From: Polytrichum commune
Taxonomy: Eukaryota > Streptophyta > Polytrichopsida > Polytrichales > Polytrichaceae
Assembly: GCA_950295325.1 (NCBI GenBank)
Contig: OX485804.1
Span: 1,922,001-1,986,000 of the forward strand
Direction: 5' to 3'
DNA: 64,000 nt
The notes beneath the pieces were generated by a model. It was not told where the DNA came from. It saw only the letters and a program-made list of their open reading frames with translations, and did not search any database. Made by a program: the position numbers and the translations under genes. Of the stretch, positions 1 through 64,000 are shown piece by piece. Numbering within the stretch: position 1 is the stretch's first letter; each line of letters starts with the position of its first letter.

Positions 1-289
1 TCTTTCTGATCAAAATGCGGTACAGTTGCATACGTCAGTCAGGTTTTTGTCCCCTTCAATTCTCACAAGTCGTGATTCAATGATTCACTGGGTGATAGCA
101 GCCCACGTCAGCCCAGAGGATCATGCCCGTAAAACGACTGCACTCAAGAATCCTCTTGATCCTTGGCGCAAAGGCATGGCAGAGTTATATTGTGTTCGGA
201 ACAGAAGCTCAATCTGCGTCATCTCTTAGCCAGGGCTGATTTATGATGTCTGACAATATTTTCCTACTTCATGCTTGAATCTTGCAGGT

Positions 290-748
290 CAAGGAGAATG
301 CCGAAGCGCCTATCGAGGCCGTCCATGTCGATGGCGACCGTTTGAAGGGAGGTAGGTAACATGCGTAAGTTTGGGACTTGTGATGAACTTCGTCAACTCA
401 ATTCTATGCACATGATGGAGTTATTATTGAGTATCATCATAGAGTAAGAGCAGTATGCATGGATATAAAGAGGTGTGATCATCAACTTGAATTGGATATT
501 AAGACATGTTCCAATTTTCACTTCCTTTTTTGACTAGTATTATACTGTTGGGATGGTGCACAGACCCGCCTGTGATATTAGGTCACCACTATCTATGTCA
601 CAGCGATGACGGGGAGGAGAAATGGGTGGCCGATCTCATATCCTCGGGAATTCTTGAAGCAAGACAGAGGCGTCGTAAAATAAAACCTCGTTCAAAGGAT
701 ATGGTGGTCCTAAACGAGGGCTCGGTGCGAAAGACGTCGACGGAGTAA
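290..748 (+). CDS. Probable last two exons of an unidentified gene (5' part outside window)
   Basis: I do not recognise this protein. An exon-like segment at 290-350 follows a TTGCAG acceptor and ends at a GTAGGT donor; it reads VKENAEAPIEAVHVDGDRLK in the only sensible frame. A second open segment ends at TAA 746-748 and contains DDGEEKWVADLISSGILEA followed by a basic stretch (RQRRRKIKPRSK). Two acceptors (after 563 or after 581) both keep the reading frame with the first exon, giving a C-terminus of about 70-75 residues, acidic then strongly basic. The matching phase and rising GC over these two segments support a real gene running in from the left. Without the upstream exons no function can be given. 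The two segments could also be chance open reading. Confidence 0.4.
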
Positions 749-2850
749 TTGTTTTACATTTCCAGAATGACTCAACAATCGACTGTATATTGTAGATGAC
801 ATTGTAAAGTATGGTATCGTATATCCTACTTGCAGAGATTTGATGATCTCCAGTGCAACTTCTCTTTAGTATCTTAAGTATGTAGATTGTGCTAGAATCT
901 ATATCCATAAGTTAGCACAATCTGCATACTTCATTATGCCTGACTGGAATGGCTCCGAATTACCTTAGTATTTTGATGTAGAGTAATACATTGTACATTC
1001 ATGTGAACTTCATTATCCTCTGGATTTAACAGTAAAGGTCACATACTTGTTGATCATTGATCACCGTTAATTGTTTGTGGTTGACAGTAGGTAGCTAACA
1101 TTGAATACCAAATGTTGAAGTAAATGTTTCGAAGCTGGGTGAATTTGAGAAATTATCAGTGAATCTAAAGCTGTGGCACATAACCCACCATATTGACGAA
1201 CTCTATACTCACCTTCGGCGACCATTTTGACATTTGTTGATTGGACTTAAGACTTATCAACTGTGTCGAATTTCAGAAATTATATACTGTCTATTTTATA
1301 TAGTCACAGAAACCGCCGGCTCTGCAAATGAATTGATATTAATCAGGAGGAAAGAAAAAACATTCTCCACATTCAGCAACATCTACAGAGAAAACCGTCC
1401 ACACCGGCCCCATACTTGTTCTGTCAACAGCCTGGGTATTCCGAAGGCACAAAGGGCAGGTGGATGCGTAGACATGAGTAAATTACCCGGGTCAATGTAC
1501 CTTGCACTCATCATCATTCGTGACACCATTTCACTCGTACTTACTTACGTCTTGCAGTTCACTCTCCTTTGCTTTGTATTTTAATTTACTTTCATCTCTG
1601 TTGCCTCATTGATTGGGTGTCTGCTTCGATCGAACTCTCTGGAATATTCTGCTACTCCGAACAAGAACTCCATAAAGCGGTAGCAGTTTTGAAGATCGAA
1701 GCAAAGTCTCCCTGTGATCGTTCCTTGCCCATAGGCCAGAAAATCATGCTTGGAAATGTCCAGCCTCAAGAAACCTCTTGATCTTTGGCGCTTGTTATTC
1801 TAGTCAGTCATATCCCTGTGAAGACCCCAGGTTGGCAGAGGGCATGGCAGGTTTGATTACTAGAACAGGGTTGGAACAGAAGCTCGATCAGTGCCCCCTT
1901 GCATTCTACTACAAGTCTTGCTCATGCATCTGATTGCGATGGTGAAGATGAGCCTGGGTACCTGGCATTGTGGCGTCCGGAATCTTGGATATTCGAGGGA
2001 GGGGTCGAAGAACAAGGCCACCTACAAAGAACATCTTAGGATTATCTTTCTCTGTCTCTCCATTTCTAGGCATAGAATTAGGTTGAAAAAAATCATCACA
2101 AGGCTCAATCTTACGCATGTTACCTACCTCTATTCAAACGGTTGGCGTTACAGTCGCCATGTACCTCCATAGCTCTGGTATTATTCTCGTTTACCTGCAA
2201 GATTCAAGCCATGTGTTGCTCTGGCCATGGCGATCAAGCCTAGAGGTTACGGAAGCACACTGTTCTTTGTGCAGGCACCGGTTTTTGTTCAGAGGAGCAT
2301 TTCCTCTCTTAATTAACCAGACGCTGGCCATCTGAAGAATCTGGCATTCTGCAACAGGCAATTAGGGAAGGCGGGTTTCCCACTTGTTCTACGACACCTC
2401 TCTCTATTTCCTAAGCTTCCCGATGCTACAACGTCAGCTACCCATTTCTCGTCTCCATCAATGCTACAGGTGCATCTTTCTCTGCTACACTGTCGAAGTT
2501 CTGAGCTTCTGCTACTGATGTCACGTTTCTCCGTCTAAAAGATCTCAAGGGAGGATGGTTGGTTTTTCTTTCCTTTTCTGATGGCTATTTTCGTGTTACT
2601 GCTGTGCTTGTCCTCATCCAGTTGACTACTATTCTCTGCTTTTTCCAGAAGCAGGATATGGTCTTTTCAAGCATTTTTTTTCATGGCAATTACTTGCAGC
2701 GATGGATTTCCTTTTCTTTTCAGTAGGGCAAACCTTCCATGAAGAAGTTCTGGGCTGGAGGTTGTGTGACTTTCTAGGCTAGGTGCAAAATGATGTAGTA
2801 ACATGTGTGGAAAGGAGCAGGTGAGCTCAGGACTGCTTGCTGCCTGTGGT
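749..2850. other. No recognisable gene; one short internal duplication
   Basis: No reading frame here resembles a known protein. Pieces of about 110-235 recur near 1760-1895: a CCTCTTGATC-TTGGCGC block, GGCATGGCAG and GGAACAGAAGCTC appear in the same order. This suggests an old local duplication. The rest is unstructured AT-rich sequence. Confidence 0.4.
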
Positions 2851-2864
2851 CATTACTTACTTGA

Positions 2865-4000
2865 GAGAATGTGGCAGAAAAATATGGAGTTGATCGTAAG
2901 CAGCAGGTTCGTATATATTGCTGCAGTAAGTCAAACTCCCATCAGTGTTTGTCTCTCTAACTTGTCTCAATGAAAATCCTAGAATGCAACTTTCTCCATG
3001 CTGTACAACCTGTGCTTTCATTTCTAATTTTCTACGAAATGCAAGAAATCGTTCTCCTGGCAGGTTGTTTTGTTACATCATAAGGCAGCATCCGCCAGAA
3101 CTTTAGGAAAATGCAAAGGTGAGTTCCTCCCTGTTCATAAGAAGGTTACCAGCCCCTGCCTTTCGATTACTGGCGGCACATCCTCAAGTTATTCCAAGTG
3201 TTGCTATTCCATCCTGATGTTTTCGACATTGATGAGGTATGAAAATCCACCCTGCAATTGCTGCAGACTTTAAGCGTCTCTTGACAGAGCCTTATGAGGT
3301 TACTTTTTGGATCTATTCAAGTGTCCATTATTTCTGGATTCATGCGCATAGAACTTCTCTAGGAATACTATGGAATCTGACAAAGCGTGGCCTATTGTAA
3401 AACTGCCGTTTCAACCCTGCTTTGTGGAGCTGTTGTCATGTGTACTATGTCCAAGGGGACTAACACTACGGCGACCAGTAAAATGTTTTCTGATTGTGTT
3501 TAGGAACTTCCATCACAGTATACATTTGGTGCTCAAGAGCTTGGACGAGGTGAACCGAAGATTTAATGTGAATGGAGGTGCTATTGCTCTTGAGTCATCC
3601 ATCAGGAGCTGCTGGTAAGTTTCTGGACTGTAGAAAATAACTTGTTGGATAATAATATACAAATAAGAGTAGGTGTGTAGCTTCTTTAAGCTTAACCATC
3701 AAGTAGATAGTAGACACCTTACCACACCAATATCTTTGTCAAATATACCATCTAGAATACCAAGTATGATACTTTGGCTGTGAGGTTAGGAAAACCACAC
3801 TGCGGTTTTTAATTTTGAACAGAATAAGATACTTGCGAAGGTTTCTGCTATCTCAGATTGAAGAGGAAATTGAAGAATTTAAGGATAAGATGGAGGCCAA
3901 GAAGCTGAGAGGAGAAACAAGTGGAGGATGTGAAGAGCTTCTTGAGTTCAATTGGAGCATGAAGACCTCTTTGAGTTGATCGTGGGAGAATGAAGACCTC
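2865..4000 (+). pseudogene. Exon-like segments of an unidentified, probably broken gene
   Basis: Several segments read as protein and have splice-like edges, but they do not join into one frame. At 2872-2915 the reading is NVAEKYGVDRKQQ. At 3064-3118 it is VVLLHHKAASARTLGKCK with a GTGAGT donor. This is in phase with 3146-3236, which reads GYQPLPFDYWRHILKLFQ then VLLFHPDVFDIDE. Directly after, a different frame gives KIHPAIAADFKRLLTEPYE with no room for an intron, which implies a frameshift. A segment at 3505-3613 ends at GTAAGT. A last one near 3823-3979 is acidic and helical (IEEEIEEFKDKMEAKKLR). I do not recognise the family. A decayed gene copy fits best; an undetected intron arrangement is possible. 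Confidence 0.35.
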
Positions 4001-4058
4001 TTTGAGTTGAATGTAGGAGCATGTAGACCTCTTTGAATTGAATATGGGAGCATGTGAG
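3942..4058. repeat. 31-bp minisatellite, four imperfect units
   Basis: Units begin at 3942, 3971, 4002 and 4033. Each has the pattern TTGAGTTGA, then a variable block, GGGAGCATG and AAGACCTCT. Unit lengths are 29, 31, 31 and about 26 bp. Confidence 0.85.
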
Positions 4059-4395
4059 CATGATTTGAGCGTACTATATATGGCACAACATGGCTCTGTG
4101 CTGAATCAATTTAGCAACATTGCCTTGTTTGACACGATTATATATGTAATGATTGTTTTCTCAGTACATTCTGTGAAGATGGTGAATGGTTTGATTATGT
4201 GTGATCTTCGACTGGAAGTCTCAGTTCCATAAATTTCAACTTTGACAATTGCAAATGCGTGAATAGGTATAGGTAGTGCTTCAGTATAGAACTAAGTATG
4301 AATCTGTTGTTTAGTCCTTGAGTTTTTTGTGTAAATTATATCACACCCGCTGGGTATAAACCAGAAGTTATTTTCAAAGAATTTTGCACAGAAGT

Positions 4396-4967
4396 CCAAC
4401 TCTAACAATATTGCCCAAAAATTGCTCAGTTGGCTCAGACCCTCACCAAGTGGAGATCTGTGCTATTAGGGTTACTCCATGTATATTGTCGCTCAGTACA
4501 AGCAAATGATGGAATCTCGCACATGATTGTGCCATATCTTCCAAGGACGAGTGTCACTTACATATCACATACACTAATAATTTCACCCCCTTGTTGCAAT
4601 TTTTAATATTAAAACACTGCTGACGCTAGTAACACAAATTTGCTCACAAGGACTCTATACCCTATGTTTATCCAAGTGACTCCAACTCTAACAATATTGC
4701 CCAAAAATTATATACTTGGCTCAGACCCTCACCAGGTGGAGATCTGTGCTATTAGGGTTACTCCATGTATATTGTCTCTCCGTACAAACACAGGATGGAA
4801 TCTCGCACATGAATGTGCCATATCTTCCAAGGACGAGTGTCACTTACATATCACATACACTAATAATGTCACCCCCTTGTTGCATTTTTTAATATTAAAA
4901 CACTGCTGACACTAGCAGCACAAATTTGCTCACAGGAACTCTATACCCTATGTTTATCCAAGTGACT
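4396..4967. repeat. Two-copy tandem duplication, 286-bp unit
   Basis: Unit 1 is 4396-4681 and unit 2 is 4682-4967. Both start CCAACTCTAACAATATTGCC and end ATCCAAGTGACT, and they match closely along their length (for example GGTGGAGATCTGTGCTATTA in unit 2 against AGTGGAGATCTGTGCTATTA in unit 1). The few differences are mainly single-base changes plus one rewritten patch after the shared CCAAAAATT. No protein reading frame is shared by both units, so the duplication looks non-coding and fairly recent. Confidence 0.92.
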
Positions 4968-6470
4968 ATATGTGTAATTGGTGTAAATTGGTGCTTGTTT
5001 CAGCCTGAAGATTATATATGGCTTTGCCAATGCAAATGGAAGCAGTGATGTTCTTAAATATTATTACAAGATCAGAAAACACAAGAGGAATATTGTGTTT
5101 GTCAGTAGCTTTGCGCAAGTGCTCCAAGTTACTGAAGGAGACCACTCATCAGTAGGTAGAGTAGCATTCCAGATACTCTTCCTGACTTTTTCAACTCTCT
5201 CCACAAGTTGCACAATATCGAATTCTTCTCAGATTTCCAGGAGTCCACAAGCATAACGCGAAGCAGGGGCCCAGTCATCTCCACTACTCATGTATCTTGG
5301 GACTCTAGATGCCAATATACCATGCCTCCATCACATTTTATATGCTCTGCATGTTTCCTTTTGCCTTAAAGTTTTTGCATTCTCTGAACCAATGATACTA
5401 TACCTCCAGTGCTTACTCTGTCTAAGAAGGGCGTGAAATGAACTTACCAGAGAAAGTGGAGTGGCCGGTGTCTTTGGAGATGGCAGGAGGCCGGAAGGGC
5501 AAACAATTGTTGTTAACATCTGAAGGTACGTTTTCTTAAATACACCCTGCTTTCGGTCTTGTTCTGTGCGAAGAGAGAAGGTGTTACTGAAAGTTTGAGA
5601 AGCCTAAATCGTTAGAAATATATTGCTTCAAGTCTAGGAGCGGAGGAAAGAACAATCTCATGTTGGTCTTCGGTTCGTTTAATCATGTGGTTCACCGCAA
5701 AGAGGAAGCGCCACTTGCAAGTGAACTCGACCGACATGTGACTAGAGTTACATGTTTCAAGCAGGAAGAATGACACCAAGTAGGTTAATCTAGTCGCCAC
5801 AAAACTCAGATTCTTGAGGATGGAAGGTGGCCGCCAAGCAGGTTAGTTACCGCAACACTTAGATGCTGACGAATGGAATTCAGTTTCATGCACACATGTG
5901 AACAAGCAACCTTCTTCAAGAGGATTTCTGCTTTACATTACTGCGATCATCACGAGTTTGCATTTGAACCATGTGACCGGCGAATCTATTGCTTTTGTCA
6001 TCACGCATTGGATCCCCTGTTTTGGTTCCTGTTGCTAAATTCTTTAGAGCATGAGAGGGGGTACTAAGCTTAGTGCTAAAGAATCAAGTTCGGATGGAAT
6101 CGACCCAACATCAGGTTTCACTGTTTGAGAAGCTTGTCATATCGAAATTGCTTAAGATCTGAGGTAGGGAATTTCCATAGCTGAGAAATGTTACAGAGAT
6201 GTCTAATTACAGGTACTGTCCTCGTTAGACCTGTGGTCATTCTTGGGGAGGCAATTACACCCCACACGGAGAACTTTACATTGATCAACTGTATATAATT
6301 TAGTAAGATTCCAGGAGTTGAACAAGGTCCATTCAAGTGCTATAAGATGGATAATTGCTGCCATGAGGAGACTTGTAGCTTGTGAAGCCCCAACATGTGT
6401 TTAGTATATTCAAGCATAGATAAAGACATGCTAGGCATTGTTTTTGAGCTCAACTGAAACCGACATAACA
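4968..6470. other. No supported gene
   Basis: Only short open frames of about 60-70 codons are present and none has recognisable motifs. Sequence around 5430-5530 and 5870-6060 is somewhat more GC-rich, but I see no consistent exon chain. Confidence 0.4.
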
Positions 6471-6472
6471 TT

Positions 6473-6610
6473 ATTAAGCAGTGTGCATTCGTTCATGTGG
6501 ATCCCAAGAATATAACCATGGGATGTCGCAGCTAGTCCAAATTTGCACTAGCTGCGGCATCCCATGGTTATATTTTCGGGGTCTACATGTACGAACACAC
6601 ACTACTTAAT
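6473..6610. repeat. Long fold-back: 64-bp inverted arms, 10-bp loop
   Basis: Arms at 6473-6536 and 6547-6610 are reverse complements with about nine mismatches, mostly transitions; the loop is CCAAATTTGC. The loop-proximal half (core AATATAACCATGGGATG) is nearly perfect. Either strand would fold into one long imperfect stem of microRNA-precursor dimensions. It could equally be a small fold-back transposon. I do not recognise a known plant microRNA in the stem. Confidence 0.85.
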
Positions 6611-8462
6611 TATGATGTGATGGAGGCCCATGCAATATTAGTGTAGACTATTCTATGATCACTTGTCCTACAAGATGACCAATGCAATGGAAACTTACAT
6701 CTTTGATATTGTGTGGTGTAGAGTTTGAAGATACCAACATGCTACTCTCAAAAATAGCGACTTCCAGGTTTTGCACAACCAAAGGTTAAATAATATTTGA
6801 CATCGGAAACAACTTCAAAGACTTTGTATTAGTCTAGTGTTCCATACTTGAAATGAATCAACCACAAACCATTAGGAAACTTGTGTTTTTAACATGGATG
6901 GATGGGAGGTACACTCCTATGCAACAATTATCTTTTGCCTTAGTATCTTGCTAGTATAGACTATTTGTAATTCAACGTTATTGAGAAGGTTGTAAAGTGT
7001 GGTAAGGGTTAGATTTTTAATTGATCCAATTGACACCCAAGTGCCTTCTCTAGTTAAACCAAATTAATGTGAAAATGCTTGTTACGGTTGATTGTGGAGG
7101 TTTGGCCTATTCTAATGTGCAATAAACTTAGAGGAAAATCTAGATCTAGTTAATTACAAATCCAATCATGCCATAATAATGGGAATAAGATCATGAATGA
7201 ACCTCAATTTGTGACAAATTTTCAATTTGCATGTATGCAATCTTCTTAAGTTGTTACAAAGGTGTGCCTCAAGTGGTTAGTGTCGAGTGGGTGTTGAGCA
7301 TTGACTTTTGGTTTTGATCCCAACCAATGATTAGTTGTCTTACATTAAACCCTTTAAGTTATTATTAGAACTATTTGCTCATATGATATTGAACCATACT
7401 TTTTGCAACAAAAAGTAAGTGTTTGAAGCAAGTTGGTGTTTGAATAGCTTTGGCATGTCTACCTTAGCACTCATTTCAATTTTCCGAATGGGGATTGTGT
7501 AAATTCTCCAAAATTGTATTGCAGCTAGGTTGCAAGGGAGTTGTTGGTTCTTGCCATAATGGCTTCTCCAAGTGAGCCAAAGTCTTCTTGGTGCCTCAGG
7601 TTAGTTTCTTGAATTGGTTCTTGGTTCTTGTTCCTTAACTAAATTAGTTAAATATTAAGTTTCTTCCATCCATGGATTTAGATCTATACATCTAGTATTA
7701 TACACAAAGTTCAGTCAATATTTAGGTTTCCTTCTTGGCTTCTCTTTTAAGTATGTCTTAAGATCATCCAGGACCTAAACTGTGAAGTATATCATGCTTT
7801 TATCAATGGAAATTTGTCATTTCATTCCACAACACCAGAACAACAACGTTGTTCTTGAAGCTCATCAAACTCACACTCAATAACCATGTGAATAATTTGG
7901 AGCAATCTACTCAAATTTGCAATAGGAGACACAAACGCATCTATAGAACCCAATTATAACTTATTCAAAATTTGAAAAAAAATAATAATAATAATTGAAA
8001 TATGATAGATTCAACAACTTCCAAGAGTAAAGAATTTGCAAGTTCAAAGCACTCATGCCAAAAGTGCCCTAGGCTACTCTATCATAACCGTTTGGATGCC
8101 CTCTCCTTTGGACCCTTCGATTGTGGGATTAATGGCCTAAATCATAAGTGCAAGGATTATGCTATGCTATGCTATGCTATGGACCTATGTAATGGGTGAC
8201 AGGAAACTCACTGAATGACGAGATGTGATAGCAACAAGATATCCATCGACTCCCATCCGTTATGAGACCTAACAGGTCTGTTGATGGATGTAAATTTAGA
8301 TTATGGATGAAAAGTCCTCTGCGTGGATAGAGTGCAAAAGGGTTGATGGAAGTGCTGTCCACTGGGATGAGCGACCGGTTATGGGAATGCCATTATCCAA
8401 CTCAATCCCGGAACGCCACCTCGGACGCCCCAAAATGGCGCCAAGAGGGTTTCCAGATGGTG
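6611..8462. other. No supported gene; short TATGC repeat
   Basis: AT-rich sequence without a plausible gene. A five-base tandem (TATGC) lies at about 8158-8180. An isolated ATG near 7560 is followed by about 14 codons and a GTTAGT donor-like site, but no partner exon was found. Confidence 0.4.
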
Positions 8463-9119
8463 TCATCGCGAGTAGTCCCACAAACTTATCGTCTCTTCAG
8501 GATGCAAGTGGTGGGTGCTGTCGAATAATCTCAGCTCATCACTGCAAAAGTCTTCTTCGATCGGGTAACCGCGTCGCAAAGAACGCTCGAGTTCTGCAGG
8601 TATGTAAACATTCGCGTCTTGAGCCATGTGATTTGAATCTGCAGACTTACTGTTGTCAAATTCCGTGTCTATCCAGGCTTCCCACAATTTCGAAACAGCT
8701 GAAGGACTTGTCTTTGCAGATGATCCCGCCTCGGCCATAAGGAGGGATTGATGAGTGGCATCATGAGCTGCCGGGAGACTCGATGGTATTGCAGCATATG
8801 CAGCTGCCTTAGCGATGGCTTTGATGTATTCGTGATCAGTGCAGGGCCAAACCTGATCAGGATAAATTAGGGTATCCGGGAAGTTGAGCTTCGGGTGGTT
8901 CGGCCCTTTCAAACACACCACAGCCGCATCGTAAGCTCTGGCGGCGATCTCGGCAGTAGGGTAAGATCCTAACCAGATCCGTTTCTTGGTGTTCGGGTCC
9001 TGAGTTTCCGTCACCCATGCCCTCCACTCGGGCCGCATGCGCACGCCCTTGTACTTCTGTGTTGCAAGAGTCGTGCAAGGCAACATTTCATTTGAAGATG
9101 AATTACTCGACTGGGCCAT
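8463..9119 (-). CDS. AP2/ERF transcription factor, DREB A-5-like, intronless
   Basis: Predicted nuclear DNA-binding factor of 218 residues without introns, as usual for ERF-family genes. The start is the ATG read from 9119; the in-frame codon six bases upstream is GTG and is not used. A single AP2 domain covers residues 23-82: YKGVRMR, then [21 protein letters not shown] and [13 protein letters not shown]. The YKGVRMR/IWLGSY/CLKGP wording resembles the DREB A-5 group. Val at position 14 is DREB-like, while Asp at position 19 is ERF-like. The first strand is unusual: the normal RxWGxWVxEIR reads [12 protein letters not shown], with one extra residue, the Gly of WG changed to Arg, and the DNA-contacting Arg of EIR changed to Gln. 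The C-terminus is Ser-, Ala- and acid-rich and ends ISLWDYSR. No EAR repression motif is visible. DNA specificity may be altered. Confidence 0.9.
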
Positions 9120-12100
9120 GTCCACTGACCTTATATATCAAATAAGGCACTCGCAACAGTAGTAGTCCTACAACTGCAAGGCACTTACCTCGGGCTTACC
9201 TCGCACTTGGAGCGTCAACCGAAATAGCAATGGCAATACAGCCAAATAATAATATATCACTTCAATTAAAACACTTGCACAACAATTACTAGTGTATCAG
9301 TCCAATCGTCCGTCACTGCCTACTATCTCTCCGCTTGATGTTGACACAATTCCCTATGCGCATTGCAAGACAAAACTCTGATACTGGATAATTTCCCTAT
9401 GTGCAGTAGTACAATTATTTAGCAGCTTGGAGCTTGGAGCTCAATACAATCCTGATCAAAATGACATTATCTTCTTGCAAGGAAATTTGCACAGCTCTCC
9501 TTCAACCTCTCATAAGTAATTTCTGACTAGTTTCGAACTCCAAGTTACACGCACACTGACGAAATCAGTGCTGAGAATATCTTAGGAGTTCAATTGTGTG
9601 TCTACTGTATTTAACTAGCCATGATGCATGAGAAACTAAGACTGTGAGTTTTATTTTTACCTATCACAGCCTCCTTATATATAATTGCACAATTAACTTT
9701 CTCACGGTGAGCAGCAAGAAACCTGGCATGTCCAGATTGATTGATGAGACCGCAGGATGGTCAGCAGCCATCTTAGCCGCCAAATTGTTCTCAACTATTC
9801 TCACTGAGGCTACCGTATCATTTGTAGACACCAACTATATATTTTATTGTAACCTGCAGACCATATGCTGGAAATGCAAAATATTTGATAAATAGGAAAT
9901 CTTACCACCTACGACACTTGTTTTGAAACGGTCGAGGAAGCGTCTACGCGTCTAATCGTCTAAGCGTTCTTAGGAGAACGGTCCGGCTGCGAGTTCTTCG
10001 GCACAGATTCAGTCGACACTGACAGTCAGAATGCTTTTCGAAACCACCACTTCGGTGGCAAACAATCACATCGGCAATGTCGGAGATAGAAACGAATGCA
10101 TCGTTGATTGAGACAGGATTTATTATTTTTTGAATGAAAGAATTGCAGACTCGCGTATAAAATCATCGTTTAGGACCGAAAATGTAAAGTTTCTTGAAGC
10201 CCCCCATCTCAAATAGGTTATCTCTTGCACCGAGATGAAGTGGTGAAATCTGAAGAGGCGAGGCCAAAAACTCCACCAAAACTTGAGACTAAATGTCTGA
10301 ACCAAGGTAGAGTTTGGATCCTTTTGCATGTAATTGCAGAGATCGGTGGTTTCCACGTGAGCCACGTCACTGACCTTAAGAAGATCGACTATGCTATGAA
10401 GCAGAACCATCACTAACAACTACAATATATTGGGCAATGATGTCATCGTTGAGTACTTAACTTGAGTGCCTCCGTTACCCTAATCAAAGGTACTGGTGAA
10501 GATAAATGTTAGCAGGCTGATAAGAACATGATACAAGCTGACCATTCAATTGACCGTGGACGTCAAGTCATAAAGTGGTCAACGACATTAAGCTCAAGTA
10601 TGACTGAACACCGATTCAAGCTCCTTTGAATAGATAATGAAAAATGGTAAGCTCAGATTAAGTGCTGCTCTTGTAAGAGGTGAGTTTTGGGACATCGATG
10701 GCTTCCAACTGTAGCGTCTCATTCCTTCCTCCATAATATTCAAGTATGCACAAATCCATACCGATTATTAAGAAAATTTCAACCGTGAAAATATGGATTG
10801 GATTCGGTGTTTCATTCAATTCGCAAGAATCTTAGAACATCGTTTCGAAGATGAGGAAATCAACCATGATCATGGCCTACTGCCTCGTGCCATATCTTCA
10901 TCTCCGCCGCGGCCTACAAGACACTCACCGTTGTCGACTGAATGGAAGGAGATCTAAACAAATCACGACTCTCTTTGTCTCGAGACATTTTCAACAAATT
11001 GTGTCACCCTTCCTTGGTTGGAAGGTTCTTACCTTTTTCTTCAGCGAAAAGGTCAAGATGCCTCCTTGATGCCAATGCTTAACGAGTAACAAAATGTTGC
11101 TGTTACTTATGAGCATTTAAGATATTAATTGCATTGAACGTGCTAACAACCTTTGTTTGGGCTCTTGGTACTAGGTACTACGTAGGTGGTTTAGTATTTG
11201 TTTTCTGGCGGTCATTATCTTGAGTCTCGTCTTGAGCACTTAACAGGGAGTTTACAAGCTCCTCCAGTTTTTAGCCCCTATTTTGGGAAACTCGTCCTGT
11301 AAATCTCAAAAGCAACTCGGTTATAGTTTGATCTTGGTTTTTTTTTTTTAGTTAAAGCCTAAGTTTTTGTTGGTCTGCAGGTTATAATCCTAAAGTTTGT
11401 CAAATCCCGTGGTTAAAAAATTTAGAATTCTTGTTTGTTCCCAGTGATCATTTAATGTTGTAGTAATCACTTCATACCTCAATTTCGACACTTTTATTTT
11501 TGAATCTTTAAACTAGAAGAAGTTGCATTGTGAAACATGAAAATAACATAGTAAAACATCCAAACATCACTCCAAAACAAATTCAACAACATTGTAAAAC
11601 ACCAAAACATCACTGTAAAACATCAAAACATCACTAAATAGACATTGTAATAAACATGAATAACATTCCTAGCATGATTAGAACATGGTCTAGCCCTTCA
11701 CCGCTTGAAGGCCAAAAATACGTGACTCTTAAATATATCTTGACGAATCAAGATATATTTGAAATTTTGCACAAAAAAAAAAAAAGTGAACCAAAAAAAT
11801 CAAATATAGATATGAAATGAAGATTCAAATATAATCCAAATCTAAGTCTTGGGCATCTTCACAAGTAAGACCAACAAGATACTTCTCAAGGTGAGAATAT
11901 AAAGACCTCCATTTTGTTGAATTCCTTCATAATTCAATTACTTCTACCAAAATGAGGTCAAAATTATGGGTTAGACTTCTAATGCCACCCAAAGTCTAAG
12001 TATTTAGTTCTCAAATGATTTTTGTCTTCGGCCTTCAGATATTTTGTAAGAAAAAACCTTTTCCACAAGTAGTTGTACTTATACATTGACATCTAGCAAT

Positions 12101-13226
12101 TTCAACTAATTAAGGGATGCTAGTGTAAGTCTTTTGTAAATATTCATTCCAAGTTATCATCGTTCACAAATCTTTGAACGTTTTATCCTTGCAATTTAAA
12201 ATTTAAAATTCTTATCTACATGCACTTGAATTTACAAGAGGCATGACATTATTTAGCACCCCTGGATTGACCTTCTCAAAAGAGCATCAAACCGCAGTGC
12301 ACCGGTTTCATGCTCTGCCACACCGGTTTCATGCTCTTTTGAAAGTTAAGGTAGTACTAAATTTAAAAATTATTCAATTTTTTCATCAATTAAAGTAGTT
12401 ACTTTCATTATTTAGTATTTATTATAACCAAAAACAATATCAATGCTAAAAGGTGGAAAAAGTATTTACCTAGACTATTAAAATCAAAATAAATCAAAAA
12501 TAAATAAAACAACTTAATTTTTTTAATACATACCAACAAAGTGATTTCACAGTTTCAAAAAATATTCCGGTATTGTTCAAAATTTGGAACTAATCTAAAT
12601 TTTCAAAAAAAATCTATTGATTGCATTTTGTATAAATAACTAAATTTGTACATTTTATCTTTGCTTATCCTAGTCTTTACCTACATTAAAAAAATTACTT
12701 TATGTACATTTACCTTGTATTCACTTATGGACCCAAATGGTACCCACAAGGAACGTTTTTTGAATTCCTTGTGTATGTTCCAATATTTATGTATCTTTTC
12801 CCTACTTATTTTCATCATTTTCGGGATTCCCCTGTGTTCTAATGTTGACTTGTAGGGGAACTCTAAATGTTTCTATTACACAGGGAAATGATAGGTTTAC
12901 ATTGTAGGGAAATTTGGACTATTATTTTACAACCAAGTGGTCATAGGGAATATAACTTATTTTCAAAGTGAGAATTTTCATAGAGGGGATTCAATCATAA
13001 AACATTACAGAAAAAATATGAACTTTCACATAACAGGGGAAATGTATTCTTTCTCTCAAAGAGGAAAATGTAAAATTCCAAGTCTATAGAGTTTGATTGA
13101 CATCTATTCATTGATTCACTTAATTGGAATAAGCAATTATGTCAGCATGAATATCACTCAATAATTTTCAATTGGAATGTCAAGGGCCACTCACCTTTTT
13201 ATTGACAAACACATGGAGTTCTATGA
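9120..13226. other. Intergenic, repeats and low-complexity sequence
   Basis: No gene is supported. About 11550-11650 contains an imperfect tandem of a CATTGTAAAACA-CCAAAACATCACT motif. The stretch 12360-13150 is very AT-rich. Short frames at 10225-10419 lie on opposite strands over the same bases and show no family signature. Confidence 0.4.
12252..12364. repeat. Small fold-back element with internal direct repeat
   Basis: The left arm (TTTAGCACC then CTTCTCAAAAGAGCAT) is mirrored imperfectly on the right (ATGCTCTTTTGAAAG then GTAGTACTAAA). Between the arms CACCGGTTTCATGCTCT occurs twice in direct orientation. This has the size of a MITE remnant. Confidence 0.6.
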
Positions 13227-15729
13227 TTAGACATATACACCATCCCATGAAATGGGGACACCCTTTGAAAACCCAGTGGCATGGTAATTTGAAGTCACAT
13301 ACTCCCCTAAACACTTCCACGAAAATGGTGAATCTTGTACATATCTTCTGAATTCTCCCTGTCGCCTTGCAATTCTTTTGAGCGTGCTCAAGTATATTAA
13401 ACCAACGTACGGATGATCCGGATCCCCCTCCACCACTTAACTTTCTTCTTCTGTTTTTAGATGCTCCGGCATTGTCACTCTTCTTACAACTCCAATCTTG
13501 AAACTTCCCGATCCCGCCTTTTCTTCAAACCAATACAATTTTCCCACTTCTAGCCATGGTGGTAAGATACTCCTGTGACCTTGAGATTGCAAATGAGATC
13601 TAACATCTAGGTCACAAAACTCATGTGCAAGTACTGCATCTTTTCTATTAGCTATCGGGTGTATCATGAATCTGTAAAGTAACATATTCACTGGACGTGT
13701 ATAATCTCCAAAGTGTTGCCTTTTGGTTTCAAAACCCTCATGAATGACAACTCAGACTACTCTGCCAAATTGTTACCTTCAAATGATGGTACCTGCTCAA
13801 AATACTCTGCACAGAAAAAAAAAATCTCATGTACTCCCATGAATTCATGCATAAAGATGGAAAGTATTCTAGCCTTCCATGTCTAGAATCCCAAATCCTC
13901 AACTGCACTATCCTCCAATCCATCAGGCCTAACCACCACTAGATCCTTTGCCCTGTACTCTATCCCTTTATGTATTTATTAAAAATGATACCTTTTCAAT
14001 ATATTCCTTGAACTGGATACATGTGATATCATTAAGAAGACCTTGCTTTTTCTAATACTCCATCAAAAACACCTTGACTGACTTTACCATTCACTCTTTA
14101 TTCCCATTCTGCCATCCCATGCAAACGCCCTTTCATTGCAATATTGTTTTACATGCACAGACAGGTGCACTTTTTAGAAGTTTCCACATCTCCTTTGCAA
14201 TATCTTGGGACGATGTTATGAATACACCTTTCAAATGATCCGATGGACACTCATCCAAATAAACACCTGAAACAACACACCACAAAGATAAACATAATTA
14301 CCAAACTCAAAACTATATAGTAATTATCATCCAATACATAATCACAAAAAAAAATGAAAACAATCTCAAACTAGGAGGCATACCTTCAACCCCATGCCTC
14401 TGTGAAGAGTTCATCAAATTTTGATGCAAAATATAAATAGCTCTTTGCGGCGGAAATAATAAATCCAAATCAACCTGCTTTTGTTTGTACAAAGAAGTAT
14501 AACTTGTTCTCGCATGGTAGGCTGCATAAGTCAATTCATTTTCTTTCTTGTTGATTTTAATGTTTACATAGCTAGACACCTTCCTCTCATGCCGAAAGCA
14601 CCAGAATATATCATGAGATCCGTGCCATGAAACATCATCCAAAATCTCCCCATTCCCTATAAAACAAACAAAAAGTAAATTACAAGATAAAAAAATGATA
14701 GTATTTTCCCTAACTACTCAACAATATACTACATATATGTCTTAGTAACAAAAAAAACTCATAAGTTGTACATCATGAATATTTTATTTCAAATGACAAG
14801 AAAACCAAAACACCAAAAATGTGTACACTCTTACCAACTACATGCTCGAGGATCGACCCATCTGGACCAAAGTATTCCTCCCACCGAACTCTCAAAGTAG
14901 CGAAGTGTTCCCGTGCAAAGGTCAAAGATTCAAGAGACCACCCGTAAATTCTGGTATGGGTGAAAAATAAACGACAAACCTCTACAAGGATAAGCCCTAA
15001 GAAACAGAGGTCATTCTTTTTTTTCAATCCCAAACGATCAAGAACATAAGGTAAACTCCATTGAATGAAAAGAACATACTCTTCAGCTTTCCAGTATCCT
15101 AACCTATCTAAAATGCCACTTGGCCACCTAGCCCCTAAATCACTAGGTCTATGAGCAGTAACCTCTTCTAAAGTTTTTTCCAAAACATTTCCTTTAGATT
15201 GGCACTCCTCTTTCAGTTTAGACGTATATTTTTTGAACAAGCACAAAGGTAGTATGTGCATGACATCATATACTAAGTCCAAGGACATATTGAACTCATA
15301 CAAATAATACAACCGCCAAAGCTTGGAAAGACCTCTCACACACATTTGCCTCGGATTTACTTTATCCAAATTGTGTACCTACAGAAACACAATAGAGTTC
15401 ACATAATTAGGCACATTAAATATACTTACCAAAAGCTACTCTAATTACACTAAGATATATATATATATATATATAAACATAAAATTACAAAACGCAACAC
15501 TAACCTGTGTGAGAAGATCCTCAATGGTCCGAAGTGGTGGCGAATAAAATGCTTGTTGTCTCCTATCGGGGTAGACAACATTTTTTCCAACTAAACCCTC
15601 CACAATTACATCCCTTCGACATGCATTATAACCCCCGTCTTTGAAACCACCTATCTTCGTTTGAGTCGGATGATCCCCTATCCACAACATTAACATATCT
15701 CGAATTCTAGATTTTCCATCCTCACACAT
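13227..15729 (-). mobile_element. CACTA-type (En/Spm) Tnp2 transposase, spliced remnant
   Basis: Read from 15729 downward, four exons join in phase: 15505-15729, 14835-15378, 14384-14656 and one starting at 14266. All have GT-AG borders and phases 0, 1 and 1. Conserved Tnp2 features appear in order: a DMLMLWIGDHPTQTKIGGF block (usual L-x-GD-x-PA type), CRRDV, then MCVRGLSKLWRLYYLYEFNM with DVMHILPL (usual LYEFDVVHD/DYMH-type segment), the helical DUF4218-like region ending ILEHVVGK, and GSHDIFWCFRHERKVSSYV, the position of the usual GP-x-W-x-F-x-ER box. The fourth exon stops at TGA after about 47 codons. Further Tnp2-like C-terminal sequence continues at 13227-13691, interrupted by one TAA at about 13436 (key piece FGDYTRPVNMLLYRFM). 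The 5' part is missing. No CACTA/TAGTG termini were found at plausible distances. Confidence 0.65.
15454..15475. repeat. (AT)n microsatellite
   Basis: Pure alternating AT inside the first intron of the Tnp2 remnant. Confidence 0.9.
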
Positions 15730-15882
15730 TGTCGCTTAATGTTATGGGAGATAAATTTATGCTAGCTTCTCAATTCTATAAATTTGTCATACCCTAACAG
15801 TTCAAACCAATTATTTGAGGAGGAGGCTTATAGCCTCTTCCCGAAATGCCGCCCTCTCAGGCGGCCACGTCACCTCAGAATT

Positions 15883-15896
15883 TTAGGGTTAGGGTT
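15883..15896. promoter_or_regulatory. Telo-box-like TTAGGGTTAGGG
   Basis: Two abutting TTAGGG units. In plants telo-boxes occur in promoters, and they may also be an interstitial telomeric trace. No gene start is evident next to it, so its role is unknown. Confidence 0.4.
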
Positions 15897-16310
15897 CGTT
15901 TTAGTGACATGTTAGAGGATTTAAAATCTTCAAAGCATTAGCTACATCATTGTCTTAAAACTAGTCTAAAAAAATTGCAAATAGCTTGAGCATATGGTTT
16001 CTTAAAAGCCAAAGTTTCTTCCAAATTAACACCATTAGAATCTCTAATAATCTCTATAGAATGATATTTTGACACCTCTAATTTCATTTTATAATCTTTG
16101 TAAATATCCACGAGGGAGAGCCTGATCTAATTTAATATGGTAGTTTGTGTTGAAATAAATGTCTCTTGTTTCAGATTAGTATTTTCTATAATATACATGA
16201 TTTTCATTTTTTAATTTTAACCAAAAAATCCTACACTAGTTATATCAACATATTTGTGTTTAAAAGCTTTAGATAAAATAGCTAGACTTTTAAGCAAATC
16301 AACTTAGAAG

Positions 16311-16318
16311 TATCTATC

Positions 16319-16363
<45 letters not shown>
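16311..16363. repeat. Compound (TATC)n-(TA)n microsatellite
   Basis: About six TATC units run directly into about 18 TA units. Confidence 0.95.
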
Positions 16364-16366
<3 letters not shown>

Positions 16367-16379
16367 TTTGTTCAAAATA

Positions 16380-16870
16380 TGGGCAGCTATCCCATCATCT
16401 TTCTTTTTTTTGAATAATTTTCATAAAAAAGACAAGTACAAATTCCGAAATATTACACAAGGTAGAAATAACATTAGACCTAGATAACTATCAAATTTTT
16501 AAAAATCTTTGTAATGTTAACTGAGCATCACCCAAATTTTTTTGAAGCTCTTGAAGAGTAGATTTTTTTTCTCAGGCCTTTGCTAACAAATTATTTAGTT
16601 TTTCAATTTTTGAAGATACATCTTTATGCTCTCTACATTGAGCAGTATCTAATGAAGCTAAATTTATTCAATGAGCAATGTAATGAACACAAAAGATGAA
16701 AGAATTTTTTTCTTCTTTGGTATACTAGCAACTTCAACTCTATGTTCTACCATAGTTGAGCAACCATCAAATCCAAATGCTACACAATTTTTAAATTTCA
16801 ATTCTCATTGGCCAAATGCCCGTTTTGAAGAATCTGTAACAAGCATGGAAATCTTGACCATACCAAGGTA
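16380..16870 (-). mobile_element. hAT-superfamily transposase fossil (KIAA1586/ZMYM-like)
   Basis: On the minus strand several conserved pieces of an hAT-type transposase follow in the expected order but in shifting frames: VKISMLVTDSSKRAFG, then FGFDGCSTMVEHRVEVAS (the usual G-x-DGAxxMxGxxxGV block), a decayed H-x-x-NLASLDTAQC (the usual HC-x-x-H-x-LNLA block), ELQKNLGDAQLTLQRFL, and LSRSNVISTLCNISEFVLVFF (the usual RWLSRGxVLxRL block, with its Arg-Trp replaced by stops). At least four stop codons and one frameshift are present. It cannot be active. The N- and C-terminal parts are not recognisable. Confidence 0.65.
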
Positions 16871-16899
16871 GAGTCTCATAATAATGGATTTCTGAACAA

Positions 16900-18130
16900 C
16901 TTAGAACGATGTTACTCATAACCTGGGAGTCTAGCCAATTTCCGCCTCCTTTTGATTATATGAAACGATTATTTTACTATCATTTGTTTAATTTAACTGG
17001 TCAATTTCCTATACTCCCTATTTTCATCTGGTATTTTGCCAAGTTCAGTCGGCTAATTTTACATTGATGTTGGCTCTTTAGTATCCAACTCCTCAATCCT
17101 TAGGCCTGACCTTGGCATATTTTTGTGTCTAGGTCCTATTTGTTACTTTCAACAATGAAATTTTCATCTAGACCCCAAAAAAAATCTAATTTTGATCATA
17201 ATCATAATCATAAAATAAATAAATAAATATTATTATTTAAAATAATCTTAATCATAATCATAATCACCGGACTAATGGTTTAACGTAATTTCCCTGGAGT
17301 TAATGAATAACCCTAATTATATCCTCATGGTAAGTCATGGATCCCAAAAGGATCTGTCATGAGTAATTGTTTGAAATGAGGTTTCAAAATTCCAAGCAGG
17401 AAACTAAATCCTTGTCATCTTCTTGCCTGCGTGTAGTGCAAAGTACTAGTTCGGGAGCCATCAAGAATTTTTCTACATGTGATCAATTAATGACGTTGAC
17501 TCAATCAAACTCATACAACATTAAGTCAACGCCTACCAAACATAGGTTGCGACTTTGAGATTATGTTTCTCATATTTTGGAGTTAGGAAATCTAAAAGGA
17601 TGTAAACTGAGTTGAATCAATGTTTGCTGAATCAGCACTGAAAATATTGAACCCTGAAGGCTACGTACCACATTGACTCAACATGAATGATTGTCCACTT
17701 CCATTTTGAGATGGTGACAAGCACAAAACTCCACGGTTAATGATTAGCAGGCCAATCCTGTGATCATCCTAGACAGGGATCCATGACGCCGACCAAACCA
17801 GGGGTTGGCGTGAACGAGAGACACTTCACAATCAAAGACTAAGCTCATAATATGTAAGTTTGGGACGAATTTACAAAGCTAAGTAATGAGACAAGCGCTA
17901 CTTCCTCATGTCAGAGATGGTCTCTTCCAACCATCACATGATGAATGCCTGATGAATGTTAATTCGAACTGCTGTCGTAAGCTCGCATCACTTTGTCCTG
18001 CATCTCAAGATATTATAATAAAGGTAATTGCGGATGCATGTCAGGATTTGGGTCGCCATGATGCGATTGAAAAAACCGTTTCAATCGCAGCAAATTACAC
18101 GTGACTGTACAACGATGCAAGGCTATGTTT
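16900..18130. other. Upstream region of the dioxygenase gene
   Basis: AT-rich sequence with short TAAT/ATAATC runs at 17190-17270. No other gene is supported. Confidence 0.4.
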
Positions 18131-18138
18131 ACAGTGAC

Positions 18139-18145
18139 TATAAAG
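18139..18145 (+). promoter_or_regulatory. Candidate TATA box (TATAAAG)
   Basis: It lies 104 bases before the dioxygenase ATG, a suitable distance for a TATA box plus a 5' leader of about 70-80 bases. Confidence 0.4.
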
Positions 18146-18248
18146 TCTCTACTATTGCTGCACAAATCCACCATTCAATCTCCAGTACCCATATACCAAT
18201 ACTCTGTGTTGTGTATGCAGTAGTATCTGAGAAAATCTAGCAAAGACA

Positions 18249-21200
18249 ATGGCGTTCCCAGACTCAGACTCGAAGAATGTGCAACAGGGTGAAGGCATCC
18301 ATAACAAGAATGGCAATGGACCTGTCAAGAATTTTCCTGTGACAGTGGGAGACATGGTGCAAGACTTGGTGGATCGAGGGGTTACCGAAGTTCCTCCCAG
18401 GTTCATTCGACCCCTCCAAGAGCGCACCAATAGCTTATCAAATCCTGTACAGATCTTGAGCACGAAGGTGCAAATTCCAGTGATCGACATGGCAGTTTTG
18501 CTGCAGGAGGATGGTGAGGGTGACCCAGAGTTGGAGAAGAAGAAGTCTTTGCTGAGGGCGGACATTGTTCGTGCATGTGAGGAATGGGGTTTCTTCCAGG
18601 TGTGTAGACCTAATATTCAGCTGCAATGCCATGTTAATGCAAGACCTCCATGGTAAGATTGTTGTGTGGACCCAATCTGACTCACGCATGATGTTTGCTT
18701 GTGTTCTTTTTCTTTTCTTTTTTCTTGTTCTTCCCCAGGCCATCAATCATGGTATACCTGGTCCCCTTCTGGATGCGGCCATGGAGATGAGCCAAAAGTT
18801 CTTCGCCCTGTCTCCGGAGGCGAAAGAAGTGTACAGGTTGAAAAAATCCTCCGGGGTTGGCTATGGCCGTCTTTTTGAAGATAAACCGAATGCCATTGCA
18901 GACTGGGTCGACCGGCTTACCCTGTGGTCGCACCCGAAATCGGTGAAGGAGCAAGACCCCTGTGTTATCACGAACCCCCCAGACTTTCAGTAAGTCGCTC
19001 TCTAACATTCTTCCATAATACCTGCCTATGATGATGACGATGATGATGATGGTGGGATGGAAACTAATCATCTTAAAATTTCACACATTCTTATCACGAA
19101 CATTTGCATCGTGTGCACGCATCACACAAATCTTCCACATAACCTTGTATCACAAGTTTGTGGCAAGAGATGTGTGGGATGATGATGATGGTGCGCTGTG
19201 GCAGGTGATATCATCTTAAAGTTTCACACAATCTTCCCACGATAATTTTTCCACAATGTGCACGCAACACACAATCTTAAAACTCCACACAGTCGCACAG
19301 TCACGAGATTCTGCATTTTGTTCACGCATCGGACAAATCTTTCACACATTCTTAAAATGCTGCCTCACAATGTTGCGTGGAACATACTTCGTGGCAGCGA
19401 CGTGATCGATGAGTACGGGCAGGCAGCCTACGACCTGGTGCTGAAGCTGATGGCAATTCTGTCACAAGAGGTCGGCCAGGCACCAGACTTCTTCTTCACC
19501 AAGACGGGAGGAGGGAGGTCGGGGTTACGAGCATTCATGAACAACTACCCGCCGTGTCCGCAACCGGAGCTCGTGATGGGAATTACGCAGCACGCCGATG
19601 CTGGCATGCTCACAGTTTTGCAACAAGGAGGCAGCGTCGCCGCACTTGAAGTTTTGAGTTCCGATGGGCAGTGGATTAGCATTCCCCCCGTTCCTCATGC
19701 TTTGATCATCAACATCGGCGATCAACTGCAGGTAAGATTTTGCATGATGATCCGGATGTAATGTTGTTGTGTGCACTTGTCTTCATATGTGGCTAAGCTA
19801 GTTTGAGATTTTAAGGGATGTGGGTGTTATTCGCTTCGTTTTTCGTGTTCTTCAATTTCTACCCTTTAGATATAAGTACACAAAGAAACTCGTTTTGCAT
19901 TGGCTCATCTGCGATGAAGCATCAGCAAAAAAACATCAAACTTGCTGGTTTGAATGTGACAAACGTCATATCTTTTACACACCGTCTGGCACCCGAATAA
20001 GCACATGGAAATGCCATTCTAAGCACATGTGAACCTCGAAATGGACCCCCCTACCTGGCCACGTTATGAATCATAGGATCATAGAAGCCTTGATCATCAA
20101 TGTCAGCGATCAGCTGCAGGTAACATGCATGACAATCCGTACCTGTAGTTAGGCTCGTTTGAAAAAAAAAACAACAAAAAAAACAGAAACTTTCGGGAAA
20201 TCGTAATCTGCCAGATGGACAAACAACATCTATTAGGGGCAGAGTTAGTGTGCTCGTTGATGATTCCAAACTGTTGGGTCCCTACTTGATTCGTTAGAAT
20301 TAGACACTGAGGTATGTGGCCCTACTGGATACACTTCCAACTCCACATTCAATCAGATGCTCCAAGATTGGCTTTGATCTAGTTAGCAATTGCAAATCAG
20401 GAAGATTGTCATCTCAAGTTCCATTATTGAAACTAAGATGCAAAAGTTACATGTCGTCAAAGTGAAGATCCTCCCATGCTCTTTAAGTGAACACATAGAT
20501 CCTTCCATCTATGTGTACAAATTGAACCTAGAATGGTGTCTACAATTTGAGCACCTAGAGCCGGAGTCAATGGAGCCCATGCAGATCGGAACAAAATCCC
20601 ATGGTAACATGTTTTGTCCTTTTGGTCTTCATTCTTAACTACAAACCTTGCGAAATATTGTTCTAGTACAAGTGTCCAATTAAGACTTGTAACCACATAA
20701 GTTAAACATGTACATACCCTAGCAATGAGATATGCACGGCCCCACTCTAAGCAATCCCAACTTTGCATACTATTTCGGTACTTGGATGGATTGGGAATTG
20801 TCTGTCCACTTGACAGCTGTGAATCCCATATATTGTCATTTAGGTTTCAAAATCAAAGTTGAATCCAAAAGTTGTAAGAAGCCAATATAAGGATTTTTCC
20901 TTTAAATAATCGCATAACTAGTACACTCTCCCAAATGCTATAACTATAATTAAATCTTGGATGTAATCTTTATTTTGAGAACATAGTCCAAGATCATATT
21001 TCTAGCACATGTCCTTGTGTTTGTTCTTGAAATTCTCCAAGCCTCGCCATAGATCACCCCCAAAATATAGGTGTCCAATACGAAGAGTGACCCACTCACC
21101 TTAGTTTGAATTGTGATAGTTGAAAATTTCAAAATGTTGGGCTGCCCCTCGTACTTGTCAAATCATTTGGTACTACTACCCCTCTCACATGCCGAAAAGA

Positions 21201-22051
21201 TTCAGCATGAGGATACAAGGAATCCGCGTAATGGCAAACTTAGTAAATTATTTGGTGGCCACCACAGACCAGTGATGGGGGAGATTTTTTAGCATAATCG
21301 GTTGAGATCCTAGTGTTTGCAAGTCCAACCGGTCACATGTTGACATCCACCGGTTTCCCTTCATTAAATTGGGGTATATTCTATAAATTCCTCGAGTATG
21401 ATCGGTAATTTGCCTGAAGTCTTGAACTTCAACCGGTTATTTCTCAAACTCAACCAATTCATCTGTAACTAACTGCCGGTCCTCCCCGATCATTGCCACA
21501 GACTCAAGCGCAAATTGAGAAGTCGTCCTCTTGAAGACGGGTTATTGCTCTCTTGTATGTATATGTCTGTGTATACAAAACCAATCGCCTTCCAATTTCT
21601 CAAGTATCTAAGTGTTGCGGTGACTAGCCTAACGATCCACATGTCAGTTTTGGATAGACTCTGTTCGAAGTGCACATGTTTAAATGTACCGACAACCAAT
21701 TCGAAATTGTTTGTTAGTGTCGGTGGTCTCTAAAAAAACCCATCTCCTCTCACCTTGGAAAAGTGGGACCCCCTCTGGCTGCAGGTGACAAGCAACGACA
21801 GATTCAAAAGCGCGGTGCACCGAGCGGTGGCCACAAAGCCAGGCCGCTACAGCATCGCCAATATCATGTACCCTCCCGGAGATGCAGTTGTGGAGCCTGC
21901 TGCGGAGCTTTGCACCGAGACTCCTCCTAAATTCATGCCTTACAAGTTCCAGGATTTCTTCACTGAGTTCATGAAGTACCCTCTGAGCACGGGCGTACGG
22001 TTCATGGAGAGGTATAGACTGAGTTATCTTGCCTCCAAGGGTGATGCTTGA
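18249..22051 (+). CDS. 2-oxoglutarate/Fe(II)-dependent dioxygenase, DOXC class
   Basis: Cytosolic non-haem iron oxygenase of 400 residues that couples 2-oxoglutarate decarboxylation to substrate oxidation. DOXC enzymes act on flavonoids, hormones and other specialised metabolites; the substrate cannot be read from sequence. Four exons (18249-18599, 18739-18989, 19398-19731, 21785-22051) total 1203 nt with GT-AG borders and matching phases. The DIOX_N domain covers about residues 40-190 (VPPRFIRPLQER, then IPVIDMAVLL, EEWGFFQ|AINHG). The catalytic fold has NNYPPCPQPELVMG, iron ligands His266 and Asp268 (QHADAG) and His324 (VHRAV), and the 2-oxoglutarate-binding Arg333-x-Ser335 (RYSIAN). All key residues are present and the length is normal for the class (about 340-400). 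Intron 3 is 2 kb and holds an exon-3 relic and a repeat element. Intron 2 carries imperfect repeats of an ACACAATCTT-type motif. Confidence 0.93.
20085..20143 (+). pseudogene. Relic copy of the 3' end of dioxygenase exon 3
   Basis: Within intron 3, about 36 bases before 20119 repeat the end of exon 3 (reading ALIINVSDQLQ against ALIINIGDQLQ) with the donor junction CAG|GTAA. About 20 bases of following intron (GCATGA-AATCCG against GCATGATGATCCG) are also kept. It is therefore a partial tandem duplicate of the exon 3/intron 3 boundary. No acceptor is evident, so it is probably not spliced in. Confidence 0.7.
21277..21492 (+). repeat. Short element of the GGGGAGA family, copy 1 (in intron 3)
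   Basis: It starts GGGGAGATTTTTTAGCATAA and ends TCCTCCCCGATCATTG. Related copies occur at 62457-62675 (same strand) and 33131-33350 and 34121-34305 (opposite strand). Shared internal words include TCCTAGTGTTT, AAGTCCAA, CTGAAGTCTTGAACTT and TCTCAAACTCAAC. Inverted GGGGAGA/TCTCCCC-like ends suggest a small non-autonomous DNA element. Confidence 0.75.
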
Positions 22052-22170
22052 ACATGAAAACATTAACTACCGATCGCTTGAGATCGTCCGAGTATCCGAT
22101 CACGTTTACATCCGCAAAGATTAATCCAACGCGTAGATGACTATGTCGCTCTCTTTGTGAGAGTCTTCAA

Positions 22171-23070
22171 GCAGCTCAGATGCAGTTAGGAACAAGTGAG
22201 CAATCTATCATGTTAGGGTTTAGTCCTCCACGATCCTCTCAAAGGTTGCTCCTCGAGGTGTCGGCACTGCCTTAGCTTGTCATTGCCATAGTAAACTTGA
22301 GAGGTTTAGTTTACAGACTTCATAATACTCACGGCTGCAATAAGTCTACCGTTGCAATTAGAGATTATGTAAATGAAGCTTTGTGGAGGGATATTTGTTG
22401 TTTCCATGTGTGTCCAAGCATCCGCTCACATGTAGATATTATGCAAAGAAGAATTCCAGTCCATAGATTTTTTTGTAACTTCTCAGATGCAGTTTATAGG
22501 AAATAATGCCCAATCTTGAAACTTAAGGATTAGTCCTCCTGCGATCCTCTAAATGGCATACCCTTGAGGTGGCGGTACTGCCCTAGCTTGCAATTGCCAC
22601 AGTAAGCTTGATAAGTTTAGGTGAAGGAATTTATACTACATACGGCTGCAACAAGTCTACCATTGCAATTTTATTAGCACTGTGTTAATGAAGCTCTTTT
22701 GTTGTTTCCATGTCCAAGCATCCGCTCACGTGAAGATATTCTGCAGACAAGAATCCCTGTGTATAGATGGTTGTGTAACTTCTTGTGACAGGTTTTCGAG
22801 CAGCTCAGATCCAGTTAGGAATAAGTGAGCCATCTATACTATTAGGGTTAAGCCCTACTAAGATCCTCTAAACGGCAGTCCCTCGAGTTGTCGGTACCGC
22901 CTTAGCTTGCCATTGTCACAGTAAGCTTGAGGTTCAGTTTTGATTAAAGAATTTTATTCTGTGTACGGCTGGAACAAGCCATTGAGGCACTGCCATCGCC
23001 CCAGTAAGCTTGAGATTCAGTTTCAGAGATTGTAGAAACGATCATACTCTGTGGAGGCATATTGTCTGTT
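22171..23070. repeat. Tandem repeat of about 300-320 bp, three copies plus a stub
   Basis: Copies start near CTCAGATGCAGTT (22175), again at 22482, and CTCAGATCCAGTT (22804), so the periods are about 307 and 322 bp. Each contains GATCCTCT, a CCTTGAGGTGGCGGTACTGC-like block, TAGCTTG, ATTGCCA-AGTAA, CGGCTG-AACAAG, TGTTGTTTCCATG and CCAAGCATCCGCTCAC. A fourth, truncated unit follows from about 22978. It begins 120 bp after the dioxygenase stop codon. No shared reading frame is evident. Confidence 0.85.
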
Positions 23071-24909
23071 GAAATTTCTTGTTGGCTCTGTCTGTAGGAC
23101 AGAGGCTATGCATCAACTTCTTCGTTTCAAGAGCGAATTTCCTAACCACTTTGCGTTCACACTTGGACGTTACTTGTTCTTGTTATTTTTGGTCCACTTT
23201 ATTTAATGTGGATGTTAACTATAATTATATACGTATACATATATGTATAACTATAATTGCTCCCTAAAATGCATTGAAAGAAATCTAGTTAACTATAGTT
23301 ATTTCGGCAGTTCTTGATTATTTATTCTAAAAATTTCGGGTGATATCAAAATCCTTGACCTGCATTTGAGAAGAAGGTGCACAAAATCCAAGAAAGGTTT
23401 GGTATAGTAAATAACCATGGATTGGCATGACCAAAGTGGACAACTTTAATTGTAGTCTTTCATAGTAAAAGGACAGAGCCTCACGGTTCTACCGTTTTCT
23501 TGTTTGTTGATTGTGTCGCCATTCCGATGACCCATTTCATGCCTCCCGAGTTCAAAAAAAATTTGCAAATGTCACAGCACCATCATGAGGAGATTAAGCT
23601 GAATGCCGCAGTCATTTACAGAGACGCACAGGATAGAATTATTCGCTCCCCAATGCAAATGCCCTAAACTATTTTAGGAAAAATAACCACCTTTAGGTGG
23701 ATACAAAGTCATTGTTTGCTCGTCTCATTATGTTTGTTGAGAGTTTGCGGTGGCAAAAAATGAGCTTCATGTGTTGAAAAAGTGCCACTTTTTGGTTGTG
23801 TTTTGGGTTCTTTCTTGTAATTGAATTTTCAATATGTGCCAAAAAAACAAAAAAACAAAAAAAAACCACTTTTTGTATTCAAATGTAGGTATGGCGATGG
23901 GTGGGAGTCATTTCAACATTTCTTAACCCATCTTAAAATACAGTTTCACATTTTGGTTGACTCAATTCTATGGGTGGCCTCATCAATACACATTAATCTA
24001 TTCAAATATCATGGGAGATGGTCTAAGTTGACCTTAAACTACCAGAGGTTAGTGGAGAGGTACTCAAAATCGAATGGAGTGAATCTTCTCTCTACTTAAC
24101 AGAAAAACTAGCTAGGTGGCCACATGTCTCATGTGTTCCCAAAAACACATCTATCATAGGAGACATGTGAATCCTCAGTGATTCATGAATGTTATAAATT
24201 GGCATATAATGAAACAAATTAATGTGATTTTGAATCTATATAATCGTTTAACAAATGTTGAAAATTCAAACAAAGTATCTATTTTGTTATTGACAAAACC
24301 ATGTTCACGTGTACAAGTTTTACCAAAGGATCTTACCGTATAACTCGAGCAAGTCATAATTATGGGTTGGGTTTTGGTCTAGTTTTACTTGAGTATCAGT
24401 TGATTTTCCAACATCATATCCACTTCTCATCCATAGTAGATGTTCATGGATAAGGATATCACAACCGGTGGGCATTCTCTAACCTCGTACTAGGGAGGGT
24501 GGCAACAAGCTTCTCAAGATAGCCATATTTCTTCTTCTTTTTGGCACAGATTGAAAATTCAATTGCAAAAGAGAACCCAAAATACAACCAACATGGACGA
24601 ATTAACACAACCCAAGTGGAAATCAAGATTGTTCAGTGTATTGTTCATAATCTTCCATAACCTACATTGAAGTGAATTGAAAGCCTAGACTCGCCATCAA
24701 GGGTAATCTAAATTCTCAAGGCACACATTCCATGTTTGGAAACCTCTAGGGGCTTATTTGGACTATATCATTCTCATGTTTAACACCTACCTATGTGTGT
24801 TTTCTTTCCGTTTTCCCACGATTTAAGTACTAGACATTGTTATATTGTCCTAGGTGCACAAAAAGTTTGGCACAGTTCACAAACACCATAATGCATACAT
24901 GGCCTTCAA
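23071..24909. other. No supported gene
   Basis: AT-rich intergenic sequence with an A-rich run at 23840-23866. The open frame at 23821-24099 begins in that A-run and has no recognisable motif. Confidence 0.4.
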
Positions 24910-24912
24910 TAA

Positions 24913-25899
24913 GGGCCACTTCACACACGAGCTAAGGGTCATGACCATGAAATTTTGAGGGTCCTTGATCCTCATCTAAAGGCCGTACCATTGACATAGT
25001 CTACTAAAATTTGTGATAAGCCTACTTCTTGGAGGTTGGCCCCATGTAAATTTTGGCATATTATGAAACGTTATTTATAATATGGGTGCAAGCAAGGTAA
25101 AGTGGATGGCTCCTGATCCCTACTTAGGTTCAAGTAAAAGTGATTCAAAAGTATACACCAACTTTGAATTTTGTGACGAAAAATTCATAGACATTTTAAA
25201 AACATATTAATCTACAAAGTCAAGAAACTTATGGCGACAAGTTTAATTTCAAGAAAAGTCTACATATTTTAGAAGACAGTGCAAGTGGTGTGCAAGTAGG
25301 TGATATTGAACAAGTAAATTTCTAAAACTTGTTTACAATATGATAAAGTTACATCAAATTGATAGTTTTCTACAAATTTTTGTGATGATGGCCTCAATAT
25401 GATGATGGGGGGGGCAAATGTTTATTTTTCATAAAAAAAAATGAAATCCAACTTCAAAATTTGTAAGGTCATGAAATCTACATACAAAACTAGATCCAAC
25501 CATGTGCTTTATGCAAATCGATTTTAATAATAAATTTAGAAGATTTCAACTTGATAGTCTACATTTGAGTGCTTAAGACAATAATAGAGATCATCATGAA
25601 AAAATAAATAAATAAATAAAATATCCAACTTAAACAACACTTTGCTACTACTTTTAGACCTTTGACCCAAAAAGATATGGTTGTAGTTTACTGGAGCACT
25701 ACTTTGATCCACTTTACCATGCTAACACATGTATGCCATGTAGGAATTCATGTATACTTTTCATCCATTATAATTTCTTTAGACCTTAAGGCCATCTCCT
25801 TCTAGTGTGAAGTGAACTCAAATAATCTCCGCCTTTCTTACCAATGAGATATTTTAGAATGAATGGTCACGGACCTTAGTCTCATGTATGAAGTGGCCC
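24913..25899. mobile_element. 987-bp TIR element with TAA target duplication (PIF/Harbinger-like)
   Basis: The left end GGGCCACTTCACACACGAG is mirrored on the right: the reverse complement of the right end reads GGGCCACTTCATACATGAG. Both ends continue with a GTC-ATGACCAT / GTCCGTGACCATT block. TAA precedes (24910-24912) and follows (25900-25902) the element; a TWA duplication is the PIF/Harbinger-Tourist hallmark. No transposase frame is present, so it is non-autonomous. A shorter relative lies at 60279-60763. Confidence 0.8.
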
Positions 25900-28800
25900 T
25901 AAGGATGTGCCAATGCATTCATCGCATTCCACATGTAAGTGAAACTCTTTTAAAGTTCGACCCTCATGAGGTACTAACATTTTTTAGGGCACTTGGCCAT
26001 TTTTGCATTACATGTATACTTTAACTGCACTTAAAAGCTAAAGTATAGGTTTGGGTCAGGGGAGGAGGCAATAGCAAAGAAGTATGTTGCACATGCAACT
26101 ATAATTATCATGTCTAAGCACACTATAATGAGTGAATATTGTCAGTTTTCCTTAATCACAAAAAGTTAATGTTAGAAATTTTAACGAGAATATGATGTCA
26201 AAACATCTTATCCCGAGGATAATGAGAAAATATGGATGGAGAAGAGTACTAACCCCTAAATGATGAAGCCTTCACATATGATTTTCGGGCAAGGGCACCA
26301 CCAATGCTTCAAATATTAGTCATGTTGCAAAAAAAAATCTAATTTCTCAAAATTTCAATTGTATGGATGTGAATAAGACTACCATATATTCTTGCAATGA
26401 ATTTTGAAGTCAAATTTCTAGGTCCGATTGACATGTGAACAAGGGTTTCATTAGGGGGGCAACTAAAGGAAACTTTGAAAAATCTTGTTTCGTGACCATT
26501 TCGGTTAGGCCACAAATTTTTGATAGCTAGAAACTTTGCCAAATATAATATGTGGTTGAAAAATGATCTACTCCAAAAAAAAAACCAAAAACAAACAAAC
26601 AAACAAAATCAAAAACAAAGTTTTTTTGATGAAATTTAGATGAGGTTTGTCACCTCAAAATTGAAGGGTCACATGAGGACATTTTGGGATATCCATTCTT
26701 TGGACTAAGCAACATGTGAACTAGAAGAAATTTCAAATCCATCCGGTCTAGCCATGCACAACCGCCACCTTGTCTTAAGGGGAAAGATCCCACCTAGATT
26801 TGGCATTCATATGTGAAAGATATTGGCTTCTAAATTTGGCTCCTACATTTGGGCAACTCATGGGACCGCCTCCCAAAACAACCAATTCCAAACTAACAAA
26901 AAAATCCTACATACTTGAAGTATGAAGCTTTTATATGTTATTTTGGCCCACATGGCAGCAGACACCACCCTACAACAATAGATCCCTTCCATCCACGTAG
27001 ATTGCCACCTGGTGAGTCACAAACCCCATCAGAATATTAGTTGACGACCCATTTTGGTTGTATGAGCATTGAAGGCTAAACGACATCATCTAGTCATGTG
27101 GTTGGTAAGTTGTTCGAGGCATTGGTACATTTCATGCATATGGTAGCGTTGAAACAAAGCCTTCATTGCTACTCGGACCGGCCCCCCTCAACCCATTACT
27201 AGTATGACTAATCGCAATTAGCAAGATTGTTGGTTCCCACACATATGTTTCTAGGAAGTTTAGCATTTTTATAGTAAGCCTCAAACAAGGGAATAATAAT
27301 AATAATAATAATAAGGTGGTGCTAGAATACAAATGGTGTCAGGCTTTGATGCTCATTACGTCTTGTAATCCTTTGAAAGACCTTTTAAGTTTCGTTCATT
27401 TCTCAATTGCTTGCAACTTCATACAAGCAATAAAATTCAATGAAAGCAACAATGACATTATTTTTCAAAACATAATAGAGTGCAACGAGGGGGTCAATTA
27501 TGTTACAAATGCCGCACTCGTCCCATGGCCATGCTGAGTCAACTTGCTCCGGGTTCACATACAAGCTCGTGGTTATAAGTAAGGTGAAGTGTCCCTCGTT
27601 CACATTAGCCCCAAAGCATGGCACCGTCTCTCTTCCTCCCTTCCTCTCTACAAATACCTACATCGCTATTCATTGATGACGAATTTTTTGTCCTATTGAG
27701 ACTTTATCATGTTTTGTAATGTGCATACTACTTCTACAAGGTTATCATTGGCCCCAACAAACTTGCAACGATATAAAATGCAACAATAACACCATGAAGT
27801 CCAAAAGCTAACCCATAAGTAGCACTATACTTCATACAATCTATTTTCAAAAAAAATCATATATAAATTTTCCTTCAAAATTGCCAAGTGCATGATTTTT
27901 ATCATATAAGAGTTCCACATTTTCTTGTATTTACCTCCATCCATGAGTGCATGCTAAGTATCAACTAGTGTGAAAGAAGTGGATAACAAAATGCAACCTC
28001 ACTCAAACATCAATCGCATTCACCCCGGTTGCTACACATAAGGTATGCGGGTGTTAAAGTGGCCCGTTCTTCTTGTTCTCCATCTTCTATTAATTTGATC
28101 ATATGTGCGTCTTCAAATTCACGTTTCATTAGCAAATCTATGACAAAACACCAACAAATATCCAAATGGAGAATTGGACCTTTCTTAAATTAGTTATGAT
28201 CATAGGAAGCGTATGTTTGTTGATCTCTTGATTCAATACATAGGTCCTCCCAAATATGCTCACTATTGAGTGTGGAGTTGTTACTTAAATTTGATGACAA
28301 AGTCCAATCTCTTTTAAATACGTGACTTTATGGAGTTCATTCTTTAATCCTCACCTAACCATGCACCAATCAAATATCAATGCCCGATTCAAAAAATTAA
28401 CCAAATAACAACTGCACACCTTAATCAAATACTCATCAAGACATGGATGGAATGCGCAAATTCCGACGAATACTAACATTTGCGGGTCTTATAATATGGC
28501 CAATCAATCTCTAAGTGGTACATGGTAAGGCTTATTGTAAAAAATGAACACCAAAATTACATGTCTTACAATAAGATCATACTATAGTGTGCATAAAATA
28601 CACTAACCAATGGGTTTCATAATGAACACCCAACTGAGAGAGTCTATGTGATCATTCAAAAGAGCACAAAAATCTGCACTTCAAACTTTTTATGATCTTT
28701 TCAGCTCTGCTCCAATGCCGAAACTCGAAATGACCGTCTTTGTGATTTGCGATTGCTACCCGGATGAGACGATTCCCGAGCCAATCAAACAACCCAAAAG

Positions 28801-29037
28801 TTGGGTGGCGTTGAGAGTGCCCACATGTATATCCCCTATGGGACCATTGCCATACAATACGCCATGTCCATCCTCCTCCACAAAAGAAGACTAGAAAACC
28901 ACCAACCTCTACCTCAAATACAAGACCCCCCCTAGTTGTACCAAAGTTATATTTGAAAAACGTCATCTCCACACAACAATGAGTTCATAGCCTGACGTCT
29001 CAACTTCGCACAAAACAAACCCTACATCGATTAACCC

Positions 29038-29074
<37 letters not shown>

Positions 29075-30930
29075 TGTATTATATTTTTGTTACTGGTTAC
29101 TTGTGACTATAGTGTCTACTCTCGAAAGGGGGAAGTAGTTCTTTACTTCTATTCCTATGTCCCGTGGACATAGGTCTAGGGGTGGAACGAACAGACACTT
29201 CATTCATGTCGGTCCCTACCGGGGATCGAAGTTTCTTCTCTCTCTCCACTATGGGATCAAACGCGGGTTCCATGCATGGCCGCGTACGGTGATTGTTGGC
29301 AACAACCCGCCCGGTGTTGCTTCACCATATTTTGGGACACCGGGCCCTTCACCGAAACCCAAAATGTGTCACCGGAGCATGTGCTCATGGATTTGCACAT
29401 GACCCGCAAGGTTGTGGAGAAATGGTGGGTGGTTGGTTGGTTGGTGAGGGCCCGGAAGCAAAAGCAAGTTATGTCCGTGAAGCCACAAGCATGGAACCCC
29501 CTTGAGGCTCGCACCTAAACAACAAGGGCTTAAGCTTCGAGCTTGATTGGGTTAAGAGCTTCGTGGTGTCTACGTAACTCGTCCCATTGGGGAGATGAAA
29601 ACGCGGCGAACTACACTCCTTACGGTGAAAATTACGGACCACACTCTACACAAGGAGACCGACACTAAAAATATCAAGGATATTGTTGTGGGCGCACGCT
29701 TGGTAGACTCCCACCCGCTTGGCATACAACATTCATGAAGCTCTACGTTGTAGACTACAATTTTTCTTTCTTTCTTCTTTTGGATGGAAAGTTGTGTGCA
29801 TTTGAGAAAGTCTCATCAAAGTGTGATCCAATTCGTACCCGTCCTGCTTGAGCGGCTTTGGGTTTGAGATTTGAATGTTGGATTTATTTCCAAAAATGTA
29901 ATTATTCAACATTGCGAATCATCAATTCCAAAAATATATATCGTTAACTGTTATTTACCTTTAAATGAAATGTTGGTCGATTTCATTTTTTAATAATATA
30001 ATTGTTGTTGAAATTGCATGGGTAGGACGAGTATATGTTGAGGCTTTGAGTCAAGGACATACACTAAAAAGATTTGTATTTGTTGAAGGTGAAGCATTAG
30101 ATTGCTCGTAGTCATAGAAATGTACTGGAAGAGGCATGAGAGACAATAAGGTTAGAATAAGGCCGCAACGCTTGTCCAAGAGGGATAAGAGTTATCTCAT
30201 ATTATTTGTACGAACCAATGAAAATAAGAAAAGGAATCAAAGGCAAAGCAAGGAGAGCATGAGACCATCTCACTCCAAACATTGTTCGTATGCCTTTGTG
30301 TATGTGTATAGGCTTGTGCAATCTTATCTCCAGTCTTATTGACTTCCAAAAGTATTCCGATGAGTTTGGAATATCATCAAAAAATCAGATCGTGGTGTAT
30401 AATGTAATTGTTAAGTTAAATATAGCATATTGATGCATAACATAGTTTTGCTACAATCATATAATCCATGCATCTAGTAAATGAGAATATATTATTAATG
30501 TAAATATTTCAAGATAAATTGCAAAGTTATGGTGTATTTCAATGTTCTTTTGTTTTTATGAGGTTTTTTTTTTTTTACAAAAAAATTGTGATGATATGCT
30601 TAGAATATAACACCATTATAGGTTCCACTATTTAACCCAATTACGGAGACCTATGTGGTCACTTGAAAAACAAGATTATTTGCAAATTGACTTCTTATAG
30701 TTTTTTACAGTTCAAATCTAATTCTTAAATTTAAAATGACAATTTGCATGATTCGTAATGAGGCCATAATTATGAATTGGATTATGAACAATTCTCAATC
30801 CCATCCAACAATCAAAGTTGTTTGTGAAGTTGAAAGTGCCTACAATAAGGCCCCAAATCTTACAAGGTCCAGCTTTTGGTGTCCATTTAGCTCGTTCTAA
30901 ACCTTACTTTTAGTATTTATATGAATGATT
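25900..30930. other. Gene-poor repeat-derived tract
   Basis: No gene is supported. Microsatellites (AAT)n at 27292-27314 and (TATG)n at 29041-29079 are clear. A patch at about 29140-29720 is richer in G+C than its surroundings and has overlapping frames of about 70-85 codons on both strands, none with recognisable motifs; it may be the core of an unidentified element. Confidence 0.4.
29041..29079. repeat. (TATG)n microsatellite
   Basis: About eight TATG units preceded by a short TA run. Confidence 0.95.
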
Positions 30931-30937
30931 ATCTTTT

Positions 30938-31175
30938 AAGAACAATTAAATTAACCACGTAGTTTGTTAAAAACAACCATAGAGACGTGTTGTGCGGTCA
31001 CACGGCCTATCAAAATTTAAATTTTCAACACACACATGAAAAAGAGCAAGGTATTAGCTTTGTGTTAGAACTAATAAACTTGGCCAAATTGGATGACAGG
31101 TGAGAGCCTAGTCAACACATTACATATTGATTGTGGTCGTTTTAATCAGTATGTGTTTGATTCAACAATCACCTA
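30938..31175 (+). repeat. Dispersed repeat, copy 1 of 2
   Basis: It matches 47761-47992 in the same orientation. Shared blocks include TTAAATTAAC, GTAGTTT, ACACATGAA with GAGCAAGGT, GCCTAGTC, TTACATATTGATTGTG and GTTTTAA. Overall similarity is moderate, so both copies are old. The family is not identified. Confidence 0.65.
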
Positions 31176-31179
31176 CCAT

Positions 31180-33130
31180 ACATAGGCTACTAAAAAGCAT
31201 AGTCCCATTACCCCTATAAAATTTCACTTTGCTAAAGGTCTGAAAGAAACAACGGGGTAAGTACAAATTGGGTTCACTTGGCACGTACTCTACTTCTCTT
31301 TTTCTTTTTGTGTTCCTCTTTGTTTTGATTCGAGGCACAAACCACCATATACCATATATGCACTTTCCAACCATTGGCTTCATATGAAAAGTGAAAACAA
31401 TCATGCCGGCAATGTAGTACACCAAGCTAGCTTCCTATTACACAATGAAACTCCTCATGAAATTTAGATATATTGAAAAGCATATTGACGAATCCGCTCA
31501 AGACTTGACAATAAGTTCAGTTTGATTTAAATATGAATTTTACATAAACTCGGGGGGTTCACTGGCGAAAAATCGTAGAACAACGTGCGATAAAAAATAA
31601 GGTCTAATATATTCATTGTAGATGAATTTTGTAAAAGAATTACATATAATATAGGGGGTTTTAAAATAGTGAAAAATGATTACATGTAAAATACCATCAC
31701 ACCTTTATTTTGAAAAATACCATACCTTATAATCTTTTTTGCAAGGTAAATAGCCCCCCAATAAATAGGTCCCGAACGCACGTGTATGCAAAATATAAGA
31801 GGGAGTGAACCCCCCGAGTACATAAACATAGAACTACAAACTTGGAGCCCCCACATAATATGTTGTTGTCCATCATCATGATCCATTCTCACATTCAAGT
31901 TGAATCAAAATTGGATTTCTAGATGATGAAATAATATTCTCAATGCAATGCAAATTGTCCTTTTCTTTTGAGCAATGATTGAAAGAAAAAGAAAAAGGAG
32001 TGGCAGTGGCCATTAGGAGAAAATTGTTCAATCCGACCATCCTCTACAACTTGTTCATTGTAACTCACAGTGAGAAAATGCATAAATAAATAAGTTTTTG
32101 TTGCCTATTGGAGGGTTTTTTGTTTTTTGTTTTTTAATGAGTTTGGGAGATTTGACAGCTAGAATGATTCGTTTATGCAATTTCTCACCACGAGTTGCAA
32201 TGGATGGTTGGAATGGGATAGGATTTCTATCAGTGGGTGTCCTCTCACCCTGCTGGTGTTCTCTTTCACATCGATCATCGTCCTTTAGACTATAGAGGCC
32301 GCGTGCTTTTGAACACTTGCACTTGAGTTGTCCATGAAGCGGTCTACAAAGACCAAACTCTCGGCACTCAAACATTGACCCATGAGGATGAGAAAGAAAG
32401 AATGTCAACATGATGATTTGCCTTGTTACACTCTAACCTCCCTAATGTCATGCATCTGGCAACCAAAGTGCACATGATATAAAAGGAGGTATGAATTGTT
32501 AACATGGATGCATGATAATAAAGAATTAGCATAGCATGTGACATTACGGAACAACACAAAGTCAACTTGTGAATGATGACAACGTGATGCATGCAAGTGT
32601 GTGGTTTGAATTCTTTGATGGATTACTTTAATGTCAAAAATACCATGATATATGGGAAGGGTGATATTACGAAGGTTAAGGTGTAGGTAGCATGAATTTG
32701 AATCTTCCATGTACATTTCTCCCGATAGATCAAACTATCAATATATTATACATGGAGCATACCTCAACTAAGGATTTGTGGGCACCCGCATAGAGGGCTC
32801 CGGCAAAAACATGTCCCCATAAGTTTGTGGATTATGATTCAATCCAACTTCATCTCACTAGATATACTTAGTGGGGCCTATTTGAAGCGACACTTTCAAA
32901 AACTTTTTTTGTTTCACGCAGTTAATTAACTTCAAAGTTTAAAAAAAAATCATATATTAGCAAATATATATAGAGACTACATACCCCTCCCCCCTCTTCA
33001 AGATCATAGATTCATATGCACTTTACAAAATTTTGCAAAGTTTTTTTAAGAAATAAGCCTTTTACTCTACACTGGGGCAATCCATTGATGTTGAATTATT
33101 AGGTGAGAATCACCACAAATCAACCTTTTC
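31180..33130. other. No supported gene
   Basis: AT-rich sequence with only short open frames. The overlapping opposite-strand frames at 32055-32411 show no family motif. Confidence 0.4.
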
Positions 33131-33350
33131 AATGAATGGGGAGAATTGATGGCTAGATACAAATGAACCATTTGAGTTTGAGAAATAACCAATTCAAACT
33201 CAAAACTACTTGAAATTACCAATCAATTTAGAGGAATTCACATGATGTTTTTCAATTTAATAAAGAATGACCGAAAGATGTCAACACGTAATCGGTCGAT
33301 ATTGGAAACAATAGGATCTCGACCAACTATGCCCAGAATTATCCCTCAAC
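33131..33350 (-). repeat. GGGGAGA-family element, copy 2
   Basis: Reverse-complement relative of 21277-21492. It begins AATGAATGGGGAGAA and keeps GAGTTTGAGAAATAACC, AATCGGTCGATATTGGAAAC and TAGGATCTCGACC. Confidence 0.7.
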
Positions 33351-33898
33351 ACTAAACCTTATTATAGGTGAGACTCTTCTATTAAATGAAGGTATCGCCC
33401 CTTTTTGTGAATAACTTCCTACACCTCCTTGTCGAGTGAATAAATCCATGATTATTCATTGTGATTGGATGCCAAAATGGGTGCTCTTCTTAAAGTGTTC
33501 TTGCATCCTTTTTGCATCTCTACTTTGAATGGTCAGAGTAGTGCTATTTGATACTCAATGCCAAATATGACTGATTGTTTCTAACAATGACTTACTCGAC
33601 AACACCGCTACACTCACTTGATGACGGCTTTAGGATGAAAAATAAATGTCACCAAAAGGTAGGTGTTACTTTAAGGCATCAATACCTTATGCTTCTTAAT
33701 CCATGTGATTGGGGACAAATTTGATATGTCAAAATAGCTATTCATCATGCCTAGTGCACTCCTAGATGGGTGTATGAACATGAGTTGTATGGTATTATTA
33801 AGTACGCCTTTTTGCAATTTGGGTGATACAACCTTGTATTGCTTTGACACTGCTCGACTAATTGACTTCTCTTTAATGAACCGGGAGAACCAACCTCT

Positions 33899-34111
33899 TC
33901 ACTAAACATGACATTTAGTGTCACTTACTAGTTGGATTTACACAATGCTATAGGTTTTTACTATTGATGTAATTTCTTACAAAGTAAAGTTGTTAATGTT
34001 TTATAATGTCCAAAAAACCAATTTGTTGATAAGTATGAGATATATAGTAAATAGATATAGCATTGCGTAATTCTAAATAGTGAGTGAATCTAAATAACAT
34101 ATTTAGTGTAG
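33899..34111. mobile_element. TIR element of the ACTACACTAAAT family, about 213 bp
   Basis: The left end continues ATTTAGTGTCACTTACTAG and the right end is its approximate inverse (ATAGTGAGTGAATCTAAA then ATTTAGTGTAG). The interior words (ATGTCCAAAAAACCAA, TTGTTGATAAGTATGAGATA) match the element at 44074-44299. It is non-coding and sits between two GGGGAGA-family copies. Confidence 0.75.
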
Positions 34112-34120
34112 TTACAAATG

Positions 34121-34305
34121 TAGCGGTTGAGTTTGAGAAAAACCTTGTTGAAGTTCAATTTTTCAATAAAATTACCAATCATTTATAGGAAGATAGAGAA
34201 TATGTCTCAAATTAATAAAGAAAAATTGAAAGATGTCAATATGTAATCGGTTGGACTTGGAAACACTAGGATATTGAGCAACTATGCCCCAAAATCTCCA
34301 CGGAC
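34121..34305 (-). repeat. GGGGAGA-family element, copy 3
   Basis: Starts ten bases after the TIR element. Keeps GTTGAGTTTGAGAAA, ATGTAATCGGTTGGACTTGG, AAACACTAGGAT and CCAAAATCTCC. Confidence 0.7.
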
Positions 34306-34464
34306 ATTGTTGCTCTATCCATAAAATTCCAAATTTAAATACATTTCTTTATATACATATACATTGATATATGTGAAGAACAATGTTTGGATGGCTTGGA
34401 ATTTGTAGGATCCATGTAAACTCATCCATTGCAAAGGTGAAAATGTAGAGAATTACATTATAAC

Positions 34465-34635
34465 ATCTAACATATTATATTTAGACGATTTGACTTCGAA
34501 AGTGGAGTCGGAGAACCCAAATTAGTCTAGTGGTGGTGAATTGGAATGAATCGGCCCTCAATCTTGTAGGGACTAGGCGCCTATTTTGGCACTTGGTATC
34601 ATGTATCTATAATGAAGATTTTACGTATTTTTACA
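34465..34635 (+). repeat. Dispersed repeat related to 39870-40032
   Basis: Shared words in the same order: GACTTCG, GAGTCG, TCTAGTGG, TTGGAATGAATC, CCCTCAA, and a terminal TATCTATAATGA against TATCTATGATGG block. Both are diverged copies of an unidentified repeat. Confidence 0.55.
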
Positions 34636-34639
34636 CTCA

Positions 34640-36570
34640 TAGAATAGTATGAGAATTTGAAGATATCCTTGTTTTTATATCATCCAAGTCTAGAATAGAG
34701 GCATTCAATAACCGATCACTTAAGAGATTCTATGCCAAATCTAGAGAAGTATGAGGCAATGCAAATTTTTCCCATGTAGGAAGGTAGAAATTAGAAGGAT
34801 TGCAATTTTTTGGGAAATTTCATTACTTACATTAATTGAAATTCATGTGAAGTTTTGAAGCCAATAGTTGGCCCAAACACATTACCGGTGTCAAGAGTCT
34901 ACCATAACCATTAATTTTCAGTCCATTCCTCCTCACTTTAGCATTCAAAATTGGGGACATGTGTCATGGCATGGTAGTGCTAACATGTGAGTGGTAACTT
35001 GTGAATAGCAAGGTAGGCAAAATATGTGGAGAGACATCCATTAGTATCCTATAACCATTATATTTTGGCATAAATAGTACATCTTTGTTTATAATAGCAT
35101 GAGTAGGAAGTTCACACAAAATGCAATCAACTCAATGAATGTCTTACTTTAGATTTTAAATGAACAACCACAAGCTTGGCATGAGAGTTTGGAGATGATT
35201 TTTAACATTATCATTAGATTTAACATTAGATTTTTTTTAATGCAAGCACATTCCAAGTATCAAGCATTCTCTGGACTATATTTCTAGATTTCATGTAGGT
35301 TGAAAATTGAATTGATGGAAGCATTGTGGAAAATTTGGAAAGTAAAGTTTTTGGACATAGATGGAAGTACAATAGGAAATTACTTGCCCATATCAATGTC
35401 CACAAAGTAATGAGCACATTCAATGTAGTCAAATGTGGAACCATGCATAGAAGCTTTGTAACTACCCCTATCGTCTTTCATTCCCTCCTCTTCCTCTTTG
35501 TGACTAACATGTTCAACACCCTCCTTCACCTCGACATCTATGAATGGCAAGATGTGACGATTATAACCCGACAACTTACTATAATGTGATGGTGTTGAGG
35601 TTAAATCCACAACCTTTGATTGTAATGGGACAATTATGCAATTGGGAGGGGACATCACATTTTTCTTTTAAAAAAAACAAAACTCAAACGGATGGCATTC
35701 ATTATTGCATAATAACATGTTCAATGACTCCAAAATTGAACAACAATGGAACAAATGGCGAACTTACATACTCTATTGGAATTTTGTGAAAACTTTCTGA
35801 ATAGGTTCCTCACCATCATTGAGGGAGATAACCTTCACCATTGAGCCACCACTACAAGTTCGCCATGAGTATTGTCTGATGGTACCAAGATGACATCAAA
35901 TATGGTGCAGCCTCTCTCAAATGCAATGAAACATCGCTACTAAATCAATACACATGAATAAATACATGTGCAATCCACATAGATATAGAGATCATATTTA
36001 GTGTTTGCAATTCATAATTTATTTATTTTTTAAAACAATCACATTTAAATGCATAAACATCAATAATTGATCATGGTTTAATCAACGTCTTTATTAAGAA
36101 TTGCAAAGACTTTGATTTTTTCCTTGTTCACCTCTCCGCCTCTTTATGACACATGTATTTTCATGATTTGTGTTTATGCAATTGTGCAATTAAAAAAGGT
36201 CGGTAACTCTATTGGAATTCTCCCTACTACCCGTGTTAGCTACCCCTTTTAGTCTACATTACTTTACTACCTAGACCTCATTACTAGCATGATACCAATG
36301 ATATTATTCTTGAAAGTTGTACTAGTACTGGCCACCGCTTGATATTGGTCGAGACTCATAAATGTACAACCTTATAATTTGACCTCCTTACAACCATATC
36401 TTTGTACTAGTTATAACTTATGGTATATCTTTTGATTTACTCCCTCTTCTACCGACAACATTATAACCCTCCAACTTGTGATTGATCTACCTTATTTACT
36501 TCTAGCTTCCTAGCTTGGTCTATATTCACCACTCACTTATAATACTGACCCATTATCACACTTTCTGAGT
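34640..36570. other. No supported gene
   Basis: AT-rich. Complementary overlapping frames at 35326-35658 show no recognisable motif. No reverse-transcriptase reading frame was found ahead of the LINE that starts near 36575. Confidence 0.45.
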
Positions 36571-36613
36571 AGGTACAACGATTTGTGGCCAAAGAAATCT
36601 TAAGTTCATTATC

Positions 36614-39094
36614 ATGATCACCTCTTCTTATGTGGGTCATCCTAAGGGTTACAAGCACCACTCTTATATTTATCCTTCACATATCTTCTCCTTCGCCAAT
36701 AGTTGTGGTATCCTAGTCAATAAACCCACTATCCAAATAAATACCTCAGTAGCCAACGTATATGACCAAAATGGAAACCACATCACCACCATTAATATAG
36801 ATAGACTACAATGGCTTTGGAGCCAATTCACACATAATAAACAACAACACTTAACTAACTTCCTTCACCCACCACCACAAGATTTTGAAACCGAAGTACT
36901 ATGGCTCCTCCAAAGATATGTCACTATACTTCCCAAGAAAAAGCCAAAGATAATTCAACCACAAAACCTACATCAAACACTCCACCCCGAAATCATCAAA
37001 ACACTAATCACAACATTCCAAATCACACACACTTACTACTCATCCCCCCTCACCTGCCCCATTCAAATAACACAATACCACTCCCCACATAACCGAGACA
37101 TAATATTCGGCTCACTAGGACACGCAAAATCCTTCAAATGGACAGGAATAAGACTAGCTTTCCCCACGGACTACAACACAACGTTAGAAGCCATCCACTG
37201 GGCCATAATGGCCGCCAAGGAAGACCCCAAAACAGTTACCATCCTAATCACCAACCATAAAGACTGGACAACACAAAACCTCCCAATCGCCACAAAACCC
37301 GACGTACACGTCATGGCAACCATACCACCACACACCATAAAATATAAACCTACACCCGAATGGCCAACATACTACCAATACAACGAACCGGCACTCACAT
37401 CAATCATTTGTGTACACAACCAAGTAACATTAAGTCCAAACGTCCAAACCCCGCACACATTAAAATAAATTTTGCAACAAATAACTAACACACATATAGA
37501 CACCCACCCCATTAAGCCCAATCTCACACACTATAAAGTTAAACTCTCCAATATATGGAAAAACACCCCCAAAGTAAATATACTACACATTGATAATCAC
37601 ACTACCATACCAATACCAAATACTTACACATACACCCACCCCCCCAAATTCCCCCCACAACAATGCGTATACACAGATGGCTCCTTCATCCCCCCAACAA
37701 AAAACTCTGAGGGACAAATTGTGGGCAATACTGCAGGATCGGGAGTATATAGCCCCAATAATAACATCCGAATAGCAAAACGATTACCAGGCTATCAAAA
37801 TATACTTAGAGCCGAACTATATGCCATACTCCTCGCTATCAAAAACATAAAAATCACACAAACATAAACACACATATTTACCGACAGCCTCAACAACATA
37901 TACCTCATAAATAACCACATACAACACCCAACATCACAACACCACCACCCTGACAAACTACTTATAGCCGCCATAGTAAGGAAGATTTACTGGACCCCCT
38001 ACAAAATCTACATACATAAAGTCCGAGCGCACACGGGCATCACCGGAAATGAACTAGCCGATGACCTAGCAAATGAAGGGAACAACTTAGAAAAACCAGA
38101 ACAAACCCCACACATCCACATCGCCCGCCCCACCCCCTACTGGCTTGCCATCTGCCCCACAGGCACACACGACGGAGCCATCCGCAACTTACGCACATTC
38201 ATAACAAAAGCACACGAGAACTTAGAAACAGCCTTAGCCATAAATAAATTCCCCTACGTAGATAAATGGCTCTCAAACACCCAAATAAACCAAAAACTCT
38301 CTAATCACTTTTGGAATAATGATCAAATACCAGATACCCAAATCACCCAAACATTAAAATTTCAATACGCTCAATATATGGGCAACCATAGAAAAAGTAT
38401 TTTTTGGCCCCTCACACATCCAAACCCCAATTGCACACTTTGCCACAGAAATGAGAGAGACACGTGGCCGCACCTACTATCAATATGCGAACACCCATAC
38501 TTAAAAGGCCTCCGAATCGCAAGACATAACAAAGCAGTACATCTGATCACACAAACACTACAAGCTAACAAACACACACGGTTCCTCACAAGAGCCAATG
38601 CCGGACATCTCAACAACCGGCCACAAGAAACCACAGTACCAGAATGGTTATTAGCATGCACATGCCCACAAATGCCATGCCAATGTCAAGCTAAACTTAG
38701 ACCTGACATCTTATGCATGATCGGTGCCCCAAATCATATCACCCTACCCGTATTATTATCATCCAACCACATAGTACAATTTATCGAATTCACTTACTGC
38801 CACGATAGATTCCCTGAACAAGCCATTACACAGAAACACGCTAAATACGACCCACTAAATCACGCCATTCACAACAAGGGATGGAAAACCAACCCCGTTA
38901 TAACAATCATTGCAGGAGTACGAGGAGCCATACGCAAACACTCCATCCAAAAACTAACGGACTTAAAAATCCCTAAATCCAACATCAAAAAACTCATGAA
39001 AGACATACACCAAAACGCTATTAAATACCTCACGTACTTGGTACTTAATAAAAGAAAACTTGACAATAAACAACCACCCGTACCCCCACCTTAA
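36614..39094 (+). mobile_element. Dualen/RandI-like LINE: RNase H plus R2-type endonuclease, 3' part
   Basis: One frame of 827 codons, open except for TAA at 37466-37468 and 37865-37867, ends at TAA 39092. After an unassigned N-terminal part (about 284 residues, with NRDIIFGSLGHAKSFKWTG and HVMATIPPHTIKYKPTPEW), an RNase H domain has all catalytic positions: YTDGSF, LRAELYAI, FTDSLN and HKVRAHTGITGNELADDLA. Next come a CTLC-x13-H-x4-C zinc knuckle (DTWPHLLSICEH) and a second Cys cluster (CTCPQMPCQCQ). A restriction-like endonuclease pattern follows: RPDILC, FIEFTY, and K-x-x-KY then GVRGAI, the P-D...E...K arrangement of R2/NeSL C-termini. RNase H with such an endonuclease is known from Dualen/RandI elements. 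The reverse transcriptase is missing, consistent with 5' truncation. The coding strand is rich in A and C and very poor in G. Confidence 0.75.
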
Positions 39095-39160
39095 TCAAAA
39101 TGGATTTCTAGAGAACCACCAGAGCCCACCTCCTAACAGAGGCATAAAATCACATACTAC

Positions 39161-39250
39161 ATCACGGAATCCCGTGATTAGTATGAGGCCAACAGGCTCA
39201 TAGTCATGCTCGTGCGAAAATACGAGCGTTATTTTTTCTTTTCTTTTCTT
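39161..39250 (+). other. Three stem-loops and a T-rich tract at the LINE 3' end
   Basis: Three consecutive hairpins follow the LINE stop codon: ATCACGG/CCGTGAT (39161-39178), TATGAGGCC/GGCTCATA with one bulged base (39182-39202), and GCTCGT/ACGAGC (39208-39227). A T-rich run (39230-39250) comes next. They probably form the structured 3' UTR that LINE reverse transcriptases use for template recognition. Confidence 0.7.
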
Positions 39251-42200
39251 GTGGTTGCCTCCTCAAAAACAACCCAATTCTACTTCTAGCTAATTACTTA
39301 GTAAAGCATGACTCCTTGCCATAGGAGCCCGTACTGAAGTTTTGACAACATCATTTACAAAGTATTTGAGGAAAATAAAAAACATTTTGAGCTATCTTCA
39401 AGGTTATCCAAATGTTGATATTTGTATACTTGGCAATGAGCACACAAATTTCAAATTTTTGGGTCACAATTCGATGTGCAATTGAAAGAACTAAATGAAA
39501 ATTTGTGCCAACTTTAAAGTTACCAAGATGTTGATGTTAGCCACCTCATTTCAATTTTGTGGAGATTTGTCATTGTTGCTTTAAAAGCCTTGGGGATTGA
39601 CTCCAAGGCCTTTGTACCCAAAATGACTCACTTTAAACTTTTGGAGGGTTTTCAAAATCACTTTGAAAGCCTTAAGAATTGATGCGAAGACCATTTGTAA
39701 ACAATTTGAGGAAACCAAAGAAAATTGTAAAATAAACGTGTCCTTTTATACACAATGGATGAGTTCACCTAGATGCCTCCAAGCCAATGCTTGATTGTAT
39801 TCTTGTCCCCCCTTTTGAAAAAGGTTAAAAAGTATGTGGTGTCTACATAAAACTCGTTCATTGGGTTGGTGAAAGCAACGTAAAATGTTATATTTCTAAG
39901 TGTTTCAACTTCGGAAATAGACTCGAAGAGGTTAAATTTATCTAGTGGAGTCATGTTGGAATGAATCAACCCTCAACCTATAGAGTACGTGTTTTTATTA
40001 GAGCCCGTATATCTATGATGGATGAGTTTACGTGGCCAATAGGAAGTGGAGGATATATTTCACTCGAAGGAATCCATAGCAGAGATTCGGAGATCGAAGC
40101 ATGTGGATTTGTTCATGATTTTGCTTATGTATGTTTTTGGCAAGGTATGGTAAGATTTTCTTCAATGTTTTGTTAGCCAGAGGTCTTAGTATTTACTCTC
40201 CCTGAGCTCCTCGCTCCTTAGCATGGCCTCGATGGGGTGAATGTTCATAACAACTACAAAGGGGTAGGGTGAACCAAGGGAGGGGAGATGAGAATGTTCA
40301 TTTTCATTGTAGAGTCTGGAGGTTTCTATTTTAACCGAATTAACTTCTACACAAGAGTCAAAGACTCCAAATCAACCTATTCAGTGCAAGTTGGAATGAA
40401 TAAACAATCAACCTATATAAAGTCGATGTGTGCTATTACCCCCTCGGTAGGTGTTAGAAAAACCAAACCGACCTCGACGTTTGCGAGGTTTCTTAACTTG
40501 TACTCATTGCGGCTTTTGGTGATTAAATTCACTTCCACCTAATTCCAAAAAAAAATAATAATAATAATAAATAAAAGCGGGAGGAAAGCCGAGTGGATGG
40601 AGTTTGGATTGGATGGATAAAAATATAATGGACTCTTGGATGAACTTGTCAAACACAGCTGGGGCCCAATAAATGATGCTAACTTAATTCGGTCCGTCGG
40701 CATGTGGCTCAACCTTGTGCGAAACGCAAAGCATATAAAAAACAATTTGCAGGCGATGGCCTCCCTCGCCCTATCAATGGCTCTGGTCTTCATGGAGTCC
40801 TTGTCGGAGTGGTGCCATTCCCCAAAAGCAAGTTGGTACTCTCCACTTACATATGGATGGGCCAAAAAGGAAAAAAGAATGTACCATTATAGAGCCTCCG
40901 CCGTTCAATCATCCTTTCTTCCTATGTCTCTTATTTTGGGCCTCCTTCATATCTCAAGGGTTGCTTATACCATGCTCACACCAAGGTCAATTTCTGCTCC
41001 TCGGCAGTAGCAGCAACAAGAGTCCCTCTTGATAGGGAAAGTTCATTTTTTTGGAAATTTATTGCTATTAGTGTGGATTTTTTTGATTTTGTTTCGTCTT
41101 ACTCGTAGTAACCTCTCTAGATGGAATGAACTGCAATTTCACCCATTCCCTTCACTACATCCAAGGCATGAACTCCTATGAAGGCGGAAACTCTCACATT
41201 GTTGTGGTCCAGTGGGCGGTCGTAGTGTGGGCTTGGTGTTACACTACGAAGGTGGTTGTGATGGTCCACCACAATCAACCACCACCTGCGATTTTTTTCA
41301 TTCACGTTTGTCTCGTGCAAATCCTTTGGTTGTGATTGGTGGTGGGGTTGGTTTTCTAAGATGCAATCTATCATTGGTTCAAGTCTTGGGTTCACGACGA
41401 ATCAAAATGATATCATCCTTGTTCACTTTAGATTGTAGTGTTGAAATGCTGACCTCCTCAACTTCCCACACGGAACTTAGTCTTGAAGCTCTCTACTGAT
41501 GCCACATGAGAGTGAACGACCACCCCAAGGACGGTTAACCACGTAGAATAGGGAGGGTTGACGGGGTAAGAAGTGATTGTGATCATAAGTAACATTTGTT
41601 ATGCAATTTTCCTTGGAAATAAAACCAAAGAAAGCAAACCACTACACTAATTATTGTGTTTAGTGTCATACATTATCTTATGCCAATGTGGTAAGGTCTT
41701 TTCTAATGACACCTCTTACGAATTAGTTCACAACTGTCATCCCAACTAGTTTGTGTATTGTCATCCCAATTGACTTTTAGTTCATCCACTGCCACATTAT
41801 GGCGTATTTTGCACCCTATAGATTATTTACATATACATATTGTCATGGATGAGATCTAGATGAAAACATACTTAGTAAGGGATAGTAATTACAACATTGT
41901 AGCTCTACAAGATTCAATTTATTTTTAAAAAAAATCCGTGTTCTATGTCCTATTATAAATACGTAAATTCTTGGAAGTTGGCTACAGATTCATGGCATGC
42001 ATGTAAGGGTATTGGGTTGCAAATCAAACATGTCATGTAATACAAACGACTCCAAATGAAACAAGGACCCGCATTTGAGTATGTGGTTGATTTGGCCCCA
42101 TGTGTTTCAATTCGATGAATTTTGAGTTTATGGAATTTAATTCTAGGCTCAAGGAGTCACGTAACGAGTGTTTTTGAGCTGTAACTTAACTGGTTCCCAA

Positions 42201-42380
42201 TGGTTTCCCATTGAGTTTACATGTATATAGCATTAAAGCCTTGGCCTTTAAGGATTGTCTATTTTACATTCTCATTCTTAATCTGCAATGCAGCTTAACA
42301 AAATATGAGAACATTCATATATTGGATATGGAGAACTTTATGTTTGTGTTGTCATCACATTGGTTGGGACTTCTAAAAAA
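39251..42380. other. Repeat-derived intergenic DNA
   Basis: No gene is supported. 39870-40032 is a relative of the repeat at 34465-34635, and a third fragment (GGAATGAATAAACAATCAACC) lies near 40395. Opposite-strand frames overlap at 40539-41010 without recognisable motifs. A partial end of the ACTACACTAAAT family lies at 41643-41675. Confidence 0.45.
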
Positions 42381-42382
42381 GA

Positions 42383-43860
42383 TTGAAAATTGGAATCAAT
42401 AAAATGAAGTTGATTTTAAAGTCTAGGAATTTGAAAAGGCTAATGGAACTGAAAGTACGTCATAATGGTTTCCAACCGACTAATTTTTTTAGAGTGGCAG
42501 AGTGTGATAGCCTTCGCAAGATAGAGGTTGATGTCAACTTGGTGGTCCAATTGAAAGAACGACTTGAGGTTCCCTAGGACTACATTCTCAAATAATGATG
42601 GAAACTTATTTCTAATGGGCTTATATAGGGGACATTCCAACACAAAATGTACCTCATTTTCAATTGCATTAAAGAAGCAAAAGTGGCATAGTCTAGTATC
42701 TCTAGAGATAGGGATAGCTAACCATGATCCGATTTCAATGGCTGATCTATGGTTCGTGGTACAGTAAGCGGCAATGGTCTTGCGTCATGGTGGTGTCAAT
42801 GGTTGCTCCAAGTACAATTCACATTCGTTTTTGAGAAAATCCTTGAGGTGGAGGTAATCTAGTTTCTTCCCTAAGAGATGGAAATAATTTTTCCAATGTT
42901 TAGGAATAAATGCCTCCTTGATACCATCATAAGTTATTTTAGATGTGATTGGGTTGCCATGAGTGTCCTATTCAGATAGACCCCATGATGTTTTCGACAT
43001 GATTGTCGATTTGTGTCAGGTGTTAAATCCATGTTCGGCCAAGTGTCATGAAAATGAGGTTACTTTATTGACTAACCAAGAGGGGACATGTGGACGAGCC
43101 GTTGTTGAAAGCCTATGGTGAGCTTGGGAGCATGTAATTCTATGGGAAGTTCTTCAAATCCGGCCAACAAAATATGATAGGTTGTCAAAGAGACATTATA
43201 CGCATCTTTGTGCCCTTCTCAAAAACCTTCCAATGAGAGTTTTCCATGTCACCTCCCCAAATTTTAGTGTCATACGTGAAAGTAAGCACCAAAGCCTTGA
43301 ATAGATGGGATTTGAGTGCCCAACATGTGACCCCAGTTGTTGCTTCCTAAATTGAAGTGCCCATCAAGGCTTTCATACCTACAATTTTTCATCTTTTACT
43401 AGATGGTATAGAATATCCATTTGAATAAAAATCAATTTCAAGGTATTGTATTCATGAGTTATTTCAATTGGATCTATAGAAAAAAAACTTTTGGTTTAAT
43501 TCCCTTTTGTTGCAGATAAATATCATGATTTTAGTCTTAGATAAATAAATTTCAAGGCTAGAAGAAACAAAAAACCTTATTTAGCTTGTTAAAATTGTCT
43601 TTGTAGGCATCTTCCAAATTTAGATAGTGCAACAACATTGATATTGTAAAGAATAATGAAAACTATTGTGTTAAATAAACAAAAAAAAATCCTTGTCGAT
43701 CTTGTTCATATATTTTTCAAGTTGTCAATGTACAAGCCAACTAGTGTGGGAGAGAGGGGACATCCTTGTTTAACACCAATGTTGAACATTACTTCACCAT
43801 AGGCCTTGAAGTTAAAGACTTCTTGACCTAATTTAAACCAATATTCCATCATGCTTCAAG
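42383..43860 (-). mobile_element. Decayed LINE reverse transcriptase (L1/jockey-like)
   Basis: Read downward from 43860, the C-terminal half of a LINE reverse transcriptase is recognisable. The order is YWFKLGQEVFNF, then IGVKQGCPLSPTLVGLYID (the conserved motif before the active site), LYNINVVALSK where the catalytic YADD should stand, a LEIYLSKTKIMIFICNKRE block (usual LE-x-N-x-xKTK-x-MIF), LVLTFTYDTKIWGG, and near the end ECPLYKPIRNKFPSLFENV with LCHSKK. Many stops and frameshifts separate these pieces, and both catalytic Asp residues are lost, so the copy is dead. The N-terminal endonuclease part is absent. Confidence 0.75.
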
Positions 43861-44073
43861 CTTCTCAAATTGCTTTTAAGGATTAAAAATTGCTATTTCA
43901 TTAGAAATGCATATTGTCATGACAACTTCTGTGCTACTACCAGTAAAGAAAAAAAAGTGATAAATATAACCCATTAATCCAAACACTCACATCCGTGGGG
44001 TGGACGGTCAACCCTCTCACAACAATCACAATTGTCATAAGAGGAGCCGTACACAAAACAATCAGTACAAGCA

Positions 44074-44299
44074 CTACACTGATTAATGATATGTATTGTC
44101 ACTTACTATTTGGAATTACGTATTTCTATAACATTTATTGTTAAGGTAAAGTTCTCCCAAGCAAAAGATGGTAATGGTCTATAGTGTCAAAACAACCAAT
44201 TGGATCTTTGTTGGTTAATAAAATGAGATATTTAGTAAACATTAATAGCACAATGTAATTCCAAATAGTAAGTGACACTAAATACCATAAACGGTGTAG
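44074..44299. mobile_element. TIR element of the ACTACACTAAAT family, 226 bp
   Basis: Left arm CTACACTGATTAATGAT continues TGTCACTTACTATTTGGAAT; the right arm is its inverse (ATTCCAAATAGTAAGTGACA then CGGTGTAG), giving about 50-bp arms. The interior matches the copy at 33899-34111. It has no coding capacity and no convincing target duplication. Confidence 0.85.
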
Positions 44300-45077
44300 C
44301 ACATCTCACAATACCACCATTGTATGTGTGTGTGTGGGGGGGGGGCTCATGAAAAGAATACTTGATTAATACATATGATACCACACATACATAATTCTAA
44401 ACAAAAAAAGACTAAAAACAAACAAGCCCCCATAGACCCACCTTAAGAGGATCCCCCCCCTTTCCCAACCCCCAGAAGGATGGAAGTAACCCTACCCTAA
44501 AACTTGATAAAACATGATTAAGGTATGGACCAAATGGGCTCCCATTCACGTTGGTGTACAAAAACACGAACGTTCCTTTTCCTTTATTTTTTAAATTTTA
44601 GAAATGCACATGAATGGCCTTGCAGTTACATACTCACAGAATTGCCCCTCTAAACACATCACCCTCAAAATTCCAAAATATTGTAGAGGGCACTCTATGC
44701 CATTTGTACTAGTGCCATAATGTAACTTCCATGTGGGATTTAAGAGGGACATGTGCCAAAACTTGAGGATATTTATTTATTTCATTCTGGTCAAAATAGG
44801 AGTCCTCTGTAGTATGCAACTGTTGTCAAGTGCCAATTCGGTTGTTTCAAGTTGTGAGGGTAAAATTCACATGAATTTACATTAACAAGTGAATAAAATT
44901 TCTTTCAAATAAGGTGGGCAACCTTGTTGTGAATGCTTCCAACTCCACAAACAATTTTGCCCATTGGATTGAATGTAGAATTATCTAGTCTGATAAGCAG
45001 TTGCAAGTCACACACATTAACATATCAAGGTGTCAAACTCAAAGTTGAGATGGAAAAGTTGTAGGAAGTAAAAGCAA

Positions 45078-45131
<54 letters not shown>

Positions 45132-45361
45132 CCCTCCCAGTTATATTACTTGTGGAACCTAGAATGTTGTGTATACTTTGGGTACTTAGTCCAATAGCAT
45201 TGTGACAAATCATGCCTTTTTAATATCCACTCTTAACCACAAACCTTGTCATATACCACTCACATAATGTAGGCGTCCAACTAAGAAGAGTGACTAGAAT
45301 AGAACCCACATACCTCACATACACGAGTATCACCTTTTGGTGGGGATTAACATTTGGAGTT

Positions 45362-45393
<32 letters not shown>

Positions 45394-45590
45394 ATAAATT
45401 GAGAATTTCAATTTTTACTAGTAAGTTAAAATTACACTAAATTGTCATATTAGTGTGGGCCACATTAGATTTCTTCATGGAGTAGATTGATGTGGGTGAC
45501 TATCTTATTTTATTCTATTTTTTACCTAGAATTAAGGTGTTGGACAGAACTCTCAAGAAGACTTACAACATCAACACACGTTGTCACCAA
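44300..45590. other. Intergenic, microsatellites
   Basis: No gene. A G-run at 44336-44346, (CT)24 at 45081-45128 and (TATC)n at 45364-45396. Confidence 0.6.
45081..45128. repeat. (CT)24 microsatellite
   Basis: Uninterrupted CT dinucleotides over 48 bases. Confidence 0.97.
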
Positions 45591-45592
45591 GC

Positions 45593-45988
45593 ACAACACT
45601 AAATATTGTATTTAGTGTCACCAATTCTATTTGTCTTGCTCAATACTAATAGTAAAGCCCATGTATTGTCACCAACATTAAATATAAACCTAACAATATT
45701 TGTCATTCTCCTTTTTTTTTTGAGGGCATTACATTTTCATAGTTGCAATTCATGTCAGTTACTAAGTGATTTTTTAATCCAAGTTTCAATCATCCATGAC
45801 AATAATTCACTAGGAAAGTGTTAGGATGTAGAATATACCCAACTTTGTTTCAATAATTGACATGGATCTCATCCAAATTTCAATCACCCATGACAATACT
45901 TGTAAACTTATTCAAAAGAAGAGTCATTAGAAAAGTTACCATAATGACACTAAATACCACGTCACACCAAATACAATATTTGGTGTAG
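45593..45988. mobile_element. TIR element, ACTACACTAAAT family, second subgroup, about 396 bp
   Basis: Starts ACAACACTAAATATTGTATT and ends in the inverse AATACAATATTTGGTGTAG. Internal words (CACCAATTCTATTTG, CTTGCTCAATACTAA, TTTTTAATCCAAGTTTCAAT, ATCATCCATGACAATA-type) recur in the copies at 47389 and 60822. Confidence 0.8.
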
Positions 45989-47388
45989 TTCGCAAAGGGG
46001 TGTTAATCTAGTAGTGTAGGTTTAGAGGAGAGGTGTACCAGTACATGTTGCACACATTCACTCTATATGAGCACTTTAACTTGTGGCGCACATGATCAAA
46101 ACTATTATCTCACAATAACAAAGTTGCAGTTGAAGCCAAGATTATATTTGGTCAAAGATTATGAGATTTTGATAGTCACCCTTCTAAAGGAGTTGAAATT
46201 CTCCCTCACTGAGTTGTATATTTAAAAACACATGAGAGTTTAGAGGGGAGAGAGCACCTCTAAATTGGTGATAATGAGATACATGTGGGTGCCCACGTTC
46301 TTAAATTCACCTATAAATTGGCAGCATGAATTTAGAGGCATCCATAGTGGGAACATGTGAACTTTCTCTTAGTGGAATACCCATGGTCTTGGGTCCACAT
46401 TATTTCCACCCTTAGTAGACAAGTAGAGCGGCCCTTTTTGATATTCTCCGCATTAACTTCCCACACTAATAGGACAATTCAATGTAGCTATTATGTTATC
46501 TAGGTAATACTTGTTATTCTTCAATTATAAAGTTATACCAATGTGTAACTCTAAATAGTAACCCACATCAATATGTGATGTCTGTGGTAAGTGGGCTTAA
46601 CTCAATTACCCATCTTGAATGAACATGTGTATATTGAGTGGTGTGTGATTAGATTTGGATTTAAGAACGGAGACAAAAAAAAAAAAACATGTTCAAAAGA
46701 AATTGGACAAGTTTTGTACTTAATATATGTTAACTATTATAGGCTCACTACTCAACATAATGGGGGGGGGGGGGGGGGAGGACTAGTATACAACTATTTA
46801 TTAACTTAGAGAATCTTCACTTTGACAATGATAGGATGTTCAAATGAGCTCTAAAAATAATAAGGAAAGTGACTATGGGCACGATTTGGATTTGTTATTC
46901 ATCTCTCACTAATTGTGTGTTTCATATTCTACGAGAAGTGGATGCAAAGTGAGAAATGAGAAATGTCTCTTTAAGGCCCACTTACGTCATTTAAGGTAAG
47001 TACATCCACTTATGTATGTCAAAGATCCCAAATTGAATAAAATCCATGTAAGTCATGTTAGGTAAGAGAAACCACTTGAGCCCATTTACTAAGATCCACA
47101 TTGAACATGTGATATTGGTGGGCAAGATTAAACACTCACTCACTTTGATTTGGGCCCCCACCACTATTACCAAAGTAAAGGGAGTCTATCAAAATCATGA
47201 ACCCCATAAATTTGTGGGTAATTCATCTCAAGTGAATCCTTCTAGACTAATTTAGAACCTCTCATACTAATTGGAACATCAAACCGCTTGAAAAAAGGAA
47301 CACAAGGTATAGTATAATTTCCACTTTGGGTAACAACAATGGGGCCCAACTCAAAGAGGTGGGTGTCTAACCCTTGCCATATTGGTGT
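45989..47388. other. No gene; TIR fragment and poly-G run
   Basis: An end fragment of the 226-bp TIR subgroup lies at about 46505-46580. A pure G run of 17 bases is at 46762-46778. Confidence 0.5.
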
Positions 47389-47762
47389 GCACTAAATATT
47401 GTATTTAGGTTCACCAATTCTATTTGACTTGCTCAATACTAATTGTAAACTGCTCGGGTAGTGTCACCAACACTAAATGCAAGCCTAACATTATTTGTCA
47501 TTCCTTGTAGAAATAATTAGACATAATACATTTATAAATTTGTAATTACTGTCACTTACTAAGTGACTTTTCATCCAAATTTCAGTCATCCATGACAATA
47601 GTTCATTATAGAATTGTTAGGATGCATAATATACCAAACTTTGTTTCAATGATTGGCATGAATTTCATCCAAATTTAAATCATCCATTGATAAGAAGGGT
47701 CATCATAAAAGTTACCACAATGATGTAAATTATCAAACGACTCGCTAAATACAATTTTATTT
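47389..47762. mobile_element. TIR element, ACTACACTAAAT family, degenerate copy
   Basis: Left end CACTAAATATTGTATTTAGG; interior CACCAATTCTATTTGACTTG and GTGTCACCAACACTAAATG. The right end is decayed (GCTAAATACAATTTTATTTG). Same subgroup as 45593-45988. Confidence 0.7.
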
Positions 47763-47992
47763 GGGAATTGTTAAATTAACTGTGTAGTTTATTAAGCCAA
47801 CCACAAAGTGACATGAAATGTCCCTTTTGATTCTTCATTGCACACATGAAGAGGAGCAAGGTGTCAATTTTGTATTTAGCTTAGAATTGATAAACTTGAC
47901 CAACTTGAATGACAAGTCATAGCCTAGTCGGCACCTTACATATTGATTGTGATTGTTTTAACAAATGTGTGGTTGATTTAGAAATCCCCTAT
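47761..47992 (+). repeat. Dispersed repeat, copy 2 of 2
   Basis: Direct-orientation relative of 30938-31175; see that entry for shared blocks. Confidence 0.65.
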
Positions 47993-48090
47993 TATTGAGT
48001 GTAGTGTAGTGAAATAAAGTGAAATTGATTTCAAAGTTTGGAAGACCAAAAAGGCTAATGGGATTGAAAGTACAACATGATGATTTTGAA

Positions 48091-48416
48091 CTACACTAAT
48101 AGGATATTTAGTGCTTCATACACTAAATACGAACGCATACACTAAATATCAATAACACCATGAAAGTAAGTAGCGTTAAATGTAAACTTAAACACTAAAT
48201 ATCAACTATGGCAATATGTGAAAGTTACAAGTTTGATTTTAGTCTTAGTAAGGATTATAAAAACATAAAATAACAATGATAGAAGGAAGATTCCAACATA
48301 TCTTTTGGCATGTTTTCTAACATTGATTGTCAAGAATTGAAAATTAGTGTTGAACAAGGTAAGTTAGTAACAACATTAAATATAATCAAACACTAAATAT
48401 AATGTATTTAGTGTAG
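48091..48416. mobile_element. TIR element, ACTACACTAAAT family, abutting the RING gene leader
   Basis: Left end CTACACTAATAGGATATTTA; right end AATATAATGTATTTAGTGTAG. Internal CACTAAATA words repeat many times. It ends only about 50 bases before the CT- and CG-rich leader of the RING-H2 gene, so it lies in that gene's proximal promoter. Confidence 0.75.
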
Positions 48417-48429
48417 TTAAAGAGTGACG

Positions 48430-49250
48430 GAGGGCGGTAGCCTCCTTGATGAGATAGAGGCTAATAATAACACGCCCTTTCTTTCTTTCTTTCTGGTTTG
48501 TAGTTTCCGTCTCATTTGTCGGCAGCGTCGCCGTCGTCGTCGTCGACGCAAACTTTTCGTCCGTGGCTGTGTCGCGTCGTTGCCCTTGTCGCGTTCAGCT
48601 TTTCCTCTCCGTCTCCGTCCCCGTCTGCTCTTCTCCTCTCTCTTTCTCTCTCTCCCGGGCCGCGGTCTCGTCTCGCGTGTTTGGTCTCGACCCCAGTGCC
48701 TTGCCAACAAACAAGCACTTGATCATCAAATGGTCCGCGCCTGCCCCCGCCATTCCAGCCACGCTGCCGCCACCCCTCGCATCGTGGCCTTGCACCGCCC
48801 GCCGCCCGCGAAAACAGCTCCTCAAACAAGCAAGTATCGTCCCCTTTACCTTTACCTTACGTCCCGTCCCTTTCGCAGCCTCCAAATTTCCCCTCGAACC
48901 TGCCATTTCCACTCTCGGAAGCTCCCGCATACGGCCCGCACTCGAGGTAGGGATTTTCTTCCCCCCTTCTTGTTCTTTAGGAAAGAAAAATTACTACGCC
49001 TCAAGGCTACACTTCTTTTCGCTCAAAACCTCGGACACACGTTGAAATTTTAGAGTTTCTTGGCAGTACCGTATTGTTGTTGTGCTTGAGAAGAACTCAC
49101 GGCGGGCGGTCTCCGGAGGCCATTTATTTCTTATTTATTTTACTTTCTATATTTTCCAAATTTAATTCCACGCGCTGCTTCTTTCTTCCCCTCTCGGAAG
49201 CTCCGAGTGCCCGCCCCTTGCTGCGGTGGAGGAGGAGGTAGGGTTTTGTT
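48430..49250 (+). promoter_or_regulatory. CT/CpG-rich 5' leader and first intron start of the RING-H2 gene
   Basis: Base composition changes sharply at about 48420 from AT-rich repeat to CT- and CG-rich sequence with CTTTCTTTC and TCGTCGTC runs, typical of plant 5' UTRs. Donor-like sites occur at CTCGAG|GTAGGG (about 48944) and GGAGGAG|GTAGGG (about 49235). Long frames on both strands here overlap each other, have low complexity and are probably not protein-coding. An upstream coding exon here cannot be excluded. Confidence 0.5.
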
Positions 49251-51068
49251 TTATTTTGTTTTGTTTTTTTCGTTCCTTTTTCCTGGTTGTGAATTTGTGG
49301 TGGAAGAACGCAAACGACTTCTTCTCGAACGTTGGAGTTTTTGATCCTATTGCTGTTGTTGTGAGGCTTGAGAACGACGGCGGTCGCTGGAGGTGAATAA
49401 TTATTTTTAGTTTGCGTATTGTCTTTGTTCGCGTGGCGATTTTTTTTGGAGAGCGTTGAGGAGAGGAAGGAGAGGAAGGAGAGGAGGCTTGTGATCCGGG
49501 GGCGTGGTTGGAGGCGGGAATTAGTAGCTAAAGGCAGTGTTTAAAGTAGTTGCGCCTTGCGTTATTATTTTGTTGTCATTCGTTTCTGTCTTCGACTGAA
49601 ACTTATTAGTATGTGGGTTTGGTGGTGGCAATTTCTGCGCAATTTTGATGTGGATGTTGACACGGGAGCACGGGCTCAGGTGGTCTAAATTAGGCCCCGC
49701 TAAATTATACTTTCCGTGTTGTGAACTCGCGGACGATCTGATGTTACCGGTGAAGTTGAACGTGGAGCGTCCTTGCTGTGTTGTGAAGAACCTTTGGATA
49801 GTCAAGGGCAGGTGGAAGGAAGCTTGCATACAGTTTGGACTTGAACATTTTGCTTTCTGTGGTGTAGTAACTTATCTGGTCCTGGCCATTTTTTCCTTCT
49901 GTGGCTGCAGTTCTGTAACTTAACGGTCGACCGGAAAACAGCATTAGGAGCTTGAATATCATAGTTGCAGTCTCTCTTGTGTTTTTGATTCTTGGAATTG
50001 TGCTGTCAATCACGTGATGTGCGCTACTGACTACTTAAGCTGCCTACTGTAGTCACCGCGCTGCTGCCAACCCTAAGTCTCCCAGGGTTACAAAGGGGCG
50101 TGTTTAAAGCGGAGAGCTTCCAATATTCGAGAACTTTTAGTGAAGGATAGCCGATCCGACAGACTTTAGACCAGTCTTATAGTCAGGTCTTCATTACGAA
50201 ATTAGGGACTTGCAGAGACTAAATTGTGCAAAATTCTTTACTCGGAATCGTCATTCTTGAATGGTTCCCGAAGTGATCTATATAAACTGATCATGTTTCT
50301 CCATTGGTTCTCCGTTTGAGTTTAGAATGTGCTTGTGTGCGTTCAAGGTCACATTGTCCTAAACTGTAGAGTGTTCAATATTGGGTCTTGTACCTCGTAT
50401 ATGGACGGCCTTGGCGTGTTGTAGAATAACGCAGTCTTACAATTTCGCATCTTTGTGCTTTCAGGACTGTCAAGGAGTTACTCGGAAGAAGTTTACGATT
50501 TGAAGCTCGACTTTCCAGCAGGAGCTCCCTAAAATAAGTATCCATTGGTAGGCAGTTGAAGACAATTCATTCATGGAACATAGTTAAATTGGATTTGGAA
50601 GTTATCTTGCCAACGAGGTTGTAGGCCAGAAGAGCAGCAGACATCACGAGGATGAATAATTTGGAGGGAGCTAGAGGATGGTTAGGTTGAGATTTATAGG
50701 TAGAACACAGAGATGATGGAGTTGAACAGCCAGATGGTTGTCGGTACAATCTCCTGCAAAAGCTGGCAAAGAGGGTACACTGCAAGCAATTGCTTGCTCT
50801 GTAGAAAGTACAACAAGTATGTATGGGAGGGTAAGTGGACTGCTTTTGAGGAGGGTTGCTGTGGTGGATGAACTGGTTGAGGACATGCTTGTATAGAACA
50901 GCACCATCCAGATCATGTGAAAGACGTTAAAACTCATCATCTTATGAGTAGCGGATTGTGCAACCTAGGAGGATTGAGGGAAAACTTAATTCTCAGTGGA
51001 ACGAGCTGCATTTTCAACTCCTACTGTTTGAGCCAGACAAAGGACAAAGGGCTTCTTGTAGTCTGCAG
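49251..51068 (+). other. Probable 5' UTR intron of the RING-H2 gene
   Basis: No conserved coding sequence is seen. Acceptor-like sites occur at TTTCAG (about 50464) and TCTGCAG (51068). An in-frame TGA (51072-51074) stands shortly before the conserved protein start. Confidence 0.45.
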
Positions 51069-51101
51069 ACCTGATACAGGGGCAAACAGCAATTTCTTAA
51101 G

Positions 51102-54079
51102 ACGGGTTCTCTTTGTTGTGTGGCCGCGAGGCCACATGGATCCACTATCAGCAATGACGGGTGGTCAACAGCTGCCCATGAACCCCAATGGAGAAGCAAT
51201 GGAGGTTATTCACCACCTCTTTCAAGCACACGATGGGATAGCAAAGTGCAGCCAGAGGATCTGGCCACTACTTCTCACACATATCAGCAGCATCGAACTT
51301 CATTTTCTTCAAGTAGTAGAGGAAGTAGAAGTGGGAGCAGGGTAGGGAGTGCAAGGTTTGCAGGACATCAAAGAACACTTTCAGGTGGCCTTTTCTTGAA
51401 CGGTGAAAGTCCATCTGACAGTTTCCGGACAAATGTTTGGAATCCACTGGCTTCTTCCAGTGAGCATCTTGGTGATCTTGTTGCTGCTGTTTCAGGTGTG
51501 AGCCAGTCTCCTTGTTTCATGTTTTTCCATCTTTGTTTGGTCATGACAAGCTTGTTATCATCAAGAATATAGGACCCCTCTTTGTGCATTCTCATTATTG
51601 ACTCTGGAATAAGCTTGGTTCTGGTGGAGAGTGAAATATCTTACTGGGACGATTTTGGAGAATGGTGGGAGCTTGTATAAACATATATGAATATAATAAC
51701 TTATTATCATCAGCAGCCTTACTACACCTATCCCTAACTGTCAGCGGATACTCTTTTTATCTGAAACTAGTGGGATAGAAGAGTCAGGAAGAATTTTTCA
51801 ATGTGAGAGGAAGGGTTGGTTAGGGCCACAGCTCTGCAGAAAATTCCAGTAATTAATTTTATTCCTTTTGTTAACAAGAAACATATTCAATTCATATCAG
51901 AAGATCACATATGAAAATAAAGTCCTGCTTCTCAAAATTTTTTTTTTTGGACTCCTTCCAGTAAATTAACACACAGCAGATATTAAAAGACCTCATGTCA
52001 AAATTCATTATCCTTGAAGAGAACTGTGGCTGCATGAGCTGATTCTTTTATTCTGTGGGTGCGTGTGTTTTTCTTGTAGAGCCTGCATCAAGCCCATCCA
52101 TCACCATTACTTCTTCCAAAGAGGTTGGTGACATGTCCCTATGCTTGTGTGTGGACTATTGGCATCAGATGCACAGTTTTGGAGACTTCACAAACAGAAG
52201 TAGACTATTACTTGAATGTGCTGTTGCAATTACCTCTGGAAATTGGTGCTAATGGTTTCTAGCAGCAACTTCCAACTGCTTTTTTATTTGGTTGTGCTTC
52301 TGAGGTGGCTCCTCATCTTGTTGCAGACAATGTTAAGGGAGTTCTATTGCCTAAGTATGAATTATTTCGTTTCACCTCCTTCTGATGCTTTAAGGAGACA
52401 TACTTGATTGTAAAGGGGAACCGAGTATAGACTGGCTGATAACTCTGATTAATATTCCAAACTTTGTCTTATTGTGAGTGCAGGGCTGTTTGTCAGCAAC
52501 CTTATCCACTATTTCCAATACATCAGAAGTTACACCTTCCTACCCCATTGTGGAGGGTTACCCAGTTGCTTCAGCAACTGGCACAAGCCAGCCTTCATCT
52601 TCCCAACGTCAACAGACCAGCAACTTCCCAGCTCTGTCAAAATCTATGCTGTCTACTCCCCACCATCCATTAGCAAGACAATCATCTGACAGCCGGATCT
52701 ATGCTGTTAGTTCTAGTCGTATGCCATTGTCAGAAGGCCGCAGATCTTTTAATTGGTCTGGAAGCAGTGAAGATTCAAGTGCAACAGGCACATCCGATTG
52801 GTGGTCAATGCATACATTTTCTGAACTTGTTGCCTCTTCTCGCCGGGAACGCTTACGGTGGACCAGCGCCAGTAGTCCTTCAGATTTTGGTTGGGGCTCA
52901 AGCCGTGAGGGTATAGATAAGCCAGCAGGATCGGTGCCCATGGAGAGGATTCGGGTAGGGAAACCAGCACATTCTGCCCCTGTCTCAACCCAATCAGAGG
53001 TATCTTATTGACCATCTCTGGCTCTTCTCTCAAATTGACTTGTGTGCATTGTGCATTTTCCATTTTCCATTTTCCATTATCGCTGTTTTCTTCTGCCTTT
53101 TGCTGGTTCTGATCATGAACCTGATTCTCAGCAAATGGTTGTGCACTGAATATGTACAATCTATCTTAGTAGGTGATACTGGCAAGTGAATTACAAAATA
53201 AATCACTTAGTCTTGCATCCCTCACCCCTAAGTGTTATCTCCACAAGTGGTTTAGTCCATTTGAAACTACATGAATTGTTGCTTTTTGATCCTCTGATTC
53301 AAAGTAAAGCAATCATGGTGCAAAAAGTGGACATGAAGGGAAGAGGTCACAAGGATCTCAGCATCCATGAAGCCCTATTGACATCGGTGGTACACTGCTT
53401 CCTTCGCCTTTTGCTTGTTCAAGTACTTATCTTGTCCTTCAATACTTTGTCACAGACTTGCGGGGTTTGCAGTCGAACACTATCACAGAGATCACCATGG
53501 AGCTCAAATCGCATGGTTGGTAGTGCCACTGATTGTGCTGTAGTGGGGGTTCTTGTCTGCGGCCATGTCTATCATGCTGAGTGCTTGGAACAAGCTACCC
53601 CAGAGTCTCTACGGCAAGACCCTTCCTGCCCTCAGTGTGGGACAGAGGAGAAACCGGCACCAAAGGTAGTCAACTCGGAGCCTTTTCCCTTAAGAGGAGG
53701 GGCCTTCAGAGCAAATGGTGTCTCAACAACATCCAGGAACAAGCTCTCAAGGATTGGTGTAGTGCCAGATGAATTACTTCACTCTGCGTGCACTTCTTCT
53801 AGAGCAGGATCTTATGGTGGTAAGGGGATACTTGCAAGGGAGGGAGCAAAGCTTTGGTCACAAGGAGACACCTCTCAAAGTGATCGCCAGCCATTGAATA
53901 AGTCGCTGTCAAGAAAGCAGCTTTCTTTCAGAAATTGGTCATTGAGAGAATCCAGCAGTGATGTGAGGTGGAGGCCAGCCTCTCCTGCTCGTGTGTCCCC
54001 AGAGACGTCTGGTGAAGACTCCATTGCATTGACAAAGAAAAGCCGGTCCAGCTCATTTAGACTGATGAGAAAGAGGTAG
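51102..54079 (+). CDS. RING-H2 E3 ubiquitin ligase-like protein, N-myristoylation-type start
   Basis: Predicted E3 ligase of an uncharacterised plant family, about 525 residues. Exons 51102-51495, 52080-52123, 52484-52999 and 53456-54079 join in phase. The family's usual N-terminus is MGSxCCVAAR; here it is GSLCCVAAR directly after ACG at 51102, with no ATG in frame before exon 3. Gly2 and Cys4/Cys5 would allow myristoylation and palmitoylation, hence membrane attachment. A disordered Ser-rich middle contains conserved SFRTNVW and WWSMHTFSELVASSRRERL. The RING-H2 finger is at about 320-379: C320-x2-C323, C353-x-H355-x2-H358-x2-C361, C376-x2-C379. The tail is basic (SRSSSFRLMRKR). Candidate AATAAA signals are at 54529 and 54598. 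The gene converges with the SUF4-like gene. Model strength is high; the start codon is uncertain. Confidence 0.88.
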
Positions 54080-55062
54080 CTCTTAAATGAACAATGTCAG
54101 ACGGAAGGGCGTTTGTACAATTAGTAGTCCCTGTTCGCTCTTTGTCCAACAACACTATATCCTGTAAGATGAATCGGACTTCAAGAACTTCTGGAGCACA
54201 GTGAACAGTGCATGATGTAGAGGCCGAGAATCTTTCAAAACTTGGTGCACATAGACGATTCGCAGAATTTAAATTTGCAAAGCACCATGAAAGGCCGAAA
54301 GAACACTTAGTGTACAGACTTGGAAAGATCACAAGGATACACATTTACTCATGAACTAAAATGTAAGTTTCATGATAGCCTGTTACTGGTCATAATGAGT
54401 CATAGTTACTTAGCAAGTGGTTGTGGATTGGAAACCCTGCTAGGTACACATCAGGTGAACCCCATAGATTGAGCCAGGTTTTCAACACCATTTGGACTCG
54501 TGAAAGGCCAAGCAGGATTTAAAGTTAGAATAAACAACTATACCTGGTTATGGCCAACATAAAGTGCCTACCTTAATGTAGTGCAGCAGCCACCAGAAAT
54601 AAACCTCCCTCCAACCAATTCTTTACTGGTGTTTTCAAGGATCATTTATCTGAGCTTTGGGCTGGAAGTCAATTGTGTTTGTCTTCCTCACACAATCCTG
54701 TGTTGGAATGGTGTGTGTTCAGTTTGAAGCCAGAAGTATGGTCATCTTCAGCCTTTGATCATCCCTTTGATCCCTTTGATTACTTTCAGTGGATCATTTT
54801 GTGCTTAGGTTTCCATTTGGTTCTTATCTCGAGAATGTGAGCAGATGAAATGAAAGATGTTATTCAGGAGGCCTTTGATAGTAGACAATGAGACCTTGTT
54901 AGTGTGATGAGAGTTTGGCTCCGAATCAAGAATAGAGGATAAATATATTCACAAGCACTGATCACAAGTGTATATTGGAACCACACATCATGGTACTGGG
55001 AGTGCAAATATCATCTTTTTTACCACACTTAGGTTGTGAAGAGGTTCAGCTCAAGTGTTTGT
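54080..55062. other. 3' UTRs of two convergent genes
   Basis: 983 bases lie between the two stop codons. AATAAA signals for the + strand gene are at 54529-54534 and 54598-54603. No further gene is seen. Confidence 0.5.
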
Positions 55063-57481
55063 CTAGGCTTTGAAGGCAAGGCATCCCGAGAGGCAGCCTG
55101 CGAGGATCCTCTTGTCGATTGCAGCGTTCACCGAGTTCATCTGTTCAGAAACACTCAACTACAAAGTCAGCAAAGGTGCCTGAGAGAGACCACAGTGCAT
55201 TCACTAGCAAGAAAAATTAATCTGAGACAATCCTTTATTGAAAGAGGCAGAGTGGGATTTTGCACCTGAAATGTCTCATCAAGTATTTGGTATCTTGATA
55301 ACCTAGCCCTTTGTTCCTCCTTCACAGACACAGACACAGCACATGGTAAGGTAATCCTAACAGAAGTCACCTCCATCTGCAGGTTCTGTTATTTCAAGAT
55401 CAATCTTCATGCATGAAGAATGATCAAGTCAGTTTGTTCAAACACATCAGAACTTATCCATAAAGTGGCAAAAGAGAGGGGTCGAAATGGTGAGTTTTAG
55501 AGGAATCCTCATCATAGTCCAGTTTTAGTATCTCCTGTTAAGTCCAAACAAAAAAAGCTCCAAAAAGATTGAGTTGTGTGTCAAGAATAGAGAATTTAGA
55601 AGTTTGGGCCCAATCTTGAGTTTGAGTTTAAGTAGTTTCACCCTTGGAATGCATGTGAGCTGAGGGGACATCACCCTCCTCCATTAGGCCAGGTTGATAT
55701 CACCCTCTTATTATTTTAACTCTAAAAGAGGGTTCAAGATCTAGGTTGCACAAATTGCATATTGAAGTTTCCAAAGTGCCTTTATTGTTTCGATAAACTC
55801 AGTCTTACCTTTGAAATCCTCTTGGAGGGTCCAGATTCTCTTAAAAAACAAGGTTGCTTTAAGAAAAACCTTACATTGATGGTGGCAAGATGCAAGAATG
55901 GAGTAAGAAAAAAAGGATGATGCTACACACCATGGACATATGGTCGTTATCCCAAATCAGGTAGACTGGATACCGAATGGCTCCCTTTGGTGGCACAGGC
56001 GAACAAGAGGTTTTGTTGGTGAGTTCAGGCGGGGGGCCAATGGAGGGACCCATTGTGTTGGGTCCTGAGACGTACATGTGACATCCCAATGGAGGAGGAG
56101 GGGGAGGCAGCGGAATTGGTGGCAGTGGTTGAAGGCCTCCGTTGGTAGCTGCATGAATGTCCATGGAGTGGTAACACCAGCAAACATTAGCAAACATGTC
56201 AACCTAAGGTAGACAGCCATTAAAATACTTACTTTTTCTGACTATCCCACTTCTCCTAGGATACAAAACTCATGATTAGTACAAGATGGTTAGCAAATCC
56301 AAACTGAGGCCATAGCCACTTTCCTCATTATTTTTGGAGCTCGTGTGAATATCTAATTAACCTAATTAATTTTTGAAAGTGAAAATTCTCATGCTCATTA
56401 AATGGTCATATAGATCACCCAATTATCTTGACCTTTGAGTCCAGAATTGCTATCATATTTTGAACACGTAGTCCATTCTCTTTTAATTACATGTCTTTTT
56501 GGTACCATTTCTGGAGGCACGCTAACCACATATCACTCAAATATAGGTGTCCTAATAAGCAAGTAACCGACGTGGGGTTGTCTACCTTAGTTGCTGCTTT
56601 GGGCACATCTCTTGTCTACAAGAACAATGATGAACTGATAAATTGAAATGTCACCACGGATGATTACGAAAAGTCTGAGTTTACTTGAATTTTTGGTATG
56701 ACATATGCATTGAAATGCTGCTAGAAATATGGTCTGGCTGTTTGACTGGGAACCAGTGAATGATAAACCCATACACATCCTTGATTTGTTATATCCAAAG
56801 TCAATGGGTGATTAGGGTGCTTGCCTTCAAATAGAGATGACATTTGTTGTCCAATGGTGGTTGGCATCATGGAAGGAGGTGTCGCCTCCTTCAAATATCT
56901 TAGTTCACCTGCAGGTACATATTTTGCCCTATCAACAACATACTTTCTCCTCCTTTTAACCCTCACCATTGGGTACTGAATTTGACCTCAAGTTTTTATA
57001 GATAGCACATAGGGTTGATGTATTTGGAATACGATCTTAAATACGTAACATGCATCTTCATAGGATCCACAATATGCAATTCTCATGTGAAATTGAAATT
57101 GTAATCTACTATGAGAGGAATTGCCATCCTAATTAATTTGTATTTTTGCATCTATGTATCTTATATAACATTTTCATATACCCTCACATGCAGTTGTGAA
57201 CAAAGTCCTCTTTTAAAAGTGCTATTATACAAGTGTGTATTTCAGTGCTATTTCATGTTTCTTTGAGACTGAAAAAGGTTTAGGGGTTAACCATATTTCA
57301 GTGTCCTTGTCAAATATTGCTACTCAGAGATTTGGAAACTATTACGTACTTGAGATTGTAGTTGGAAAGGACATGGTTGAGGTTTCCGTCAGGGCTGGCG
57401 GCAAAGGGGTTGCTGCAAACGAGGATGTGTTCACCAATTGCTGAGCCGGAGCACTCAAAATGTACACATGAGGTTGCAGTG

Positions 57482-57512
<31 letters not shown>

Positions 57513-57521
57513 AAGTGGCGG

Positions 57522-57596
<75 letters not shown>

Positions 57597-59218
57597 TGAA
57601 TTAATTATTGTGGAAGAAGGGGGTAGTGGTGGTCGGATGGGAAAAAGAGGTTGTGAAGGGGGTTGAAGTTGCTGTTGCTGTTGCTGTTGCCCTTGAATTG
57701 GGAACAACGGCCGTAGAGCAGTGCTAATTGGATTATACGTCGGAATTTGAGGCATTGCAGGAGCTGTTGAGGGCCGGTATCCTTGTGGAGGTGCTGGCCC
57801 AGGCCGCCATATGAATGGAGGTCGCTGCATGGGTGCCGGCGCAGCTCTAACATTCGGCACGTACCTGATAATAATGTTTCAATTCTTGTGAGTCAAAGAA
57901 TTATATATGTTTAATGTGACTGACCGACCAATCAAACTCACTCACTCACTCACTCTCTATCTGTCTGACACATGGAAACCCTAATTTCATGGAGTTTTGG
58001 GTTCCTGTTCTGTCCCAAACACTACCACATATCTGAGCACGCTCATGCATGGCTTTCTGGCGTTAATTAATAGACAGGGAACACACGGCAACTTAAACAG
58101 CTCCTCCACACTTGACTAAAATATACTTCCATCATGAGGTTTGAGGATATCTGATTTGTTAATAATTGTGATGAAAACAGAAGAAACTTTGTTTGTACGT
58201 CCTACGCACCTCCACCGAACCGAAATGAAGCAAGCATGATATTCCCAAAAGAGTTATGACCTGGTGGGCACAAGCAACACAGAGAAAAGTGTGTCAAGGG
58301 TGGTGGAGGGCGCGAGGAGCTTACACAGGGCGCATGGCAGCAGTAGTAGTGAACTGCGTTTGGGGCGCCAAGCCCAATGCGTTGGCAATAATGAAGGGTG
58401 TTGAAGGATGTGCCTCCATCTTGGCAACCTTTGACGGTTTTTCATGGTCTGCGTCGATCAATTATACCTTAGAGAGGAAATGCATGTTTGTGTGCAGGAT
58501 TATGCTCAATAAGATAATGCAGTTGAATGCAAGCATAATCTCCAGTTCCATGATATATACTTATTGATTCCTAAGTTAACAGGGTCTGAAAGTTTGAAAT
58601 GATTACCGTCTTTTCCGACATTCCCTTCATGTGCTGCCAAGAGCTCAGGTGGAATGCCCTCCATTCCAAAAATTTCAAGCTCGATTGACTCCCGCTCCGG
58701 CTTTGCATTGGGTACCCTGTTACCAGAAGCAGTCAATACATTTATCAAGGCTGCAACAATTTTATTTTATTTTTTAAAATCTGTGTATTCTGCAACCCTC
58801 AAACTGAATATCTCACCATCGGAGCTCAAACAGACAGTATTCGCATAATCCACAAACAGATATTCAGTGTAGAATGTAATGGTTTTTTCAAAATTTACAA
58901 ATGGAAACATGGATGGTAATCTTGAACATTGTAGATCGAAAATGTTGAAAAATGAAAACCTATTGTAATGTAGTAATCAGTTATGGAAATTGGCAATAAC
59001 AGGAGACATGAGACTGACTTGTTGATGGAGACTTTGTGAACTTGAAGGACGTGGATGACCATCCCACCGGCCGTGGACAGCTTCTTATGGCACACATGGC
59101 ACTTGAAATGCTTTGCTTTCTGGTGCTGGATCAGAATCTTCTCGCTCTCAAACTCACGCTCACAATAATAACACCATATTGAGTTCACCGACCCACTTTT
59201 TTTCTTCTTCTTCCCCAT
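55063..59218 (-). CDS. SUF4: SUF4/BuGZ-type C2H2 zinc-finger protein with polyQ tracts
   Basis: Nuclear zinc-finger protein homologous to Arabidopsis SUPPRESSOR OF FRIGIDA4 and animal ZNF207/BuGZ. SUF4 recruits a transcription complex to FLC in flowering plants; BuGZ acts in the spindle and in splicing. Seven exons (59019-59218, 58607-58716, 58325-58448, 57350-57864, 55931-56148, 55266-55319, 55063-55140) total 1299 nt, 432 residues, with all phases matching. MGKKKKK precedes two fingers: C16-x2-C19-x12-H32-x4-H37 and C40-x2-C43-x12-H56-x4-H61 ([20 protein letters not shown]). Then come VPNAK and [14 protein letters not shown], a Pro-rich part, glutamine runs of about 25, 10 and 6, [28 protein letters not shown] and [11 protein letters not shown]. 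The length exceeds Arabidopsis SUF4 (about 370), mostly through glutamine. The final motif is divergent: [13 protein letters not shown] replaces the usual ESRLAGRMAF-type end. Confidence 0.93.
57483..57596 (-). repeat. Glutamine-coding trinucleotide repeat (CAA/CAG) in SUF4-like exon 4
   Basis: 57522-57596 codes about 25 Gln and 57483-57512 codes 10 Gln, split by PPL. The first run mixes pure CAA with CAACAG pairs; the second is CAACAG alternation. A third six-Gln run lies at about 57671-57690. Confidence 0.95.
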
Positions 59219-60278
59219 CCTGGTGGAATTTTCTCTTAGGTGTTCTCCACCAACAAATCTTATTTAATGACCTCAAATCAAGAAACTATCTCCACCCCGC
59301 CCCTCATTGAGTCAGTCACCTTCTCCTCAATCGCGCTCTCAAGCCCACCAAAACTATTCTATGAGTTGCCATTTGTTCAACCACTCAAACCTGCTTGTCG
59401 CAACATATAATTACACAACTGATACTTGTGCTGTAAATTTCCCCCCATTACCATTTCTTGGATACTTCACTCCAATCGAAAAGCTCACCATGACGTCACT
59501 CAGAAAACCTTAAAACCTAAGAAACAGTTTCAGGATAACTCATGGGTGCAGTTATTAGGTTCATCTATCCTACAACTCAATGTAATTGATGAAACTCAGG
59601 TTTATGCTGCTGCACTACAACTACCTTACAATTATGTATCTACAGAAAAGCGAAGCAAAAATCATGAAGACGCAGGTTTCTCAGCACAAGAGAGATGGAA
59701 TTGAACAAACAGAGCTATGTCAAATCTCATCACATGACATGAACAAGAAATTCTTAAACAACTTCTCGAGATATTTCGCCATGTCGATGAATGTTCACAG
59801 GAATCATAAATTACATGTGAAGTCAAGACATAGTGAAATTGTGGAATATAAACCTTGCAAGGATTCCATACTGGTCATACACAATTTCACATGTACATGC
59901 AACAAGGATGCCTGAAGATTGTGATGCTCTGAAAGTCTGAGAAAATTGTGATATTTTTGTTGTTGTTGTTGCTGTTGTTGTTGTCTTCTTCATGGAGACG
60001 GACAGCAACGTGGAGCAGCCCTTCTTCTAAAGGACAACCTGCAGGTCAGGTCACCAGGTCACCCTGGATGATCCCTCTAAGTCACTGAAACATGCGAACT
60101 CACGTGGCCGGTCAGAGTCACCGGCTGTAAGGGGTCGCGCAGGAGGGTAACGGTTCTTGGAATGCTACTCTCATAGTAGGTCCAATTTTAGAAGAAAAAA
60201 AACGGAAAAAATCCAGTAAACCCATAAACATTTCATTGAAATACAAGAACCCAACAAGTTTCTTACAACTTACACTAA
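59219..60278. other. Upstream region of the SUF4-like gene
   Basis: No other gene is supported. A TTGTTGTTGTTGCTGTTG run lies at about 59958-59982. Short frames (59426-59915) lack motifs. Confidence 0.4.
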
Positions 60279-60763
60279 GGGCCACTTCACACATGACCCA
60301 AAAGCCGTGACCATGAAATTGTGAGAGCCCAAAGGCCATCCCAACACACCTCCAAAATCATGTAGTATGGTCATGGATCCTCAAGTGTAGTGTGAAGTCA
60401 TATGTGACCGCGCCCTCAACCAAATGTTGCTTCAATAAATTTATATTCATGCGGGTCCTCACACATGATAAAATAGAATAAATCAACGGTTGTGAGCGTT
60501 TGGAGTGCCATGGTCTCCCGGTTTTGTGTTAGGCCTACCTCCAAGAGGTGGTTTTTGAAAATAGTCCAAGGGACCATGAAACATGATCCATTCAATGCCA
60601 TGTAAGAAGATATGTAGACTTTACATCCATCTTGCATTCACATACTCCGTTGGTCCCTCAAGCGTAGTGTGAAGCGAACTTGGACCAGCTCCACCTTTTC
60701 TACCAATGAGAGTGCTTGAAGTGAAATGGTCACGGGCTCTCAGTCTCATGTGTGAAGTGGGCC
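60279..60763. mobile_element. TIR element related to 24913-25899, 485 bp
   Basis: Left end GGGCCACTTCACACATGACC preceded by TAA; the right end is the inverse (GAGCCCGTGACCAT continuing ATGTGTGAAGTGGGCC). The right flank is TTG instead of TAA, so the duplication is decayed. The interior contains two related TCAAG-GTAGTGTGAAG blocks (about 60379 and 60658), suggesting an internal or nested copy. Confidence 0.75.
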
Positions 60764-60821
60764 TTGGTACTCTACTCTGTGGTCAAACAATGAAACCTGA
60801 GCACCTATTTAGACTAGGTAT

Positions 60822-61201
60822 CTACACTAACTGTGATGTTTAATGTCACCATTCTAATTGTCTTGCTCAATACAAATTGTAAACTACGGTGTAGTGTCAC
60901 CAACATTAAATGATACCCAACATTATTTTGCCATTCCTTGTAAATTTTTTGGGGGAATATAGATTTACAGAGATGCAATTACCGCCACTTACCAAGTGAT
61001 TTTTCATCCAAATTTCAATCATCCATAACAATATTTCTTCACAAGCTTTTCACAAAAGCAAGTAGGGTTAGGCCAATGGATGAACTCATCCATCATACAT
61101 GACAACATTTGTTCACTTATACGGAAAACATAAAAAAATAAAAAATGTCATCAACAAGTTACCATATATACCATATGACACTACATATCATATTTAGTGT
61201 C
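60822..61201. mobile_element. TIR element, ACTACACTAAAT family, about 380 bp
   Basis: Left end CTACACTAACTGTGATGTTT; interior CTTGCTCAATACAAATTGTA and GTGTCACCAACATTAAATGA; right end CATATCATATTTAGTGTCG. Same subgroup as 45593-45988. Confidence 0.75.
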
Positions 61202-62456
61202 GTTTTTCGGTCATTTGGATGTTATAGAATTGTCAAAATAGTGTGTATTGACTTTGTATATCCAAGTCAAAAATCATCCAAAGAAGACAACTTCAGCACA
61301 TAGTATTGAACAACTTTCAGTTGGGATACATAATAATCATGACATGGCGTCCTTTCCATCATCAATTCTTTTGCAACTTGTCATATGCTTGGATGACTTG
61401 GTACCCTACATTTAATGTATCCAAGGAAACAATAACTACAACTCACATGTGCAATTAGGTTGACCCGTGTTAATTTATCGACATTTCGCACTATTTTGAG
61501 TACTTTCCACCAAATCACAAAATACGGGAAATGCTTTCCCACTGTTCTATATAGATAAAAGAAACAAAGCTACAAGAGTATTTACTACTTAGGGTGAGTT
61601 TCCATGTAGGTGGCTCACCCATCATATTCTAGTGTGAATAAGGACAAGCCCACCCAATCGTAGAGGCAATATGGTGGGGTAGGGTTTGTATGTGCCAACT
61701 AGCTACTCCCAACTTCTCAAATCCAGGCCCACCTACTAACCTCCTCCTCCAAGTTAAAACCTTCTTCTTCTAAAATTGGGTCTTCAATCCTTTGGTGATT
61801 GGAACTTGTAGGTTAAAGATTCTTTAGTGGGTGCATGGAAATCTAGCAGCCCGTGTTCACGACCCTCCACATTCTAGCAAACTACCATAATGTGGTTGGA
61901 TGGCGGCTTGTGAACACCTCTGACCCATTATTTTCTAGAATATGGTGGGTAGGCGGCCTACATGGAAACTCACCCTTAGCACAATGGTGAATTTTGTCAC
62001 GAATCGGAGAGTGAGCCAAGCATTCAACACTGGCATTGACTCTAATATAGTTGAACCTAAAAAAATACTCAATTGTGCCACAAGCACTCAACACTTAGCG
62101 CGGTAAGGTATGATGCCTTGATACCGGTAGGGTTCTAGGGTTTCTAAAGTTCTCAATGTTGTAAACTAATGACGGAAGAGAGGTGTTTGAATTAGGTAAA
62201 GCCCATCTTCATGAAGGAAATTTAGAAGCACTTGCATGGAAGAGGCAAATACTGAAAACAAATAACACAATCTCTCTAAATATGAATCATTAAGTATGAT
62301 TTCAAGGACAACATAATTCCTTCTTATTCCTTTGCTATGATTGGTTGGTTGGGTGTTTGATATAGGACACTTATGCTTGGTGAGGGCATTTAGAGCCAAA
62401 TTAGTATGTAATTATTAGGTGTTGGATCCAAGACACATGATGAGTGTGTAACAATA
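61202..62456. other. No supported gene
   Basis: AT-rich. A word near 61600 (GGGTGAGTTTCCATGTAGG) recurs inverted at about 61957-61975 (CCTACATGGAAACTCACCC), giving a pair of 20-bp inverted repeats about 350 bp apart. This may mark another small TIR element. Confidence 0.5.
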
Positions 62457-62675
62457 TCCGGGGAGATTTTTGGGCATAATTGGTCAAAATCCTAGTGTTT
62501 CCAAGTCCAATCAGTTACATGTTGTGAGCTTTCTTTTTTCTTTATTAATTCAAGGTATATTCTAAGTATTCCTCTCAAATGATCGATAATTTTCCTGAAG
62601 TCTTGAACTTGAACTAGTTATCTCTCAAACTCAACTAGCTCATTTGTAACTAGCAGTCAGTTCTCCCCGTTCATT
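62457..62675 (+). repeat. GGGGAGA-family element, copy 4
   Basis: Starts CCGGGGAGATTTTTGGGCAT and ends GTTCTCCCCGTTCATTG; direct relative of 21277-21492. Confidence 0.75.
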
Positions 62676-63129
62676 GGTGTCTAAAGATAAACTTAGATGT
62701 AATAAGTAGACAAGATTTGATTCTATGACATGATTTGTACAATTCTAAAATAAGACATTCTAAAATCTATCATAGAATACTCTAGCATAATAATTTGATA
62801 ATCCATGACTAATAAAAAATGATAAACTAAATTTAAGAAGATTAAAAAAATCTAATTCACTTCCTCTAAATGGAAATTATTCTATGCCAAATGATTAGAT
62901 GTGGCTATAGCAATTGTCAAATTTTTGATACTCCTAGAGGGGCCTCCAAGGTCATTTTAGGGCTTAAAAAAACCATCTCCCTTGTGGAGTTGAAATACTC
63001 ACAAACAACATTTTTATATCTGGCTATACAAATGTTTTTTGCTACACTAGTTAGGGCCATGCTATGTTTACACATGGTTTATTTTGAAAATGCCCGTTGG
63101 GTTAGCCTCAAACCGGGTCGGGCGGCATG

Positions 63130-63760
63130 CATTGTAGCCAACCCGGCCCCGTTACCACGGTGTTAGAGGCCACCCCCCGGCTCAATCATGGCCGCCCGTA
63201 TCACCATTGATCTAACGGCCGAGGGATAGGGGGCCCAAACCCTAACCCTCACTCCAACCCCTCGCCTCTTCCGTCATCTCCTCCCTTTGCTGCCTTCGCC
63301 ACCCCAAGCCCGTTGTGTGCTTCTCCATCGCCGCTCTGCTCCTCTCCTGCCGCTCTGAAGCCACATGTGCTCCTGCTCCTGCTCCGCTCTCGCTCCTGGC
63401 ACCTGCTCCTGCTCCGCTCCATTCCTTGCACCTGCTCCGCTCCTGAGTCCTTGTAGCTGCCGCTCCCGCTCCCTGCACGTGCTCCGCTCTGTGCACCTGC
63501 ACCCGACTGGCAATTGCACCTGGTTCCTTCCCCGCGCCGTGTTTGTTGATGTGGCCGCTCCTTATTGCTCCATCCCCGCTACTTCATCCCCGCTACTCCA
63601 TCCCCGCTCCTTGGCGCTCCTTCCCCGCTCTGTGTTTCTTCATCCCCCTCTGTGTTTCTGCATCCCCGCTCTGTGGTGCTCCATCCCCGCTGCTCCATCC
63701 TCAGTGCCTCACATGTCATCTTCACTTTGTATTTGGTAGTTGAACCCTTTAGATCTCTTG
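63130..63760 (+). repeat. GC-rich tract with telo-box and Pro/Ser-type minisatellites
   Basis: From about 63090 the composition turns GC-rich. An AAACCCTAA telo-box is at 63237-63245, followed by a CT-rich stretch resembling a plant 5' leader. From 63365 there are imperfect CTCCTGCTCCGCT repeats, and from 63568 to 63712 repeats of CCATCCCCGCT-x-CT with CTCTGTGTTTCT insertions. Frames of up to 124 codons read through the repeats on both strands and look like by-products. It may be the promoter and leader of a gene continuing to the right. Confidence 0.5.
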
Positions 63761-64000
63761 GAGTTATGGGTGTGTAGGTTGGCTGGTGATTGTGTGGCGG
63801 CGGCTGCACTTACAAAATCTACAGTTTATTGCTTGAATGAATGTTCAAATTTAAACCTCCATGGCCATTTCGAATCCGCAAGGCAAACTCCCAACCATCA
63901 TCCCATTTCAAATTTTTTTTTCCTTTCCTCATTTTTTGTCTTAGACTTTGTGTCTTGCATTTCAAGTTCTAATGGCCCCTTCTCATGTGTTCTTAGGTGG

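Follow-up and report, generated by a model that had tools for sequence, protein, structure and literature searches.

A decayed LINE remnant that combines RNase H with a probable restriction-like endonuclease in a likely plant genome

What kind of mobile element left the broken reading frame found at 36569-39094 of a 64,000-nucleotide stretch of DNA (hereafter the window), and does its array of parts belong to any LINE described from plants? A sequence-only reading had placed RNase H boxes, two Cys/His clusters and an RPD...E...KxxKY pattern in one frame at this locus, and both the coordinates and the motifs proved correct. The parts of the element and of a second copy are as follows.

36569-39094, plus strand: whole reading frame, three open pieces, one frame throughout
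About 36500-36870: region within which the 5' junction of copy 1 lies
36569-37465, plus strand: first open piece, 299 aa, N-side of the element's protein
36869-37147, plus strand: PCIF1_WW-like stretch (Pfam PF12237)
37466-37468, plus strand: first in-frame TAA stop, between the first and second pieces
37469-37864, plus strand: second open piece, same frame
37661-38080, plus strand: RNase H domain (Pfam RNase_H, protein residues 365-504)
37670, 37808, 37877, 38027 and 38048, plus strand: RNase H boxes YTDGS, RAELYA, FTDSL, AHTG and NELAD, respectively
37865-37867, plus strand: second in-frame TAA stop, within the RNase H domain
37868-39091, plus strand: third open piece, C-terminal, 408 aa, same frame
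38432-38530, plus strand: zinc knuckle CX2CX9HX4C (CTLC-x9-H-x4-C) and RIARHN, as in R2 proteins
38657-38686, plus strand: second Cys cluster CTCPQMPCQC, between knuckle and nuclease, absent from the three compared R2 fragments
38699-38932, plus strand: restriction-like endonuclease motifs RPDI (38699), IEFTY (38783, with E at 38786), KHAKY (38834) and GVRGAI
39092-39094, plus strand: stop codon closing the frame
39095-39247, plus strand: 3' untranslated region with hairpins (the final one at 39206-39229) followed by a T/C-rich tail
43897-44591, plus strand: copy 2, shorter and more decayed, with the nuclease C-terminus (frame change and stops), the 3' untranslated region and a terminal hairpin at 44548-44573

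Over 36614-39091, the coding frame contains 2 stops while the other five frames contain 32-61, and letter shuffles (n=2000) gave a mean of 37.6 stops in this frame with a minimum of 19. These counts exclude a chance frame, and 36569-39094 is therefore a decayed protein gene. The TAA breaks leave the reading frame unchanged, and the parts follow one another within it in the order PCIF1-like stretch, RNase H, R2-type zinc knuckle, second Cys cluster and RPD...E...KxxKY...RG. An altered code in which TAA is read as Q was considered, both stops being TAA, and was dropped: decay is the simpler reading because copy 2 has stops and a frame change. The coding strand has much A and C and little G (0.09-0.16 in 250-base windows across 36751-39000, compared to 0.19 in the whole window); ahead of the element, at 36001-36750, G is already low (0.11-0.12) and T is high.

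The RNase H domain matched the Pfam RNase_H profile at E 1.6e-15 (57.9 bits) over profile positions 4-139 of 141, the internal stop being read through, and the five conserved catalytic residues are all kept (D 37676, E 37814, D 37883, H 38030 and D 38060). NCBIfam gave ribonuclease HI at 0.003, below its cut-off, and an irrelevant match at 0.02.

The C-terminal region was compared to R2 proteins. When 38402-39016 was searched against the PDB up to E 10, only R2Bm matched (8gh6 and 8ibw, E 1.3 and 1.4). The hhalign alignment to three R2 proteins, whose compared fragments begin after the first two knuckle cysteines, gave a P of 4.3e-5 with a probability of 69% and 40% identity over 42 columns, and an R2 profile run over the 1227 ORFs of the window ranked the element's ORF first with E 0.00098 (Z = 1000), the next one being at 0.77. 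The knuckle-RHN pattern occurred in 1/200,000 shuffles, and the order of the nuclease motifs, common to R2Bm and R2Tg, in 0/200,000 shuffles and in 1 of the 1227 window ORFs (at least 30 aa), these patterns having been composed after inspection of the sequence and the nuclease pattern having been guided by R2 proteins. The CCHC knuckle stands immediately ahead of the endonuclease motifs, as RLE LINEs require, with an X9 spacing one residue above the CX2-3CX7-8HX4C given for such LINEs in the available part of PMC5678591. KY and RGA of the nuclease recur in copy 2.

Taken alone, the nuclease core was not recognised by a two-sequence R2 profile (rank 41/1000 with its own shuffles, rank 297 among the window ORFs), and its end-free alignment score was reached by 244/1000 shuffles for R2Bm and 49/1000 for R2Tg. 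A phmmer search of the whole 408-aa piece against the PDB gave no R2 match and one nanobody at 0.44, taken as chance, and two single-sequence AlphaFold models were too poor for a fold search (mean pLDDT of 34.1 and 37.0). Because of the motif order and the R2-like knuckle, the element probably contained a restriction-like endonuclease. The likeness of the C-terminus to such enzymes, as first proposed, is supported for the part that includes the knuckle, which matches R2; for the nuclease core by itself it is carried by the motif order, the R2 profile having left the core unmatched.

Relatives were sought in collections of viral and prokaryote records, in which absence says little. With the 408-aa piece, one pattern-matching stretch was obtained in IMG/VR and none was confirmed, and no match up to E 0.1 was found in phages; with the 841-aa read-through protein, 23 stretches were obtained in genome_contigs, none confirmed. 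The knuckle pattern occurred 3 times in IMG/VR and 15 times in genome_contigs, and 0/18 of these was a LINE by eye.

Copy 2 shows that this protein gene belongs to a mobile element. A tblastn search of the protein against the window matched 43950-44057 (2.7e-4) and 44346-44432 (0.074), and blastn within the window matched 44378-44446 (0.001). A further piece, which begins at 43897 in a different frame, matched weakly (8.4 over the window, 0.051 when 4.2 kb were searched) and reads R where the nuclease has its acidic residue. The 3' untranslated region aligned to copy 2 with a local score of 54, the maximum in 500 dinucleotide shuffles being 31 and the next-best score elsewhere outside the element 37. 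The final base with detectable similarity is 39247, whose counterpart in copy 2 is 44591. Folding of 39095-39262 gave -50.4 kcal/mol vs -32.2 +/- 3.6 (z -5.0), and 0/200 shuffles were as low. In both copies a hairpin lies just ahead of a T/C-rich tail, TTATTTTTTCTTTTCTTTTC and CCTTTTCCTTTATTTTT, respectively. When the hairpin pairs were read by eye, one was C-G or U-A depending on the copy, two differed one-sidedly and one was broken in copy 2, and these pair changes between the two copies are suggestive only. Because copy 2 shares the C-terminus, the 3' untranslated region and the terminal hairpin, the element is repeated and its 3' end can be placed near 39247. The two copies (n=2) have an unequal 5' extent and one common 3' end; such copies are what LINE integration leaves, which supports a LINE.

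An 11-base word at 36497 and 39281 was rejected as a target-site duplication, since its position is about 33 bases beyond the common 3' end and chance alone would supply 0.13 words of this kind. No target-site duplication was found at the 3' end of copy 1, for which the longest shared word was 11 bases. Pfam detected no reverse transcriptase in 7/7 plus-strand pieces of at least 45 aa at 33000-36560, which fits truncation rather than a missed domain. Among these upstream plus-strand pieces, one gave a zinc-finger match at 0.088, below cut-off, and a 92-aa piece at 35311-35586 (plus strand) gave Keratin_assoc at 2.2e-4, also below cut-off.

Altogether, the frame is taken as what remains of a LINE that carried RNase H and probably also a restriction-like endonuclease. 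We consider it likely that it is a dead and apparently 5'-truncated RLE-type LINE in which a PCIF1-derived domain preceded RNase H, and RNase H the knuckle.

Several other features were observed around the element. Copy 2 is interrupted between its protein pieces by an inverted repeat with 47-base arms (44083-44129 with 44245-44291), and a 68-base stretch at 33908-33975 is an inverted match (76%) of this repeat; the insert probably represents a small DNA transposon family. A direct repeat of 191 bases, 71% alike, is found at 33154-33344 and 34109-34299, 955 bases apart. On the minus strand, 42440-43830 contains remnants of a different LINE, with an RT-like stretch GVKQGCPLSPTLVGLYID (Pfam RVT_1 at 0.007, below cut-off) and, further on, a knuckle ORF with HFVLECPLY, which has the same CX2CX9HX4C spacing as the element and no Pfam LINE match. 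An open frame with long glutamine runs lies at 57342-57878 (minus strand). Pfam further recognised in the window an AP2 domain (2.6e-11), parts of a 2OG-Fe(II) oxygenase (1.2e-18) and a C2H2 finger (1.6e-6), along with a RING-like region below cut-off. The neighbouring AP2 domain and 2OG-Fe(II) oxygenase make it likely that the element lies in a plant genome, as had been supposed.

The roughly 284 residues ahead of RNase H, previously said to match no domain, are now covered in part by PCIF1_WW (PF12237). The match was obtained with the first piece (E 3.2e-9, 37 bits), with the 841-aa read-through protein (E 1.8e-8, 34.6 bits) and with the cut 36614-37153 (E 3e-9, 37.1 bits), all three above the curated cut-off of 31.1, and it spans about positions 15-103 of the 176 of the profile. 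SSPLTC and FGSLG pair with ASPLNC and FGSRG of vertebrate PCIF1 in alignments to PDB sequences. PCIF1 is described, in the part of PMC6318281 at hand, as a methyltransferase that places m6A on the cap-adjacent adenosine and whose activity was lowered by disruption of NPPF. In the alignment to zebrafish PCIF1, the place of this catalytic motif reads FPTD (37160-37171), just past the PF12237 match; the alignment to human PCIF1 ends ahead of it. DUF2043 appeared at 0.02-0.034, below cut-off. It could be argued that the similarity is one of chance or composition and that the stretch is a mere LINE linker. Direct comparison to vertebrate PCIF1 points that way, with pairwise scores to two sequences reached by 36/1000 and 4/1000 shuffles and a weak hhalign result (P 0.021, probability 2.3%); phmmer of the piece found no PDB chain up to E 10, 37100-37465 alone had no Pfam match, and the catalytic motif is missing, the match ending just ahead of its place. 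However, three cuts of the stretch exceed the curated cut-off and the family appeared in 0/4 controls (three shuffles and one reversal), though 2/4 gave unrelated families at 0.05-0.08, and a chance match seems to us unlikely. We retain the link to PCIF1 because the Pfam profile passes its cut-off, direct comparison being weak: the stretch is probably PCIF1-like and, in this copy, probably a pseudoenzyme. In IMG/VR, the two PCIF1-signature patterns gave 0 and 0 stretches and the NPPF pattern gave 9, of which 0/9 was a PCIF1 by eye on the frames. Among the titles and abstract starts listed from the open-licence literature, none described a fusion of PCIF1 to a retrotransposon.

Whether the element was a resident of this genome and to which clade it belonged have to be considered together. 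A recent entry from another organism, such as a green alga or a fungus, or an assembly contamination would account for the low G of the coding strand, though the flank ahead is low as well, and similar C-termini may occur in unannotated proteins of arbuscular mycorrhizal fungi. It would also agree with the land-plant LINEs being given as L1 and RTE only in the consulted part of a 2022 review (PMC9033089). Against this, two unequally decayed copies lie amid plant-like genes, one of them broken by the inverted-repeat insert, so that long residence is favoured and contamination disfavoured; we hold such an entry or contamination to be quite unlikely. RNase H-bearing LINEs are known from plants (PMC5348765, as far as its available text goes), and a Ta11-type plant L1 carrying an archaea-like RNase H might be proposed. 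In that excerpt, the CCHC precedes the C-terminal RNase H in plant and oomycete L1 and follows RNase H in the other RNase H-bearing LINEs, and the element has the latter order, that is, reversed with respect to plant L1. Moreover, of the five conserved residues, the one that is H in the element (AHTG, 38027) is reported to be R in the archaea-like RNase H of plant L1 (PMC4640811, in part), and the element's tail is T/C-rich and not poly(A), making this reading highly improbable. An RLE LINE of another or new clade, to which RNase H was joined independently of Dualen/RandI, conflicts with the best explanation on the clade only and is a possibility of some weight, short of an even chance. The reverse transcriptase is missing from this copy; RNase H was gained repeatedly, for example in the oomycete Utopia (PMC4640811, passages available), and neither the second Cys cluster nor the PCIF1-like domain is mentioned for Dualen in the portions consulted of PMC4640811, PMC3636483 and PMC3747384. 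However, Utopia has RNase H before the reverse transcriptase whereas the element has it directly before the knuckle and nuclease (PMC4640811, same passages), and within the cited sources, as far as they were available, only Dualen/RandI joins RNase H, a restriction-like endonuclease and a green-lineage host.

Among known clades, Dualen/RandI thus fits best; the reverse transcriptase and AP endonuclease by which it is defined are absent from this copy. In the parts of the sources at hand, RNase H is known from Dualen/RandI (PMC4640811) and Dualen has both an AP and a restriction-like endonuclease (PMC3636483). A table in PMC3747384 lists 233 L1 and 7 RTE families for flowering plants and, in rows read as green algae, 15 L1, 8 RandI and 6 RTEX families; the 8 RandI families end in (ATT)n or (CTATTT)n, which the tails of the two copies resemble though the repeat is not identical, and an algal SINE linked to RandI-2 ends in (CTTT)n. 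The sequence-only reading had called the element a Dualen/RandI-like LINE. The LINE stands, with RNase H and an R2-type C-terminus in one frame and a second copy behind it, while its assignment to Dualen/RandI goes beyond the evidence. The combination of parts is absent from the plant elements described in the consulted part of the review (PMC9033089). The open-licence literature, as far as it was searched, yielded no report of restriction-like endonuclease retrotransposons in land plants, and nothing further on plant or fern LINEs with this endonuclease or on Rhizophagus LINEs.

How might a living copy of this best-fitting LINE have worked? RLE-type LINEs integrate by target-primed reverse transcription, and RNase H aids the second strand. 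A living copy would make a capped RNA, and its protein would nick the target by the restriction-like endonuclease. The reverse transcriptase, absent from this copy, would then use the nick to begin the cDNA, starting from the 3' hairpin and the T/C-rich tail, and RNase H would remove the RNA and allow second-strand synthesis; early stopping would yield 5'-truncated copies like copies 1 and 2. Without NPPF, the PCIF1-like domain may not methylate and may instead hold on to the element's RNA by its capped 5' end; this is a guess and the weakest step. Because NPPF is missing, cap-holding is likelier than methylation in this copy. We regard as doubtful the broader proposal that some land plants host ancient-type LINEs, with RNase H and RLE, that captured a PCIF1-type fold as a catalytically dead cap-holder upstream of RNase H. 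If true, a retrotransposon would here retain its RNA by the 5' end, in a manner not described before. Were a land plant to have an R2-type endonuclease together with RNase H, the range of this old type of LINE would extend past the green algae, and a domain resembling a cap methyltransferase in its protein would suggest that a LINE can grip its RNA by the capped 5' end.

Finally, we compared the element to known systems. With the cap methyltransferase PCIF1/CAPAM it shares the SPL.C and FGS.G signature; it differs by FPTD at the NPPF place, by the rest of the domain being unrecognised and by the in-frame fusion to a retrotransposon protein. R2Bm and R2Tg have the knuckle, RI.RHN and then KPD/RPD, D/E, KxxKY and RG in a like order, while the distance from RHN to RPD is 33 residues in R2Bm and 59 in the element, and that from PD to the acidic residue 13 and 27, respectively; RNase H is not known in R2. 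Plant L1 elements of the Ta11 kind are likewise plant LINEs carrying RNase H, but besides the reversed CCHC/RNase H order, the H instead of R and the lack of poly(A) noted above, they have an AP endonuclease where the element has restriction-like motifs. Utopia, a LINE that targets U2 snRNA, differs in its oomycete form by the position of RNase H, as already described. Dualen/RandI of green algae shares with the element the presence, in one LINE, of RNase H and (by motif here) a restriction-like endonuclease, as well as a 3' end made of a short pyrimidine-rich sequence and not of poly(A); the element differs in a host that looks like a land plant and in carrying the PCIF1-like domain and CTCPQMPCQC, neither of which the consulted passages mention for Dualen.
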